Below are positions 1 through 56,972 of a stretch of 56,972 nt of DNA, in pieces. Source of the stretch: an uncultured Oscillospiraceae bacterium (GTDB taxonomy: Bacteria; Bacillota; Clostridia; Oscillospirales; Oscillospiraceae); assembly GCA_944385465.1 (NCBI GenBank), contig CALWXH010000005.1:1-56972 (forward strand), written 5' to 3'. Under the pieces are notes generated by a model. The model was not told the origin of the DNA, did not search any database, and worked only from the letters and a program-made list of their open reading frames with translations. Every line of letters starts with the position of its first letter. The stretch's first letter is position 1. Both the position numbers and the translations under genes were made by a program.

Positions 1-341
1 TTCTTGTCGATCTCATCCTTGGGAGTCTTGCGCAGCTTCAGAGCAAAGGCCATGTTGTCGTACACCGTCATGTGGGGATACAGAGCGTAGCTCTGGAAGA
101 CCATGGCGATGTCCCGGTCCTTGGGCTCCACGTCGTTCATCAGCTTGTCGCCGATGTACAGCTCGCCCTCGCTGATCTCCTCCAGGCCGGCGATCATCCG
201 CAAGGTGGTGGACTTACCGCAGCCGGAGGGGCCGACCAGAACGATGAATTCCTTGTCGGCGATCTCCAGGTTGAAGTCGTGGACCGCGGTGACGCCGCCG
301 TCGTAGATTTTCTTGACGCCTTTCAGACTCAAAGTTGCCAT
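1..341 (-). CDS. Sugar ABC transporter ATP-binding protein (UgpC/MsmX type), 3' part outside the window
   Basis: N-terminal 113 residues of an ABC ATPase of the MalK/UgpC/MsmX group, which energises carbohydrate (CUT1) importers at the inner face of the membrane. The start ATG ends at 341 and reads [16 protein letters not shown]. The Walker A loop GPSGCGKST lies at about residues 37-45, followed by an MIAGLEE segment and the Q-loop region [14 protein letters not shown]. The signature motif, Walker B and regulatory domain lie beyond the window edge. It follows nagB on the same strand after a 364-base gap, so it is the natural energiser of the permeases at 2391-4217. MsmX-type ATPases often serve several importers, so exclusive pairing is an inference. 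No convincing ribosome site is visible directly before the ATG. Confidence 0.9.
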
Positions 342-705
342 ACGCGTTGACCGTGGCTGAAGTGCCTCCGCAGATTCAGCCTCGCCTTCCGGGGAGTGGT
401 TGCCCCGGGGGCATTACGACAAGTCTCCACATTGCCGCACCGCCGGCCGGCGGATTTTTCCTCCTTTTTTGTTCCCGGCAGGGCTATGAGCGGTCGCCCA
501 AGGGAGTAACCAGGCCGGGTGGTTTTTATTGTGCAGCCCTCCGCGGGGAACCAGCGGCAGGGCATACAGCCGGTGGGACAGATCGGAGTGAGGAGATAGG
601 AGTTATGGTGCGCGCCCATGGCGCGCCAATTACGGCTGCGCCGGACACGGTTGCTTCTATCTCCTATCTTCTAACTCCAGACTGCTTTGAAAGGGCTGCG
701 CCCTT
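342..705. other. Gap between nagB and the transporter ATPase; no gene seen
   Basis: 364 bases without a credible gene. It is GC-rich with several local dyads, including a CCGCCGGCCGGCGG palindrome near 440 followed by a T-rich stretch, and a GA-rich tract near 587-606 (GGAGATAGGAG) whose approximate complement recurs near 655-680. The hairpin at 687-710 overlaps the nagB stop codon. A leader RNA or promoter for the ATPase gene may lie here, but I cannot assign a known riboswitch or a clear -35/-10 pair. Confidence 0.5.
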
Positions 706-710
706 TCAAA
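687..710 (-). terminator. Hairpin at the end of nagB
   Basis: TTTGAAAGGG and its complement CCCTTTCAAA flank a short loop. The stem overlaps the nagB TGA stop (706-708). There is no following T-run on the minus strand, so it may be an mRNA 3'-end stabiliser or processing site rather than a classic intrinsic terminator. Confidence 0.35.
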
Positions 711-1431
711 GCGCGCTGAGTGCGGCCTCGTCGGCCACGATGGACACGTTGGGGTGCAGCTGAAGGATGGACGCGGGCACCTGGGGGGTGACGGGGCCGA
801 AGAAGGCCTTCTTCACGATGGGGGCCTTGTCCGCGCCGCTGACCACCACCAGGATGTGGCGGGACTGCATGATGTTCTTCACGCCCATGGTGAGGGCCTG
901 CTTGGGCACGTCGTCACGGGTGGCGAAGAACCGGGCGTTGGCGTCGATGGTGGTGTCGGTGAGGTCCACCACGTGGGTGCCCAGGGGGAAGTGGTCCGCC
1001 GGCTCGTTGAAGCCGATGTGGCCGTTGTGGCCCATGCCCAGCACCTGCACGTCGGTGCCGCCCAGGCTGTCGATGACCTGGTCGTACCGGGCGCACTCCG
1101 CCTCGGGATCCGCCGCCAGGCCGTTGGGCACGTTGGTGTTCTCCGGCTTGACGTTCACGTGGTCAAAGAGGTTGTGCTGCATGAAGTAGCGGTAGCTCTG
1201 ATCGTGGGTGGGAGCCAGGCCCCGGTACTCGTCCAGGTTGACGGTATGTACCAGGGAGAAGTCCAGCACGCCCTGGTTGTACCACTCGATGAGCTGCTTG
1301 TACATGCCGATGGGGGTGGAGCCGGTGGCCAGGCCCAGCACGCAGTCGGGCTTGAGGATCACATGGGAGGCCAGGATGTCCGCCGCCTTGCGGCTCATGG
1401 CGTCATAATCCTTGGTGGAATAGATCTTCAT
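706..1431 (-). CDS. nagB: Glucosamine-6-phosphate deaminase
   Basis: 241 residues, normal length for NagB. It converts glucosamine-6-phosphate to fructose-6-phosphate plus ammonia in the cytosol, the last step feeding amino sugars into glycolysis. Family landmarks are present: the phosphate-binding loop GLATGSTP at about 33-40, the LDEY motif with the proton-relay Asp at about 67, and GMGHNGHIGFNEP at about 132-144 carrying the active-site His. The start ATG is preceded by GGGAGG at good spacing, 16 bases after the nanA stop, so it is the last gene of the sialic-acid operon read from about 5.8 kb. nanE and nanK, which would link nanA to nagB, are not in the window and may lie beyond the left edge or elsewhere. 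Confidence 0.96.
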   Translation of the reverse strand: MKIYSTKDYDAMSRKAADILASHVILKPDCVLGLATGSTPIGMYKQLIEWYNQGVLDFSLVHTVNLDEYRGLAPTHDQSYRYFMQHNLFDHVNVKPENTNVPNGLAADPEAECARYDQVIDSLGGTDVQVLGMGHNGHIGFNEPADHFPLGTHVVDLTDTTIDANARFFATRDDVPKQALTMGVKNIMQSRHILVVVSGADKAPIVKKAFFGPVTPQVPASILQLHPNVSIVADEAALSAL

Positions 1432-1447
1432 GGCGCTCTCCCTCCCC

Positions 1448-2356
1448 TCAGCAGTACTTGGCGATGGCGGCGGCGATCATGGCGGCGCTCTCGTCCACCA
1501 CGGCCTGGTCGGCGGCGGTGAGGGGCGCCAGGGGCAGACGCACAGAGCCGCAGTCCGGGCCGCCCTGCTTCACCAGGATGGCCTTGATGACGGCGTACAT
1601 GTTGCCGTGGGCGGAGCACATCTTGTAGATGATGCGGCAGCACTCGTTCTGGATCTCCCGGCCCTTCTCCATCTCGCCGGCCAGGAAGCACTCCCGGATC
1701 TTGAGATACAGCTCGGGCATGGCGCCGTAGGTGCCGCCGATGCCGCCGATGGCCCCGGCCGCCAGGCCGGAGAGCAGCTGCTCATCGGGCCCGTTGAAGA
1801 CGATGGCCCCCTCGTCGTGGAACATCTGGATGTCCTGGACGGGCATGGAGGAGTTCTTCACGCCCACCACCCGGGGATTCTTCAGCATCTCCTTCAGCAG
1901 GGGCATGGTCAGGGCCACGCCGGCCAGCTGGGGGATGTTGTAGATCACAAAGTCGGTGTTGGGGGCGGCGTCGGAGATGTCATTCCAATACTTGGCGATG
2001 GCGTGCTCCGGCAGGTGGAAGTAGATGGGGGGGATGGAGGCGATGGCGTCCACCCCCAGGCTCTCGGCGTGGGCGGCCAGCTCACGGCTGTCGGCGGTGT
2101 TGTTGCAGCCCACATGGGCGATGACGGTGAGCTTGCCCTTCACCACGGCCATGACGTTCTCCAGCACCAGCTTGCGCTCGGCCACGCTCTGGTAGATGCA
2201 CTCGCCGGAGGAGCCGCCCACGTACAGGCCCTTGACGCCCTTGTCCACAAAATACTGGGCCAGGTCGCGCACTGCCTGGGGAGAGATGTTGCCCTCCTTA
2301 TCATAGCAGGCGTAGAAGGCGGGGATAATCCCCTGATACTTTTCCATGTTGTGCAT
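1448..2356 (-). CDS. nanA: N-acetylneuraminate lyase (DHDPS/NAL family)
   Basis: 302 residues, a class I aldolase that splits sialic acid into N-acetylmannosamine and pyruvate. The GGSSGE carboxylate-binding loop is at about 47-52, the catalytic Tyr at about 139 (in FVIYNIP) and the Schiff-base Lys at about 167 (VVGVKNSS), matching the spacing of known NanA enzymes. The GGSSGE loop and downstream GPDEQ favour NanA over dihydrodipicolinate synthase. The ATG ending at 2356 is chosen because a GGAG lies about nine bases upstream; a TTG five codons earlier is also open. It sits between the permease and nagB on the same strand, which supports sialic acid as the transported sugar. Activity on another 2-keto-3-deoxy acid cannot be excluded. 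Confidence 0.92.
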   Translation of the reverse strand: MHNMEKYQGIIPAFYACYDKEGNISPQAVRDLAQYFVDKGVKGLYVGGSSGECIYQSVAERKLVLENVMAVVKGKLTVIAHVGCNNTADSRELAAHAESLGVDAIASIPPIYFHLPEHAIAKYWNDISDAAPNTDFVIYNIPQLAGVALTMPLLKEMLKNPRVVGVKNSSMPVQDIQMFHDEGAIVFNGPDEQLLSGLAAGAIGGIGGTYGAMPELYLKIRECFLAGEMEKGREIQNECCRIIYKMCSAHGNMYAVIKAILVKQGGPDCGSVRLPLAPLTAADQAVVDESAAMIAAAIAKYC

Positions 2357-2390
2357 GATAATCAACTCCAATCTTGCGGTGGCAGAGAGA

Positions 2391-3263
2391 TCAGCCCTTC
2401 ACAGCGCCCATGGCGATGCCCTGGGTGAAGTACTTCTGGAAGGCGATGAACACGATGATGATGGGGATGGAGGCCAGGGCCGCGCCGGCCATGATCAGGC
2501 CGAAGTCGTTGGACATTTCGCCCTGGAGTTTTGCAATGGCCAGGGGCAGGGTCCAGGTTTCCCGGCTGTTGAGCATGACCAGCTGGAGGAAGTAGTCGTT
2601 CCAGGTGTTCACGAAGGTGAAGATGGCCAGAGCGCCGATGCCCGGCTTGATCATGGGCAGCACCACGGTGATGAAGGTGCGCAGCTCCCCGGCGCCGTCC
2701 ACCCGGGCGGCCTCCAGGATCTCGGTGGGGATGGTCTCGGAAAACTGCTTCATGAGGAACACGCCGAAGGGCCAGCCCACGGTGGGCAGGATGACCGCCC
2801 AGAGGGTGTCGTTCAGGTGGAAGATCTGGGTCATCTCCTGGTTCAGGGGGATGACGATGACCTGCTTGGGCAGGGCCATGGCGCAGATGATGATGGTGAA
2901 CAGCACCGCCCGGCCGATGAAGCGCTTCTTACCCAGGGCATAGCCCGCCAGGGAGGCGGTGATGCAGGTGAGCACCATGGCGGCCACGGAGATGAACACG
3001 ATGTTGAACAGCCACAGGAAGGCCGGGTTCTCAAACAGCCGCGCGTAGTTGTCCCCGGTGGGGTTCTGGGGGAACCAGATGGGCTCCCGGGCGGTGATCT
3101 CCGCGATGGGCTTGAAGGAGCCGGTGACGATCCAGTACAGCGGGAACAGGAAGAAGATGGTCACCAGGATCAGAATGATCACCACGAGGACCTTATAGCC
3201 GGTGGAAGTGCCGGTGAGGTCCACATGCTTGTTTACTTTCAAAGTTGCAGCTTTTGCACTCAT
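2391..3263 (-). CDS. Carbohydrate ABC transporter permease, MalG/UgpE type
   Basis: 290 residues with six predicted membrane segments, the first at about 28-48. The cytoplasmic EAA loop (EAARVDGAGELRTFITVVLPMIKPG, about residues 185-210) is the docking site for the ATPase. The ending MGAVKG is typical of CUT1 second permeases. ATG with GGGAGGTG upstream. It starts 15 bases after the end of the first permease gene and is followed by nanA, so together with the other permease and the lipoprotein it most likely imports sialic acid or a related amino sugar. Substrate is inferred from the neighbouring nanA and nagB only. Confidence 0.93.
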   Translation of the reverse strand: MSAKAATLKVNKHVDLTGTSTGYKVLVVIILILVTIFFLFPLYWIVTGSFKPIAEITAREPIWFPQNPTGDNYARLFENPAFLWLFNIVFISVAAMVLTCITASLAGYALGKKRFIGRAVLFTIIICAMALPKQVIVIPLNQEMTQIFHLNDTLWAVILPTVGWPFGVFLMKQFSETIPTEILEAARVDGAGELRTFITVVLPMIKPGIGALAIFTFVNTWNDYFLQLVMLNSRETWTLPLAIAKLQGEMSNDFGLIMAGAALASIPIIIVFIAFQKYFTQGIAMGAVKG

Positions 3264-3278
3264 CTTCTCGCACCTCCC

Positions 3279-4217
3279 TTAATCCGTCTTCGCCACTTTG
3301 AACTGAATGGCGGAGAAGATGGCGATGATGATGGCCAGCACCACGCCGATGGCGTTGGCATAGCCCAGATCATTCAGGGTGTAGGCAGAGTAGTACACCT
3401 GGTACATGATGGTCATGGTGGCGTTCATGGGGCCGCCGCGGGTCATCAACTGGATCAGGGCGAAGCACTGGAAGGAGTTGATGGTGGTGATGACCAGCAC
3501 GTACAGGGTGGTGGGCATGATGGAGGGCCACTTGATCTTCCAGAACACCTGGAGCTTGGTGGCGCCGTCCACCTGGGCGGCCTCGATGATGGAGTTGTCC
3601 ACGTTGCCCAGGGCAGCCACGTACAGCACGATGGGCTGGCCGATGGAGGTGGTGAACAGGATCACGATGATGCACATCAGGGCAGTCCTGCCCTCGCCCA
3701 GCCAGTTATAGCCGTCGGTGCCGATGAGCTTGTTGAGGATGCCGTTGTAGGGGTCCAGAATCCACTTCCACACCACGGTGATGGCCACCGAGCCGGTGAC
3801 CACCGGCAGGTAGAACACGCAGCGGAAGAAGGAGCGGGCAAAGGCCTTCATCCGGTAGATGGCGGAGCCCACCCACAGGGAGAAGGCGGTGACAGTGGGC
3901 ACGGCCACCACCACGATGATGACGGTGTTGATGAAGCCCTTGTGGAACACGGGGTCCTGGAACAGCTGGATGTAGTTGTCCAGGCCGACGAAGTCCTCAG
4001 CGATGTTGAGACCGCCCAGGGAGTAGTCAAACAGGCTGTAGAAGACACAGATGAACATGGGAATGACCACGAAGGCCACAAAGAAGACCAGACTGGGCAG
4101 CAGGAAGAGATAGGCCGAAGTGGTCTCCCTGCGGACCAGCGCACGGCTCATCCCGGAAGTGTGGGACGGTTTTTTCGCCTTCTTTGGCTTGACCGCCGCC
4201 GCGGCGTTTTGATCCAT
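3279..4217 (-). CDS. Carbohydrate ABC transporter permease, MalF/UgpA type
   Basis: 312 residues, six membrane spans preceded by a basic cytoplasmic N-terminus rich in Lys and Ala. The first span is at about 36-58 (YLFLLPSLVFFVAFVVIP), and the EAA motif (EAAQVDGATKLQVFWKIKWPSI) is in the C-terminal third. It forms the membrane channel with the MalG-type protein encoded next. The start has AGAGGGGG upstream. A strong hairpin lies between it and the preceding binding-protein gene, which would let the binding protein be made in excess. Sialic-acid transport is inferred from context. Confidence 0.93.
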   Translation of the reverse strand: MDQNAAAAVKPKKAKKPSHTSGMSRALVRRETTSAYLFLLPSLVFFVAFVVIPMFICVFYSLFDYSLGGLNIAEDFVGLDNYIQLFQDPVFHKGFINTVIIVVVAVPTVTAFSLWVGSAIYRMKAFARSFFRCVFYLPVVTGSVAITVVWKWILDPYNGILNKLIGTDGYNWLGEGRTALMCIIVILFTTSIGQPIVLYVAALGNVDNSIIEAAQVDGATKLQVFWKIKWPSIMPTTLYVLVITTINSFQCFALIQLMTRGGPMNATMTIMYQVYYSAYTLNDLGYANAIGVVLAIIIAIFSAIQFKVAKTD

Positions 4218-4279
4218 AACGAAATTCCCCCTCTTTTGGTTCAGGATATTCTCGGTTCCGCCCCGCCGGGCGGAAACAA

Positions 4280-4315
4280 CTGTGCCCGCCCCCTCTCGTC
4301 AGGGAGCGGGCACAG
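4280..4315 (-). promoter_or_regulatory. Intercistronic hairpin after the binding-protein gene
   Basis: Ten-base perfect arms CTGTGCCCGC and GCGGGCACAG enclose a second inner stem (CCCT/AGGG). It lies between the lipoprotein gene (stop at 4355) and the permease gene (start at 4217) without a T-run. Such stems commonly protect the upstream mRNA or cause partial termination, giving more binding protein than permease. Confidence 0.6.
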
Positions 4316-4354
4316 CGTTGCACGAGGTCGGTAAAGATTCAGTTGGCAGATGGG

Positions 4355-5725
4355 TTAGCCGGCGATACCAGCGTTGGCCTGCTCCACATAGGCGTCAGCC
4401 GTGGTCTGCACGTCAGCGCCGTTGCCGAAGATGGGCTGCAGCAGGTTCTGCCACCACAGGGTGCGCTGCTCGACCCAGCCGCCGGTGAGGGTGTAGTAGC
4501 GGCCCAGGTAATCGCTCATCATGGCGAAGGGAGCGCGGATGTCGGCGTTCTCGTCGCCCTCGTAGATGTCGCCCCAGTCAGAGTGAGCGGGGAAGAAGGT
4601 GGTGGTCTTCACGGCCTCAACGCCGGCGGTCTCGTCGTCGCACACGAACTTGATGAAGTTCTTGGCGGCCTCGATGCGGGCCTCGTCGTTGTTGTTGAAC
4701 ACGCAGAAGCCGTAGGGGCCGGCCATCTCCAGCTCGGGAGTCCCGTCGTCAGAGGGGAAAGCCATGGCGAAGGGGGTGAACTGGGCCTGCTCGGCGTACT
4801 GGGTGTAGTTGGAGTAGTTCCAGCAGAAGGTCATGGCGCAGGTCTGGTTGGCGAAGGCCTGCAGCTCGTCAGAGGCCACATAGCTGGTGGACACACCCAT
4901 GGTCTTGTTGTTGTACATGTCCTGGAGCAGCTCCAGCGCCTTCACGTTGTTGGCGCTGTTGATGTTGTAGGAGCTGCCGTCCTCGGTGACGAAGTAGTCG
5001 GAGTACAGGTTGTTGATCAGAGCGCGGGTGCCCTGGTCGCCGCCCTGGCCGCCGCAGTAGATGATGCCGGTCTCAGCGCAGTTGATGGTGCCGTTGTCCA
5101 TGGCGGCGCGCAGAGCCTCACAGGCCTTCACGAAGTCGTCGGTGGTCCAGGTGCGGGTCTCCTCGTCGATGTACTGCAGGGCATCGGCGGCCTCAAAGGC
5201 CTCGTAGTTGATGGCCATGCAGTGGGCGGCCACCGCCAGGGGGTACATGTAGTAAGTGCCGTCCAGGTGAGACACGCTGGAGATGGACTCGGGCACGTCA
5301 GTGACGCCCTCCCACAGGTCGTCCAGGGAGACCAGCAGGCCTTCCTTGGCGTAGTTGCCGATGATGCGCTCGGGGCCCTCGAACACGATGTCAGGGGCGT
5401 TGCCAGCGGTGATCAGGTTGTTCAGCTGCTGGTCGCCGTCCTGATAGGTGACGGGAGTGACCTCGACGGTGACGTTGGGATACTTCTCGTTGAAAGCAGC
5501 GATCAGGGACTCCCAGGCGGCAATGTCGGTGAAGTTGCCGATGTTGAAGGGAGCGATGGTGATGGTGACGGGCTCACCGGCGGGCTCGCCGCCCTCGTCG
5601 GACGTGGTGGCGCCGGGGTCCTGGCTGGCAGGGGCCTGGCTGGGGGTGGTGTCGCCTCTGCAGGCGGCCAGGGCAAAGATCATTGCCAGGGCCATCAGCA
5701 GGGCGATCAGCTTTTTCATTCTCAT
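4355..5725 (-). CDS. Extracellular sugar-binding lipoprotein of an ABC importer
   Basis: 456 residues, family 1 extracellular solute-binding protein. The N-terminus MRMKKLIALL followed by a hydrophobic stretch and the lipobox ALAAC (Cys about 22) marks a lipoprotein; a Thr/Ser/Pro linker follows. The mature part has the usual VTITIAPFN..FTDIAAWESLIAAFNEKYPNV pattern of CUT1 binding proteins. The start is placed at 5725 because AAGGAGG lies nine bases upstream; the open frame continues further but includes non-coding sequence. First gene of the operon running to nagB, under a consensus promoter at 5791-5819. Sialic acid is the likely ligand because of nanA/nagB, but ligand identity cannot be read from the sequence. 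Confidence 0.93.
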   Translation of the reverse strand: MRMKKLIALLMALAMIFALAACRGDTTPSQAPASQDPGATTSDEGGEPAGEPVTITIAPFNIGNFTDIAAWESLIAAFNEKYPNVTVEVTPVTYQDGDQQLNNLITAGNAPDIVFEGPERIIGNYAKEGLLVSLDDLWEGVTDVPESISSVSHLDGTYYMYPLAVAAHCMAINYEAFEAADALQYIDEETRTWTTDDFVKACEALRAAMDNGTINCAETGIIYCGGQGGDQGTRALINNLYSDYFVTEDGSSYNINSANNVKALELLQDMYNNKTMGVSTSYVASDELQAFANQTCAMTFCWNYSNYTQYAEQAQFTPFAMAFPSDDGTPELEMAGPYGFCVFNNNDEARIEAAKNFIKFVCDDETAGVEAVKTTTFFPAHSDWGDIYEGDENADIRAPFAMMSDYLGRYYTLTGGWVEQRTLWWQNLLQPIFGNGADVQTTADAYVEQANAGIAG

Positions 5726-5790
5726 TGGCGTGTTCCTCCTTGATGTTTTCGACGATAGAGCTTCCTGAATGCAGGAATTCGTCTGGTGAA

Positions 5791-5819
5791 ATTGTATAAG
5801 ATTACAGCGCAAAAGTCAA
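5791..5819 (-). promoter_or_regulatory. SigA-type promoter of the sialic-acid operon
   Basis: Minus-strand TTGACT (5814-5819), 17-base spacer, TACAAT (5791-5796). It lies 66 bases upstream of the binding-protein ATG. A short dyad around CTGCAGGAATTC/GAATGCAGGAA lies just downstream and could bind a regulator. Confidence 0.8.
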
Positions 5820-5865
5820 GAGGAATCAGGAATTATTTTTCAAATCCGCCAGGCGGACGCCGGGG

Positions 5866-5914
5866 GCGGAAAAAGGAGCAGCCAGCCCGGGAGCGGGATT
5901 CCCGGGCTGGCTGC
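5866..5914 (-). terminator. Intrinsic terminator of the yesL-like gene
   Basis: Perfect 15-base stem (5878-5892 with 5900-5914, arm GCAGCCAGCCCGGGA) followed on the minus strand by CTCCTTTTTCC. It lies 54 bases after the yesL stop and upstream of the sialic-acid promoter, separating the two units. Confidence 0.85.
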
Positions 5915-5967
5915 GGCGCATATAACTGTTTGGAATGGGAGAAGAAAAAATAGGAATGGGAAGGAGG

Positions 5968-6615
5968 TCAGCTTTCCTCCGCCTGGTCGCCCTGGGGCTC
6001 GTCGGCCTCCATGTGTTTGGCGAAGGCCCGCTCCAGCAGGGGGGCGGCGCACACCGCCCACAGCCCCGGGGCCACAAAGGAGAAAATGAGCCAATAGGAG
6101 GAGATGAGGTACAAAATCACCGTCAGGGCCACCAAGAGCAGGGTGGTGGGGATGTGGGCCACCAGCAGCCGCAGGGCGGTGAGGTACAGGTTGGGCAGGG
6201 AGAAGTGGAACCGGCCCAGCAGGGGGAACAGCCAGCACACCAGCCCCACGGGGATGATGAGCAGCAGCAGGAAGTACATATAGGCCATGGTGGAGCCGGA
6301 CACCTCCGCCACAACGGCGGCGGTGTAGATGCCGTGGAGGAAGTACAGCAGCACGCCAAAGGGCACCAGGATGAGGGTGGCCAGGATGCCCTGCTTCAGG
6401 TTGGTCTTCAAAGAGCGGAAGAACAGGCCGAAGGCGCCCTCCTCCTCGTGGAAGTGGAACACCCGGCACAGGGCGTGGTACAGCGCGGCGGTGGCCGGGC
6501 CGATGGTGACCACCGGGAAGCACAGCAGCAGCCACAGCAGGGACAATCCCACCACGTCCACGCACCGGGCCAGGGTGCGGAAAAAGAGATTGTCCGGGGA
6601 GAAGATGCGGTTCAA
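5968..6615 (-). CDS. YesL/DUF624 family membrane protein
   Basis: 215 residues with about five hydrophobic segments, for example LSLLWLLLCFPVVTIGPATAAL near the N-terminus, MAYMYFLLLLIIPVGLVCWL and LLLVALTVILYLISSYWLIF. DUF624/YesL proteins are small membrane proteins of unknown biochemical role commonly encoded beside CUT1 sugar importers, which fits the operon downstream. The start is a TTG ending at 6615: an AAAGGAG lies seven bases upstream, whereas the open frame further upstream has no ribosome site. The C-terminus is acidic (EADEPQGDQAEES). It has its own promoter and terminator, so it may respond to the same sugar as the transporter but is not in the same transcript. Confidence 0.82.
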   Translation of the reverse strand: MNRIFSPDNLFFRTLARCVDVVGLSLLWLLLCFPVVTIGPATAALYHALCRVFHFHEEEGAFGLFFRSLKTNLKQGILATLILVPFGVLLYFLHGIYTAAVVAEVSGSTMAYMYFLLLLIIPVGLVCWLFPLLGRFHFSLPNLYLTALRLLVAHIPTTLLLVALTVILYLISSYWLIFSFVAPGLWAVCAAPLLERAFAKHMEADEPQGDQAEES

Positions 6616-6665
6616 AGCGCCCACTCCTTTGTAAAATCCTTGGGAAAGGCGAAGCCTTTCCTCAT

Positions 6666-6695
6666 AATATAGCACAGCCGGCGGGGGGCGGTCAA
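6666..6695 (-). promoter_or_regulatory. Promoter of the yesL-like gene
   Basis: Minus-strand TTGACC (6690-6695), 18-base spacer, TATATT (6666-6671) with an extended -10 TGC. A small perfect hairpin (GGAAAGGC/GCCTTTCC, 6643-6661) lies in the leader just before the ribosome site. Confidence 0.65.
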
Positions 6696-6752
6696 CTGCC
6701 TTGGGGGGCTGGAACGGGGCTGAAAAAGGGGGGTGCAATTTTTTTGACAGTG

Positions 6753-6761
6753 TGCTATAAT
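6753..6761 (+). promoter_or_regulatory. Extended -10 promoter of the acyltransferase-like/ligase pair
   Basis: TGC followed by TATAAT at 6756-6761, 57 bases before the GTG start at 6818. The TTGACA just upstream is only six bases away and cannot act as its -35; recognition would rest on the extended -10 element. Confidence 0.55.
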
Positions 6762-6817
6762 CGTCAAACAGAAGCGCCCGGGCCGGGACGGGGCGCGGAG
6801 AGCGAGGAACGAACACT

Positions 6818-7690
6818 GTGGAAAAACGACGCTTCGGAGACCGGCGGGACGGCCGCCGGGTCCGGGATCTGGACGGGCTGCACGCCATCATGCCCCACCT
6901 GATGCCCCACCGGGCGGACGCGGAGGTGTACCTGTCCGCCAAGATGGACGTCACCGACGCCCTGACCTACCTGGAGGAGAAAAACCGGGGGGAGGAGGAG
7001 TACCGGGCCACCCTGTTCCACTGCTTTGTCATGGCGGTGGCCAGGACGGTGCGAATGCGGCCGCTGCTCAACCGCTTTGTCGCCGGCCGGCGGCTGTACC
7101 AGAGGGACGAGATCACCCTGGGCTTTGTGGTGAAGCGCCGGTTTGAGGATTACAGCACCGAGAGCATGATGATCGCCACGGCCCGGGAGGACTGGACCCT
7201 GGACGCGGTGACACGGCTGGTGGTGGGCAAGGTCCACAAGGTGCGGGAGCAGAAGAGTTACGGGGTGGACGGGGCGCTCAACGCCGTGGGAAAGCTGCCC
7301 TGGTGGCTGATCATGTTCATCGCCTGGGGCTACCGCACCCTGGACTTCTTCGGCCGGGCGCCCCGCGCCCTCACCGGGGGGGACCCCAACTACGCCACCG
7401 TCCTGTTCAGCAATCTGGGCTCCATCAAGGCCCCGGCGGTGTACCATCACCTGAACAACTACGGCACCAACTCCATCCTGGTGACCATCGGCACCATCCA
7501 CAAGGAGGAGGTGTTCCAGCCCGACGGCAGCCGGGCGGTGCGGGACATTGTGGAGGTGGGGGTCACCCTGGATGAGCGCATTGCCGACGGGTTTTACTTC
7601 GGCCGCTCCTGGAAGATTGTCCAGCATCTGCTCTCCCACCCGGAGCTGCTGGACCGGCCGCTGAAGGAGGAAATCGATTTTGAGTGCTAA
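6818..7690 (+). CDS. E2-type (2-oxoacid dehydrogenase acyltransferase/CAT fold) protein lacking the catalytic His
   Basis: 290 residues. The C-terminal half (about 190-285) resembles the catalytic domain of E2 dihydrolipoyl acyltransferases and chloramphenicol acetyltransferase: NYATVLFSNLGSIKAPAVYHHLNNYGTNSILVTIGTIH, then VGVTLDERIADGFYFGR. The E2 active-site motif D-H-R-x-x-D-G appears here as D-E-R-I-A-D-G, so the general-base His is replaced by Glu. There is no lipoyl or E1/E3-binding domain. The start is GTG at 6818 with a GAGGA upstream. The gene overlaps the acyl-CoA ligase by 11 bases, so the two are translationally coupled. Likely role is acyl transfer or acyl binding in lipid metabolism; the actual acceptor is unknown, and the missing His makes catalysis by the usual route doubtful. 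Confidence 0.75.
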   Translation: MEKRRFGDRRDGRRVRDLDGLHAIMPHLMPHRADAEVYLSAKMDVTDALTYLEEKNRGEEEYRATLFHCFVMAVARTVRMRPLLNRFVAGRRLYQRDEITLGFVVKRRFEDYSTESMMIATAREDWTLDAVTRLVVGKVHKVREQKSYGVDGALNAVGKLPWWLIMFIAWGYRTLDFFGRAPRALTGGDPNYATVLFSNLGSIKAPAVYHHLNNYGTNSILVTIGTIHKEEVFQPDGSRAVRDIVEVGVTLDERIADGFYFGRSWKIVQHLLSHPELLDRPLKEEIDFEC

Positions 7691-9419
7691 AAAGACTTTT
7701 TCTGTCAAGACGCCCTGGCTGGCCGCCATGGGGGATGTGCCCGCCCACCTGGACTACCCCGCCGGCACCATGTACCAGGCGGTGGAGGAGTGCGCCCGGC
7801 GGTATCCCGACTACACCGCCTATGTGTTCATGGGCAAAAAGACCAGCTACCGCGCCATGGTGCAGGAGATCAACGTCTGCGCCCGGGCCCTGAAGGCCAC
7901 CGGGGTGCGCCCCGGGGACAAGGTGACGGTGGCCCTGCCCAACTGCCCCCAGGCGGTGATCGTGTTCTACGCCATCAACCTGGTGGGGGCCATCGCCAAC
8001 ATGATCCACCCGCTGTCCAGCCAGGGGGAGATCGAGTTCTACCTCAAGGAGTCGGGCTCCATCTTCGCCATCACCCTGGACCAGTTCTACCACAAGTTCG
8101 AGGCCATCCGCCAGAACGTGGCCCTGGACAACATCGTCATCGCCTCCATCAAGGACGCGCTGTCCACCCCCATCAAGGCGGGGTACATGCTCACCGAGGG
8201 GCGCAAGCTCCAGAAGATCCCCAAGGACGCCCCCATCATCCGCTGGAACGAGTTCATGCGCCGGGGGCGGGGCTATCACTGGAAGTACAAAGCGGAGAAG
8301 TCCGCCCACGACCCGGCGGTCATCCTCTATTCCGGGGGGACCACCGGGGTGACCAAGGGCATCCTGCTCACCAACCTGAACTTCAACGCCCTGGGGGAGC
8401 AGGTGCTGGCCACCAACCCCATGTTCCGCCCCGGGGACAGGATGCTGGCGGTGATGCCGGTGTTCCACGGCTTCGGCCTGGGCATCTCCATCCACACCAT
8501 GCTCATGAGCGGGGGGTGCTGCATCCTGGTGCCCCGGTTCACCGCGGAGAGCTACGCCAAGCTGCTGCTGAAATACCGGTGCAACTTCATCGCCGGGGTG
8601 CCCACCCTGTACGAGGCGCTGCTGCGCCTGCCCAAGATGAAGAACGCCGACCTGTCCTGCCTGAAGGGGGTGTTCTCCGGGGGCGACTCCCTGTCGGTGG
8701 AGCTGAAGAAGCGCTTTGACCGGTTCCTCTTTGACCACCACGCCTCCACCCAGGTGCGGGAGGGCTACGGCCTGACCGAGTGCGTCACCGCCTCCTGCCT
8801 CACCCCCTACCAGCAGGCCCGGGAGGGGTCCATCGGCATCCCCTTCCCGGACACCTATTACAAAATCGTGGAGCCGGGTACCCAGAAGGAGGTGCCCTAT
8901 GGGAAGGACGGGGAAATCTGCCTGGCCGGCCCCACGGTGATGGTGGGCTACCTCAACCACCCGGAGGAGACCGCCCAGACCCTCCGGACCCACGCCGACG
9001 GGCTGACCTGGGTACACACCGGCGATCTGGGGAGCATGGACGAGGACGGCTTCGTCTACTTCAAGCAGCGCATCAAGCGCATGATTATCACCAGCGGCTA
9101 CAACGTCTACCCCTCCCAGCTGGAGAATATCTTCGACGCCCATGAGCTGGTGCAGATGAGCTGCGTCATCGGCGTGCCCGACGAGCTGAAGATGCAGAAG
9201 GTGAAGGCCTTCATCATGCTCAAGCCGGGGGTGAGCGCCGACGAGCAGACCAAGCAGACCCTCATGGCCTATGCCCGCAAGCACATCGCCAAATACGCCC
9301 TGCCCTATGACATCGAGTTCCGCTCGGAGCTGCCCAAGACCCTGGTGGGCAAGGTGGCCTACCGGAAGCTGGAGGAAGAGGAGCTCAGCCGGCATGTGCC
9401 GGTGGGGGCGCGCTCCTGA
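7680..9419 (+). CDS. AMP-forming acyl-CoA ligase (ANL superfamily)
   Basis: 579 residues. It adenylates a carboxylic acid with ATP and transfers it to CoA. Visible motifs: the P-loop YSGGTTGVTKG (about 219-229), GYGLTE (about 361-366), the WVHTGDLG..DEDGFVYFKQRIKRMIITSGYNVYP hinge (about 442-478) and the C-terminal catalytic Lys region PKTLVGKVAYRKLEEEE. Overall it is closest in feel to long- or medium-chain fatty acyl-CoA synthetases. The start is TTG at 7680, preceded by AAGGAGG, and overlaps the end of the E2-like gene. The pair probably activates an acid and hands the acyl group on. A palindrome-bounded repeat follows immediately. Chain-length preference cannot be deduced. Confidence 0.93.
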   Translation: MSAKKTFSVKTPWLAAMGDVPAHLDYPAGTMYQAVEECARRYPDYTAYVFMGKKTSYRAMVQEINVCARALKATGVRPGDKVTVALPNCPQAVIVFYAINLVGAIANMIHPLSSQGEIEFYLKESGSIFAITLDQFYHKFEAIRQNVALDNIVIASIKDALSTPIKAGYMLTEGRKLQKIPKDAPIIRWNEFMRRGRGYHWKYKAEKSAHDPAVILYSGGTTGVTKGILLTNLNFNALGEQVLATNPMFRPGDRMLAVMPVFHGFGLGISIHTMLMSGGCCILVPRFTAESYAKLLLKYRCNFIAGVPTLYEALLRLPKMKNADLSCLKGVFSGGDSLSVELKKRFDRFLFDHHASTQVREGYGLTECVTASCLTPYQQAREGSIGIPFPDTYYKIVEPGTQKEVPYGKDGEICLAGPTVMVGYLNHPEETAQTLRTHADGLTWVHTGDLGSMDEDGFVYFKQRIKRMIITSGYNVYPSQLENIFDAHELVQMSCVIGVPDELKMQKVKAFIMLKPGVSADEQTKQTLMAYARKHIAKYALPYDIEFRSELPKTLVGKVAYRKLEEEELSRHVPVGARS

Positions 9420-9431
9420 GCCCTGGCCTCT

Positions 9432-10290
9432 TTCATTTGGCGGGTTCCCTTTTGCCGGAGGGTGCCGGCAAGCCCTCCGGCTTGTCGGGTCCCGCCCCGA
9501 CAGGCGGGGTACTTTTTCTCGCGCAAGAGAAAGTACCCAAAGAGTGCGCATAGGGGGCGGACCCCCTATGTACCCCCGCTCAGTTGCACTGCGTGCTTCT
9601 CTTTTCGGCGTCCTTGACTCGCGGTTGCCCAGCTTCCTCCGACGGCCTCCGGCCTTGTGCGTGGCGTATGCTTTGGTCATCCCACCCCATCGGGGCGCCT
9701 GGAATGATATAGCCCTGGGGTGCGTGCGCCGTTAGAGGAACAGGCCCGCAGGCTTGAACACCATGGCCAGGCGCCCATAGGCGTGGTAGAAGTGCGGCAA
9801 GTTTCGTCGGCAAAAGGCCGGGGGCCGCCGTGCGTCGCTGGAAGTGTCAGCAGGTGTGCGCCGGTAAGAGAACACTGCACCTGTTTTACTCCCCCGTAAA
9901 ACGGGGGTTCTTAGGGGGCAAGCCCTGCGTACGAGGGACGCCCTTTGTCCCGAGTTAAGCCGGGGTTGCGCCCCTAAGCCGCCCTTTGGTTCCTTTCGAG
10001 CGGTGCCGAAAGGAACTCGCCCTTCCGGGCGAAACCTCGTCGTCGCAAAGTCCGCTTTGCTTCGTTTCCGCCCGAAGACGGCGAAAACTGCGCTTCGCTT
10101 CCTTGCTTCTCCTCTCCCCGCGTCGCCACAAGCTCCATATCCTTCGCTTCCGCCTCTGGCGAAAGCTCATCCATTTCGCTGCGGCTCCTTTCCCCACAAA
10201 AGCACAACTTTTGTGGGGGCCCCAGCTATCCGCTTCGCTGGGCTTCGGCGGGGGCCCCAGATGCCCGCCGGTGCGGAAACCGGCATAAGC
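9432..10290 (+). repeat. Palindrome-bounded intergenic repeat, copy R1
   Basis: Fills the 934-base gap between the ligase and the pseudouridine synthase. The body (9508-10016) is bounded by a near-perfect 30-base palindrome (GGTACTTTTTCTCGC..GAGAAAGTACC, 9508-9537) and a second dyad (GGTTCCTTTC..GAAAGGAACT, 9988-10016). Landmarks in order are TTTGCCGGAGGGTGCCGGCAAGC, a GGGGGCGGACCCCC hairpin, CTCAGTTG, GACGGCCTCCGGCC, GGCGCCCATAGGCG, CCCCCGTAAAACGGGGG, then a tail of about 270 bases (10017-10290) nearly identical to that of R3. Open frames through it are not conserved between copies. Orientation is the same as R3 and opposite to R2 core, R4 and R5. Confidence 0.8.
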
Positions 10291-10323
10291 ATGGCGTCCC
10301 ACCGCCCCTGTATTCAGAAGAAA

Positions 10324-10352
10324 AAGGTCAGGCCCAGTGGGCCTGACCTTTT
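10324..10352 (-). terminator. Terminator of the pseudouridine synthase gene
   Basis: AAGGTCAGGCCC and its complement form a 12-base stem with flanking A- and T-runs on opposite sides, so it can work in both directions. It abuts the stop codon at 10354. Confidence 0.85.
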
Positions 10353-10353
10353 T

Positions 10354-11250
10354 TTACCGGAACACCCGGTTGAAATCCCGGGGCATTTTGGCGGTGAAGC
10401 GCACCTCCTGCCCGGTGCGGGGATGGCGGAAGGCCAGCTCGCCGGCGTGCAGGCACAGCCGGCCGATGGGGTTGGTGGCGGCGCCGTACTGCTTGTCCCC
10501 GGCGATGGGGCAGCCCAGCTCGGACAGGTGGACCCGGATCTGGTTTTTCCGCCCGGTGTCGATGGACAGCTCCAGCAGGCTGTACCCGTGACCGGAGCGC
10601 TTTACCTCATAGTGGGTGACGGCCTCCCTGGCGCCGGGGCCGGGCTGGCCGGAGAAGCTCAGGTGGGTTTTGGTCTCCACCAGGAAGGAGCGGATGGTGT
10701 CCGCGTCCCTGGGTGGGCGGCCCTCCACCACCGCCTGGTAGCCCCGGCGCAGGATGATGTCGTTCCACCGGGACTGGAAGAGCTCCTTGGTCTCCGGGTC
10801 CCGGGCGAACATCAGCACACCGGAGGTGTCCCGGTCCAGCCGGTGGAGGACATAGATCCGGTTGTCCACATGCTGGCTCTTCACATAGTCGGTGACGGCG
10901 TGGTAGGCGGTGCGCGTCTTCTCCTTCTCGTTGGCCACGCTGAGGAGTTTGGCGGGCTTGTTCACCACGATGAGGTGCTCGTCCTCATAGAGCAGGGGGA
11001 AGGGAAGCGCGCCGCTGCGGGGGCCGGGGGTGTCCAGGACGGACACCACCTGCCCGGGGGCCAGGGGGGTGTCAAACTGGGAGGTGGGCCGGCCGTCCAC
11101 GGCGATGAGCTTCCGGGTGAGCAGGGATTTGACGTTGTTGCGGCTCTTGTCGGTGAGCACGGTGAGCAGGAAGGGGAGCAGAAGGGTCTCGTGCTCCACG
11201 GGGAAGCTCCGGGTCTTGCGGCCGGAGCGCCGGGGGGAGGTATGATCCAT
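10354..11250 (-). CDS. RluA-family RNA pseudouridine synthase with S4 domain
   Basis: 298 residues. It isomerises uridine to pseudouridine in rRNA or tRNA. An S4-like RNA-binding segment (SRNNVKSLLTRKLIAVDGRPTS, about 36-60) precedes the catalytic domain, whose active-site Asp is in HRLDRDTSG (about 137-145). The C-terminal part has GRKNQIRVHLSELGCPIAGDKQYG, another family hallmark. The length and S4 domain fit the RluD/YjbO-type branch rather than the short RluA type; the exact target uridines cannot be assigned. It is a single-gene unit facing the yqfC operon, with its terminator next to R1. No strong ribosome site is visible at the chosen ATG. Confidence 0.92.
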   Translation of the reverse strand: MDHTSPRRSGRKTRSFPVEHETLLLPFLLTVLTDKSRNNVKSLLTRKLIAVDGRPTSQFDTPLAPGQVVSVLDTPGPRSGALPFPLLYEDEHLIVVNKPAKLLSVANEKEKTRTAYHAVTDYVKSQHVDNRIYVLHRLDRDTSGVLMFARDPETKELFQSRWNDIILRRGYQAVVEGRPPRDADTIRSFLVETKTHLSFSGQPGPGAREAVTHYEVKRSGHGYSLLELSIDTGRKNQIRVHLSELGCPIAGDKQYGAATNPIGRLCLHAGELAFRHPRTGQEVRFTAKMPRDFNRVFR

Positions 11251-11396
11251 GGTGGGAAACCGCCTTTTCTCTCAGATAGGCCCGATGTGGGACCAGCCTT
11301 AGTGTACCATGGACGGGGGAAAAAGTCCACGGGAAAAGCGAGGGGGACAGGCAAAACAGCCCGGGGGCGGGCATAGACTTTCCAGAGGTGATGGCC

Positions 11397-11669
11397 GTGG
11401 CGGGGAAAAAGAACCTGTTGGAACGGGCTGCCCGGCTGCTGGATCTGCCGGGGGATGTGGTGGCCGGGCTGCCCCGGGTGGAGCTGATCGGCACGGGGGA
11501 GCTGCGCATGGAGCAGCACCAGGGCATTCTGGCCTACGGCCCGGAGGAGATCCACATCTCCGCCGGCAGCCTGGTGGTGCGGGTGAAGGGCGAGGGGCTG
11601 GAGCTGCGGGGGATGGACCCGGTGCAGCTGGTGATCACCGGGGAGATCCGCGGGGTGGAGTTCGGGTGA
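11397..11669 (+). CDS. yqfC: Sporulation protein YqfC (YabP/YqfC family)
   Basis: About 90 residues. YqfC and YabP form a small family of spore-coat/cortex-related proteins expressed in the mother cell. Visible is the repeated beta-rich pattern RVELIGTGELRMEQHQGILAYGPEEIHISAGSLVVRVKGEGLELRGMDPVQLVITGEIRGVEF. GTG at 11397 is preferred because AGAGGTGAT lies eight bases upstream; an ATG at 11391 and a GTG at 11388 overlap that site. It is followed after 33 bases by yqfD, the invariant partner in spore formers, and the phoH-ybeY-era group comes next, as in Bacillus. No convincing SigE promoter could be fixed. Confidence 0.85.
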   Translation: MAGKKNLLERAARLLDLPGDVVAGLPRVELIGTGELRMEQHQGILAYGPEEIHISAGSLVVRVKGEGLELRGMDPVQLVITGEIRGVEFG

Positions 11670-11702
11670 GCCCCGGCACGGGATCCGACAGAAGGAGGCG
11701 CC

Positions 11703-12935
11703 ATGAAAAAACTCATCAACCTGCTGCGGGGCTATGCGGAGATCCGGGCCGACGGCCCCTTTGTGGAACGGCTTCTGAACCTGTGCGCCCAGCACCGGGT
11801 GCAGTTCTGGCGCCTGGCCTGGCTGGAAGAGACCGCCGTCGCCTTCCGGGTGGCGGTGAGGGACCTGGCGCGGCTGGAGGAGCTGGCCGGCCGGGCCGGG
11901 TGCCGGCTGCAGGTGCGTGCCCGGAAGGGGCTGGGGGCCGCCTGGCGGGGGCTGCGCCGCCGCTGGGGGTTCCTGGTGGGGCTGGCGGTCTGCCTGGCGG
12001 CGGTGAGCATACTGTCCCGGTTTGTGCTGGTGGTGGAGGTGAAGGGAAATGACACCGTGCCCACCGCCCTCATCCTCTCAGAGCTGCAGAGATTGGGGGT
12101 GCGCCCCGGGGCCTATGGCCCGGACATCGATACCAGCGCCGTGGCCAACGAGGCCCTCATCCATCTGCCCCAGCTGTCTTTCCTGGCGGTGAATCTGTAT
12201 GGGTTCCGGGCGGAGGTGTCGGTGGCGGAGGCGGTGCGGGAACCGGAGATCCTGGAGAAGGATGTGCCCGCCGACGTGGTGGCCGCCGCCGACGGCATCA
12301 TTCTGGACATCCAGACCAGTACCGGCCAGCCCCTGTTCCGGGACGGGGACATTGTGGCGGAGGGGGAGGTGCTCATCACGGGCACCATGGACCTGTATGA
12401 GCCGGAGGGCAGCCAGGTGGACCAGGGCTACCTGGTGGTCCACGCCGCCGGCACCGTCACCGCCCGGACCTGGCGCACCTTGGAGGAATCGGTCCCCCTC
12501 ACCGCCTGGGAAAAGGTGTACACCGGGGAGGAAATTGCCCTGCGCTCCCTGCGCCTGCTGTGGGGCAGATTCGATTTTTTTCAAAACAGTAGCATTTCCA
12601 CCGGAATGTATGATAAAATAACCCGGACAGAGTATCTCACCCTGTTGGGCCACACCCTTCCCCTGGGGCTGACCACCGCGGTGGTGCGCCCCTATACCCT
12701 TGCGGAGACCCAGCTGGATCAGGACCAGGCGGAGGCGCGGCTGCGCCAGGCGCTGGAGGACCGGCTGGAGCAGCTGCTGGAGCCGGGGGAGGGGAAGGTG
12801 CTGCGCCGGGATTTTGTCACCCGGGTGGAGGACGGGGTGCTCACCGTCACCCTGCTGGCCGAGTGTGAGGAGCAGATCGGCCGCACCGTGGAGCGGGAGG
12901 GGGAGACGGGGCGGTACTATGAGAGTAGAGAGTGA
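11703..12935 (+). CDS. yqfD: Sporulation protein YqfD
   Basis: 410 residues, the usual size. YqfD is a membrane protein required for efficient sporulation (SigE regulon in Bacillus). A single strong membrane segment lies at about 84-104 (WGFLVGLAVCLAAVSILSRFVL); the large domain after it faces the outside or intermembrane space and starts with the FVLVVEVKGNDTVPTALILSELQRLGVRPG motif. AGAAGGAGG precedes the ATG. The last residues (ESRE) and the stop codon are supplied by a GA-rich intergenic repeat also seen near 50.35 kb, so the C-terminus may have been altered by repeat insertion. Confidence 0.93.
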   Translation: MKKLINLLRGYAEIRADGPFVERLLNLCAQHRVQFWRLAWLEETAVAFRVAVRDLARLEELAGRAGCRLQVRARKGLGAAWRGLRRRWGFLVGLAVCLAAVSILSRFVLVVEVKGNDTVPTALILSELQRLGVRPGAYGPDIDTSAVANEALIHLPQLSFLAVNLYGFRAEVSVAEAVREPEILEKDVPADVVAAADGIILDIQTSTGQPLFRDGDIVAEGEVLITGTMDLYEPEGSQVDQGYLVVHAAGTVTARTWRTLEESVPLTAWEKVYTGEEIALRSLRLLWGRFDFFQNSSISTGMYDKITRTEYLTLLGHTLPLGLTTAVVRPYTLAETQLDQDQAEARLRQALEDRLEQLLEPGEGKVLRRDFVTRVEDGVLTVTLLAECEEQIGRTVEREGETGRYYESRE

Positions 12936-13009
12936 AGATGAAAGATTGAAGTTCCCGTTGGCGGGGACGGATGAGTTTGCCGCAGGCGGCACAAAGGAGA
13001 CTTTACCAT

Positions 13010-13990
13010 ATGACAGAACAGTCCATCAGCATTGAGCGCATGGAGGAGGCCGTCAATCTCTTCGGCCTGTTCGACGAGAATATCCGCATCATTGAGCAGG
13101 AACTGGGCGTGACGGTGGTGAACCGGGAGTCCAACCTGAAGATCTCCGGGGACGGGGAGGCCGTCATGCTGGCGGTGAAGGCCATTCAGGGCCTGCTCTC
13201 CCTGTCCGCCCGGGGGGAGGCCATCAGCCAGCAGAACGTGCGCTATATCATCGAGCTGGTGCGCACGGGCAACGAGGGCAAGATAGCCCAGCTGGCGGGG
13301 GACGTGGTGTGCGTCACCGCCAAGGGCAAGCCCATCAAGGCCAAGACCATCGGCCAGCGCCGGTACGTGGAGGCCATCAAGAACCACACGGTCACCCTGG
13401 GGGTGGGCCCCGCCGGCACCGGAAAGACCTATCTGGCGGTGGCCGCGGCGGTGGCCGCCTTCCGGGAGAAGCAGATCAACCGCATCATCCTCACCCGGCC
13501 GGCGGTGGAGGCGGGGGAGCGGCTGGGCTTTCTCCCCGGGGATCTCCAGTCCAAGGTGGACCCCTATCTCCGGCCCCTGTACGACGCGCTGTTTGACATG
13601 CTGGGGGCGGAGACCTATCAGAAATACCTGGAGCGGGGCAACATCGAGGTGGCCCCCCTGGCCTATATGCGGGGGCGCACCCTGGACGACTCCTTCATCA
13701 TCCTGGACGAGGCCCAGAACACCAGCCGGGAGCAGATGAAGATGTTCCTCACCCGCCTGGGCTTCGGCTCCAAGATCGTCATCACCGGGGACATCACCCA
13801 GATCGACCTGCCGGCGGACAAGGTGTCCGGCCTGCGGGAGGCCATGCGGGTGCTCAAAGGGGTGGAGGACATCTCCATCTGCCAGCTCACCGGGGCGGAC
13901 GTGGTGCGCCACGTCATCGTCCAGCGGATCATCCAGGCCTATGAGGAGGATGAGAAGCGGCGGGCCGTGCGCAAAGACAACAGGAAGTGA
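13010..13990 (+). CDS. PhoH family ATPase
   Basis: 326 residues. PhoH proteins are P-loop ATPases, probably RNA helicase- or ribonuclease-associated, and are usually encoded with YbeY. A short N-terminal KH-like region is followed by Walker A GPAGTGKTYLA (about 135-145) and the Walker B-like FIILDEAQNTSREQMKMFLTRLG. The ATG at 13010 is selected because AAAGGAG lies ten bases upstream; an earlier ATG at 12971 lies in GA-repeat-derived leader sequence. The stop overlaps an upstream extension of the ybeY frame, fitting the conserved phoH-ybeY pair in rRNA maturation and ribosome quality control. Confidence 0.94.
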   Translation: MTEQSISIERMEEAVNLFGLFDENIRIIEQELGVTVVNRESNLKISGDGEAVMLAVKAIQGLLSLSARGEAISQQNVRYIIELVRTGNEGKIAQLAGDVVCVTAKGKPIKAKTIGQRRYVEAIKNHTVTLGVGPAGTGKTYLAVAAAVAAFREKQINRIILTRPAVEAGERLGFLPGDLQSKVDPYLRPLYDALFDMLGAETYQKYLERGNIEVAPLAYMRGRTLDDSFIILDEAQNTSREQMKMFLTRLGFGSKIVITGDITQIDLPADKVSGLREAMRVLKGVEDISICQLTGADVVRHVIVQRIIQAYEEDEKRRAVRKDNRK

Positions 13991-14070
13991 CGGCCGCGGA
14001 GCAACCGCGGAAACAGGGCGGCCGGGGCCGGGGCGGAAGGGCAGCCGGCAGAGAGAAAGGACTGGGAGAG

Positions 14071-14562
14071 ATGGATCACGAAATTCTCATGGAGACTGAG
14101 GTGGACGGGGCGCAGCCCTATGCCGGGCTGCTGCGCCGGGTGATCCCCGCCGTTCTGGAGGCGGAGGGGGTGCCCTTCCCCTGCGAGGTGGACGTGCTGT
14201 TCACCGACGACGGGGGGATCCGCCAGATCAATCTGGAGCAGCGGGGCATCGACGCCCCCACCGATGTGCTCTCCTTCCCCATGTTTCAGCTCACCCCGGG
14301 CGTCCCCCCCACGCGGGACGAGGTGGAGGCCGACCCGGGCACCGGCCTGGTCCCCCTGGGGGACATGGTGATCTCTCTGGAGCGGGCCCGGGCCCAGGGC
14401 GAGGAATACGGCCACGGGCCGCAGCGGGAGGTGGCCTATCTGGCGGTGCACTCGGTGCTCCACCTGCTGGGATACGACCACCTGGACGAGGGGCCCATGA
14501 AGGCCCAGATGCGCGCCCGGGAGGAGGCCATCCTGGCCCGGCTGGGCTTGGAGCGGGCCTGA
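14071..14562 (+). CDS. ybeY: Endoribonuclease YbeY
   Basis: 163 residues. Single-strand metal-dependent RNase acting in 16S rRNA 3' maturation and ribosome quality control. The zinc-binding motif H-x3-H-x5-H is seen in HSVLHLLGYDH (about 131-141). The substrate-side motif TDVLSFP (about 64-70) is also present. The start is taken at the MDHEIL methionine (14071), with AAAGGA and GGGAG upstream; an in-frame extension back to 13987 is Arg/Gly-rich and unlike the family. Neighbours phoH and era support the assignment. Confidence 0.95.
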   Translation: MDHEILMETEVDGAQPYAGLLRRVIPAVLEAEGVPFPCEVDVLFTDDGGIRQINLEQRGIDAPTDVLSFPMFQLTPGVPPTRDEVEADPGTGLVPLGDMVISLERARAQGEEYGHGPQREVAYLAVHSVLHLLGYDHLDEGPMKAQMRAREEAILARLGLERA

Positions 14563-14583
14563 GAAGACAGAGAAAGAGAGCAA

Positions 14584-15648
14584 ATGAGTATGATGATTTG
14601 GAAAAAACGGCTGCCCGGCCTGGGCCTGTGTCTGGCCATTGCCCTGGCGGCCTGGTTTGTGGTGGCATTCTTCCCTGTGCTGGAGGTGATGGGCTCGGCG
14701 GTGCTGGCCATCCTCATCGGCATGGTAGGCTGTGTTGTCATCAAGAAGAAGGACAAGCTGAAGGAGGGCATCTCCTATACCTCCAAGAAGGTGCTGCAAT
14801 ACGCGGTGATCCTCCTGGGGTTCGGCCTGAATCTCCAGGAGATCGGGCGGGTGGGCCTCACCAGCCTGCCCATCATCCTGTCCACCATCACCACCGCTCT
14901 GATGGCGGCCTTCCTCATGAGCCGCCTGCTGCGCCTGCGGGGGAAGACCGCCACCCTCATCGGGGTGGGGTCCTCCATCTGCGGCGGCTCGGCCATCGCC
15001 GCCGCCGCGCCGGTGATCGACGCCGACGACGAGGAGATCGCCCAGTCCATCTCGGTGATTTTCCTGTTCAATGTGCTGGCCGCCCTGATCTTCCCCACCC
15101 TGGGAGGCGCCCTGGGCCTGTCCGACATGGGCTTTGGCCTGTTCGCGGGCACAGCGGTGAACGACACCTCCTCGGTGACGGCGGCGGCCTCCACCTGGGA
15201 CACGTTACATCACACCGGGGGCGCGGTGCTGGAGTACGCCACCATCGTCAAGCTCACCCGCACCCTGGCCATCATCCCCATCACCCTGGTGCTGGCCCTG
15301 CTGCGGGTGCGCCGGGCCAGAGGCGAGGGGAGCGGGGAGAGCGTGAAGGTGTCCGCCAGGTCAGTGTTTCCCATGTTCATCCTGTACTTCGTGCTGGCCT
15401 CGGTGATCACCACCGTTGTCACCGCGGTGCTCACCGGCGGGGCGCTGGAGGGGGCCAATCAGGTGTTCTCCGCCCTGAAGACCCTGAGCAAATTCTTCAT
15501 TGTCATGGCCATGGCGGCCATCGGCATGAACACCGACGTGGTCAAGCTGGTGAGGACCGGCGGGCGGCCCATTCTGCTGGGGTTCACCTGTTGGGTGTGC
15601 ATCACCCTGGTGAGCCTGGGGATGCAGCACCTGCTGGGGATCTGGTGA
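14584..15648 (+). CDS. YeiH/UPF0324 family putative exporter
   Basis: 354 residues with about ten membrane segments. The family (Cons_hypoth698) is annotated as putative sulfate or small-anion exporters. Typical features are [24 protein letters not shown] near residue 60-85, [19 protein letters not shown] (about 127-145), [18 protein letters not shown] (about 182-199) and a C-terminal [14 protein letters not shown]. It lies 21 bases after ybeY and about 80 bases before era, where Firmicutes often carry dgkA or cdd instead. Substrate is unknown. Confidence 0.88.
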
Positions 15649-15729
15649 GAACTCCCTCCCGCATCGGCCGGCGCCGGGAGGCAGGCGCCGGGCAAACCGA
15701 AAACGCTCAAGAAAGTTGAGGATCATCTT

Positions 15730-16626
15730 ATGTCAAACATCAAAAAATGCGGTATCATCGCCATTGTGGGCCGGCCCAACGTGGGCAAGTCCACCCTGAC
15801 CAACACCCTGGTGGGGGAGAAGGTGGCCATCGTCTCCTCCAAGCCCCAGACCACCCGCAACCGGATCTGCGCCATCCTGAACCGGGGGGAGAGCCAATTC
15901 GTCTTTGTGGACACCCCGGGGCTGCACAAGGCCCGCACCCGGCTGGGGGACTACATGGTGAAGGTGGTCCGGCAGAGCGTGGCCGACGTGGACGGGGTGA
16001 TGCTGCTGGTGGAGCCCATCCCCCACATCGGGGAGGCGGAGGCGGAGCTCATCCGCCGCATCCAGGCCCTGGGCGCTCCGGCGGCCCTGGTCATCAACAA
16101 GATCGACACGGTGGAGAAGGAGGAGCTGCTGGCGGTGATGGCCCTCTACGGCCAGGCCCACGACTGGGACGCGGTGGTGCCTATCTCCGCCCGCACCGGC
16201 GAGGGAGTGGACGAGCTGCTGCAGGTGCTGGAGCGCTGGCTGCCCCAGGGGCCCCAGCTCTTCCCCGAGGACATGGTCACCGACCAGCCGGAGCGGCAGA
16301 TCATGGCGGAGATCGTCCGGGAAAAGCTGCTGCGCAATCTGGACAAGGAGATCCCCCACGGCACCGCCGTGGAGGTGACGAAATTCTCCCAGCGGGACGA
16401 TGGCATCATCGACTGCCATGTGACCATCTACTGTGAAAAGGAGTCCCACAAGGGCATCATCATCGGCAAGAAGGGCGCCATGCTCAAGAAGATCTCCACC
16501 CAGGCCCGGGAGGATATGGAGGCCTTTATGGGTGCCAAGGTCTATTTGGAGACCTGGGTGAAGGTGAAGGAAAACTGGAGAGATAGCCTCAACGCCATCC
16601 AGAATTTCGGCTATACAGAGGACTGA
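15730..16626 (+). CDS. era: GTPase Era
   Basis: 298 residues, normal length. Ribosome-assembly GTPase that binds the 3' end of 16S rRNA. G1 GRPNVGKST is at about 14-22, the TTRN effector region at about 40, G3 DTPGLHK at about 61, G4 NKID at about 123, and a C-terminal KH domain with GIIIGKKGAMLKKISTQAR at about 240-258. It lies downstream of ybeY and upstream of recO, the common Firmicutes order. Confidence 0.97.
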   Translation: MSNIKKCGIIAIVGRPNVGKSTLTNTLVGEKVAIVSSKPQTTRNRICAILNRGESQFVFVDTPGLHKARTRLGDYMVKVVRQSVADVDGVMLLVEPIPHIGEAEAELIRRIQALGAPAALVINKIDTVEKEELLAVMALYGQAHDWDAVVPISARTGEGVDELLQVLERWLPQGPQLFPEDMVTDQPERQIMAEIVREKLLRNLDKEIPHGTAVEVTKFSQRDDGIIDCHVTIYCEKESHKGIIIGKKGAMLKKISTQAREDMEAFMGAKVYLETWVKVKENWRDSLNAIQNFGYTED

Positions 16627-16738
16627 GCTGCATTTTTTCGGGTTTCGCCCAAAATGCCCGCCGGGACGAAACCCGGCGGCCTTAGCCCTTCGGGGGCCAC
16701 CCCAAGCGGCCCCGGCAAACCGGAAAGAGGGAATGGAC

Positions 16739-17491
16739 ATGCACCTGACCACCACGGCCCTTGTGCTGCGGGAAGTGAATTACAAGGAGTCGGACAAGCT
16801 GCTCACCCTGCTCACGGGGGAGGAGGGCAAGCTCACCGTCTCCGCCCGGGGGTGCCGGAAGAAGGGCAGCGCCATCGCCGCCGCCAGCCAGATGCTGGTG
16901 TACTCCGAGATGACCCTCTATGAGTTCAAGGGCCGCTGGGCGGTGAAGGAGGCCGCCATCCAGCGCCCCTTTGACGGGGTGCGCTCCGACCTGGACAAGC
17001 TGGCCCTGGCCAGCTACTTTGCCGAGGTGGCCGAGCTGCTGGCGGAGGAGGGGCAGCGGGAGCCGGAGCTGCTCTCCCTCATCCTCAACTGCCTCCACGC
17101 CCTGGACAGGCTGGATCTGCCCCTGGGTCAGGTAAAGACCGCCTTCGAGTGGAAGGCCATGGCCCTGGCGGGCTATGAGCCCATGGCGGAGGGCTGCGCC
17201 CTGTGCGGCCGGCCGGAGCCGGAGGACCCCTGCCTGCTCCTCAGCCGGGGCCTGGTGTGCTGTGCCGGCTGCCGCCCGGCGGGGGAGGGGGCCATGCCCC
17301 TCACCGGGGCGGCCCTGGCTGCCCTGGGGCACATCGTGGGGGGCGACCCCAAGCGGCTGTTCTCCTTCCGGCTGGATGAGACCTCCATGGCCCGGCTGTG
17401 CGCCGCCTCAGAGGCCTATCTGCTCACCCAGCTGGAACGGGGGTTCCGGACGCTGGATTTCTATAAGACCCTGGGAGGGAATCAGGCGTGA
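16739..17491 (+). CDS. recO: DNA repair protein RecO
   Basis: About 250 residues. RecO binds SSB-coated single-strand DNA and with RecR loads RecA in RecF-pathway repair. The N-terminal OB fold begins TTTALVLREVNYKESDKLLTLLTGEEGKLTVSARG; the C-terminal half has the four-Cys zinc site C-A-L-C plus C-C-A-G-C at about 155-180. The second ATG (16739) has better spacing to GAGGG than the first (16733). A short hairpin-rich spacer (16640-16720) separates it from era. Its stop overlaps the GTG start of the glycosyltransferase gene. Confidence 0.93.
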   Translation: MHLTTTALVLREVNYKESDKLLTLLTGEEGKLTVSARGCRKKGSAIAAASQMLVYSEMTLYEFKGRWAVKEAAIQRPFDGVRSDLDKLALASYFAEVAELLAEEGQREPELLSLILNCLHALDRLDLPLGQVKTAFEWKAMALAGYEPMAEGCALCGRPEPEDPCLLLSRGLVCCAGCRPAGEGAMPLTGAALAALGHIVGGDPKRLFSFRLDETSMARLCAASEAYLLTQLERGFRTLDFYKTLGGNQA

Positions 17492-18990
17492 AAAGCGGAA
17501 ATTGTGTGCTGAAGAGGACGGGGGACGCGCTGAGCCGGGTGCTATTCTTTTGCTTTGCGGCCCTGGCTGCTGCCATTTTGTGGTGGACAGCGGAAAACCT
17601 GTTCCGGGAGACGGCACCGGGGTGGATGACGCTGGTCTATCTGGGGCTGGGCGGGGCGGTGACTGCCGCGCTGGCCTGGTTGGGCTGCCTGACCGGACGA
17701 TGCCGGGAGAAAACCTTTTGCCTGATCCTGCTGCTGTGCGCCCTGCTGGTGCGGTGCGCCTGGGCGGTGCTGGTGGACACTCAACCGGAGTCGGACTTTG
17801 GCAACCTGTACGCCGCGGCCGGCAAGCTGGCCCAGGGCACAAACGTCATGAAAGACAATCCATATTTCCAGCGATGGTCCTATCAGACCGGATTTGTGGC
17901 CTGGATGGCGCTGCTCATCCGGCTGTTTGGCGACAGTGTGCTGATGCTCAAGCTGTCCAACGCCCTGTTTTCCAGCCTGAGCGTGCTGCTGGTGTACCTG
18001 CTGGCCCGGCGCTTCGCCTCCCGGCAGGGCGCCGGCGGGGCGGCGCTGCTCTACCTGTTCTATCCGGGTGCCTGGCTGCTGACGCCGGTGCTCACCAACC
18101 AGCATCTGTCGGAATGCCTGCTGCTGGCGGCGGTGTATGTCTATACCATCCCCGCAGAGGGCTGGAACAAGAAGCTGCCTTTGGCGGCCGGAGCCGGGGC
18201 GCTGTTGACGCTGAGCAATGTCATCCGTCCCTCGGCGGTGGTGGCGGTGCTGGCTGTGGCCGCCGCCCTGGTGTTGCGCCTGCTGGAGAGCGGCGGGGCC
18301 CGGGGGCGCATCCAGGCCCTGGCCGTGGCGGTGCTGGCTGTAGCGGTGTACGCGGGGCTGGGAGCCGGCCTGTCCGGCCTGACCCGGGCCACCGGGCTGA
18401 ATCCGGGCGGCCTGGAGAACAACCTGCCCCAGTGGAAATTTGTGCTGGGCCTGAATCAGGAAACCAATGGAAGATACAGTTTTCAGGATGCACAGATGGT
18501 GTTTGACAGTGACGACCCCCAGGAGGCGGCGCAGCAGCTGCTGAAAGAGCGGCTGGATTGCCCGCCGGGAGAACTGTTGGGGCTGATGTACCGGAAGTCG
18601 GCAAAAATGTGGGGTAGCTTTGAGGAGATGGTGTGGACCTTCACCCAAAACGTCACCGCCCGGCTGGAGGCGGGCGGGATAGACACAGGCCAGCTGTATT
18701 CCCGTTGTCAGCGGGGAATGGCGGGGTGCTATGCCTGGATCTTCCTGCTGATTGCCCTGGGGGGCGTGGGCGCCGCCCTGGGCCCGGGCCGGCACAGCAC
18801 AGCGGCCCGGGTGCTGGCCCTCATCGCCCTGGCCTATTTCTGCGCCCACCTGCTGATTGAAATCCAGGTGCGCTACCGCAGCCTACTGCTGGCGGTGGCC
18901 ATCCCCCTGGCCGCCCTGGGGCTGGACTGGATTCGGGCCCGCTGGAGCCGCCGGAGAGAAACGACGGCGGAACTCAAATCTGATACATGA
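17488..18990 (+). CDS. Membrane glycosyltransferase, PMT/ArnT-like (GT-C fold)
   Basis: 500 residues with roughly ten membrane spans. GT-C enzymes use polyprenyl-phosphate sugars on the outer face of the membrane. The first external loop carries an acidic pair (VDTQPESDFGNLYAAA, about 95-110), the expected catalytic position. There are hydrophobic runs at about 20-35, 48-66, 80-97 and many more, and a terminal basic tail. GTG start overlapping the recO stop, with GGGAGGG upstream. It is inserted between the repair genes recO and mutS2 with no functional link. Acceptor (protein or wall polymer) is unknown. Confidence 0.78.
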   Translation: MKSGNCVLKRTGDALSRVLFFCFAALAAAILWWTAENLFRETAPGWMTLVYLGLGGAVTAALAWLGCLTGRCREKTFCLILLLCALLVRCAWAVLVDTQPESDFGNLYAAAGKLAQGTNVMKDNPYFQRWSYQTGFVAWMALLIRLFGDSVLMLKLSNALFSSLSVLLVYLLARRFASRQGAGGAALLYLFYPGAWLLTPVLTNQHLSECLLLAAVYVYTIPAEGWNKKLPLAAGAGALLTLSNVIRPSAVVAVLAVAAALVLRLLESGGARGRIQALAVAVLAVAVYAGLGAGLSGLTRATGLNPGGLENNLPQWKFVLGLNQETNGRYSFQDAQMVFDSDDPQEAAQQLLKERLDCPPGELLGLMYRKSAKMWGSFEEMVWTFTQNVTARLEAGGIDTGQLYSRCQRGMAGCYAWIFLLIALGGVGAALGPGRHSTAARVLALIALAYFCAHLLIEIQVRYRSLLLAVAIPLAALGLDWIRARWSRRRETTAELKSDT

Positions 18991-19006
18991 TTTTGGAGAA
19001 CCCATT

Positions 19007-21394
19007 ATGACGCAATTGTTTGAAAAATCCATCCACACCCTGGAACTGCCCCGGGTGCTGGAACTGCTGGCCCAGGAGGCGGTGACGGAGGAGGGCAAGG
19101 CGCGCTGCCAGGCCCTGCAGCCCTCCGCCCAGCGCGGCGAGGTATCCCGCCTCCAGGCCCAGACCTCGGCGGCCTTTGCCATGCTGGTAAAGGCGGGCAC
19201 CCCGGGCTTTTCCGGGGTGAAGCCGGTGTCCGCCCCCCTCCAGCGGGCGGACCGGGGGGGCAGCCTGAACACCCGGGAGCTGCTGGACATCGCCCAGGTG
19301 CTGCGCTGCGCCCGCTCGGTGCGGGAGTACGGCGTGGGGGAGAGCACCGCCAGGTCGGTGTTGGACGGCTATTTCCAGTCCCTCACCCCCAACCGGTTCT
19401 TGGAGGACAAGATCACCGGGGCCATCCTCAGCGAGGAGGAGATCGCCGACGCCGCCTCCCCGGAGCTGGCGGACATCCGCCGTCACATCCGGGCGGCGGC
19501 GGGGAAGGTGCGGGACGTGCTCAGCCGGCTCATCTCCTCCAACCAGTCCAAGTATCTGCGGGAGGCCATCATCACCATGCGGGGGGGCCGGTACGTGGTG
19601 CCGGTGAAGAGCGAGCACAAAAACGACATCCCCGGCCTGGTCCACGACGTGTCCGGCTCCGGCTCCACCTTCTTCATCGAACCCATGGGGGTGGTGAACG
19701 CCAACAACGAGCTCAAGGAGCTGGAGCGCAAGGAGCAGAAGGAGATTGAGCGCATCCTGGCCGAGCTGTCCGCCGACTGCGCCAACGCTAGAGAGGCCCT
19801 CGAGGAGGACTACCGCACCCTGGTGGCCCTGGACGTGATTTTCGCCCGGGCCAAGCTGTCCTCCCGGATGGACGGGATGGAGCCCGCCCTGGGGGATCAC
19901 ATCGTGCTGCGCCGGGCCCGGCACCCCCTGCTGGATGCCAAGACGGCGGTGCGCAACGACCTGTCTCTGGGTGGGGAGTTTGACACCCTGGTGATCACCG
20001 GCCCCAACACCGGCGGCAAGACGGTCACCCTCAAGACCATTGGCCTGCTCACCCTCATGGCCCAGTGCGGCCTGCACATCCCCGCCGCCGACGGCTCCAC
20101 CGTCAAGGTGTGCTCGGCGGTGCTGGCGGACATCGGCGACGAGCAGTCCATCGACCAGTCCTTGTCCACCTTCTCCTCCCACATGGTGAACATCGTGGGC
20201 ATCCTGGGGGAGGCGGACGACCAGAGCCTCATCCTCTTCGACGAGCTGGGGGCGGGCACCGACCCGGTGGAGGGGGCGGCCCTGGCCGCCGCCATCATCG
20301 ACTCCACCCGGGCCATGGGCGCCCTGGTGGCCGCCACCACCCACTACGCCGAGCTGAAGGTGTACGCCATGACCACCCCGGGGGTGGAAAACGCCTCCTG
20401 CGAGTTTGATGTGGAGACCCTGGCCCCCACTTACCGGGTGCTCATCGGAGTGCCGGGCAAGTCTAACGCCTTCGCCATCTCCCGGCGGCTGGGCCTGCCC
20501 GACGCCATCATCCAGAAGGCCGCCGACCGCATCGACGCGGAAAATGTCCGCTTTGAGGATGTGCTGTCCCAGCTGGAGGCCCAGCGCCAGGCCATGGAAA
20601 AGGATCGGGAGGAGGCCGGGCGGCTGCGCCGGGAGATGGAGCGGGACCGGGCCCAGGCGGAGGAGTACCGGGCGCGCATCGAGGAGGAGCGGCGCAAGGC
20701 CACGGAGAAGGCCCAGGCGGAGGCCCGGGCCATCCTCCAGCAGGCCCGGGACACCGCCGACCAGACCTTCAAGGAGCTCAACGAGATGCGCCGCCGCCAG
20801 GAGCGGGAGGGGGCCGGGCTGGACGACAACGACCAGCGCTCCGCCCTGCGCCGCCGGCTCAATGAGGCGGAGGCCGCCCTGGGCGGCCGGGAAGAGGAGC
20901 TGCCCCCGCCGCCCCCCACCCGGGACGCGGTGGCCGGGGACACGGTGGAGCTCTTGAAGACCGGCACCCAGGCGGAGGTGGTGGCGGTGAACAAGGACGG
21001 CACCCTCCAGCTCCAGGCGGGCATCCTCAAGCTCAAGGCCCGCCAGGACGAGGTGCGGGTGCTGGAGGAGGTCACCGCCCGGAAAAAGCAGAGCCAGAAG
21101 GACAGGCAGCGCCAGGCGGCCACGGTGAAGCACGCCTTCCGGGCGGGGGCGGCCAAGGCGGAGCTGGACCTGCGGGGAAAGATGGTGGACGAGGCCCTGG
21201 GGGAGGTGGACCTGTTTCTGGACAACGCCCTCATGGGCAAGCTGGAGACGGTGACCATCATCCACGGCAAGGGCACCGGCGCGCTGCGCAAGGCGGTGCG
21301 GGAGCACCTGAAGGGCAGCCGTTATGTGAAGAGCTTCCGCCCCGGCGCCTACGGCGAGGGAGAAGATGGCGTCACGGTGGTGACCCTGCGGTGA
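19007..21394 (+). CDS. mutS2: Endonuclease MutS2 with Smr domain
   Basis: 795 residues. MutS2 acts on recombination intermediates and, in Bacillus, rescues collided ribosomes. The ATPase core has Walker A GPNTGGKT at about 331-338 and Walker B LILFDELGAGTDP about 80 residues later. A long coiled coil rich in Glu, Arg and Gln (about 510-640) follows. The C-terminal Smr nuclease domain contains LDLRGKMVDEAL and IIHGKGTGALRKAVREHL. The ATG at 19007 follows TTGGAGA. The last codons (G-E-D-G-V-T-V-V-T-L-R-stop) are repeated about 153 bases downstream, after a hairpin-rich insert. Confidence 0.96.
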   Translation: MTQLFEKSIHTLELPRVLELLAQEAVTEEGKARCQALQPSAQRGEVSRLQAQTSAAFAMLVKAGTPGFSGVKPVSAPLQRADRGGSLNTRELLDIAQVLRCARSVREYGVGESTARSVLDGYFQSLTPNRFLEDKITGAILSEEEIADAASPELADIRRHIRAAAGKVRDVLSRLISSNQSKYLREAIITMRGGRYVVPVKSEHKNDIPGLVHDVSGSGSTFFIEPMGVVNANNELKELERKEQKEIERILAELSADCANAREALEEDYRTLVALDVIFARAKLSSRMDGMEPALGDHIVLRRARHPLLDAKTAVRNDLSLGGEFDTLVITGPNTGGKTVTLKTIGLLTLMAQCGLHIPAADGSTVKVCSAVLADIGDEQSIDQSLSTFSSHMVNIVGILGEADDQSLILFDELGAGTDPVEGAALAAAIIDSTRAMGALVAATTHYAELKVYAMTTPGVENASCEFDVETLAPTYRVLIGVPGKSNAFAISRRLGLPDAIIQKAADRIDAENVRFEDVLSQLEAQRQAMEKDREEAGRLRREMERDRAQAEEYRARIEEERRKATEKAQAEARAILQQARDTADQTFKELNEMRRRQEREGAGLDDNDQRSALRRRLNEAEAALGGREEELPPPPPTRDAVAGDTVELLKTGTQAEVVAVNKDGTLQLQAGILKLKARQDEVRVLEEVTARKKQSQKDRQRQAATVKHAFRAGAAKAELDLRGKMVDEALGEVDLFLDNALMGKLETVTIIHGKGTGALRKAVREHLKGSRYVKSFRPGAYGEGEDGVTVVTLR

Positions 21395-21548
21395 CAACGC
21401 CTCCAATCCCCCGTCTCCCCCGGAGGGCGGAGGGGGCATCCGGGGGAACTGGTTCCCCCGGAAGGCGCGGCCTTCGCCCGGCGAAAGACTTCCCGCAGGA
21501 GGTCTCCGCGCCTGGAGGACGGGGTCACGGTGGTGACCCTGCGGTGAC
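21371..21548 (+). repeat. Duplicated mutS2 3' end flanking a hairpin-rich insert
   Basis: The string GTCACGGTGGTGACCCTGCG plus GTGAC, which ends mutS2 at 21371-21395, recurs at 21524-21548, including an in-frame EDGVTVVTLR-stop. The intervening stretch contains dyads CCGGGGGAA/TTCCCCCGG, an outer AGGCGCGG/CCGCGCCT and AGACTTCC/GGAGGTCT. The second copy has GAGGACGGG where the first has GAAGATGGC. Confidence 0.8.
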
Positions 21549-21749
21549 GGCGGAGCCGGGGAAATGCTCCGCCTCCCCGGTGGGATAAGTCAAATGCTTA
21601 ACGATTTTTACCAAAGGGCAGGCTGCGATTTGTGTAAAATGCTGTTGACGGTGGGGGGCAAATTTGGTACACTTAGCATGTGAAAATTTCGGGGAGATGC
21701 GTGGCAGCGCGGTACCCCAATCCGAGATTTTTGATGGAGGGAATCGTTC
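21395..21749. other. mutS2-HPr intergenic region
   Basis: 355 bases without a gene. It holds the mutS2-tail duplication, a GGCGGAG/GCTCCGCC hairpin near 21547-21572, which may end the mutS2 transcript although no T-run follows, the HPr promoter at 21645-21673 and about 70 bases of HPr leader. Confidence 0.6.
21645..21673 (+). promoter_or_regulatory. SigA-type promoter of the HPr gene
   Basis: TTGACG (21645-21650), 17-base spacer, TACACT (21668-21673). The start codon is 77 bases downstream. Confidence 0.75.
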
Positions 21750-22013
21750 ATGTTTATGAAAGAAACCGTTGTCAACAACCAGGTTGGCCTGCATGCCCGT
21801 CCCGCTACCTTCTTCATTCAGAAAGCCAATGAGTTCAAGAGCTCTGTGTGGGTGGAGAAGGACGAGCGCCGCGTCAATGCCAAGAGCCTGCTGGGCGTGC
21901 TCTCCCTGGGCATTGTGAAGGGCACCACCATTAACCTGATTGCCGATGGCCCCGATGAGGAAGAGGCTGTGAACGCGCTGGTGGAGCTGATCAACTCTGA
22001 TTTCTCCGAGTAA
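21750..22013 (+). CDS. ptsH: Phosphocarrier protein HPr
   Basis: 87 residues. HPr passes phosphate from enzyme I to sugar-specific PTS enzymes through His15, seen in VGLHARPA at exactly position 15. Ser46 (NAKSLLGVLSLGI) is also present, the site of HPr kinase in Firmicutes, so it should act in carbon catabolite control as well as transport and is not a Crh-type protein. GGAGGG precedes the ATG. It has its own promoter and terminator and is monocistronic; ptsI is not in the window. Base use is noticeably less GC-rich than its neighbours, typical of a highly expressed gene. Confidence 0.95.
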   Translation: MFMKETVVNNQVGLHARPATFFIQKANEFKSSVWVEKDERRVNAKSLLGVLSLGIVKGTTINLIADGPDEEEAVNALVELINSDFSE

Positions 22014-22041
22014 GCGCAGCGCGGCGGTATTGTGAAAACCT

Positions 22042-22078
22042 GCGGAGGATCGCCAGGCGGCGGTCCTCCGCGATTTTT
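22042..22078 (+). terminator. Terminator of the HPr gene
   Basis: GCGGAGGA and TCCTCCGC arms with an inner CGCC/GGCG, followed by GATTTTTT. It lies 28 bases after the stop. Confidence 0.88.
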
Positions 22079-22159
22079 TGCGGCCCGCGCCGCCCGGCGG
22101 AGGGGTCAGGGGAGCCCACGCCGGCGGAAAAGAAAATGCGGAAAAAGAAAAAATAATGC

Positions 22160-22189
22160 TTGACAAAGGCGGCGCGGCACTGGTATAAT
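22160..22189 (+). promoter_or_regulatory. Promoter of tRNA-Ala
   Basis: TTGACA (22160-22165), 18-base spacer, TATAAT (22184-22189). Both hexamers are perfect consensus, and the tRNA begins 45 bases downstream. Confidence 0.85.
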
Positions 22190-22233
22190 ACACCTTGCGT
22201 TGAGGCCGACCGGCCCTGCGCGGTACGATCCTT

Positions 22234-22309
<76 letters not shown>

Positions 22310-22320
22310 AAGGTATAGAG

Positions 22321-22352
22321 AAAGCCCTGGGGTTTATCCCCGGGGCTTTTTC
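22321..22352 (+). terminator. Terminator after tRNA-Ala
   Basis: AAAGCCC-T-GGGG and CCCC-G-GGGCTTT arms around TTTAT, followed by a T-run, 11 bases after the tRNA. Confidence 0.9.
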
Positions 22353-22396
22353 TGATTTCTGTACCGCCTCGGGCCGGGGCCCCGCTTGGGGATGCC

Positions 22397-22667
22397 GGGA
22401 CGGAGGTGAGGGCGCGGTGACATTTGAAGAACTGCGGGACAAGGCCCACTCCCTCTCCCAAACGCCCATGGCGTTTGGGGACCCGGGCGATCAATATCCT
22501 CGGCGGAAGTGAATTCCGCCTGTGGCAGCGGCCCGCGGGGCCGCTGGACGCGCTGGCGCGCGGCTCGCTGGCGCTCACGCGGCAGGGAGCGGACATGGGC
22601 GCGCTGTCTGGGACGGAGGTGAGGGCGCGGTGACATTTGAAGAACTGCGGGACAAGGCCCACTCCCT
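22397..22667 (+). repeat. 58-bp direct repeat of the uvrC start region flanking a 155-bp insert
   Basis: Positions 22397-22454 and 22610-22667 are identical over 58 bases and include the GGAGGTGAG ribosome site, the GTG start and the first 13 codons of uvrC. The 155 bases between (22455-22609) are studded with dyads: CCCAAACGCC/GGCGTTTGGG with a three-base loop, GGCGGAA/TTCCGCC, and CAGCGGCC/GGCCGCTG. It looks like an insertion accompanied by a duplication of the target. Confidence 0.9.
22417..22512 (+). pseudogene. Truncated decoy copy of the uvrC N-terminus
   Basis: A 31-codon frame starting at the upstream GTG with the same ribosome site as uvrC. Its first 13 codons (VTFEELRDKAHSL) are those of uvrC, then it runs into the insert and stops at TGA 22510-22512. 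If translated it would make a useless peptide and might reduce initiation at the true start. Confidence 0.6.
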
Positions 22668-24498
22668 GCCGCTGAAGCCGGGGGTGTACATCATGCAGAA
22701 CGCCCAGAGCCAGGTGATCTATGTGGGCAAGGCCAAGGCGCTGCGCAACCGGGTGAGCCAGTATTTCCAGGACCAGTCCCGGCACAATGCCAAGACCCGG
22801 GCCATGGTGGCCCAGATCGACCACTTTGACGTCATCGTGGTCCAGTCCGAGTTCGAGGCCCTGGTGCTGGAGTGCGCCCTCATCAAGCGCCACATGCCCC
22901 GGTACAACATCCTGCTCAAGGACTCCAAGGGCTACCCCTACATCCGCCTGAGCGTGGGGGAGGAGTACCCCCGCTTTTCCCTGGCCAACCGGGCGGCGGA
23001 GGACGGGGCCCGGTATTTCGGCCCCTACGGCAGCCGGGGGGCCAGCCAGGGGATCATCGACGCGCTGCGGCAGGCCCTGCGCCTGCCCTCCTGCAGCCGG
23101 AAATTCCCCCGGGACATCGGGAAGGAGCGGCCCTGCCTGAACTACCACATGGGGGTGTGCGAGGGCTATTGCCGCCCCGAGATGGACCAGGGCCAGTACC
23201 GCCGGTCCGTGGACCAGGCCGTGCGCCTGCTGGAGGGCAAGCTGGACGAGGTGGTGGACGAGCTGTCCGCCGAGATGGAGGGGGCGGCGGAGGAGCTGAA
23301 CTTCGAGCGGGCCGCCCAGCTGCGGGACCGGATCCGCTCCATCCAGCTGCTGAGCAAGCGGCAGAAGGCGGTGGCCGGCTCCCTGGCGGACACCGATGTG
23401 GTGGGCTACTGGCGGGGGGAGGCCAAGAGCTGCTTCGTGGTGCTCCACTACATGGGGGGCGAGCTGGCGGCCAAGGACTGGCAGCTGCTCCCCCTGCCCA
23501 TGGAGGATGAGCAGACCACCGTGTCCACCCTGGCCGCCCAGTATTACGGCGGCCGCATCGCCCTGCCCAGGCAGATCCTGCTGCCCTGCGACATCGACGA
23601 GCAGGCGGAGCTGGCCCGGATGCTCACCCAGGCGGTGGGCCGCAAGGTGGAGGTGCTCACCCCCCAGCGGGGGGCCAAGATGGAGCTGGTGCGCCTGGCC
23701 AACGAGAACGCCCGGGAGGAGGTGGAGCGGGCCACCTCCGCCGAGGAGCGCCGCTCCAAGCTCACCCAGGCCCTGGGGGCCCTGCTGGGCCTGCCCCAGC
23801 CCCCCCACCGGGTGGAGGCCTTCGACATCTCCAACACGGGCAGCTCGGACATCGTGGCCTCCATGACCGTACATATCGACGGCCGGCCCCTGAAGCGGGA
23901 TTACCGGCATTTCAAGCTCAAGGACATGCCCCACGCCGACGACTACGCCTCCATGGAGCAGGTGGTGCGCCGGCGGTTCCAGCGGTATCTGGACGGGGAT
24001 GAGAAGTTCGGCCAGCTGCCCGACCTGCTGCTCATCGACGGCGGGGCGGGCCAGGTGAAGGCGGCCCAGGCCGCCATGGAGGCGGTGGGCATCCACATCC
24101 CCGCCTACGGCATGGTGAAGGACGGCCGGCACCGCACCCGGGCCCTGGCGGCGGCGGACGGGCGGGAGATCGGCCTGCAGCAGAACCAGGCCCTGTTTGC
24201 CCTGGTGGGCCGCATCCAGGAGGAGACCCACCGCTTTGCCATTGAGTTTCACCGCCGGCAGCAGGCCGCCCACCTGAAGGGCTCCGCCCTGGACGGCATC
24301 CCCGGGGTGGGCCCCACCCGGAAAACGGCCCTGCTCAAGCACTTCAAGAGTGTGCGGGCGGTGCGGGCGGCCAGCGTGGAACAGCTGGCGGAAGTGGTGC
24401 CCCGGCCCGCCGCCCAGGCGGTGTACGACCATTTTCACCCAGAGAAGGAGGACACGCCATGCGGGTCATCACAGGAAGCGCCCGGGGAAAGCGGCTGA
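22630..24498 (+). CDS. uvrC: Excinuclease ABC subunit UvrC
   Basis: 622 residues. UvrC makes both incisions in nucleotide excision repair after UvrAB recognises damage. The N-terminal GIY-YIG nuclease domain (GVYIMQNAQSQVIYVGKAKALRNR, about 16-40), the UVR motif (EELNFERAAQLRDRIRSI, about 222-240), the RNase H-like C-terminal nuclease with FDISNTGSSDIVASM and LLLIDGGAGQ, and the terminal helix-hairpin-helix (DGIPGVGPTRKTALL) are all visible. The start is GTG at 22630 with GGAGGTGAG; the same start signal is duplicated 213 bases upstream. The 3' end overlaps rsmD by 40 bases. Confidence 0.96.
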   Translation: MTFEELRDKAHSLPLKPGVYIMQNAQSQVIYVGKAKALRNRVSQYFQDQSRHNAKTRAMVAQIDHFDVIVVQSEFEALVLECALIKRHMPRYNILLKDSKGYPYIRLSVGEEYPRFSLANRAAEDGARYFGPYGSRGASQGIIDALRQALRLPSCSRKFPRDIGKERPCLNYHMGVCEGYCRPEMDQGQYRRSVDQAVRLLEGKLDEVVDELSAEMEGAAEELNFERAAQLRDRIRSIQLLSKRQKAVAGSLADTDVVGYWRGEAKSCFVVLHYMGGELAAKDWQLLPLPMEDEQTTVSTLAAQYYGGRIALPRQILLPCDIDEQAELARMLTQAVGRKVEVLTPQRGAKMELVRLANENAREEVERATSAEERRSKLTQALGALLGLPQPPHRVEAFDISNTGSSDIVASMTVHIDGRPLKRDYRHFKLKDMPHADDYASMEQVVRRRFQRYLDGDEKFGQLPDLLLIDGGAGQVKAAQAAMEAVGIHIPAYGMVKDGRHRTRALAAADGREIGLQQNQALFALVGRIQEETHRFAIEFHRRQQAAHLKGSALDGIPGVGPTRKTALLKHFKSVRAVRAASVEQLAEVVPRPAAQAVYDHFHPEKEDTPCGSSQEAPGESG

Positions 24499-25004
24499 AG
24501 GAGCTGCCAGGGCTGGACACCCGGCCCACCACCGACCGGGTGAAGGAGGGGCTGTTCAGCGCCATCCAGTTTGACATTGAGGGGCGGCGGGTGCTGGACC
24601 TGTTCGCCGGCACCGGCCAGCTGGGCATCGAGGCCCTGAGCCGGGGGGCGGCCTTCTGCGACTTTGTGGACGCCGCCCCGGCGGCCATGAAGGTGGTGCG
24701 GGAGAATGTGCGCGCCTGCGGCCTTGCCGACCGGGCGGCCTTCCATCAGAAGGACTACGCTGCCTTCCTGACGGGAGCGGGCGGGAAGTACGGGCTGATC
24801 TTCCTGGACCCGCCCTACGCCTCCGGAGCGCTGGAGCGGGCGCTGGAACGGATTGCGGAGATTGACATTGTAGCGGGAAATGGTATAATAGTTTGCGAAA
24901 GTCCGGCGGAACGCCTGCTGCCGGAGCTGCCTGCCCCCTATGAGAAGGGCAGGGACTACCGGTATGGGAAGATCAAGCTCACCCTGTACCGCAGGAGCGT
25001 GTGA
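24459..25004 (+). CDS. rsmD: 16S rRNA (guanine966-N2)-methyltransferase
   Basis: 181 residues, family-typical. S-adenosylmethionine-dependent methylation of 16S rRNA. The N-terminus MRVITGSARGKRL is the RsmD signature; the AdoMet site is LDLFAGTGQLGIEALSRGA (about 46-65) and the catalytic DPPY sits at about 119-122. It starts inside the end of uvrC, with AGAAGGAGG upstream, and is followed three bases later by coaD, the conserved rsmD-coaD pair. A consensus promoter sequence lies within its coding region. Confidence 0.95.
   Translation: MRVITGSARGKRLKELPGLDTRPTTDRVKEGLFSAIQFDIEGRRVLDLFAGTGQLGIEALSRGAAFCDFVDAAPAAMKVVRENVRACGLADRAAFHQKDYAAFLTGAGGKYGLIFLDPPYASGALERALERIAEIDIVAGNGIIVCESPAERLLPELPAPYEKGRDYRYGKIKLTLYRRSV
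24862..24889 (+). promoter_or_regulatory. Possible internal promoter within rsmD
   Basis: TTGACA (24862-24867), 16-base spacer, TATAAT (24884-24889), both perfect hexamers in an otherwise GC-rich coding region. It would add transcription of coaD and the coiled-coil gene. Confidence 0.5.
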
Positions 25005-25007
25005 GGC

Positions 25008-25505
25008 ATGAGACGAGCGATTTACCCCGGCAGCTTTGACCCGGTGACCCTGGGACATCTGAACATCATCAAGCGGGCTGCCGCCATGTTCGATGAACTG
25101 ATCGTGTGCGTGAGCGTCAACTCCGCAAAGCCCAGCGGCCTGTTCCAGCCCCAGGAGCGGGTGGAGCTGCTGCGCCGGGTGACCGAGGGGCTGCCCAATG
25201 TGCGGGTGGACTGCTGGGATGGACTGGTGGCGGACTACGCCAAGGCCCATCAGGCCCGGGTGCTGGTGAAGGGGCTGCGGGCGGTGTCCGACTACGAGTC
25301 GGAGATCCAGATGGCCATGCTCAACACCAAGCTGTACTCCCGGCTGGATACGGTGTTCCTCTATACCCGCCCCAAGTACGCATACCTCAGCTCCACCGTG
25401 GTGAAGGAAATGGCCCGGTATGGAGCGGATCTGTCCGATTTTGTGCCGAGACAGATCATTGAGGATGTAAAACAAAAGGTAAACAGTACACAGGAAAGGA
25501 TGTGA
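25008..25505 (+). CDS. coaD: Phosphopantetheine adenylyltransferase
   Basis: 165 residues. Fourth step of coenzyme A synthesis, joining 4'-phosphopantetheine and ATP to give dephospho-CoA. The nucleotidyltransferase motif T-L-G-H is at about 14-17 (YPGSFDPVTLGHLN); KGLRAVSDYESE (about 88-99) and YLSSTVVKEMARYGADLS (about 125-142) are CoaD hallmarks. The start follows the rsmD stop directly. Confidence 0.97.
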   Translation: MRRAIYPGSFDPVTLGHLNIIKRAAAMFDELIVCVSVNSAKPSGLFQPQERVELLRRVTEGLPNVRVDCWDGLVADYAKAHQARVLVKGLRAVSDYESEIQMAMLNTKLYSRLDTVFLYTRPKYAYLSSTVVKEMARYGADLSDFVPRQIIEDVKQKVNSTQERM

Positions 25506-25511
25506 CCAGGA

Positions 25512-26036
25512 ATGGCAACGGCTGTGGATGAACTGCTGGACATGCTGTTCGACATGATTGATGAGGCAAAGAACGCGCCGCTGAGCAGCGAGAAGTGCAT
25601 CATTGAGCGGGACAAGGCCCTGGATCTCATTGAGGACATCAAGGCCCAGTTCCCCGTGGAGCTGGCGGAGGCCAAAAAGGTGCTCAATGCCCGCAACGAA
25701 TATGTCACCGCCGCCAAGCGGGAGGCGGAGGAGATCCGCAAGCGGGCGGAGGCGGAGGCCGAGCACCGGGTGGAAGAGGCCCAGGTGACCATCCAGGCCC
25801 GGCAGAAGGCGGGGGAGATCCTCACCCAGGCGGAGGAGAAGGCCAAGCAGGTGCGCCGGGCGGCCAACGAGTACTGCGAGGACGTGCTGCGCCGCACGGA
25901 AGAGGCCCTGGCCGATGCCCACTCCGAGATGCGCCAGGTCCACACCCGGTTCCGCGCCGCCATGGGTCCCGCCGGCGGGAGCGGCTCCGCCTCGGCCGGC
26001 AGCCGCATCTACGATGCGGAGGCAGAGGAAAACTGA
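25512..26036 (+). CDS. Coiled-coil protein of unknown function downstream of coaD
   Basis: 174 residues, with no enzyme motif. The middle (about 55-145) is a continuous charged coiled coil (EEIRKRAEAEAEHRVEEAQVTIQARQKAGEILTQAEEKAKQVRRAA), resembling the stalk of ATP synthase b/E or DivIVA-like proteins. The C-terminus is Gly/Ser-rich. There is no signal peptide or membrane span. A similar protein behind coaD is common in Clostridia, so it probably has a cellular structural role, but none is established. AAAGGA precedes the ATG, six bases after coaD. Confidence 0.8.
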   Translation: MATAVDELLDMLFDMIDEAKNAPLSSEKCIIERDKALDLIEDIKAQFPVELAEAKKVLNARNEYVTAAKREAEEIRKRAEAEAEHRVEEAQVTIQARQKAGEILTQAEEKAKQVRRAANEYCEDVLRRTEEALADAHSEMRQVHTRFRAAMGPAGGSGSASAGSRIYDAEAEEN

Positions 26037-26052
26037 ATCCGGAGCAAACGAC

Positions 26053-26086
26053 AAAGCGCCCCAGCCACGCGGCTGGGGCGCTTTTT
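26053..26086 (+). terminator. Terminator between the coiled-coil gene and the thioesterase
   Basis: AAAGCGCCCCAGCC and GGCTGGGGCGCTTT arms with a T-run on one side and an A-run on the other. It serves both converging genes. Confidence 0.92.
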
Positions 26087-26087
26087 G

Positions 26088-26567
26088 TCATACGGGGGGA
26101 TTGCGGATCTCCGCGTCCGCCTTGGTGGAGTACACGCCGGTGGCAAAGGCCAGCACCCGCTCCGGCTCCTCCGGGAGAAACAGCTGCGCCGTGAGCTGGG
26201 AGGAGGTGCGGCCGAACACGACCATGTTCGTGCGCACATGCACCGTGCGCTCCAGGGGCACGGGCCGGGTGTAATTGACCGTCATGCTGATGGTGGGGGT
26301 GCCGTGGCCGCAGAGGCTGCAACAGAGGATGCCCATGGTGCTGTCCAGCAGCACGGCGGTCATCCCGCCGTGGAGCACGTGCATGGGGTTGGACATCCAG
26401 GCCTTGGTCTCATAGGACAGCTCCAGCTGGAGACTGGGCCCGTCACACCGGACAAAGCGGGGCACCAGATCGGTGCCCGGCAGGTTCCGGTGGGAGCCTG
26501 CCAGGCGGCTTTGCATGGCCCGCTCCACCGCCTGCTGGAATTCCTGGGTCGACAGTTCTTTGTGCAT
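26088..26567 (-). CDS. PaaI-type hotdog-fold acyl-CoA thioesterase
   Basis: 159 residues. Hydrolyses acyl- or aryl-CoA thioesters in the cytosol. The key segment HVLHGGMTAVLLDSTMG (about 63-79) carries the HGG nucleophile-activation motif and the following Asp. After it come TISMTVNYTRPVPLERTVHVRTNMVVFGRTSSQLTAQLF, the long hotdog helix and strands. ATG with GGAGG nine bases upstream. Single-gene unit with its own promoter (26610-26638), facing the coaD operon. Substrate is unknown. Confidence 0.9.
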   Translation of the reverse strand: MHKELSTQEFQQAVERAMQSRLAGSHRNLPGTDLVPRFVRCDGPSLQLELSYETKAWMSNPMHVLHGGMTAVLLDSTMGILCCSLCGHGTPTISMTVNYTRPVPLERTVHVRTNMVVFGRTSSQLTAQLFLPEEPERVLAFATGVYSTKADAEIRNPPV

Positions 26568-26609
26568 GGGAAAATTCCTCCGATTTCACCGAGTTGCGAT
26601 AATGTCCGC

Positions 26610-26638
26610 ATTATATCACTAAAATTCAGGGGATACAA
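26610..26638 (-). promoter_or_regulatory. Promoter of the thioesterase gene
   Basis: Minus-strand TTGTAT (26633-26638), 17-base spacer, TATAAT (26610-26615), 43 bases upstream of the start. Confidence 0.75.
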
Positions 26639-26718
26639 GGTGCGGAAGGGAGAAAATGGCCCCCATGACGGAGGGGGGCATGTGAAAATGTGCGGAGAGA
26701 ATCCTGTGAAACTACCCC

Positions 26719-26747
26719 TTGACTTTTGCGCTTAAAAGCGTTAAACT
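26719..26747 (+). promoter_or_regulatory. Promoter of the aroF-tyrA leader
   Basis: TTGACT (26719-26724), 17-base spacer, TAAACT (26742-26747). Transcription would start near 26754, giving a leader of about 185 bases before aroF. Confidence 0.75.
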
Positions 26748-26772
26748 ACCAGAAACGGAAGGAGGTGCGCGC

Positions 26773-26838
26773 ATGGCACAGGTCCGGTTCGGGTATGCAT
26801 ACGGGTATTACCGCTATTGCGATAGCGGCCCTTTGTGA
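26773..26838 (+). CDS. Tyrosine-rich leader peptide (attenuator peptide)
   Basis: 21 codons, ATG 26773 to TGA 26836-26838, preceded by AAGGAGGTG at ideal spacing. The peptide reads MAQVRFGYAYGYYRYCDSGPL: five Tyr and one Phe within ten residues. The Tyr codons begin at 26794, 26800, 26806, 26809 and 26815. A run of codons for the end product, a good ribosome site and a following terminator upstream of aroF and tyrA are the defining parts of ribosome-mediated attenuation. Stalling at Tyr codons when charged tRNA-Tyr is scarce should raise aroF-tyrA transcription. This is inferred from sequence only. Confidence 0.85.
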   Translation: MAQVRFGYAYGYYRYCDSGPL

Positions 26839-26911
26839 TGCCCTGAAACGGTTTGCCATGAGACGCGCGGGATGTGTGCGGCTGCCATTTGGGGCGGCCG
26901 CCTTTTGTTTT
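26811..26911 (+). promoter_or_regulatory. Transcription attenuator of aroF-tyrA
   Basis: Hairpin 1 (CCGCTAT/ATAGCGG, 26811-26828) overlaps the last Tyr codon. The terminator stem is 26878-26886 with 26893-26901 (one G-U pair), followed by CTTTTGTTTT to 26911. A competing helix is possible between GCGGCC (26825-26830) and GGCTGC (26880-26885). A ribosome stalled on the Tyr codons would break hairpin 1 and free 26825-26830 to pair with the terminator arm, allowing read-through; a ribosome reaching the stop at 26838 would cover 26825-26830 and let the terminator form. Confidence 0.7.
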
Positions 26912-26939
26912 GCGGAAAAATCCAAGGGAGGACAGCAAG

Positions 26940-27956
26940 ATGGTCGTAGTGATGAAGCAGGGGTTTTCCCAGGCGCAGATGGACGAGGTAAAGCGGGCCA
27001 TGGAGGCCGGCGGCGTGCGAGTGATGGTGTCCCGGGGGGCCCACACCACCATCCTGGGGGCCGAGGGAGATACCGGCGGGCTGGATCAGGAGCAGCTGGG
27101 GCAGCTGCCCGGCGTGGAGCGTGTGATGCGGGTGAGCGAGCCCTACAAGAAGGCCAACCGGAAGTTCCACCCGGACGACTCGGTGATCCACCTGGGCGGC
27201 GGCGTACAGGTGGGGGGACGGAAGCTGGCGGTGATCGCCGGCCCCTGCTCGGTGGAGAGCCGGGAGCAGATAATCGGCGTGGCCGGGGCCGTCCAGACCG
27301 CCGGAGCGGCGGCCCTGCGGGGGGGCGCCTACAAGCCCCGTACCTCCCCCTACGCCTTCCAGGGCAAGGGAGAGGAGGGTATCCGGCTGCTCCGGGAGGC
27401 CCGGCAGGCCACCGGCCTGCCCATCGTCACCGAGCTGATGAGCTCCGACCAGCTGCCCCTGTTTGAAGAGGGGGTGGACGTGATCCAGATCGGTGCCCGG
27501 AACATGCAGAACTTTGACCTGCTGAAAAAGGTGGGGCGCACCCGCAAGCCCATCCTCCTCAAGCGGGGGCTGTCGGCCACCATCGAGGAGTGGCTGATGA
27601 GCGCGGAGTACGTCATGAGCGAGGGCAACCCCAACGTCATCCTGTGCGAGCGGGGCATCCGCACCTTTGAGACCTACACCCGCAACACCCTGGACCTGTC
27701 GGCGGTGCTGGCGGTCAAGCAGCTCAGCCATCTGCCGGTGGTGGTGGACCCCTCCCACGCCTGCGGCCGGGCCTGGATGGTGGAGGGGATGGCGGTGGCG
27801 GCGGTGGCCGCCGGGGCGGACGGGCTGCTCATCGAGGTGCACAACGATCCCCCCAACGCCCTGTGCGACGGGCAGCAGTCCCTGACGCCGGAACAGTTTG
27901 CCGCCCTGATGGACAAGGTGCGTGCCGTGGCCCACTGCGTGGGCCGGGAGGTGTGA
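26940..27956 (+). CDS. aroF: 3-deoxy-7-phosphoheptulonate (DAHP) synthase, AroF/type I-beta
   Basis: 338 residues. First step of the shikimate pathway, condensing phosphoenolpyruvate and erythrose-4-phosphate. An N-terminal ferredoxin-like regulatory domain (about 1-70, MVVVMKQGFSQAQMDEVKRAM..) precedes the barrel. Visible active-site motifs: AGPCSVES (about 97-104), GGAYKPRTSPYAFQG, ILLKRGLSATIEEWL, ERGIRTFE and DPSHACGR. The ATG at 26940 follows GGGAGGACAG. It is first in an operon with tyrA behind a Tyr-codon attenuator, so this isozyme is probably the tyrosine-responsive one. Confidence 0.95.
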   Translation: MVVVMKQGFSQAQMDEVKRAMEAGGVRVMVSRGAHTTILGAEGDTGGLDQEQLGQLPGVERVMRVSEPYKKANRKFHPDDSVIHLGGGVQVGGRKLAVIAGPCSVESREQIIGVAGAVQTAGAAALRGGAYKPRTSPYAFQGKGEEGIRLLREARQATGLPIVTELMSSDQLPLFEEGVDVIQIGARNMQNFDLLKKVGRTRKPILLKRGLSATIEEWLMSAEYVMSEGNPNVILCERGIRTFETYTRNTLDLSAVLAVKQLSHLPVVVDPSHACGRAWMVEGMAVAAVAAGADGLLIEVHNDPPNALCDGQQSLTPEQFAALMDKVRAVAHCVGREV

Positions 27957-27959
27957 GAG

Positions 27960-28841
27960 ATGGACAGACAGAGACAGATTCTGGTGGTGGGCCTGGGCCT
28001 CATCGGCGGCTCCCTGGCCCTGGCATTGCAGGGCTTTGAGGACTACCTGGTGGTGGGGGGTGTGCGATCCCGGAGCACCTACCAAAAGGCGGTGGAGCGC
28101 CGGGTGGCCCAGAAGGTCACCTTCCACCCGGAGGAGGAGCTGGAAAAGTCGGACGTGGTCATCCTGTGCCAGGACCCCCAGGGCATCATGGACTTCCTCC
28201 GGGACCACCGGGAGAAGTTCCGGCCGGGCAGCCTGGTGCTGGATGTGTGCGGCATCAAGACCGCCATCATGGAGGCGGCCGACTGCCTGCCCGAGGGGGT
28301 GGACTTCATCGGCTGCCACCCCATGGCGGGCAAGGAGGTGTCCGGCATTGACCACGCCGAGGCCACCCTCTTCCGCAACACCCACTTCATCATCACCCCC
28401 CGGGCGGACAGCACGCCGGAACACCTGGAACTGCTCTCCCGCATGGCGGCCCACTGCCAGTTCCGGGACGTGGTGAGCACTACCTGCGCCCGCCACGACG
28501 GGATGATCGCCTACACCAGCCAGCTCATGCACGTCATCGCCCTGTCGGTGTGCGACAGCGAGCAGCTGTTCACCTGCATGGGCTTTGAGGGGGGCTCCTT
28601 CCGGGACTGCACCCGGGTGGCCGCCCTGGACGTGCCGCTGTGGACCCAGCTGTTCACCCTCAACGCCCCCGCCCTCACCCGGGTGGTGGAGGAGCTGGAG
28701 GGCCGGCTGCGCGCCTACCGCCAGGCCATCGCCGCCGGCGACCGGGAGGCGCTGGCGGCCATGCTGGAGCACGCCGCCGGCCGCAAGAAGCAGCGCAACT
28801 TCGAGCAGGCCCGGGGGGACGACGTTCACGTCGGGTTTTGA
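27960..28841 (+). CDS. tyrA: Prephenate dehydrogenase
   Basis: 293 residues. Oxidative decarboxylation of prephenate to 4-hydroxyphenylpyruvate on the tyrosine branch. N-terminal NAD-binding Rossmann motif VVGLGLIGGSLALAL (about 9-23), then VLDVCGIKTAIMEAA and FIGCHPMAGKEVSGIDHAEATLF with the catalytic His (about 118). The all-helical C-terminal domain follows; no ACT domain and no chorismate mutase fusion is seen. It starts three bases after aroF. The absence of a feedback domain here fits control by attenuation upstream. Confidence 0.95.
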   Translation: MDRQRQILVVGLGLIGGSLALALQGFEDYLVVGGVRSRSTYQKAVERRVAQKVTFHPEEELEKSDVVILCQDPQGIMDFLRDHREKFRPGSLVLDVCGIKTAIMEAADCLPEGVDFIGCHPMAGKEVSGIDHAEATLFRNTHFIITPRADSTPEHLELLSRMAAHCQFRDVVSTTCARHDGMIAYTSQLMHVIALSVCDSEQLFTCMGFEGGSFRDCTRVAALDVPLWTQLFTLNAPALTRVVEELEGRLRAYRQAIAAGDREALAAMLEHAAGRKKQRNFEQARGDDVHVGF

Positions 28842-28864
28842 GGAAAAATTTAAAGAATCTTTAT

Positions 28865-28893
28865 TTGACGGGAGGGAACCGGGGTGTTAGACT
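28865..28893 (+). promoter_or_regulatory. Promoter of the AI-2E family permease gene
   Basis: TTGACG (28865-28870), 17-base spacer, TAGACT (28888-28893), 57 bases upstream of the ATG at 28950. Confidence 0.7.
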
Positions 28894-28949
28894 GTTGATA
28901 ACGCCTGGGGGACTCAGCCTATTTCAGACCGGGCGGGGTGGAGGCCTGT

Positions 28950-30137
28950 ATGGATAAGAAGTTGTTCAAACAGCTGATCTTGCTGATCACCTTTTCCGTG
29001 GTGCTGGTGGCGTTCCTGGTGAAGCTGGACGCGGTGGGCAGCTGGGTCAGCCGGATGCTGGGCGCCTTTGCCCCGCTGTTTATCGGCATTGCCATCGCCT
29101 TTGTGCTCCACCGGCCCTGCAATTTCTTTGCCCGGATCTATGAGGCCCATCTGCCGGGGAGGGGCAAGCGGGCCGCCCGGGGGCTGGCGGTGGCCACCTC
29201 CTATGTGATCCTGCTGGCGGTCATCGCCGTGCTCATCGCCCTGGTGGTGCCCGAGATCATCAAGAGCCTGGAAAACTTCGTGAGCAATATGAACACCTAC
29301 GGCTCCAACTTCCAGGGGCTCATCGACTTCGTGGTGGAGGAGTTCCAGCTGGACGCCCTGGCCGACCTGAACTTCACCGGGGCCATTGACGACCTCAACA
29401 GCGTGCTCTCCCAGCTGCTGGAGGTGCTCAGGGACGCGCTGCCCCACCTGATCTCCGCCACCAGCGTGGTGGTGCAGGGGGTGATCACCGGGGTGCTGGC
29501 TGTGGTCTTCTCGGTGTATATGCTCTATGGCGCGCCCAAGCTGCTCTCCCAGTGCCGGCGGCTGGCCGTGACCTATCTGCCCCGGCGGGTGCGGGACCCC
29601 TTCCTCTCGGTGGTGCGGCTGACGGCGGACACCTTTACCCGGTATGTCACCGGCCAGGTCACCGAGGCGTGCATCCTGGGCTGCCTGTGCTTTGTGGGCA
29701 TGTGCATCTTCCGCTTTGACTACGCCCCCCTCATCTCCATTATCATCGGGGTGTCCGCCCTGATCCCGGTGGCGGGGGCCTATATCGGGGCCATTGTGGC
29801 CGTTGTGCTGCTGGTGCTCATCGACCCCATTCAGGCCCTGCTGTTCCTGATTTTCCTGGTGGTGCTCCAGCAGCTGGAGGGCAACCTCATCTACCCCAAG
29901 GTGGTGGGTACCAGCATCGGGCTGCCCGGCGTGTGGGTGCTGGCGGCGGTGACGGTGGGCAGCGTGCTCATGGGGTTTTTGGGGCTGGTCATCAGCGTGC
30001 CCATTACGGCGGTGATCTACACCCTGCTGCAGCGCGACCTGCGCGCCCGGGCGGCGGGAAAGAAGAAAACGGTATCCCAGCTTGCCGAGCCGTCCGATGG
30101 GGAGGATTCCCCCGGGGAACAGGGGAAAAAAGAGTGA
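28950..30137 (+). CDS. AI-2E family transporter (PF01594)
   Basis: 395 residues with eight or so membrane segments. The family contains TqsA-like exporters and Na+/H+ antiporter-like proteins; substrate cannot be fixed. Typical paired N-terminal spans (ILLITFSVVLVAFLV, MLGAFAPLFIGIAIAFVLHRP), a soluble middle region (about 90-170) and a C-terminal block PLISIIIGVSALIPVAGAYIGAIVAVVLLVL with QQLEGNLIYPKVVGTSIGLP, the family signature. The tail is charged. The ATG at 28950 is chosen for the GTGGAGG upstream. It ends just before the yabP promoter region. Confidence 0.9.
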   Translation: MDKKLFKQLILLITFSVVLVAFLVKLDAVGSWVSRMLGAFAPLFIGIAIAFVLHRPCNFFARIYEAHLPGRGKRAARGLAVATSYVILLAVIAVLIALVVPEIIKSLENFVSNMNTYGSNFQGLIDFVVEEFQLDALADLNFTGAIDDLNSVLSQLLEVLRDALPHLISATSVVVQGVITGVLAVVFSVYMLYGAPKLLSQCRRLAVTYLPRRVRDPFLSVVRLTADTFTRYVTGQVTEACILGCLCFVGMCIFRFDYAPLISIIIGVSALIPVAGAYIGAIVAVVLLVLIDPIQALLFLIFLVVLQQLEGNLIYPKVVGTSIGLPGVWVLAAVTVGSVLMGFLGLVISVPITAVIYTLLQRDLRARAAGKKKTVSQLAEPSDGEDSPGEQGKKE

Positions 30138-30163
30138 TATTATCCGGACAAACTCCATAGGAT
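30137..30163 (+). promoter_or_regulatory. Possible SigE promoter of yabP-yabQ
   Basis: ATATT (30137-30141), 14-base spacer, CATAGGAT (30156-30163), resembling the mother-cell SigE consensus (ATATT, then CATAnnnT). It is 37 bases before the yabP start, as expected for a SigE-controlled sporulation pair. Confidence 0.5.
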
Positions 30164-30199
30164 GGAGACAAGACCATCTACAGGAAGGAGTTGTCCGCA

Positions 30200-30481
30200 A
30201 TGGGTTATGAGAATGGGATCGGAGCGCCCCACCATGTGGCGCTGGAGGAGCGGCGCAGCCTGACCGTGTCCGGCGTGGAGGATGTGGAGCGGTTTGACGA
30301 GAATGCCATCGTCCTGTCCACCTCCCAGGGAACCATGGTGGTGTCCGGCAGCCAGCTGCACATCGAAAAACTGTCCCTGGACGGCGGGGATCTGAAGGTG
30401 GAGGGAGAGATTGACGCCATCTCCTACGAGGAGGACCAGCGCGCCGGTCGGGGCGGATTCTTCTCCCGGCTGCTGCGCTGA
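30200..30481 (+). CDS. yabP: Sporulation protein YabP
   Basis: 93 residues, same family as YqfC. Made in the mother cell during sporulation. Visible pattern HHVALEERRSLTVSGVEDVERFDENAIVLSTSQGTMVVSGSQLHIEKLSLDGGDLKVEGEIDAISYEE, the diagnostic YabP core. The ATG at 30200 has AAGGAG at nine to ten bases; a TTG at 30191 is less likely. yabQ begins five bases after its stop. The order yabP-yabQ-divIC-yabR matches Bacillus and many Clostridia. Confidence 0.92.
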   Translation: MGYENGIGAPHHVALEERRSLTVSGVEDVERFDENAIVLSTSQGTMVVSGSQLHIEKLSLDGGDLKVEGEIDAISYEEDQRAGRGGFFSRLLR

Positions 30482-30485
30482 ATCC

Positions 30486-30989
30486 ATGGGAGTGGACATC
30501 CCGACCCAGGCCGCTCTGTTCGGGCAGGGCGTTCTGCTGGGGGCCCTGCTGGGGCTGGTGTATGATGTCATGCGGGCGGCCCGCCGCGCCACAGGGTGCC
30601 GGTGGCTGGCGTTTCTGCTGGACCTGGCGTTCTGGATCGGGACCACGTGGACCCTGTTCCTGTTTGCCCTGGTCCGGGGGGATGGGCGGATCCAGGTTTT
30701 TTACCTGGTGGCACTGGCCTTGGGGGGCGGGGGATACCTGCTCACCCTGAGCCGACTGACGATGCCGGTTTTCCTGGGCATGTTCCGGCTGCTGGGCCGT
30801 CTGTGGAGGCTTTTCACCACCCCGATCCGGGCCGCGGGCCGCGGCGCAAAAAAATTTTCAGAAAAACGAAAAAAACACTTTCAAAATTGGCTGGCATGGT
30901 ATAAAATAAACGTGCTATACAATTCAGCGGGCGACAGAGGAAAGGAGCGTGCCGACCATGAAGGTAAAACGGGCGGGATTGGGCACTAA
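30486..30989 (+). CDS. yabQ: Spore cortex biosynthesis protein YabQ
   Basis: 167 residues. Membrane protein needed for spore cortex formation. It starts QAALFGQGVLLGALLGLVYDVMRAARR, then four hydrophobic segments (LAFLLDLAFWIGTTWTLFLFAL, VFYLVALALGGGGYLLTL and a TMPVFLGMFRLLGRL segment), and ends in a basic tail. No clear ribosome site before the ATG at 30486; it probably relies on coupling to yabP, whose stop is five bases upstream. The 3' end overlaps divIC by 32 bases. Confidence 0.88.
   Translation: MGVDIPTQAALFGQGVLLGALLGLVYDVMRAARRATGCRWLAFLLDLAFWIGTTWTLFLFALVRGDGRIQVFYLVALALGGGGYLLTLSRLTMPVFLGMFRLLGRLWRLFTTPIRAAGRGAKKFSEKRKKHFQNWLAWYKINVLYNSAGDRGKERADHEGKTGGIGH
30913..30921 (+). promoter_or_regulatory. 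Possible vegetative promoter of divIC
   Basis: TGC plus TATACA (30916-30921), an extended -10 inside the AT-rich end of yabQ, 37 bases before the divIC ATG. It would separate constitutive divIC-yabR expression from sporulation-specific yabPQ. Confidence 0.4.
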
Positions 30990-31236
30990 ATTGCTGGTGC
31001 TGGTTTTGCTGGCCGCCGCGGTGATCGCGCTGCTTTCCCTGCAGTCCCAGCTGCGTCAGGCCCAGGCGGACCGGGATGTGCTCAGCGCCCAGGTGCAGGA
31101 GCAGGAAGAGATCAACGCCGCGCTGGCTGACGACATTGCCAACAGTGATGACCCGGAGTATCTGGCCAACATCGCCAGGATCAAGCTGGGTCTGCTGAAG
31201 CCGGACGAAATCGAGTTTGTCGATACGTCCCATTAA
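30958..31236 (+). CDS. divIC: Septum formation initiator, DivIC/FtsB type
   Basis: 92 residues. Bitopic division protein that links FtsL and DivIB/FtsQ. Short basic cytoplasmic N-terminus (MKVKRAGLGTK), one membrane span (LLVLVLLAAAVIALLSL, about 12-28), then an extracellular coiled coil (QSQLRQAQADRDVLSAQVQEQEEINAAL) and the conserved C-terminal PEYLANIARIKLGLLKPDEIEF. The ATG at 30958 is ten bases after AAAGGAG. Position after yabQ is the conserved Firmicutes location. Confidence 0.92.
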   Translation: MKVKRAGLGTKLLVLVLLAAAVIALLSLQSQLRQAQADRDVLSAQVQEQEEINAALADDIANSDDPEYLANIARIKLGLLKPDEIEFVDTSH

Positions 31237-31271
31237 ATGAAAACGCACAGGGAGAGGGAACAAAGAGATCT

Positions 31272-31736
31272 ATGGGGTTTGAAGTTGGTTCTATTCTGGA
31301 AGGAAAGGTGAGTGGGATCACCAAATTTGGCGCCTTCGTGACACTGCCGGAAAATCGCTCCGGTCTGGTACATATTTCGGAGATCGCCTACTCGTATGTC
31401 AATGATGTTCACGACCATCTCACGGAAGGCCAGACGGTGACCGTGAAGGTGATCGGCATCGACGAGAACAATCGCATCAATCTGTCCATCAAGCAGGCGT
31501 TGCCTCAGCCGCCCCGCCAGGAGCGGGGGCCTGGCCGCCGGCCCGCGGGTGGCCAGGGCATGGAGCGCCGTCCCATGAACCGGCGGCCCGCCCCTGTGTT
31601 CCAGGGGGAGGCGGTGCAGCCTAAGGGGCCGGCCAGCTTTGAGGACCAGCTCAAACAATTTATGGCCAGCTCTGACAGCAAGCTGTCTGAGCTGCACATG
31701 ACCGAGAAGCGCGGCAGCCGCCGCGGCAGACGGTAA
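31272..31736 (+). CDS. yabR: S1 RNA-binding domain protein YabR
   Basis: 154 residues. An N-terminal S1 domain (about 1-75: GSILEGKVSGITKFGAFVTLPENRSGLVHISEIAYSYVNDVHDHLTEGQTVTVKVIGIDENNRINLSIKQA), similar to those of polynucleotide phosphorylase and YugI. It is followed by a Pro/Arg/Gly-rich low-complexity linker and a short C-terminal conserved segment (SFEDQLKQFMASSDSKLSELHMTEKR). Probably binds RNA or ribosomes. It lies 35 bases after divIC and is ended by a strong terminator. Confidence 0.92.
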   Translation: MGFEVGSILEGKVSGITKFGAFVTLPENRSGLVHISEIAYSYVNDVHDHLTEGQTVTVKVIGIDENNRINLSIKQALPQPPRQERGPGRRPAGGQGMERRPMNRRPAPVFQGEAVQPKGPASFEDQLKQFMASSDSKLSELHMTEKRGSRRGRR

Positions 31737-31742
31737 GAGCCG

Positions 31743-31771
31743 AAAGGGCGGGCGTGAGCCCGCCCTTTTTT
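31743..31771 (+). terminator. Terminator after yabR
   Basis: AAAGGGCGGGC and GCCCGCCCTTT arms around GTGA, followed by a T-run, directly after the yabR stop. Confidence 0.93.
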
Positions 31772-31779
31772 GCAGGCTT

Positions 31780-32620
31780 GCGCCCCCTCGCCTTTTGCCG
31801 GAAAGTGCCGGCAGGCACTATGGGTTGCCGGTTCCCGCACCGGCGGGCGGTAACGCACCACGGATGGTGCGTCTCAGGTTTCGCCCAGGGCGAGTTCCTT
31901 TTGGCACGGGCCAAAAGGAACCAAAAGCCCGCTCTTTTTCAGATAGGAGCGATGAGATAGGAGAGATTCCGTCTGGATTCCTCTGCCTCTTTGCCGGAGG
32001 GTTCCGGCAAGCTCTCAAGATTGCCGGTTCCCGCACCGGCGGGCGGGGTACTTTCTCTTGCACCAGAGAAAGTACCCAAAGAGCGTGTCCAGGGGGAGGA
32101 CCCCCTGGATACCCCCCGCTCAGTTGGGGTGCGCTCCTCTCTTTCCGGCGTCCGTCATCGACACGTATCCCACGCACGGCGGCCTCCGGCCTTTTGCCGA
32201 CTTGACTTGCCGCGCTTCGGCGCCGCCTATGGGCGCCTGGTGCGGGCGAACAGACTGGGGGGGGCTTGCGCTCTAACGGCGCACACACCGAAGTGCCCTG
32301 CCAGTTTAGGCGCCTATCCTGGGCCGCAGGCACCAAAGCATAAGGTCGCACAAGGCCGTAGGCCGCCGGAGGAACCGGCGCAACCGCGGGTTTCGGATGC
32401 CGGAAAGAGAAGCAGGGAGGTCTGCTGAACAGGGGGGGATACCCAAGGGGGGTACGCCCCCCTTCGGGCGCGCTTTTGGTGACTTTTCTCGCGTAAGAAA
32501 AGTCACCCCAGCGGAGCGTCGCTCCCGCCGCCCGCAGGCGGCAAAATTCTCTTTGCCTGCTTTCTGCGCGGGCAGAAAGAAACTCGCCCTGGGGGCGAAC
32601 CCCCAAAATCTATGGCTCAG
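31780..32620 (-). repeat. Palindrome-bounded intergenic repeat, copy R2 (chimeric)
   Basis: About 840 bases between yabR and the amidohydrolase. It has three boundary palindromes: AGTTCCTTTTGGC..GCCAAAAGGAACC (31893-31922), GGTACTTTCTC..GAGAAAGTACC (32047-32076) and GGTGACTTTTC..GAAAAGTCACC (32478-32507). The core (about 32180-32400) is in the opposite orientation to R1 and R3, but the CTCAGTTG..CTTTCCGGCGTCC head module occurs on the left in forward orientation and again, as a degraded reverse copy, on the right. It therefore seems to be two head halves joined around one core. No conserved reading frame. Confidence 0.75.
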
Positions 32621-32792
32621 GCGCTTCTATATAAAAAGCGGCGCCTCCCCGGCATGGCCGGGAAAGCGCCAAAGGTTTTGTCGCGCGGGAGAATGGAATG
32701 ACCGCATGGGCCAGGCGCCCATGCCGCGGCTTCAACCGCAGCTTCATGATACCACAGCCGGAAGAAAAACTTTGTCGGAAGGTGGGAGGATT

Positions 32793-33962
32793 ATGCTGAT
32801 CTTCAACGGAGTGATCCACACCATGGATGGAGAGACCATAGACAGCGGCTTCGTCCAGGTGAAGGGCACGGCCATTGTCCAGGTGGGCCACATGAGCCAG
32901 CTGCCCCCGGGGGCGGAGCTGGATCACCAGGTCATTGACGCCAGGGGAGGGCATGTCCTCCCGGGGCTGCTGGACATCCACTGCCATCTGGGGCTGTACG
33001 GATCCGGGACGGGCTTTGAGGGGGACGACCTGAATGAGGCCCATGACCCCTGCACCCCTCAGCTCCGGGCCCTGGACGCCGTCAACCCCCTGGACCCGGA
33101 TTTCCGGGAGGCCCGGCGGGCAGGGGTGACGACGGTGCTCACCGGCCCCGGCTCCACCAACCCCATCGCCGGGCAGTCGGTGCTGCTCAAGACCACGGGG
33201 CGGGTGGTGGACCGGATGGTGGTGCGCGCTCCGGCCTGCATGAAATTTGCCCTGGGGGAGAACCCCAAGACCACCTACCATAAGCGGGGGGCGGGGCCCA
33301 TGACCCGCATGGCCACCGCCGCCCTCATCCGGGAGACCCTCACCCGGGCCTCGGACTACCAGCTGAAGTGGGAGCGGGCCCAGGCCAGCCAGGAGGAGGA
33401 CGAGCCGGAGTTCGACGCCAAGCTGGACGCCCTGCGCCCGGTGATGTCTGGGCGGCTGCCCGCCCACTTCCACGCCCACCGGGCGGATGACATCGTCACC
33501 GCCACCCGGCTGGCCCGGGAGTTCGGCCTGGAGTGCGTCATCGTCCACGGCACCGAGGGCCATCTCATCGCCGACTACCTGGCCAAGGAGGGGGTGCCGG
33601 TGATCACCGGCCCCTGTCTCACCCACCGCTCCAAGCCGGAGCTGGCCCACCTCACCATGGAGAATACCGCGGTGCTGGCCCAGGCCGGCGTGCAGGTGGC
33701 CATCTGCACCGACCACCCCGAGACCCCCATCCAGCACCTGCTGCTGTGCGCCGCCCTGGCGGCCAGGGCGGGGATGGATGAGGAGGAGGCCCTGGCGGCG
33801 GTGACCATCAACGCCGCCTGCATCGCCGGAGAGGGAGACCGGCTGGGCTCCCTGACGGAGGGAAAGGACGCCGATATCCTGGTGATGGACGGCCATCCCC
33901 TGGACTGGCGCAGCAAAATCACACATGTGCTCATTGACGGACAGGAGGTAACCCAGGTATGA
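32793..33962 (+). CDS. Amidohydrolase (imidazolonepropionase-like, metal-dependent)
   Basis: 389 residues. Metal-dependent hydrolase of the urease-type superfamily. The N-terminal small beta domain leads into HVLPGLLDIHCHLG (about 52-65) with the HxH metal pair, then HFHAHRADD (about 230), VIVHGTEGH (about 256) and CTDHPETP (about 307) with the catalytic Asp. The C-terminal part (GDRLGSLTEGKDADILVMDGHPLD) is typical. ATG at 32793 with GGGAGGA. It overlaps the fumarase-alpha-like gene by ATGA, so the two are coupled and may share a pathway, for example amide or cyclic-imide breakdown to a dicarboxylate. Substrate is not assignable. Confidence 0.88.
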   Translation: MLIFNGVIHTMDGETIDSGFVQVKGTAIVQVGHMSQLPPGAELDHQVIDARGGHVLPGLLDIHCHLGLYGSGTGFEGDDLNEAHDPCTPQLRALDAVNPLDPDFREARRAGVTTVLTGPGSTNPIAGQSVLLKTTGRVVDRMVVRAPACMKFALGENPKTTYHKRGAGPMTRMATAALIRETLTRASDYQLKWERAQASQEEDEPEFDAKLDALRPVMSGRLPAHFHAHRADDIVTATRLAREFGLECVIVHGTEGHLIADYLAKEGVPVITGPCLTHRSKPELAHLTMENTAVLAQAGVQVAICTDHPETPIQHLLLCAALAARAGMDEEEALAAVTINAACIAGEGDRLGSLTEGKDADILVMDGHPLDWRSKITHVLIDGQEVTQV

Positions 33963-34804
33963 TCCGGGACATTCAGGCAAAGACCATTTCAGACACCATC
34001 CGGGCTCTCTGCATCCAGGCCAACACGGTGCTGCCCGACGACCTGCGCCGGGCCATCTGCGCCGCCCGGGAGACCGAGCCCTCCCCGGTGGGACAGGCCA
34101 TCCTGGGAGATCTGCGGGAGAACTACGAGTTTGCCCAGGAGAAGGGGCTGCCCATCTGCCAGGACACCGGCATGGCGGTGGTCTTTCTGGACTGGGGCCA
34201 GGACTGCCACCTCACCGGGGGCAGCCTGGAGGAGGCGGTGAACGACGGGGTGGCCCGGGGCTATGTGGAGGGCCATCTGCGCCTGTCCACCGTGGGCGAC
34301 CCCCTGCGCCGGGTGAACACCAACAACAATACCCCCGCCATCCTGCACCTGCGCATGGTGCCCGGGGACAAGGTGGACATCACCGTGGCCCCCAAGGGGT
34401 TCGGCAGTGAGAATATGACCAAGCTGAAGATGTTCAACCCCTCGGTGAGCCAGGAGCAGGTAGAGGACTTTATTGTGGAGTGCGTTTCCGTGGCCGGCTC
34501 CAACCCCTGCCCGCCGGTGGTGGTGGGCGTGGGCCTGGGGGGCACCTCCGAGGTGGCGGCGGGCCTGGCCAAGCGGGCCCTGCTGCGCCCGGCGGGGGAG
34601 TGGAACCCGGACCCCTTCTACCGGGAGATGGAACAGCGGCTGCTGGAGCGGATCAACCGCCTGGGCATCGGGCCCCAGGGCATGGGAGGGGCCACCACGG
34701 CGCTGAGCGTGGCCATCCTCACCTGCGGCACCCACATCGCGGGGCTGCCCTGCGCGGTGAACCTGGGCTGCCACGTGACCCGGCATGCACACACACAGCT
34801 TTGA
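33959..34804 (+). CDS. Class I fumarase/L-tartrate dehydratase alpha subunit, without its beta partner
   Basis: 281 residues. The alpha subunit of two-subunit class I hydro-lyases binds a [4Fe-4S] cluster and adds or removes water on dicarboxylates such as fumarate or tartrate. The three expected cluster Cys are visible in GLPICQDTGM (about 64), SVAGSNPCPP (about 182) and ILTCGTHIAG (about 259). Other hallmarks are RRVNTNNNTPAILH and KGFGSENMTKLKM. The start overlaps the amidohydrolase stop. The beta subunit usually follows directly, but here a terminator and repeat R3 follow and no beta gene is in the window. Confidence 0.9.
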   Translation: MIRDIQAKTISDTIRALCIQANTVLPDDLRRAICAARETEPSPVGQAILGDLRENYEFAQEKGLPICQDTGMAVVFLDWGQDCHLTGGSLEEAVNDGVARGYVEGHLRLSTVGDPLRRVNTNNNTPAILHLRMVPGDKVDITVAPKGFGSENMTKLKMFNPSVSQEQVEDFIVECVSVAGSNPCPPVVVGVGLGGTSEVAAGLAKRALLRPAGEWNPDPFYREMEQRLLERINRLGIGPQGMGGATTALSVAILTCGTHIAGLPCAVNLGCHVTRHAHTQL

Positions 34805-34807
34805 ACG

Positions 34808-34845
34808 GCGGCGGGAGGCGGAGGCCTCCCGCCGCTTTTTATTTT
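34808..34845 (+). terminator. Terminator after the fumarase-alpha gene
   Basis: 12-base arms GCGGCGGGAGGC and GCCTCCCGCCGC around a four-base loop, then TTTTTATTTT. It begins four bases after the stop codon. Confidence 0.93.
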
Positions 34846-34864
34846 GAGTTTGGCCGGGATGTTT

Positions 34865-35706
34865 TGCCTCTGGTGCGTCCCTTTTGCCGGAAAGTTCCGG
34901 CAGGCCCTTGGGGTTTTGCCGGTTCCCGCACCGGCGGGCGGGGTACTTTCTCTTGCGCAAGAGAAAGTACCCAAAGAGTGCGCATAGGGGGCGGCCCCCC
35001 TATGCACCCCCCGCTCAGTTGGGGTGCGCCCTTCTCTTTCCGGCGTCCTGAACCCGCGGCTGCGCCGGTTCCCCCGACGGCCTCCGGCCTCCTGCATCCG
35101 TATGCTTTGGTGCCTGCGGCCCAGGATAGGCGCCTAAACTGGCAGGGCACTTCGGTGTGTGCGCCGTTAGAGGCACAGACCCGCAGGCTTGAACACCGAG
35201 ATTAGGCGCCCATAGGCGGCGCAGAAGTGGGGCAAGTTTGGTGGCACCAGGGCGGAGCCCGCCGAGGGGTGCGCAGAGCGTCGATACTGTGCGCCGGGCG
35301 TTAGAGGGACGCACCGATTCTGCTCCCCCGTAAACCGGGGGTTCTTAGGGGGGCAAATCCTGGAGGACGCCCTTTGTCCGATGGATTTGTCCCCCTATGC
35401 GCGTCTTTGCCTACTTTCTGCGCGCGCAGAAAGTAGGTCGCCCTTCCGGGCGAAACCTCGTCGTCGCAAAGTCCGCTTAGCTTCGTTTCCGCCCAAGGAC
35501 GGCGAAAACTTCGCCCGCTCCCTTGCTCCTCCTCTCCCCGCGTCGCCACAAGCTCCATATCCTTTGCTTCCGCCTCTGGCGAAAGCTCATCCATTTCGCT
35601 GCGGCTCCTTTCCCCACAAAAGCCCTGCTTTTGTGGGGGCCCCAGCTATCCGCTTCGCTGGGTTTCGGCGGGGGCCCCAGATGCCCGCCGGTGCGGGAAC
35701 CGGCAA
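34865..35706 (+). repeat. Palindrome-bounded intergenic repeat, copy R3
   Basis: Occupies most of the gap between the fumarase-alpha gene and hpf. Bounded on the left by a perfect 30-base palindrome (GGTACTTTCTCTTGC and its complement, 34942-34971) and on the right by CCTACTTTCTGCG..CGCAGAAAGTAGG (35410-35437). Order of modules is as in R1: TTTGCCGGAAAG, ATAGGGGGCGGCCCCCCTAT hairpin, CTCAGTTGGGG, CTTTCCGGCGTCC, GACGGCCTCCGGCC, AGGCGCCTA, CCCGCAGGCTTGAACACC, CCCCCGTAAACCGGGGG. The 270-base tail (35438-35706) is nearly identical to the R1 tail. Best-preserved copy in the window. Confidence 0.85.
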
Positions 35707-35814
35707 CCAAAGGGCTCCGGGCACCCGCCGGCGAAAGAATCGGGGGAACGGGGGCGCAGCCCCAGAAATTTTTTGTGAATTTCGCATAAAACTATGGCGC
35801 AAATTGGAAAGCTG

Positions 35815-35823
35815 TGTTACAAT
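35815..35823 (+). promoter_or_regulatory. Extended -10 promoter of hpf
   Basis: TGT plus TACAAT (35818-35823) in a short AT-rich island, 89 bases before the ATG. The leader contains two GC hairpins (CGGCCCGGCCC/GGGCCGGGCGG near 35837-35868 and GCCCCGGACCGGGGC just before AAAAGGAG), which might modulate ribosome access. Confidence 0.55.
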
Positions 35824-35911
35824 AATTGCAAGGAGCGGCCCGGCCCCCTTTGGGACGGGCCGGGCGGTTCCCAACGCTGTGCCCCGGACCGGGGCAAAAG
35901 GAGCTGAGCAC

Positions 35912-36460
35912 ATGAAGTTTACGTTCACAGGGAAGAAAGTCAACTTGTCCAGCCGCGTCCAGAACTACGCGGAGAAGAAAGTGGGGAAGCTGGAGCGCTA
36001 TTTCAAGACCGAACCGGAGGCCAGTGTGGTGTTCTCCGTGGAAAAGGATCGCAATAAAGTGGAGCTGACCATCCGCTCCGGCGGCATCGTGCTGCGGGTG
36101 GCGGAGAGCACTTCGGATCTGTTCGCCTCCATTGACGCGGCGGTGACCTCCATGGAGCGGCAGCTGCGCAAGCACAAGGCCCGGCTGGAGAAGCGCCTGC
36201 GCCAGGACGCCTTTGAGCGCACGGTTCCCGCCGAGGAGGTGTCCACCTTCGTGCCCGACGTGGTGGAGGAGAGCGAGTTTGAAGTGGTGCGCACCAAGCG
36301 CTTCCCCATCAAGCCCATGACGGTGGACGAGGCCATTTTGCAGATGGACCTGCTGGACCACACCTTCTTCGCCTTCAAGGACGAGAACACCGGGGCCTTT
36401 TCCGTGGTGTACAAGCGCAACGACGGCGGCTACGGCCTCATCGAGGACGACGGGAACTGA
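35912..36460 (+). CDS. hpf: Ribosome hibernation promoting factor, long form (HPF/RaiA)
   Basis: 182 residues, the long HPF form of Firmicutes that dimerises 70S ribosomes into 100S particles in stationary phase. The N-terminal S30AE domain (about 1-100: MKFTFTGKKVNLSSRVQNYAEKKVGKLERYF..) binds the decoding centre. The linker leads to a C-terminal dimerisation domain (about 124-180: VVRTKRFPIKPMTVDEAILQMDLLDHTFFAFKDENTGAFSVVYKRNDGGYGLIE). AAAAGGAG precedes the ATG. Monocistronic with its own promoter and terminator. Confidence 0.96.
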   Translation: MKFTFTGKKVNLSSRVQNYAEKKVGKLERYFKTEPEASVVFSVEKDRNKVELTIRSGGIVLRVAESTSDLFASIDAAVTSMERQLRKHKARLEKRLRQDAFERTVPAEEVSTFVPDVVEESEFEVVRTKRFPIKPMTVDEAILQMDLLDHTFFAFKDENTGAFSVVYKRNDGGYGLIEDDGN

Positions 36461-36489
36461 ACCTTCCCTCTGAACTGCACACAAAATCA

Positions 36490-36530
36490 CCCCGCCCCGC
36501 TGGAGCAATCCGGCGGGGCGGGGTTGTTTG
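36490..36530 (+). terminator. Terminator after hpf
   Basis: CCCCGCCCCGC and GCGGGGCGGGG arms, followed by TTGTTTG. It sits between converging genes and may also end the minus-strand transcript, although the opposite T-run is weak. Confidence 0.8.
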
Positions 36531-36545
36531 TGGATGGAAACCGTG

Positions 36546-38885
36546 TTACGGCAGCAGGTTGAGCAGGTTGTGCTCGGTGAAGTCATACCACACCGCGTCC
36601 GCCTTGGCCGCCTGCTCCGCCAGGGCGGCCTCAAAGTCCTCCGCTGTGGCCGTCTGGCCGTCCACGGTGTAGCGCAGGACGTGGCCGGAGCCGTCAGACT
36701 CAGAACCGGCCAGCACCTCCAGTTCTGAGTAGCTTCCCTGGAAGCGCAGCCGGGCGACGCCGTGGTCCAAGGCCCCGCTGGAATAGGAGAAGGTGCCGTC
36801 AGATTTCAGGCCCGTGAGGCCGCGGTAGGTCTGCACATAGCCGCTCACGCTGTCGCTGTCCCAGACCCGCAGCACCAGGAACCCGTATGTCTCGTCGCTG
36901 CCGCCGGGCAGGCCGAGCTGGAGCACCCCCTCCCGGTTTCCGTCCCCGTCCAGGTCGGCCAGGGTGAAGCCGGTGATGTTCAGCTGCTGGCCGTCCAGCT
37001 CCACGGCGGGCTCAGAGGGGTCCAGCCACACCTCGCCCCGGGGCTGATCCATGGAGATGGGGGAGCTGCCCCGCAGGGCACCGGCCAGGACGGTGAGGAC
37101 AGGCAGGTCGCCGTTATCCTCCGGGGGATGGGAGAAGAGGGTGAGCTCCGGGATCCCCAGGGTGAAGCCGGAGCCGGTGTAGGTGATGGGATAGTCCAGC
37201 CGGCCAATGGGGTCGGTGGTGACGGCGGTGGGATTCTCGTAGTGGTCGGCCAGCACCGGGCGCAGGACGGCGGTGATGCCGCCGCCGGCCAGGTTCAGCT
37301 CGGAGACGCTTTCGACGTAGCCGTAATACACGTCCTCCGGGGCCAGAGTTCCATGCTCAAAGAAGGAGAGGGGAAGATAGATCGAGTCATTCACAGCGGC
37401 CCCGTTGTAGTGGGTGAAGATCAGCGTCTCGGTGGGGATCTGATAGGCCGCTACGTTGCTGCCGGCAAAGCACTCCAGCACATCCGCGGTATCAAAGCTG
37501 TGGGCGGTGAGGGCCCCCTTGGCCAGCTCGTACACGGTGACCACCGGGGCGGCGGAGCCGTTGGGCTCGTGGGTGAGGATGACTTCCGTCGCCCCGTCCC
37601 CGTCCAGGTCCTGGGCGTACAGCCCGGTGAGGCTGTCCGGGGAGATGGGCTGGGACAGCTCAAAGTAACTGCAGTCCCAGTCCAGGATCAGGCTGTCCCC
37701 CACCTGGAGCAGACGGATTTCGGTGGAGCGCACGCCGTTGGGGTTGTCCGCCCGCAGCAGATAGGGGGCGTAGCCCACGGTGTACTCCCCGTCGGAGGCG
37801 GTGCACTGGAACTGATCCACCCGCCAGCCCGCCGGCGTGCGCACCATAGTGACGGGGAAGGTGAGGGTGTACTCGTAGCCGGAGGCCACCCGGGTGTCCC
37901 GCTCTTGGGTGTTCTCGTCGGGGAAGGGGTAGGGGCTGGCATAGTGGCCGGTGACGGTGAAGGAGATGCGGTCCGCCGTGTGCTCCACCAGCTCAAAGGT
38001 GTCCGGGAAGTTGTCGTTGTAGTTCCCGCCCCCCAGGGACACCCACCGGAAGTACAGCGCCCCGTCCTGCTCCACATAGAGGGCGGGCTCGCCCTCATTG
38101 CGGTTGTGGGCCTGGAAGAAGTCGTCGGTGAACAGGGTCTGGACGGCCGTCTCAAAGTCGTCCCACCGGGCGAAACGGCCCTGGGCGCGGGTGTAGGTGG
38201 TGCCGTCTATCTCCGCCGTCTCAAATTCCTCGTAGTCCGGGGCGGTCTCGTTCCAGTTGTGGAGCCCCTCCCCGGTGTCATTGCCGAAGAGGTGGGTGTA
38301 CAGGGTGTGGGCGCTGCGGTAGAGCGCCTGCTGTTCCGCGTCCAAAAAGTCGGGAACGGGCAGGTCGGGGTCGTCCAGCGGGGGCATCAGGCTTTCCGAC
38401 ACCGCCTGGGCGGGGGCCCAGGCGTAGCCGGCGGGCCGGAAGTTGCCGTCCTCCAGAGCCAGGGTGACGGTGAGGTAGCCGGCGTAGTCCGTCTCGGTGG
38501 CCCGCAGGCCGATGGTGCACGATAGCGCGCCGTCCTCCACCGAGAAGGCGTAGTAGTCCCCGGCGGCGAGCTGGGGCAGCAGCTCCTCCTGGGGGAAGGG
38601 CAGGCTGTCCTTGTCAACTTCCCGGGTGAAGCCGTTGGCGGCGGAGATGGAATAGCTGTCCCCGCTGACGGAATAGGTGAGGGTGCTCTGGGCGGTGGTG
38701 AGCAGGTCGCCGCAGGGGTATTCCTCCAGGGCGGCCCCGTCAAAGACGTGGGCCTCCTGGGTGAAGAGCTGGCCGTCCTCCCGGGTGGTGAACACCACCA
38801 CGCACTCCTCCGCCCCGTCGCCGTTCAGGTCGGTGGCATAGACGGCGGGGGAGAGCTGCGCCAGGCACGCCCCGTCAAATTCCAC
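36546..38885 (-). pseudogene. Frameshifted C-terminal part of the first M56 protein: extracellular DxDGDG-repeat region
   Basis: 779 codons open from a GTG at 38885. No signal peptide or membrane span is seen, and there is no ribosome site at its start. It contains three Asp-rich FG-GAP/VCBS-like calcium-binding motifs: TDLNGDGAEECVV (about residue 19), QDLDGDGATEVIL and LADLDGDGNREGVLQ. The equivalent region of the second M56 protein (40522-43278) is fused in frame to its peptidase domain. Here the peptidase frame enters the wrong frame at a run of seven Gs (38894-38900 on the plus strand as Cs). Removing one G joins the two parts as ..RLTRGEEGVEFDG.., so this is best read as the second half of a single gene of about 1175 codons. 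Confidence 0.75.
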
Positions 38886-40071
38886 CCCCTCCTCCCCCCC
38901 GGGTGAGCCGGAACCGGGTGTACCGGCCGTCCTGGGGCGCGCCCAGGGAGGTGACGGAAAAGCCGTCCGTCCCGCCGGTGACGGGGGTGCCGCTGGCCCG
39001 GGCGATGGGGTCGGTGAGCAGGCACACCGCCGCCCCCACCACCGCCAGGCTGCCCACCAGCACGATCCACAGGGCGGGGCGGTGATAGGTCAGCACGGTT
39101 TTGATCCGCTCCCGCACGCCGCTGCCCCCGAAGGCCAGGGGACAGGGGGCGGGGAATTTCTGGCCGGCGGCTACGGCCAGCAGGGCGGAGGAATAGTCCT
39201 GCTTGCACGCCGGGCCCAGGCGGCGGATGACCCCCTGGTCGCAGGCGGCCTCGATGTCCCGGCTGAGCAGCAGGAAGGCCAGCCAGGCCGCGGGGTTGAA
39301 CCAGTGCAGGGACAGGGCCACCCAGCAGATGGGCTTGACGATGTGGTCGCCCCGGCGCAGGTGGGTGCGCTCGTGGCACAGGATGAAGGACCGGGCGGGT
39401 TCCCCCACCCCGCAGGGCAGGTAGATCCGGGGCCGTAGCCAGCCCAGCAGGAAGGGGGAGCTCACCGACGGGTGTTCCCACACCCCGCTCTCCACCCGCA
39501 CCGCGTCAAAGAGGCGGCGGCGCAGCAGCAGCCAGGAGATCAGGGCGTAGCCCAGCATGGCGGCCGCCCCTGTCAGCCACACCCCGGCCACCAGCGCCCG
39601 CCAGGGGAAGGCGGCCGGCTGCTGGGGCTGGCCGGAGGTAGCCGGGTCGTCCCCGCCCTGGGGCTGCTCAGGCAGCGGGGCGACGGCGGCGGGCTCGTCC
39701 TGCCCCACGCTCTGGGCGGGATTGCCGGTCTGGGGGTCGCCTTGGACGTCCCCCGGGGCATCGGTCTGGGGAAGGGCGGGGTCATTTTCCTGGATGGGGG
39801 CGGGGTTCTCCTGCGCCCCGCTCTGGGACACGGCGGGGCGGGCGCCCTCCGCCAGGGCCTGGGGGACGGCGGAGAGCGGGCTCTGGAGGGAGAAGGGGAG
39901 GAGCAGCCGGGCGAAGACGATGAGCCACAGCAGGCACACCGCCTGCCGGGGGGCCCGCTTCTTCAGCGCCAGCCGCAGGAGAAAGACGATGCCGGCGGCG
40001 TAGGCGGCGGTGAGGCTCATCCCCCACAGGGGGGTGGGGGCGGTGAACAGGGCGCCCAGGGCGTCAGCCAT
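38875..40071 (-). CDS. BlaR1/MecR1-type M56 membrane metallopeptidase, first copy (frame ends at a G7 run)
   Basis: 398 residues as read. M56 peptidases are signal-activated antirepressors that cleave BlaI/MecI-type repressors. Hydrophobic segments at about 18-35, 44-62, 158-182 and 336-355; the zinc motif HERTH is at about 233-237 on the cytoplasmic side. A Pro/Gln/Asp-rich loop (about 75-152) lies between the second and third spans. The last residues (TRGGGGGGI) are frameshift-derived. Its ATG overlaps the end of the repressor gene by eight bases, so the two are coupled. Residues 36-215 are nearly the same as in the second copy, including the low-complexity loop, which indicates recent duplication. 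Confidence 0.88.
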   Translation of the reverse strand: MADALGALFTAPTPLWGMSLTAAYAAGIVFLLRLALKKRAPRQAVCLLWLIVFARLLLPFSLQSPLSAVPQALAEGARPAVSQSGAQENPAPIQENDPALPQTDAPGDVQGDPQTGNPAQSVGQDEPAAVAPLPEQPQGGDDPATSGQPQQPAAFPWRALVAGVWLTGAAAMLGYALISWLLLRRRLFDAVRVESGVWEHPSVSSPFLLGWLRPRIYLPCGVGEPARSFILCHERTHLRRGDHIVKPICWVALSLHWFNPAAWLAFLLLSRDIEAACDQGVIRRLGPACKQDYSSALLAVAAGQKFPAPCPLAFGGSGVRERIKTVLTYHRPALWIVLVGSLAVVGAAVCLLTDPIARASGTPVTGGTDGFSVTSLGAPQDGRYTRFRLTRGGGGGGI

Positions 40072-40441
40072 GCCCCTCGCCCCTTTCCCGGAACTGGTCG
40101 ATGAGGGCCTTGAGCTCCTCCGCCTCGGCGTCGGAGAGGGTGCGCCCGCTCATGAAGGAGGTGAGGAAGGTGGGCAGGGAGCCGCCGAAGGTGCGCTCCA
40201 CCACGTCCCGGCTCTCCCCCCGGAGGATGTCCGCCCGGGGGACGCGGGCGGTGACGGTGGCGTTCTCATTTTTCACAACGCCCCGGTCCACCAGCTTTTT
40301 CAGCACGGTGTAGGTGGTGGACTTCTTCCAGCCCAGCTTTTCCGCCGCCAGCTCCACCAGGCGGCCGGAGGGCACGGGCTCGTTGTCCCACACGATGCAG
40401 GCCAGGCGGTACTCGCCCTCGGAAATTTTGATGTGTTCCAT
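40064..40441 (-). CDS. BlaI/MecI-family transcriptional repressor
   Basis: 125 residues. Winged-helix dimeric repressor. The N-terminal DNA-binding domain reads HIKISEGEYRLACIVWDNEPVPSGRLVELAAEKLGWKKSTTYTVLKKLVDRGVVKNE. The C-terminal dimerisation helices include LTSFMSGRTLSDAEAEELKALI, which aligns with the region where BlaI is cut by BlaR1 (the Ser-Phe here lines up with the Asn-Phe of BlaI). The ATG at 40441 has GGGAGGT eight bases upstream. It lies between two M56 genes on the same strand; the operon promoter at 43366-43394 carries two dyads that are good operator candidates. Confidence 0.92.
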   Translation of the reverse strand: MEHIKISEGEYRLACIVWDNEPVPSGRLVELAAEKLGWKKSTTYTVLKKLVDRGVVKNENATVTARVPRADILRGESRDVVERTFGGSLPTFLTSFMSGRTLSDAEAEELKALIDQFRERGEGHG

Positions 40442-40521
40442 GGTATTACCTCCCAAAAGGGTCTGCGGAATGTGAAGCGCCTCCGCCCGGGCCGGCCCTG
40501 CCGGAGAAGGGGCGGCGTGGT

Positions 40522-43278
40522 TCAGGCGTAAGAGGGGACGTAGGTGTAGTTGTACTGAAGGGAGAGGGGGCCCAGGGCGGGCCGGCCGCGCTCCAGGACG
40601 AGGGGGGCGCGGAGGATGGCGGCCTCCACCTCGGGCGTCTGGGGGGAGGAGCCCGCCAGGAGGGCCTGGTTGAGCACCACCCGGCCGCCGTACAGCTGGA
40701 CGTAGCGGCTGCCGCCCAGGGCGAGGGTGTCGTTCAGCTCCAGGTCGGGGAAGCGCCCCAGCAGCTCCGACTTGGACACCGCGGCGGACAGGTCGCCGGG
40801 GGCGGTGATGTAGAAGCTGTCTTCGTCAGCGGTGAGGGAGGCCGCCTCAAAGCCGGGCCACAGGCCGCCGGCGTCCAGCGATTCCCAGCCCCCGGCCCCC
40901 TGGCGGAAGACGTACAGGTTGTGCCGGGTGTAGCCGGAGTCCTGCTGGCTCGCCGGCAGGAAGAGGTACTCGTCCACCCCGTCCCCGTCCAGGTCGGCCC
41001 GGTAGGTGCGGGTGTACCCGTCCCCGAACAGGCCGGAGGCCTGGAAGGGGGTCTCCCCCTGGGGCGTGGAGAAGGTGAAGGTCTCGTTCTCAAAGAGATA
41101 GGGGTCGCCGGTGTGCCCTTGGGGGAAGCGGACGGCAAAGACCTCCCGCCAGGCGGCGGTCTCCGGGTCGAATTCCAGCCGGGTCACCGCCTGGGGCGCG
41201 CCATCTCCGCCGGAGCGGCGGAAGGTGAGCCCCCGGTCGTCGACGCTCTCCAGCGCGAGGGTGTCCGAGGGGGCGCACCCCTCCGGCAGGGGGCCCATGG
41301 TGGAGCCGGAGCGGAGCACCAGGGCGCCGTCGGGCAGGGCGTACAGGCTGGTGTCAAGGTTGGGATGGAAGGAAAGCAGGGTCAGGCTGTCCTCGTGGTA
41401 GACGGGCAGGCCGGTGTCTCCGGAGCGGCTCACCCCGTTTTCGCCGCCGGAGAGGGCGGCGGGGAGGGTGGAGAGCTGGCCGCAGGCGGGGAGCAGGGCC
41501 TCAAGATCCAGCGTGAAGAGCCCCTGGCTGTCACAGTTCAGGCGGAGCACCGCCTCCACGCCCACTCCGGCGGGGGTGCGCTCTCCCTCTCCCGGGTCGG
41601 GCTGGAACAGCAGGGGGAGCACCAGGCGCACATAGGGGACGTCCTCCCACCAGAAGAGGGTGGCGCTTTGCCAGCCGTCCTCCAGCCGGTAGGTGCCCCG
41701 GCGCTGGGCCAGCCCATCGCCGACGGTGAGGGTGACAAACTGCTGGTAGCCCAGGGAGACGGTGACCCAGGGGCTGCCCTGTTCATAGCGCAGGGCGGCG
41801 TTGGCCAGCACGTCATCCACCAGCCGGCCGCCCAGCTCCGAGTCCATGGCCAGGCGGGCGCGGGCCTCCACATCCCACTGCCCGTTTTCCCGCTCCAGCA
41901 CGGTGAGCACGCCGTGGCCTCCCGCCCCGGCGAGCTGGACACCGGTGATGGCCAGCTCCTGCGCCCCGTCCCCGTCCAGGTCGGTCAGGCGCAGGTCGGT
42001 GACGGTGTCCACCGTGGGCTCGGGCAGCTCGTACACCAAGCCGCCGTCCACCAGGTAGGCGGTGTAGGGGGAGCGGGCCTCCCGGTAGATGGCCAGGCCG
42101 TCCCCCTGGTTTTCAAAGAGCAGTTCCGCCCCATCGGGCAGGGTGGCGGAGGGTTCCGGGCTGGCGGAGGCCGGGGCGCCGTCCGTGGCGTCCGGGCCGG
42201 GCTGCTCCGCCATGGGGTCGGTGAGCAGCACCACGGCGGCGAGGATCACCACCACAACCGCCCCTGCCAGTGCCCAGAAGGCGGGTTTTTTGTAGTGGAG
42301 CACGCTTCTGATCCGGCCCCCGGCGCCGCTGTCCCCGAAGCCCAGGGGGCAGGGGGCGGGAAATTTCCGGCCGGTGGCGCAGGAGAGCAGGGCGGCGGAA
42401 TAGTCCCCCTTGTACCGCTCCCCCAGCTGGCGTAGCACGGCCTGGTCGCAGGCCGACTCCAGATCCCGGCTGAGGAGCAGGAAGGCCAGCCAGGCCAGGG
42501 GGTTGAACCAGTGCAGGGCCAGGGCCGCCCAGCAGACGGGCTTGACGATGTGGTCCAGGCGGCGCAGATGGCAGCGCTCGTGCCGGAGGACGAAAAAGCG
42601 GGTCCTGGCGGGCAGATGGGCGGGGAGATAGATCCTGGGCCGGAAGATCCCCAGCAGGAAGGGGGAGGCCAGATCCGGGTGTTCCCAGGCCCCGTCCTCT
42701 GCCCGCACCGCGTCAAAGAGGCGGCGGCGCAGCAGCAGCCAGGAAAGCAGGGCGTAGCCCAGCATGGCGGCCGCCCCCGCCAGCCACACCCCGGCCACCA
42801 GCGCCCGCCAGGGGAAGGCGGCCTGCTGTTGAGCCTGGCCGGAAGTGACCGGGCTGTCCCCGCTCTGGGGCTGCTCAGGCAGCGGGGCGACGGCGGCGGG
42901 ATCGTCCTGCCCCACGCTCTGGGCGGGATTGCCGGTCTGGGGGCCGCCCTGGGCGTCACCCGGGGCATCGGTCTGGGGGACGGCGGGGTTATTTTCCAGG
43001 ATGGGGGCGGGGGCCTGCTGCGCCCCGCTCTGGGACACGGCGGGGCGGGCTCCCTCCGCCAGGGCCTGGGGGACGGCGGAAAAGGGGCTTTGCAGGGAGA
43101 GGGGAATCAGCAGCCGGGCGAAGACGATGAGCCACAGCAGGCATACCGCCTGCCGGGGCGCCCGGCCCTTGAGAAGCAAGCGCAGGAAAAAGACGATACC
43201 GGCCACATAGGCCCCGGTGAGGCTCATCCTCCACAGAGGGGAGAGGGCGGTGAACAGCTGCTCCAGCCATGCTGACAT
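40522..43278 (-). CDS. M56 membrane metallopeptidase with large extracellular DxDGDG-repeat sensor region, second copy
   Basis: 918 residues. The N-terminal half is a BlaR1-like four-span M56 peptidase (spans at about 18-36, 46-62, 160-182 and near 360-380; zinc motif HERCH near 234-238). The C-terminal 500 residues are not a penicillin-binding domain: they contain LTDLDGDGAQELAI and YRADLDGDGVDEYLF, Asp-rich motifs of FG-GAP/VCBS-type beta-propeller repeats, and look secreted or surface-exposed. The ATG at 43278 follows AAAGGAGGG. It is the first gene of the operon M56-blaI-M56. The ligand sensed is unknown; calcium or wall fragments are possibilities only. Confidence 0.87.
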   Translation of the reverse strand: MSAWLEQLFTALSPLWRMSLTGAYVAGIVFFLRLLLKGRAPRQAVCLLWLIVFARLLIPLSLQSPFSAVPQALAEGARPAVSQSGAQQAPAPILENNPAVPQTDAPGDAQGGPQTGNPAQSVGQDDPAAVAPLPEQPQSGDSPVTSGQAQQQAAFPWRALVAGVWLAGAAAMLGYALLSWLLLRRRLFDAVRAEDGAWEHPDLASPFLLGIFRPRIYLPAHLPARTRFFVLRHERCHLRRLDHIVKPVCWAALALHWFNPLAWLAFLLLSRDLESACDQAVLRQLGERYKGDYSAALLSCATGRKFPAPCPLGFGDSGAGGRIRSVLHYKKPAFWALAGAVVVVILAAVVLLTDPMAEQPGPDATDGAPASASPEPSATLPDGAELLFENQGDGLAIYREARSPYTAYLVDGGLVYELPEPTVDTVTDLRLTDLDGDGAQELAITGVQLAGAGGHGVLTVLERENGQWDVEARARLAMDSELGGRLVDDVLANAALRYEQGSPWVTVSLGYQQFVTLTVGDGLAQRRGTYRLEDGWQSATLFWWEDVPYVRLVLPLLFQPDPGEGERTPAGVGVEAVLRLNCDSQGLFTLDLEALLPACGQLSTLPAALSGGENGVSRSGDTGLPVYHEDSLTLLSFHPNLDTSLYALPDGALVLRSGSTMGPLPEGCAPSDTLALESVDDRGLTFRRSGGDGAPQAVTRLEFDPETAAWREVFAVRFPQGHTGDPYLFENETFTFSTPQGETPFQASGLFGDGYTRTYRADLDGDGVDEYLFLPASQQDSGYTRHNLYVFRQGAGGWESLDAGGLWPGFEAASLTADEDSFYITAPGDLSAAVSKSELLGRFPDLELNDTLALGGSRYVQLYGGRVVLNQALLAGSSPQTPEVEAAILRAPLVLERGRPALGPLSLQYNYTYVPSYA

Positions 43279-43334
43279 GAAAATCCCTCCTTTGGTCCCG
43301 ATCCTGCCGGGCGATCCAGGTGTTGAGAGCTGCG

Positions 43335-43352
43335 AGTCTATGGGCATAGACT
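43335..43352 (-). promoter_or_regulatory. Operator O2 (AGTCTA-N6-TAGACT)
   Basis: Perfect six-base arms with a six-base centre, extended by one more G/C pair on each side. It lies just after the expected transcription start, before the ribosome site of the second-copy M56 gene. Same 6-6-6 geometry as O1, with centres 31 bases apart, about three DNA turns. Confidence 0.75.
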
Positions 43353-43365
43353 CCTTTACAATGAT

Positions 43366-43383
43366 AGTCTAACATGATAGACT
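43366..43383 (-). promoter_or_regulatory. Operator O1 (AGTCTA-N6-TAGACT) overlapping the -10
   Basis: Six-base inverted arms with a six-base centre. On the minus strand its distal arm, TAGACT, is the -10 hexamer itself, so occupancy would block RNA polymerase. The only DNA-binding regulator encoded in the operon is the BlaI-type protein. Confidence 0.75.
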
Positions 43384-43394
43384 GAGGCTGTCAA
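43366..43394 (-). promoter_or_regulatory. Promoter of the M56-blaI-M56 operon
   Basis: Minus-strand TTGACA (43389-43394), 17-base spacer, TAGACT (43366-43371). Nearly consensus and overlapped by O1. Confidence 0.85.
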
Positions 43395-43528
43395 TCCCGC
43401 CCTGCGCCTGGGAGATGGAAAATTTCGGCGGGAAAATTTGGCGATTTTGACGGTTTTGAAAAAAGTCCGGCCCGGGTGCAGCAATTTGCCCCCCTGGGGC
43501 GTGTATACAGTGAGAGGAGGCGGGAAGC

Positions 43529-43999
43529 GTGGAGCAGTCCAACCGGTTGGAAGCGCTTGTGACAACATATGAAAACACCCTGTTCCGCGCCGCCCTGGCC
43601 ATCCTCGCCGACCCCCACGAGGCCCAGGACGCGGTGCAGGACGCCTATGTGAAATTTCTGGAGAAGCAGCCCCAATTCCAGGACGGGGAGCACGCCAGGG
43701 CCTGGCTGCTGAAGGTGACGGCCAACGGCTGCAAAAGCCGCCTGCGCGCCCGGAAGCGCCACCCGGTGACAGAGCTGCTGGACACCTACCCCGCCCCGGA
43801 GGGGGACAGTCGGGAGCTGGTGGAGGCCATCCTGTCCCTCCCCGCCAACCAGCGGGCCGCGGTACACCTGCACTACTACGAGGGGTATTCCACCGGGGAG
43901 ATCGCGGCCATCCTGGGCCAGCGGCCGGGGACGGTGCGCTCCCATCTCAGCCGGGCCCGGGAGGCCCTGCGGACCTATCTGAAAGGAGAAGAGCCATGA
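43529..43999 (+). CDS. ECF-type RNA polymerase sigma factor
   Basis: 156 residues. Region 2 includes ILADPHEAQDAVQDAYVKFLEK (about 25-47) with the core-binding helix; region 4 ends with YEGYSTGEIAAILGQRPGTVRSHLSRAREALRTYL (about 117-151), the helix-turn-helix for the -35. GTG start at 43529 with GAGAGGAGG. It is transcribed divergently from the M56/blaI operon across about 150 bases, and its stop overlaps the next gene by ATGA, a standard sigma/anti-sigma arrangement. No clear promoter was seen, as expected if it recognises its own. Confidence 0.92.
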   Translation: MEQSNRLEALVTTYENTLFRAALAILADPHEAQDAVQDAYVKFLEKQPQFQDGEHARAWLLKVTANGCKSRLRARKRHPVTELLDTYPAPEGDSRELVEAILSLPANQRAAVHLHYYEGYSTGEIAAILGQRPGTVRSHLSRAREALRTYLKGEEP

Positions 44000-44910
44000 A
44001 ACGCTATCTGGACTATATGGACCACATCACAGTGCCGGACACCCTCCACGAGAAGCTGACCGGCCTGAAGGCCCCGGCGAAGCGGCCGGCCTGGAAACAG
44101 TACGGGGCGGCGGCCGCCGCCCTGGTGCTGGCGGTGGGGGTGGGCGCCTTTGGGTTGAGCCGGCTGGCCGGGCCCTCCGCCCCCGCCACCGGGGAGCAGA
44201 TCCCGGAGGTGGGCGGGCCGGACATCGCCCTGGAAGAGTCCGCCGGCCCCGGCGGCCAGACCCCCACCCTGGGGGGGTATGAGGTGCAGGAGGGGGAGGT
44301 GGTGTCCTACTACATGCTGCCCTATCTGGAGTACGGCACGGCGGAGATTACGGCGGACTACGCCATCGCCCTCCCGGAGGGGGTGGAGCCCCGGGAGCTG
44401 ATCCGGGAGGAGCTGCTGGCGGTGCTGGGGGGCGAGGAGTCCCTGGCCGCCCACCTGGACTGGGGGGGCTATGAGCTGACCGGCACGGCCTACGCCTGGC
44501 CGGACGGCACGGTGTGGATGCTGGATGTCTACGGCTACGCCGGGCCCCTGGATCACTTTGAGCTGCGCATCATGGAGGGGGAGCTTCCCCCCATTGACCT
44601 GCTCTATGAGGAGTCGGTGGTGAACCACTTCGGCGAGATCGAGGTGTGGGCGGACAAATATGAGGGGGAGAACAGCGTGAGCCTGCGTTCCTCCTTCCTC
44701 AGCGGCGGGTACGGCTACTGCTTTGACCTCACCGGCACGGACGAGGACCGGGCTTATATGCAAATGTCCCGGTTCGTGCGCTACGCCGGGACAGACGGCA
44801 TCCACGCCGGGGCCCTGACCGGGGGCAGCCCCACCCAGTCTGCCGCGCCCGCCCCGGAGGGAACGCAGAGTGAGGCGGGGAACACCGCCGGCTATGACCC
44901 CCAGGGGTAA
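43996..44910 (+). CDS. Membrane-anchored protein, probable anti-sigma factor
   Basis: 304 residues. A short cytoplasmic N-terminus (about 1-35: MKRYLDYMDHITVPDTLHEKLTGLKAPAKRPAWKQ) that could hold the sigma factor, one membrane span (YGAAAAALVLAVGVGAFGLSRL, about 36-57), and an extracellular domain of about 245 residues. No zinc HxxxCxxC anti-sigma motif is present. The external part is acidic and aromatic without a recognised fold. Assignment rests on the ATGA overlap with the sigma gene and the membrane topology. Confidence 0.7.
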   Translation: MKRYLDYMDHITVPDTLHEKLTGLKAPAKRPAWKQYGAAAAALVLAVGVGAFGLSRLAGPSAPATGEQIPEVGGPDIALEESAGPGGQTPTLGGYEVQEGEVVSYYMLPYLEYGTAEITADYAIALPEGVEPRELIREELLAVLGGEESLAAHLDWGGYELTGTAYAWPDGTVWMLDVYGYAGPLDHFELRIMEGELPPIDLLYEESVVNHFGEIEVWADKYEGENSVSLRSSFLSGGYGYCFDLTGTDEDRAYMQMSRFVRYAGTDGIHAGALTGGSPTQSAAPAPEGTQSEAGNTAGYDPQG

Positions 44911-44930
44911 CGGAAGAACGAAAGAGCGAC

Positions 44931-44966
44931 AAAAAATATCCCACCCGAACGGGTGGGATATTTTTG
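44931..44966. terminator. Bidirectional terminator between the anti-sigma and oxidoreductase genes
   Basis: AAATATCCCACCCG and CGGGTGGGATATTT arms with A- and T-runs on either side. It ends both converging transcripts. Confidence 0.93.
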
Positions 44967-44988
44967 TTCAAAGTCGTTCCGATGGGGG

Positions 44989-47004
44989 TTACACGATCTC
45001 CATGGCGGCCAGATAGCCGGCCCGGACGGCGTCGCCCATCTTGCCCACCTTGGCGCAGTCGCCGATGGCGTGGACGGGGATGTCCCCGGCCAGGGCCCGG
45101 ATGGACTCCAGCGCGTCGGTGTTGGGCTTCACGCCCATGGAGTAGACGCAGGTGTCGGCGGGGATGAACCGCTCCTGGCCGTCCTGCTCCACCTTCACCC
45201 CGTCGGGCTGGAAGCAGAGGCACCTGGCCCCCAGCAGCTGGTGGATGCCCCGCTCGTCCATGGTGTCCAGCAGGGCGTTGCGGTAGTAGCCGAAGGTCTC
45301 AAAGGCCATCATGGTCTGCATCTCCACCACGGTGACGTCGTGGCCCAGGGCCGCCAGGTACAGGCCCACTTCGCAGCCCACCAGGCCGCCGCCCACCAGC
45401 ACCACCCTGCGGCCCACGGCCTGGGTGTTGTGGTAGACGGACAGCGCGTCCATGGCGCCCTCGATGCCGGGGATGGGGGGGACGAAGGGGTGCCCGCCCA
45501 CCGCGGCCAGGATGACGTCGGGCCGGACCTCGTCCAGCAGCTCCCGGGTGACGGCGGTGTTCAGGCGGATGTCCGCGCCGCTCTCTTTGGCCTCCAGGAT
45601 GAGCAGGTTCTTGAAGTTGCGCAGATCCACCTTGTCCTCGTCGGTGTCGGTGAAGTTCAGGGTGCCGCCCAGCACGCCGCTCTGCTCCACCAGCACCACC
45701 TGGTGGCCCCGCTGGGCGGCGGTGATGGCCGCCTGGAGGCCGCCGGGGCCGCCGCCGGCGATGAGCACCTTCCGGCTGCCCTGGGGCTGGGGGAGTTTCT
45801 CCGGATAGAAGCGGAAGCCGGTGGCCGGGTTGATGGCGCAGCGGCCCATGGAGGCGGGGGAATAGATCTCGTCCACTTCCTCCTTGGACAGGCCCTTCTC
45901 CCACAGGGGCACGTCGGTCTTGTGCTCGCAGAAGCCTGGGTAGCACTGGAAGCAGCGCACGCACCGGCGGATGTGGTCGGCCTGGCCGTTCTTGGCCTTG
46001 TTGGGGAAGTCGGGGTCGGCAAAGCCCTGGCGGCCCAGCTCGATGAAGTCGGCCTTGCCCTCGGCCAGCACCTGCTCGCACAGCTCGGGGCTGTTGAAGC
46101 CGCCGATCACCGCCACCTTGGACTGCTTGACGGCGGCCTTGATCTTGGCGGCGAAGGGCACGTTGTAGCCGTGGGGCTCCAGGAAGGAGGTGAAGGTGTG
46201 GGTCTGGCTGCCCGCCCACTTCAGGCCGTTGGACACGTGGATGATGTCCACCTTGCCGTCGATGTACTTGCAGAACTCCACCGTGTCGTCGATGGTCATG
46301 CCGCCGGGCACGCCGTCCTCCGCGGAGAAGCGCAGCTCCAGGATCATGTCCTCGCCGATGCCCTCCCGCACCGCGTCCAGCAGCATGATGGGGAAGCGGG
46401 CCCGGTTTTCCATGCTGCCGCCGAACTCGTCGGTGCGGTGGTTGGTCCAGGGGGAGATGAACTGCTGCATGTTGAAGCCGTGGCCGCCGTGGACCAGCAC
46501 GCCGTCGAAGCCGGCCAGCTTGGCGTACCGGGAGATGTTGTAGTAGTCCCGGCAGATCTTTTCCATCATGGGCCGGTCCAGGGCCTTCACCTCCACCCCG
46601 TCCTCCCGGACATAGGCGTCGGGGCCCCAGGGGGAGTAGGGCGGGTTGTACTCCGCCCGGGCGCCCTCGTGGCAGAACTCAAAGTAGCACAGGGCGCCGT
46701 GCTTCTTGATGCGGTCGGCGTACTCCTTGATGGCCTCGAAGTCGGGGCCCTCGGGCTTGGTGAAATCGACGATGTGCTCGTAGAACAGGGCGGTGCCCTC
46801 CTCGCCGTTCACCGGATGCTCCCCGGTGGACACGGCGGCAAAACCGCCCTTGGCCCGGTTCTCCACCATACGGTAGACGTTCTCCCGCATCTCGGGGATG
46901 GTGAAGATGGAGTGGGCGAACATGGTGGGGGCGGCGATGAGGCGGTTTTTGTAGGTCTTGCCCCGGATGGTGATGGGGCTGAACACGTGGGGGAACTGAT
47001 TCAT
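44989..47004 (-). CDS. NADH:flavin oxidoreductase/2,4-dienoyl-CoA reductase family (FMN, Fe-S, FAD)
   Basis: 671 residues. The N-terminal OYE-type barrel ([29 protein letters not shown].., with [33 protein letters not shown] at about 172-205) binds FMN. A Cys-rich linker [12 protein letters not shown] plus MGRCAINP (about 340-385) should hold a [4Fe-4S] cluster. The C-terminal FAD/NAD module has [21 protein letters not shown] (about 403) and [18 protein letters not shown]. Family members reduce C=C bonds of enoates, dienoyl-CoA, bile acids or flavonoid intermediates. Cys spacing (CxxCxxC) differs from the usual CxxCxxxC. ATG at 47004 after AAAGGAG. Operon with the NTF2-like gene, divergent from lysR. 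Confidence 0.9.
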
Positions 47005-47072
47005 GGGAATGCGCTCCTTTCTGAAAGCGGGTCGGTGGAAGGGTCGGGGCGGGCGTCCGCCCGGGGAGGCGC

Positions 47073-47441
47073 TCAGAACAGCCCGTTGCCGTGCACCGGG
47101 GTGATCTTGCCGATGTCGTGCTCCACGCTGTCCCAGTGCTCGGCCAGCTTGCCGTCCTCGATGCGGTACAGGTCGAACACCTTGTTCTCCATGCCGTTGG
47201 CCCCCATGGTGCACTTGAAGAAGACGCACACCAGGTCGCCGTCCTCTAAGATGTGCTTGATCTCCATGTGGGGCTTCATGGCCAGGAACTTCTCCGCGAA
47301 CTGGAGGAAGCCGGCCCGGCCGGTGGGGGCGGTGGGGTTGTGCTGGATGTAATCCTCCTTCATGTATTCATCCAGGTGGGACACATCCCAGCCGTTGAAC
47401 ACCTCGTCGTAGAATTTCAGCACCAGTTCTTTGTTGGTCAT
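47073..47441 (-). CDS. NTF2-like/SnoaL-like small protein
   Basis: 122 residues. Cone-shaped alpha+beta barrel family that includes SnoaL cyclases, ketosteroid isomerase and bile-acid 7-alpha-dehydratase. Visible pattern: N-terminal helix [31 protein letters not shown], then strands [43 protein letters not shown]. His and Asp residues line the likely pocket but no catalytic set is certain. The second Met (ending at 47441) has AAAGGA at better spacing than the first. First gene of the operon with the oxidoreductase, suggesting successive steps on one unsaturated substrate. Confidence 0.8.
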
Positions 47442-47519
47442 GGGAAACGCCATCCTTTCCTTTTGTGTGGTCCGGTGTGCTGCGGGGCAGTCACCAAACG
47501 GTTAGTATCCGATACCTTC

Positions 47520-47548
47520 ATCATACCAGCCGTTGACAGGGAGGGCAA
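47520..47548 (-). promoter_or_regulatory. Promoter of the NTF2-like/oxidoreductase operon
   Basis: Minus-strand TTGCCC (47543-47548), 17-base spacer, TATGAT (47520-47525). It shares DNA with the opposing lysR promoter. Confidence 0.65.
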
Positions 47549-47561
47549 ATACTATTATATT
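47533..47561 (+). promoter_or_regulatory. Promoter of the lysR gene
   Basis: TTGACA (47533-47538), 17-base spacer, TATATT (47556-47561), 49 bases before the lysR ATG. The dyad ACTAT-N6-ATAGT (47551-47566) covers its -10 and is a candidate site for autorepression by the LysR protein. Confidence 0.75.
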
Positions 47562-47609
47562 ATAGTTGGTATTACATTTTGTTATGGCTGACGGCGAGGG
47601 GGCAGGCGG

Positions 47610-48494
47610 ATGAACTACAACAAGCTGCGCTATTTCTATGAGGTGACCAGGACGCTGAACCTGACCCGGGCGGCCCGGGACCTGTACATCAGCCAGCCCG
47701 CCCTGAGCCGGCACATGGCGGACCTGGAGGCGGATCTGGGGGTGCCCCTGCTGGTGCGCACCAACCGGAACCTGCGGCTGACCCCGGCGGGGGAGGCCCT
47801 GGCGGAGGAGTGTCGCCGGATCTTCTCCCGGGAGGAGGAGATCTACCGCCGGGTGCGGGCGGCGGCCCACAGCGAGCCCCAGGAGCTGTCCCTGGCCTTC
47901 ATGGGGGTCGGCCCCGCCTACCGCATCCCGGAGCTGGCGGCCCAGCTGCACCGCCGCTGGCCCCATGTGCGCATGCGCACCCAGCGGCTGAACTGGGATC
48001 TGGTGTACGACGCGGTGGAGACCGGCCGGGTGGACGTGGGGCTGAAGCTGTCCTCCTGTGAGAGCTATCCGGAGCACATCGGGCGGTGCGTGCTCCGGGA
48101 GGACCATGTGGCGGCGGTGCTCCCCGCCGGCCACCCCTGCGCCGGGGAGGGGGCCATCCCCCTGGAGCGGCTGCGGGACGAGCCCTTTCTGTTCCTGGAC
48201 CGGGAGGAGTCCGCCATCCCCAACCAGCACGCCCTGCGCATCTGCCGGGAGGCGGGGTTTACCCCCAACATCGTGGCCAGCTACCCCAACGTGGAGACGG
48301 TGGTGATGATGGTGCAGGCGGGGGCCGGGGTGGCGCTGCTCTCCCCCTTCGCCCCCCTGGAGGGGCTGTCCGGGGTGGTGTGCGTCCCCCTCACCGCCTC
48401 GCCGGCGGTGTCCCTGGACCTGCTGTGGCGGAAGGACAACGCCAACCCGGCCCTGCCCCTGCTGGTGGAGCAGGCGAAGGGATTTGACTGGTGA
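47610..48494 (+). CDS. LysR-family transcriptional regulator
   Basis: 294 residues. N-terminal winged helix-turn-helix (MNYNKLRYFYEVTRTLNLTRAARDLYISQPALSRHMADLEADLGVPLLVRTNRNLRLTPAGE, about 1-63), a linker helix, and the two-lobed effector-binding domain (about 90-290). Divergent from the NTF2-like/oxidoreductase operon over 168 bases with overlapping promoters, the classical arrangement in which a LysR protein represses itself and activates the neighbouring catabolic operon when its ligand is present. Ligand is unknown. Confidence 0.93.
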   Translation: MNYNKLRYFYEVTRTLNLTRAARDLYISQPALSRHMADLEADLGVPLLVRTNRNLRLTPAGEALAEECRRIFSREEEIYRRVRAAAHSEPQELSLAFMGVGPAYRIPELAAQLHRRWPHVRMRTQRLNWDLVYDAVETGRVDVGLKLSSCESYPEHIGRCVLREDHVAAVLPAGHPCAGEGAIPLERLRDEPFLFLDREESAIPNQHALRICREAGFTPNIVASYPNVETVVMMVQAGAGVALLSPFAPLEGLSGVVCVPLTASPAVSLDLLWRKDNANPALPLLVEQAKGFDW

Positions 48495-48530
48495 GGCGGG
48501 GGAGAGACCCGCGGCTGAGAGAAAAACTGT

Positions 48531-48561
48531 GCGCCGGAAGAGGCTCTGCCTCTTCCGGCGC
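48531..48561. terminator. Terminator between lysR and truA
   Basis: 13-base arms GCGCCGGAAGAGG and CCTCTTCCGGCGC around a short loop. On the minus strand ACAGTTTTTC follows (for truA); on the plus strand GGTTTC follows (for lysR). Confidence 0.88.
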
Positions 48562-48565
48562 GGTT

Positions 48566-49303
48566 TCATTCATATTCCACCTCCACCAGCACCAGGCCCT
48601 GGGCGGGGGCGGTGGGGCCGGCGGTGGAGCGGTCTTTTGCCGATAGGATGGCGGCCATCTCCTCCGGGGGGCGCTTGCCCAGCCCCACCTCCAGCAGGGT
48701 GCCGGTGAGGATGCGCACCATGTGGTAGAGGAAGCCGTCCCCCCGGAAGGTGAGGGACAGGTCGGCCCCCCGGCGGTCAAACTCGATGGAGCGGACGGTG
48801 CGCACCGTGGACTTCTTGAAGCGCCGGTTGGCGCAGAAGGAGCGGAAGTCGTGGGTTCCGGTGAGCAGGGCGGCGGCCCGCTCCATGGCGGCCAGGTCCA
48901 GAGGTTCCTCCACCCGGTACTGGTACTTGCGCCGGAACACGTCGGGCACGGGGCCCAGCCGCAGCTGGTAGCGGTACATCTTGCCCAGGGCGGACAGCCG
49001 GGCGTGGAACCGGGGGGGCGCCTCCTCCACGGCGGTGACGGCGATGTCCTCGGGCAGGTAGCGGTTGAGATGGTCCATCACCTGCCCCGGGGTGAGGCCG
49101 TGGGGGAGCTGTACGCTGGCCGCCTGGCCCAGGGCGTGGACCCCGGCGTCGGTGCGCCCCGCCCCGTGGAGCTCCACCGGGGCCTGGGTCAGCCGGGACA
49201 GGACGGCCTCCACCTTGCCCTGGATGGTGTTGGCGGTGTTGCCCTGGCGCTGCCAGCCGTCATACCGGCTGCCGTCGTATTGGAGAGTGAGCTTGTAGTT
49301 CAC
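48566..49303 (-). CDS. truA: tRNA pseudouridine(38-40) synthase
   Basis: 245 residues, normal length. Modifies U38-U40 in the tRNA anticodon arm. The catalytic Asp is in GAGRTDAGVHALGQ (about residue 52); the start NYKLTLQYDGSRYDGWQRQ and the later FRSFCANRRFKKSTVRTVRSIEF and GDGFLYHMVRILTGTLLEVG are TruA hallmarks. Single-gene unit with the lysR-side terminator at its end and the upstream lipoprotein gene ended by its own terminator. Confidence 0.96.
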   Translation of the reverse strand: MNYKLTLQYDGSRYDGWQRQGNTANTIQGKVEAVLSRLTQAPVELHGAGRTDAGVHALGQAASVQLPHGLTPGQVMDHLNRYLPEDIAVTAVEEAPPRFHARLSALGKMYRYQLRLGPVPDVFRRKYQYRVEEPLDLAAMERAAALLTGTHDFRSFCANRRFKKSTVRTVRSIEFDRRGADLSLTFRGDGFLYHMVRILTGTLLEVGLGKRPPEEMAAILSAKDRSTAGPTAPAQGLVLVEVEYE

Positions 49304-49363
49304 GCTGGACGCCTCCCTGGAAAAGCTGTCTTTAGTGTACCGGGTTTGGAGGAGAAAAGCAAG

Positions 49364-49394
49364 CAGCCCCCGGCCAACTTTTGGCCGGGGGCTT
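49364..49394 (-). terminator. Terminator of the lipoprotein gene
   Basis: AGCCCCCGGCCAA and its complement with a five-base loop region, then a T-rich stretch (GCTTGCTTTTC) on the minus strand. It begins 14 bases after the stop. Confidence 0.88.
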
Positions 49395-49407
49395 TGAAAT
49401 GGGGCGC

Positions 49408-50118
49408 TCAGGCCTTCAGGTCCACTTCGGCGCCATTGCCGTCGGTGCCCCGGGCGGTGAGCCGGTCCACGGTGTACCAGGCGGCGTTGGAGTTGTGGTC
49501 CCCCAGGTTCTCGTACACCTGGATGGTGACGGTGCCGTCCTGGTTGGCCCGGGCGGCGGCGGTGAGGCCGTCGGTGTCCCCGCCGGGGTTCTGGGCCTTG
49601 TAATAGGCCAGGGCCAGCGTCTCCAGCTCCCGGTCGGAGTAGAAGGTGAACTCGTCAGAGCTCTGGTGGGAGACGAAGGTGAGGGTCTCGGTGGTGCCGT
49701 CCGCCCACTGCATGGTGAGGGTGTCGGCCCCCACGGTGAGGGTGCAGTCCCGGGCGGCGTCCTCGCTGCCCATGGCGAAGGCGGCCTGGCCGTCCTTCAG
49801 CGTGTAGGTGAAGCCCACGCCGGTGCCGTTCTCCAGGCTGCGGGTGCGGCCGGAGGCGGCATCTTCGTCAAAGAACCAGTACTGCCCGGCGTCGGACAGC
49901 CAGGTGCCCGCCTGGATCAGGCCGTCAGAGGCGGTCTGGCTGCCCTGGCCCTCCGGGTCCTGGGAGGGGTCGGTTTCCGGCGCGGAGGAGGCGGGGGCGG
50001 AGGGGGAGGCAGAGGGGGCGGCGTCCTTCTTGCCGCAGCCGGCCAGGGCCAGGGCCAGCACCAGGGAGAGGGCCAGCATGCCGGCGGCCAGACGCCGATA
50101 GGTTGTGATGGATTTCAT
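49408..50118 (-). CDS. Secreted lipoprotein of unknown function
   Basis: 236 residues. Signal peptide with lipobox LALAGC (lipid-modified Cys at about 28), then a Ser/Pro/Ala linker (about 33-60). The globular part is beta-rich: TWLSDAGQYWFFDEDAASGRTRSLENGTGVGFTYTLKDGQAAFAMG, then CTLTVGADTLTMQWADGTTETLTF. The first half resembles lipocalin-like small lipoproteins common in gut Clostridia. The second (about 150-236) has a Tyr-rich segment and the pattern VTIQVYENLGDHNSNAAWYTVDRLTARG. I do not recognise a specific function. Single-gene unit with its own promoter. Confidence 0.82.
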   Translation of the reverse strand: MKSITTYRRLAAGMLALSLVLALALAGCGKKDAAPSASPSAPASSAPETDPSQDPEGQGSQTASDGLIQAGTWLSDAGQYWFFDEDAASGRTRSLENGTGVGFTYTLKDGQAAFAMGSEDAARDCTLTVGADTLTMQWADGTTETLTFVSHQSSDEFTFYSDRELETLALAYYKAQNPGGDTDGLTAAARANQDGTVTIQVYENLGDHNSNAAWYTVDRLTARGTDGNGAEVDLKA

Positions 50119-50237
50119 AGCAGAGACTCCTTTCTGTGCGCGGCCCCGCGGGGGGCCGGGGAAAAGCGGGGAGCCGCTCCCCCGGAGAGAGGGGGGCGGG
50201 GGAGGGCTCCACCGGGGGAAATTCCTCCGGCAGGATG

Positions 50238-50246
50238 ATTATAGCA
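50238..50246 (-). promoter_or_regulatory. Extended -10 promoter of the lipoprotein gene
   Basis: Minus-strand TGC plus TATAAT (50238-50243), about 120 bases before the start codon, in an otherwise GC-rich leader. No good -35. Confidence 0.5.
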
Positions 50247-50352
50247 CGGATGGGGCGGAATATGATTGAAGAAACCATGAAGGTTTTGAAACAAAACGGA
50301 AGCGACGGAAACAAACTGGCTACAAAGGGGACACAAAGGGGTAACAGGTTTG

Positions 50353-50418
50353 CAGAGAGTGGAGAGTGAAGATTGGAGAGTGGAGATAGGAGATATAGAG
50401 ATAGAAGATAGGAGATAC
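50353..50418 (+). repeat. GA-rich microrepeat tract
   Basis: Tandem degenerate purine units (GAGAGTGGAGAGTGAAGATT, then GGAGATAGGAGATA). Related tracts occur at 587-606, 12917-12951, 31949-31975 and 53630-53672, mostly next to the palindrome-bounded repeats. Confidence 0.7.
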
Positions 50419-50419
50419 C

Positions 50420-51070
50420 GTTTCGCCGGGGGTGCCGGCGGGTCCTTCGGTTTGTCGGGTCCCGCCCCGACAGGCGGGTTCCGTTTTCGCCCGGAAGGGC
50501 GAGTTTCTTTCTGCTCGTGCAGAAAGAAACCAAAGACACGCTTAGGGGGTGCGCCTCCGGTTCGACATGGAGCCAAGGGCGCTCCATGCTCACAGTCGGC
50601 CCCCCCTAAGAACCCCCGATTTACGGGGGCGCAGAACCGGTGCAGTATCCTCTTTCCGGCGCACACCTGCTGACACTCCCTGCCACGTTCGGCGGCCCCC
50701 GGCCTTTTGCCGACTTGATTTGTTTCTCCCGTCCCCCGCCTATGGGCGCCTGCTCTTGGTGTTCAAGCCTTTGGCCTGCTCCCCTAACGGTGTGCCGTGC
50801 CCCAGGGCCCGCCCGGCCAGGCGGCCCGGGGGGTGCGATAGCCGAAGCATACGGACGCAGGAGGCCGGAGGCCGTCGGGGGAAGCTGGGCAACCGCGGGT
50901 TCAGGACGCCGGAAAGAGAGGAGCGCAGTGCAACTGAGCGGGGGGTATCCAGGGGGCCCTCCCCCTGGACACGCTCTTTGGGTACTTTCTCTGGTGCAAG
51001 AGAAAGTACCTCGTCTGCCGGGACGAGACCCGGCAAGCTCAAGGGCTTGCCGGCATCCGCCGGCAGAAGA
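50420..51070 (-). repeat. Palindrome-bounded intergenic repeat, copy R4
   Basis: Lies between the lipoprotein gene and recG, in the reverse orientation relative to R1 and R3. Boundaries are GTTTCTTTCTGC..GCAGAAAGAAAC (50503-50530) and GGTACTTTCTC..GAGAAAGTACC (50981-51010). It contains CCCCCGATTTACGGGGG, CGCCTATGGGCGCCTG, GGTGTTCAAGCCT, CCTCCGGCC in reverse, GGACGCCGGAAAG and the reversed CTCAGTTG module. The recG promoter begins about 110 bases after its right boundary. A long open frame running from it into recG is fortuitous. Confidence 0.8.
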
Positions 51071-51123
51071 AAGCGATTCCAGGGCTCCGCCCTGGGGGGT
51101 TGGGGGCAGAGCCCCCTTCCCCC

Positions 51124-51152
51124 TTGGTTTTTCCCCGGGAAGATGCTATAAT
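51124..51152 (+). promoter_or_regulatory. Promoter of recG
   Basis: TTGGTT (51124-51129), 17-base spacer, TATAAT (51147-51152) with extended TGC, 37 bases before the recG ATG. Confidence 0.7.
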
Positions 51153-51188
51153 CAAGAAAAATCCACCGGCGGGAGGAGGGAGCACGCC

Positions 51189-53606
51189 ATGACCTGGGAG
51201 GGGACAGCCCCCCTGACACAGCTGCCGGGCATCGGCCCGGCCCGGGGGAAGAAACTGGACAAGCTGGGCCTGCGGCGGCTGGAGGACGTGCTGGACTACT
51301 TCCCCTTCCGCTATGAGGACCGGCGGGCGGTGTACACCGTCCGGGACGCCCCGGCGGGGGAGAGCTGCTGCGTGCTGGCCATGGTGGCCCACACTCCCAC
51401 CCTCTCCCGGATCCGCAAGGGGCTGGAACTGGTGAAAGTCCGGGCGGTGGACGCCACCGGGGCGCTGGAGCTCACCTTTTTCAACCAGGCCTATCTGAAG
51501 GACGCCCTGCGCCCCGGGGAGAGCTATGTGTTCTACGGCCGGGTGGAGGCCATGGGCCGCCGAAAGTCCATGGCCAACCCGGTGTTTGAGCGGGAGGGGG
51601 CGGGAGAGATCACCGGGCGCATCCTGCCGGTGTACCCCCTCACCGCCGGGATTACCAACCGCCTGCTGGGGGAGCTGGCCCGGCGGGCGGTGGAGGTGTG
51701 CGCCCCGCGGCGGGAGGAGACCATCCCCGAGGCGGTGCGCCTGGCCCACCGGCTGTGCCAGGTGGAGTACGCCTATCAGAACATCCACTTCCCCCGGGAC
51801 TTCGAGGCCCTGGCCATCGCCCGGCGGCGGATGATCTTTGAGGAGCTGCTCTGCCTCACCTGCGGCATGGCCCTGCTGAAGCAGCGCCGGGGCCGGGGGA
51901 CGGGGCGGCGGCTTGCCCGGGGGACGGTGGAGGAGTTTGTCAAACTGCTCCCCTTCGCCCCCACCGGGGCCCAGCGCCGGGCCATGGAGGACATGGCGGC
52001 GGACCTGGCCTCCGGCCGGGCCATGAACCGGCTGATCCAGGGGGACGTGGGCTCGGGCAAGACGGCGGTGGCCGCCTTCGGGGCCTGGCTGTGCGCCCAG
52101 AACGGCTGCCAGTGCGCCATGATGGCCCCCACCGAGCTGCTGGCGGAGCAGCACGCCCGGACGCTGTCCGCCCTGCTCGCCCCTGCGGGGGTGCGGGTGG
52201 GGCTGCTCACCGGCTCGGTGAAGGGGGCGGCCCGGAAGGGGCTGCTGGCCGCCCTGGCGGCGGGGGAGATCGACCTGCTGGTGGGCACCCACGCCCTGTT
52301 TTCCCAGGGGGTGGAGTACGCCGGGCTGGGCCTGGTCATCGCCGACGAGCAGCACCGCTTCGGCGTGGCCCAGCGAGCCGCCCTGGCGGCGAAAGGGGCC
52401 ACGCCGGGGGCCCCATCGCAGATGGGGCGCCGCGACAGCGGCGAAGGCGGGGGGAATTCACGTTCCCCCGCCGCAAATGAAATGAACTTGGGGGCCCCCG
52501 CTGCGGCGTGCCGCAGTGGGGAGGCCCAGGGAGCGGCCCTGGCGGCGAAGGGGGCCACGCCGGGGGCCCCATCGCAGATGGGGCGCCGCGACAGCGGCGA
52601 AGGCGGGGGGAATTCACTTTCCCCCGCCGCAAATGAAATGAACTTGGGGGCCCCCGCTGCGGCGTGCCGCAGTGGGGAGGCCCAGAGAGCCGCCCTGGCG
52701 GCGAAAGGGGCCGCAACCGGGGCCCCATCGCAGATGGAACCCCATGTGCTGGTGATGTCGGCCACCCCCATCCCCCGCACCCTGGCCCTCATCATCTACG
52801 GCGATCTGGACGTGTCCATCCTGGACGAGCTGCCCCCCGGGCGCGCCCCGGTGGCCACCTATGTGGTGGGGGAGGACAAGCGGCAGCGCATGTACGGCTT
52901 TGTCCGCCGGCAGGTGGCGGAGGGCCGCCAGGTGTACATCATCTGCCCGGCGGTGGACGAGGGAGAGGGCCCCGGCCGGTGGGGAGAGGGGGACGGCCCC
53001 GCCATGGACCTGAAGGCGGTGACCACCTACGCCAGCCAGCTGCGGGAGAAGGTGTTCCCCCAGCTGCGGGTGGGCCTGGTCCACGGGAAGCTGAAGCCAA
53101 GGGAGAAGGAGGCGGTGATGGCCGCCTTTGCCGCCGGAGAGGTGGACGTGCTGGTGTCCACCACCGTGGTGGAGGTGGGGGTGGACGTGCCCAACGCCTC
53201 CCTCATCGTCATCGAGAACGCCGAGCGGTTCGGCCTGAGCCAGCTCCACCAGCTCCGGGGACGGGTGGGCCGGGGGAAGCACCAGAGCTACTGCGTGCTG
53301 GTCACCGCCAGCCGCAGCGACACCGCCCGGGAGCGGCTGCGGGCCCTGTGCGCCACCAACGACGGCTTCCGGATCGCCGAGGAGGACCTGCGCCTGCGAG
53401 GGCCCGGCGACTTCTTCGGCAAGCGGCAGCACGGCCTGCCCCAGCTGAAGGTGGCCGACTTCGCCACCGACGTGGCCCTGCTCCAAGAGGCCAAGCAGGC
53501 CGCCGAGGCCCTGGCGGCCGCCGACCCGGAGCTGCGGCGGCCCGAGCACGCCCCCCTGCGGCGGCGGGTGGAGGAGATGTTTGGGGAGTCAGGAATTGGG
53601 AATTAG
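51189..53606 (+). CDS. recG: ATP-dependent DNA helicase RecG with an in-frame repeat insertion
   Basis: 805 residues, about 120 longer than usual RecG. It remodels stalled forks and Holliday junctions. N-terminal wedge domain (about 1-230), Walker A GDVGSGKT (about 284-291), motif II ADEQH (about 385-389), motif III SATPIPRTLAL (about 523), then STTVVEVGVDVPNASLIVIENAERFGLSQLHQLRGRVGRG and the RecG-specific C-terminus. Between motifs II and III, where RecG normally has about a dozen residues, there are two tandem 52-residue units plus a partial third (codons about 395-517). ATG at 51189 after GGGAGG. Whether the insert is tolerated as a surface loop is unknown. Confidence 0.93.
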   Translation: MTWEGTAPLTQLPGIGPARGKKLDKLGLRRLEDVLDYFPFRYEDRRAVYTVRDAPAGESCCVLAMVAHTPTLSRIRKGLELVKVRAVDATGALELTFFNQAYLKDALRPGESYVFYGRVEAMGRRKSMANPVFEREGAGEITGRILPVYPLTAGITNRLLGELARRAVEVCAPRREETIPEAVRLAHRLCQVEYAYQNIHFPRDFEALAIARRRMIFEELLCLTCGMALLKQRRGRGTGRRLARGTVEEFVKLLPFAPTGAQRRAMEDMAADLASGRAMNRLIQGDVGSGKTAVAAFGAWLCAQNGCQCAMMAPTELLAEQHARTLSALLAPAGVRVGLLTGSVKGAARKGLLAALAAGEIDLLVGTHALFSQGVEYAGLGLVIADEQHRFGVAQRAALAAKGATPGAPSQMGRRDSGEGGGNSRSPAANEMNLGAPAAACRSGEAQGAALAAKGATPGAPSQMGRRDSGEGGGNSLSPAANEMNLGAPAAACRSGEAQRAALAAKGAATGAPSQMEPHVLVMSATPIPRTLALIIYGDLDVSILDELPPGRAPVATYVVGEDKRQRMYGFVRRQVAEGRQVYIICPAVDEGEGPGRWGEGDGPAMDLKAVTTYASQLREKVFPQLRVGLVHGKLKPREKEAVMAAFAAGEVDVLVSTTVVEVGVDVPNASLIVIENAERFGLSQLHQLRGRVGRGKHQSYCVLVTASRSDTARERLRALCATNDGFRIAEEDLRLRGPGDFFGKRQHGLPQLKVADFATDVALLQEAKQAAEALAAADPELRRPEHAPLRRRVEEMFGESGIGN
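52371..52739 (+). repeat. 156-bp in-frame tandem repeat inside recG
   Basis: Unit 1 is 52371-52526, unit 2 is 52527-52682 (four differences in 156 bases), and the first ~57 bases recur from 52683. The unit start encodes QRAALAAKGATPGAPSQM, which includes normal RecG sequence; the rest carries dyads CCCCATC/GATGGGG, GGCGGGGGGAA/TTCCCCCGCC and CTGCGGC/GCCGCAG. Being 52 codons long, it keeps the frame. Confidence 0.95.
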
Positions 53607-53689
53607 GAATTGTTCTTGCCCTTTGTTTCAGATAGAAGCGAGAAGATAAGAGATAGGAGATATTCCGTCTGCGCTTCTCTGTCTCTTTG

Positions 53690-54362
53690 CCGGAGGGCGG
53701 GTTCCGTTTTCGCCCGGAAGGGCGAGTTTCTTTCTGCTCGTGCAGAAAGAAACCAAAGACACGCTTAGGGGGGCAACCCCGGCTTAACTCGGGACAAAGG
53801 GCGTCCCTCGTACGCAGGGCTTGCCCCCCTAAGAACCCCCGTTTTACGGGAGAGCAAAACTGGTGCCAGTCTCTACCGACCGGCGCACAGTATCGACACT
53901 CCGCGCACCCCTCGACGGGCTCCGCCCTGGTGCCACCAAACTTGCCCCACTTCTACGCCGCCTGAGGGCGCCTAATTTTGGTGTTCAAGCCTGCGGGCCT
54001 GCACCCCTAACGGCGCAGACACCGAAGTGCCACGCCATTCCAGGCGGGTACCCTGGGCCGCAGGTACCGAAGTATAAGCAGGCAGGAGGCCGGAGGCCGT
54101 CGGGGGAAGCTGCGCAACCGCGGGTCACGCACGCCGGAAAGCGAGGTTGGCAGGTATACTGACGCCCCCGTAGCCCTTTTGGGGGTTCTTAGGGGGTGGG
54201 CCGACTGTGAGCGAGGCCCGCCCTTGGGGCCGAAGTCGAACCGGAGGCACACCCCCTATGCGCGTCTTTGCCTACTTTCTGCGCGTGCAGAAAGTAGGTC
54301 GCCCTGGGGGCGAAACCCCAAAACCAAAGGATTTGCCGGAACTCTCCGGCAAAAAATGCCCG
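53690..54362 (-). repeat. Palindrome-bounded intergenic repeat, copy R5
   Basis: Fills the gap between recG and the acetyltransferase fusion gene, reverse orientation like R4. Boundaries are GTTTCTTTCTGC..GCAGAAAGAAAC (53726-53753) and CCTACTTTCTGCG..CGTGCAGAAAGTAGG (54271-54298). Internal landmarks: CCCCCGTTTTACGGG, ACTCCGCGCACCCCTCGACGGGCTCCGCC, GGTGTTCAAGCCTGCGGGC, ACACCGAAGTGCC, CCTGGGCCGCAGG and reversed CTTTCCGGCGT. The GATAGGAGATATTCCGTCTG GA-rich tract precedes it, as it does R2. Confidence 0.8.
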
Positions 54363-54391
54363 CCCGCCGGAACGGGAGGAGGAGCGCACCA

Positions 54392-55285
54392 GTGGAAATC
54401 ATCAAAATCAACGAGCACAAAAAGCGCTACCTCCCTCTGCTGTTGCTGGGGGACGAGCAGGAGTCCATGATCGACCGCTACCTGGAGGCGGGGGAGCTGT
54501 ACGTCCTCCGGGAGGGGGAGACCCCCCTGGTGGTGTGCGTGGTCACCCGGCCGGCGGCGGACACGGCGGAGATCAAGAACTTAGCGGTGGACCCGCGGTT
54601 CCAGCGCCGGGGCCTGGGGCGGCGGATGGTGGACTTTGTGGCGGCGGCCTATGCCGGGCGTTGCTCCAGGCTGCTGGCGGGTACCGGAGACAGCCCCCTC
54701 ACCGTCCCCTTCTATCGCTCCTGCGGTTTCCGGGAGTCCCACCGGGTGCCCAACTTTTTCACCGACCACTATGACCACCCCATTTTTGAAGCTGGCCGCC
54801 AGCTGGTGGATCTGGTATACTTTCAGATGGAGCTGCCCCGGGAGACAGAAGTTCCAATCCCTTTGGAGGTTGAACCTGCACAGAAAGGAAAGAATTCCAT
54901 GACCAAGAAAGAACAGCTCTGCGCCCTGCGCAATGACCCCAATGTCCATTACAACTGCGCCCAGTCCATGCTCATCCCCTTTGCCGGGGAGACGGGCATC
55001 CCGGCGGAGCGGGCCAACGCCATCGCCCTGAACTTCGGCGGCGGCATGGGCTGTTCCTCCGCCTGCGGCGCCTTCACCGGTACCCTCATGGCCATGGGGG
55101 CCCTGGGCCTGCCCCAGGAGCGGCGGGAGGACTTTGCCGCCTGGTTCCGGGCCCGGCAGGGCAGCCTGGACTGCGACGACATCCTGAAGGGCGTGCCCCG
55201 CCACACCCCGGAGCAGAAGGCCATCTGCGATGAACTGCTGGAGGCGTGCATGGACTGGCTGTGCCGGGAGGCCGGCCTGGAGTGA
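54392..55285 (+). CDS. GNAT acetyltransferase fused to a C_GCAxxG_C_C redox-type domain
   Basis: 297 residues in one frame. Residues about 1-150 form a GNAT domain: IKNLAVDPRFQRRGLGRRMVDFVAA (acetyl-CoA motif A, RRGLGR), then GTGDSPLTVPFYRSCGFRE. Residues about 170-297 are a C_GCAxxG_C_C family protein with NPNVHYNCAQSM, GGGMGCSSACGAFTGTLMAMG and LDCDDIL, a Cys-rich putative redox or metal-binding family. An ATG at 54900 (start of MTKKEQLCALRND) has AGAAAGGAAAG just upstream, so the second domain may also be made alone. GTG start at 54392 with GGGAGGAGGAG. Followed by tex after 41 bases. Confidence 0.82.
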   Translation: MEIIKINEHKKRYLPLLLLGDEQESMIDRYLEAGELYVLREGETPLVVCVVTRPAADTAEIKNLAVDPRFQRRGLGRRMVDFVAAAYAGRCSRLLAGTGDSPLTVPFYRSCGFRESHRVPNFFTDHYDHPIFEAGRQLVDLVYFQMELPRETEVPIPLEVEPAQKGKNSMTKKEQLCALRNDPNVHYNCAQSMLIPFAGETGIPAERANAIALNFGGGMGCSSACGAFTGTLMAMGALGLPQERREDFAAWFRARQGSLDCDDILKGVPRHTPEQKAICDELLEACMDWLCREAGLE

Positions 55286-55326
55286 GCGGGACTGACCGCG
55301 GACAAAACTTGTGTGAGGAGCGTTTT

Positions 55327-56972
55327 ATGGAGACCATCACCCAAATCCTGGCCCGGGAGCTGGACTGCCGGAGGGAGTATGTGGACAACATCATCAGGCT
55401 GCTGGATGAGGGGAACACCGTCCCCTTCATCGCCCGCTACCGCAAGGAGCTCCACGGCGGCATGGATGACCAGCGCATCCGGGCCCTGGCCGACCGGCTG
55501 GCCTATCTGCGCAATCTCCAGGCCCGCCGGGAGGAGGTAAAGGGGGCCATCGACAGCCAGGGCAAGCTCACGGCTGAGCTGGCCGCCGCCATCGACGCCG
55601 CCGCCACCCTGGCGGAGGTGGAGGACCTGTACCGCCCCTATAAGCAGAAGCGGCGCACCCGGGCCACCATGGCAAAGGAGAAAGGGCTGGAGCCCCTGGC
55701 CCTGCTGCTCTTCGCCCAGGAGCGGGACTGCCCGGAGCCCCTGGCGGAGGCGGCCAAGTATGTCGACCCCGAGAAGGGGGTGGACACGGCCCAGGACGCC
55801 CTCCAGGGGGCGTCGGACATTGTGGCGGAGCTGATCTCCGACGACGCGGGGCTGCGTAAGAGCCTGCGGGAGCTGTATCAGCGCCGGGCGAACCTGGTGT
55901 CCGCCGCCGCAGACAAGGAGCCGGAGGACACGGTGTACCGCCTCTACTATGATTTTTCCGCCCCGGTCTCCAAGGTGCAGGGCCACCAGGTGCTGGCCAT
56001 CAACCGGGGAGAGCGGGAGGGCGTGCTGAAGGTGTCGGTGGACATGGACCGGGAGGCGGCCCTGGTGGCCGTCCGCCGGGCGGTGGTGCGCCCGGGCAGC
56101 GCCGCCATGGGCTTTGTCCGCGCCGCCGCCGAGGACGCCTACGACCGGCTCATCGCCCCCTCCCTGGAGCGGGAGGTGCGCGCCGCCTTGACGGAGGGGG
56201 CGGACGAGGGGGCCATCGCCCAGTTCGCCCTGAACCTGAAGCCCCTGCTGATGCAGCCGCCGGTGAAGGGTTTCGTCACCATGGGGCTGGATCCCGGATA
56301 CCGCATGGGCTGTAAAGTGGCAGTAGTTGACGCCACCGGCAAGGTGCTGGACACGGCGGTGGTCTACCCCACCCACGGGGAGCGGGGGAAACAGGAGGCC
56401 ATCGCCCAGCTCTCTCAGCTCATCCGCAAGCACCATGTGGCCCACATCGCCATCGGCAACGGCACCGCCAGCCGGGAGACGGAGCAGATGGCGGTGGAGC
56501 TCATCCGCAAGGTGGGGGGCGGCGTGAGCTACATGATGGTCAACGAGGCGGGGGCGTCGGTGTACTCCGCCTCCAAGCTGGCCGCGGAGGAGTTCCCGGA
56601 GTTTGACGTGAACCTGCGCTCGGCGGTGTCCATCGCCCGGCGGCTTCAGGACCCCCTGGCGGAGCTGGTGAAGATCGACCCCAAGTCCATCGGCGTGGGC
56701 CAGTATCAGCACGATATGCCCCAGGCCCGGCTGAGCCAGGCCCTGGACGGGGTGGTGGAGGACTGCGTCAACGCCGTGGGCGTGGATGTGAACACCGCCT
56801 CCGCCCCCCTGCTCACCCGGGTGGCAGGGCTGAACGGCACCACGGCGAAGAACATTGTGAAGTACCGGGAGGAGAACGGCCCCTTCACCACCCGGAAGCA
56901 GATCCTGAAGGTGCCCAAGCTGGGGCCCAAGGCCTTTGAGCAGTGCGCCGGCTTCCTGCGGGTGCCGGAGAG
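55327..56972 (+). CDS. tex: RNA-binding transcription accessory protein Tex (3' end outside the window)
   Basis: First 548 residues of Tex/YhgF, normally about 720-780. The N-terminal helical domain starts METITQILARELDCRREYVDNIIRLLDEGNTVPFIARYRKELHGGMDDQ, the most conserved Tex signature. Then come the central YqgF/RNase H-like domain (MGLDPGYRMGCKVAVVDATGKVLDTAVVYPT, about 319-350) and the helix-hairpin-helix segment (VDVNTASAPLLTRVAGLNGTTAKNIVKYREENGPFTTRKQILKVPKLGPKAFEQC). The S1 domain would lie beyond 56972. ATG with GAGGAG upstream. Tex helps transcription elongation and rRNA handling. Confidence 0.96.
   Translation, partial: METITQILARELDCRREYVDNIIRLLDEGNTVPFIARYRKELHGGMDDQRIRALADRLAYLRNLQARREEVKGAIDSQGKLTAELAAAIDAAATLAEVEDLYRPYKQKRRTRATMAKEKGLEPLALLLFAQERDCPEPLAEAAKYVDPEKGVDTAQDALQGASDIVAELISDDAGLRKSLRELYQRRANLVSAAADKEPEDTVYRLYYDFSAPVSKVQGHQVLAINRGEREGVLKVSVDMDREAALVAVRRAVVRPGSAAMGFVRAAAEDAYDRLIAPSLEREVRAALTEGADEGAIAQFALNLKPLLMQPPVKGFVTMGLDPGYRMGCKVAVVDATGKVLDTAVVYPTHGERGKQEAIAQLSQLIRKHHVAHIAIGNGTASRETEQMAVELIRKVGGGVSYMMVNEAGASVYSASKLAAEEFPEFDVNLRSAVSIARRLQDPLAELVKIDPKSIGVGQYQHDMPQARLSQALDGVVEDCVNAVGVDVNTASAPLLTRVAGLNGTTAKNIVKYREENGPFTTRKQILKVPKLGPKAFEQCAGFLRVPE

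Follow-up and report, generated by a model that had tools for sequence, protein, structure and literature searches.

The leader of the aroF1–tyrA operon in an uncultured Oscillospiraceae bacterium probably acts as a transcription attenuator of the ribosome-mediated kind that senses charged tRNA-Tyr, a reading to which we assign a probability of about 85%. A Tyr-codon attenuator on aroF–tyrA had been proposed in an initial annotation, and the proposal is now well supported by comparison, as relatives share the leader peptide, its Tyr codons and its stems. The element lies on the plus strand at 26719–26939 of the analyzed stretch of DNA (56,972 nt, hereafter the window) and comprises a promoter, a ribosome site, a leader ORF, a hairpin and a terminator, followed by aroF–tyrA. 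Its features are as follows.

26719–26747, plus strand: promoter, with TTGACT at 26719–26724, a spacer of 17 nt and TAAACT at 26742–26747
26757–26765, plus strand: Shine-Dalgarno sequence of the leader ORF, GGAAGGAGG, 7 nt before the ATG
26773–26838, plus strand: leader peptide ORF, ATG at 26773, TGA at 26836–26838, 21 sense codons, MAQVRFGYAYGYYRYCDSGPL
26791–26843, plus strand: long leader hairpin, in which the middle helix GGGTAT/ATGCCC (GGGTATGGC/GTCATGCCC) encloses the inner hairpin; from predicted folds and covariation
26811–26828, plus strand: inner hairpin over the last Tyr codon, CCGCTAT-TGCG-ATAGCGG; from covariation
26825–26847, plus strand: leader 3' strand, predicted antiterminator half (26825–26830 plus 26840–26847); from the stalled-ribosome fold
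26878–26901, plus strand: intrinsic terminator stem-loop; from covariation and the consensus scan
26903–26911, plus strand: terminator T-run, TTTTGTTTT
26940–27956, plus strand: aroF1, type I-beta DAHP synthase; NF006421 at 4.3e-150, above its cut-off
27960–28841, plus strand: tyrA, prephenate dehydrogenase; Pfam PDH_N and PDH_C above their cut-offs

The leader ORF contains five Tyr codons, at 26794, 26800, 26806, 26809 and 26815, and a Phe codon at 26788, so that direct reading agrees with the 21-codon leader of five Tyr and one Phe codon described initially. The other parts of that description also hold: the strong ribosome site is GGAAGGAGG at 26757–26765, the hairpin overlapping the last Tyr codon is present at 26811–26828 and covaries, the terminator with its T-run is present at 26878–26911 with a covarying stem, and aroF and tyrA lie directly downstream, in agreement with the NF006421 and Pfam matches. 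For tyrA, all 17 NCBIfam matches fell below their own cut-offs. A consensus scan recovered both the leader promoter (1 found against 0.4 in shuffles) and the leader terminator (3 terminator-like elements found against 0.5), and the leader RNA folded with a z-score of −2.65, equalled by 2 of 200 shuffles. Among 747 small ORFs of 15–30 codons on both strands of the whole window, the leader ORF is the single one with at least four Tyr codons. This count, together with the conservation and the stem covariation described below, rules out a chance ORF. Elsewhere in the window we noted a malK-I RNA motif (Rfam RF03069, 336–524, minus strand, 123.9 bits), a long direct repeat (32021–32153 and 34916–35048, 133 nt, 89%) and a long inverted repeat (32271–32436 and 35007–35172, 166 nt, 86%).

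A search of 60 genomes yielded 27 loci with a close aroF1 ortholog (L001–L027, at least 72% identity). A Tyr-containing leader ORF lies upstream of aroF1 in 26 of them, the 27th being cut by a contig end, and 23 of these 26 leaders hold at least four Tyr codons, with two or three in L003, L004 and L007. The linkage to tyrA is equally constant: it was found 3' of aroF1 on the same contig and strand at 26 of the 27 loci with a whole or nearly whole aroF1, at a distance below 200 bp in 24 loci and of about 0.8 kb in two, the locus of G025 being broken by a contig end. A purine run resembling the Shine-Dalgarno sequence precedes most of 35 leader ORFs as judged by eye. Fourteen further named loci with at least 70% identity (L031–L044) comprised 12 with a Tyr leader, three of which repeat L003, L007 and L024; in the leader scan no Tyr leader was seen in the remaining L039 and L042, whose aroF is 71 and 70% identical. 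Among the carriers are Flavonifractor sp. An306 and AGMB03687, Candidatus Intestinimonas stercorigallinarum and Papillibacter cinnamivorans, and other Oscillospiraceae outside the genus of the window's organism also carry the leader. The alignment of 34 leaders used below (A1) omits L008 (contig end), L027 (Ns), L032, L034 and L035 (located on the contigs of L003, L024 and L007) as well as L039 and L042 (no Tyr leader seen), and thus consists of leader-bearing loci only.

A covariance model built from A1 (R1) gave a single match in each of 32 genomes among the 42 of the genus. Nine of the ten misses had no aroF1 match in the search, two of these being incomplete assemblies (G005, G020), and the tenth, G004, retains only the last 36 codons of aroF1, at a contig end. 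Across the order, under stricter filters, 9 of 295 genomes were matched, eight of them from the same family; we discounted the ninth, G261, as a weak match (E 8e-4) without an ORF of four Tyr codons. A second copy of the Tyr leader was not found with R1 in the window's genome (G000), where the next matches had E-values above 1.

The comparative alignment suggested at the outset as a check shows that relatives keep the peptide, the Tyr codons and covarying stems. For the inner hairpin and the terminator taken together, 96.5% of 544 cells of A1 are paired and both sides changed in 7 of 16 pairs (21 cells), which none of 500 shuffles equalled; the terminator stem contributes both-sided changes in five of its nine pairs. 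Slid partners of the same arms were paired in 33–69% of cells, and a slide by −3 also yielded 7 both-sided pairs, but with 7 cells compared to 21. A long leader hairpin is predicted for the ORF in most of the 34 sequences, and its middle helix, not part of the initial description, was assessed on a subset of 24 A1 rows (A2), from which L001–L004, L031 (two-codon insertion), L024, L026, L037, L040 and L041 were dropped, so that the row of the window itself, with two extra codons within the helix, is not part of A2. In A2 the middle helix is 93.5% paired, with both-sided change in three of nine pairs, and its number of pair types was reached by 69 of 500 shuffles. Five rows show a both-sided change in one of its pairs; four of them are close relatives in which TAT became TAC together with TCA becoming TCG, synonymous in either strand of the helix. 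Judged from the alignments, the inner hairpin, this second helix and the terminator thus covary. The middle helix would account for the conservation of the Gly codons and of the peptide's SCP end; since the stems overlap the ORF, conservation of the peptide is in part confounded with that of the RNA.

A further reading is a peptide-sequence-dependent arrest in which the nascent chain would sense tyrosine or another ligand, rather than the ribosome responding to a shortage of charged tRNA. Residues other than Tyr are indeed conserved (YGYGYYRYYDSG.LSCP in many rows), but they fall mostly within helix arms where changes are compensated, the number of Tyr codons ranges from 2 to 7, and the diverged L026, L037 and L041 retain Tyr and little else. 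We consider such an arrest very improbable. In L003 and L004 (G003, G035), 2–3 Tyr codons remain while inner hairpin and terminator are kept, which may reflect decay or a change of signal.

For the tRNA-reading attenuator we infer leader translation, ribosome stalling, an antiterminator and a response to tyrosine, arranged in the following way. With sufficient tyrosine, the ribosome would reach the leader stop codon and the terminator (26878–26911) would form before aroF–tyrA. When charged tRNA-Tyr is short, the ribosome would stall in the Tyr stretch (codons 26794–26811) and prevent the 5' strand of the hairpin from pairing, upon which the freed 3' strand could form an antiterminator and transcription would continue. 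The likeliest partner of 26825–26830 and 26840–26847 would be the terminator loop and 3' arm at 26888–26901, a step of which we are less sure than of the others.

We modeled the stall by masking the RNA up to 15 nt past the codon start and folding the remainder. In the model of the window, a switch by ribosome position does occur: the terminator was lost only with the ribosome at offsets 18–36, which span four of the five Tyr codons along with the intervening codons, and was still formed with the ribosome on the fifth Tyr codon or, at full level, on the stop codon. Over the 34 loci, Tyr codons were over-represented at switching positions (28 of 66 compared to 143 of 722, codons not being independent of each other). 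At equilibrium a Tyr stall halved the terminator in 12 of 34 sequences only, and the near relatives L003 and L004, with 2 and 3 Tyr codons, did not switch in the model.

In the stalled fold, the structure replacing the terminator pairs 26825–26830 and 26840–26847 with the loop and 3' arm of the terminator at 26888–26901 (14 pairs). The initial annotation had placed a six-base antiterminator between 26825–26830 and 26880–26885, that is, the same attenuator with a classical 2:3 pairing to the 5' arm. This pairing can form, with one G–U pair, and the two alternatives have a GC-rich GCGGCC core in common. By duplex energy, arm 4 is favored: its duplex was better than with dinucleotide-shuffled arm 2 by 3.4 kcal/mol on average and reached p 0.05 in 9 of 34 sequences, compared to a mean difference of −0.05 kcal/mol, i.e. 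about the shuffled level, and 3 of 34 sequences for the 2:3 duplex; for the window sequence by itself the p-values were 0.06 for arm 4 and 0.25 for arm 3. Both column tests came out better for the 2:3 pairing, if marginally so, with 82.8% of cells paired, where column shuffles give 81.7% and 22 of 500 reach the observed value, and a covariation score reached by 42 of 500, compared to the arm-4 core with 87.7% of A1 cells paired, a value reached by 412 of 500 shuffles, and a score reached by 400 of 500. As partner of the leader 3' strand, arm 4 is thus favored by energy and arm 3 slightly by the column test, and neither pairing covaries clearly; an attenuator with the classical 2:3 antiterminator strikes us as rather doubtful.

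Control might also act at the promoter. A dyad, CTTT (26723–26726)–N8–AAAG (26735–26738), runs from the −35 box into the spacer. We compared 41 promoters, the 34 of the leaders and 7 from tyrA-only loci: AAAG stands at a fixed spacer position and TT follows the −35 box in all 41, and the complete CTTT–N8–AAAG is present in 40, the remaining one having TTTT. The conservation of the −35 part is in part due to selection, as the search pattern required TTGA(C/T)T. In the window's genome the dyad pattern is unique even with 2 mismatches allowed (control 0), and at up to 1 mismatch it occurs once each in 33 of 42 genus genomes and in none of the other nine. No leader was seen between promoter and tyrA in any of the seven tyrA-only loci, where aromatic ORFs were rejected as leaders since they begin upstream of the promoter. 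The dyad is possibly an operator. That a DNA-binding regulator at this site exerts the main control, with the leader being secondary or additive, would fit the AAAG invariant even at the seven leaderless loci and the single site per genome; it would leave the Tyr codons and the covarying stems unexplained, and it posits a regulator at a dyad whose −35 half coincides with the promoter consensus demanded by the search pattern. Such predominant control at the promoter we regard as unlikely, and we retain the attenuator as the main reading.

To the initial annotation, a Tyr leader peptide on aroF–tyrA appeared unusual for Clostridia, a view that the wider set of aroF relatives contradicts as far as aromatic leaders in general are concerned. 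From the best 80 of 575 relatives, 79 loci were amenable to a test for an aromatic-rich leader, with 100 shuffles per locus, yielding 32 at p 0.01 and 43 at p 0.05. In this same sample of the best 80, 26 of 65 loci outside the aroF group of the window (L031–L044) had such a leader at p 0.01, four of them being aroF2 loci of the window's genus (L069, L073, L083, L106). At all 32 loci with p 0.01, a terminator-like hairpin separates the leader from the gene, a count without shuffle control. Leader-bearing loci include Clostridium, Epulopiscium, Monoglobus and a Synergistaceae bacterium. Their leaders are mostly Phe-rich, and Tyr dominates in L071 (p 0.05), L087 and L095. The aroF leader peptides of L047, L060, L070, L082, L093, L086 and L103 (Clostridium, Epulopiscium and others) resemble FWGFYFSAGYLFCKK, and GCTCATT or CTCATT is common to many aroF leader terminators; these peptides and CTCATT-type terminators possibly represent one old leader family.

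With Rfam at gathering thresholds, the sole match at 20 leader-bearing aroF loci was a T-box lying on the opposite strand in L059. Among 20 aroF loci without a leader a T-box stands directly before aroF in two (L104, 2696–2945; L107, 2615–2877), indicating that the same gene is under T-box control in other lineages. The T-box family RF00230 has no match in the Tyr leader of the window, and we rejected a T-box or other Rfam family as its identity as there was no Rfam match at E up to 1. The window's genome has 13 T-box matches, 6 of them above the cut-off, which we take to precede thrS, valS, glyS, leuA and transporters, among others.

The arrangement recalls the trpL and pheL-type attenuators of E. 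coli, where a short ORF rich in codons for the end product, alternative hairpins and an intrinsic terminator precede a biosynthetic operon. All four traits recur here, the alternative hairpins as a prediction; the differences are the Tyr codons and an antiterminator that may use the terminator loop and 3' arm, not the 5' arm. Passages of PMC11802643 name both E. coli attenuators as ribosome-mediated, as well as TyrR repression in this organism. In Corynebacterium glutamicum, aroR–aroF likewise has a leader peptide 5' of a DAHP synthase gene (passages in PMC4046766 and PMC11802643), but it belongs to a different phylum, its peptide reads Phe-Tyr-Phe and, according to the latter source, the operon answers Phe limitation, not Tyr availability. 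The uORFC-13-1 motif is similar in being a predicted uORF attenuator with terminator before the aroF of Acholeplasma, and differs in a U run encoding Phe and in being reported, in the section of PMC8632094 concerned, only from Acholeplasma and environmental sequences. Gene pair and proposed signal are both the same for a tRNA-Tyr-sensing aroF attenuator entered in a Shewanella table that cites Camakaris 1980 for E. coli aroF–tyrA (PMC2659441). That table groups it with motifs for which no regulatory RNA structure is proposed, the corresponding passage of PMC8632094 gives it as a hypothesis for E. coli, and E. coli differs further in having TyrR repression. Leader-peptide attenuation within Firmicutes is shared with the bacillar His leader of hisS and hisZ (passage in PMC2965389) and the Leu-rich leader peptide of Staphylococcus aureus (PMC5794164), which differ in amino acid and genes. 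For the phenylalanine and tyrosine operons of Actinobacteria, PMC1262725 observed no conserved RNA structure upstream, and it states that tyrosine genes outside this group are controlled by T-boxes. A Tyr leader peptide attenuator in Clostridia was not found in the literature searched, in which subscription journals are thinly covered. The principle of leader-peptide attenuation is classic and its tyrosine version little known, and the present leader would offer a clear case in an Oscillospiraceae genome that also has T-boxes.

The same genome encodes a second DAHP synthase (aroF2, on contig C33), 63% identical to aroF1. Downstream on the same strand lie a small ORF, aroB, aroA, a partly seen chorismate synthase gene, a gamma carbonic anhydrase gene and pheA (chorismate mutase/prephenate dehydratase), with the aroA, aroC and pheA models scoring at or below their cut-offs. 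Its leader (L111, 770–990) encodes a Phe-rich peptide, MDLCCAHNVMFSFGWARFTGFGYFGVEKQRVL, followed by a strong hairpin with a T-run. With this row behind a Phe-rich leader, the control of either isozyme may be matched to the end product that it serves, and the coexistence of Tyr and Phe leaders on two isozyme operons of the same cell offers a natural test of how leader codons are adjusted to the enzyme under their control. A Phe-rich aroF2 leader is present in 17 of 25 two-isozyme genomes examined; no aromatic leader was found at aroF2 in the other eight (G007, G008, G012, G023, G025, G027, G029, G030), and Rfam yielded nothing at E up to 0.1 at the leaderless loci of G007, G012, G025 and G027. 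Five of the loci without an aromatic leader are L114–L118 (G023, G030, G007, G008, G029), and the gene upstream of aroF2 in L118 presumably resembles cytidine deaminase.

Over leader residues 7–25, the 17 two-isozyme genomes average 1.0 Tyr, 4.9 Phe and 1 Trp codon in the aroF2 leader, compared to 3.1 Tyr, 4.0 Phe and 0 Trp in 7 genomes without aroF1. G005 and G020 were set apart from this comparison as incomplete, G020 still being counted as single-isozyme in the tree. In a quick tree, aroF1 was missing from G013 and from a clade with four tested rows that include the incomplete G020; the absence of aroF1 takes two changes on the best tree, and well-supported branches force only one. The shift in Tyr codons therefore reflects one or two events and does not amount to 24 independent observations. 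A broader picture can be put forward tentatively, at somewhat less than even odds: Clostridia would widely run DAHP synthase by aromatic leaders, with two-isozyme lineages splitting control between Tyr (aroF1–tyrA) and Phe-rich (aroF2–aroB–aroA–aroC–pheA) leaders whose codon make-up tracks the amino acid of the isozyme, and the Tyr attenuator would capture the 3' arm of its terminator and act together with the operator-like dyad. A third DAHP synthase was observed in L166 (G036, contig C140); the ORF upstream of it is Tyr/Phe-rich, and a distant match resembling tyrA (31%) lies close by.
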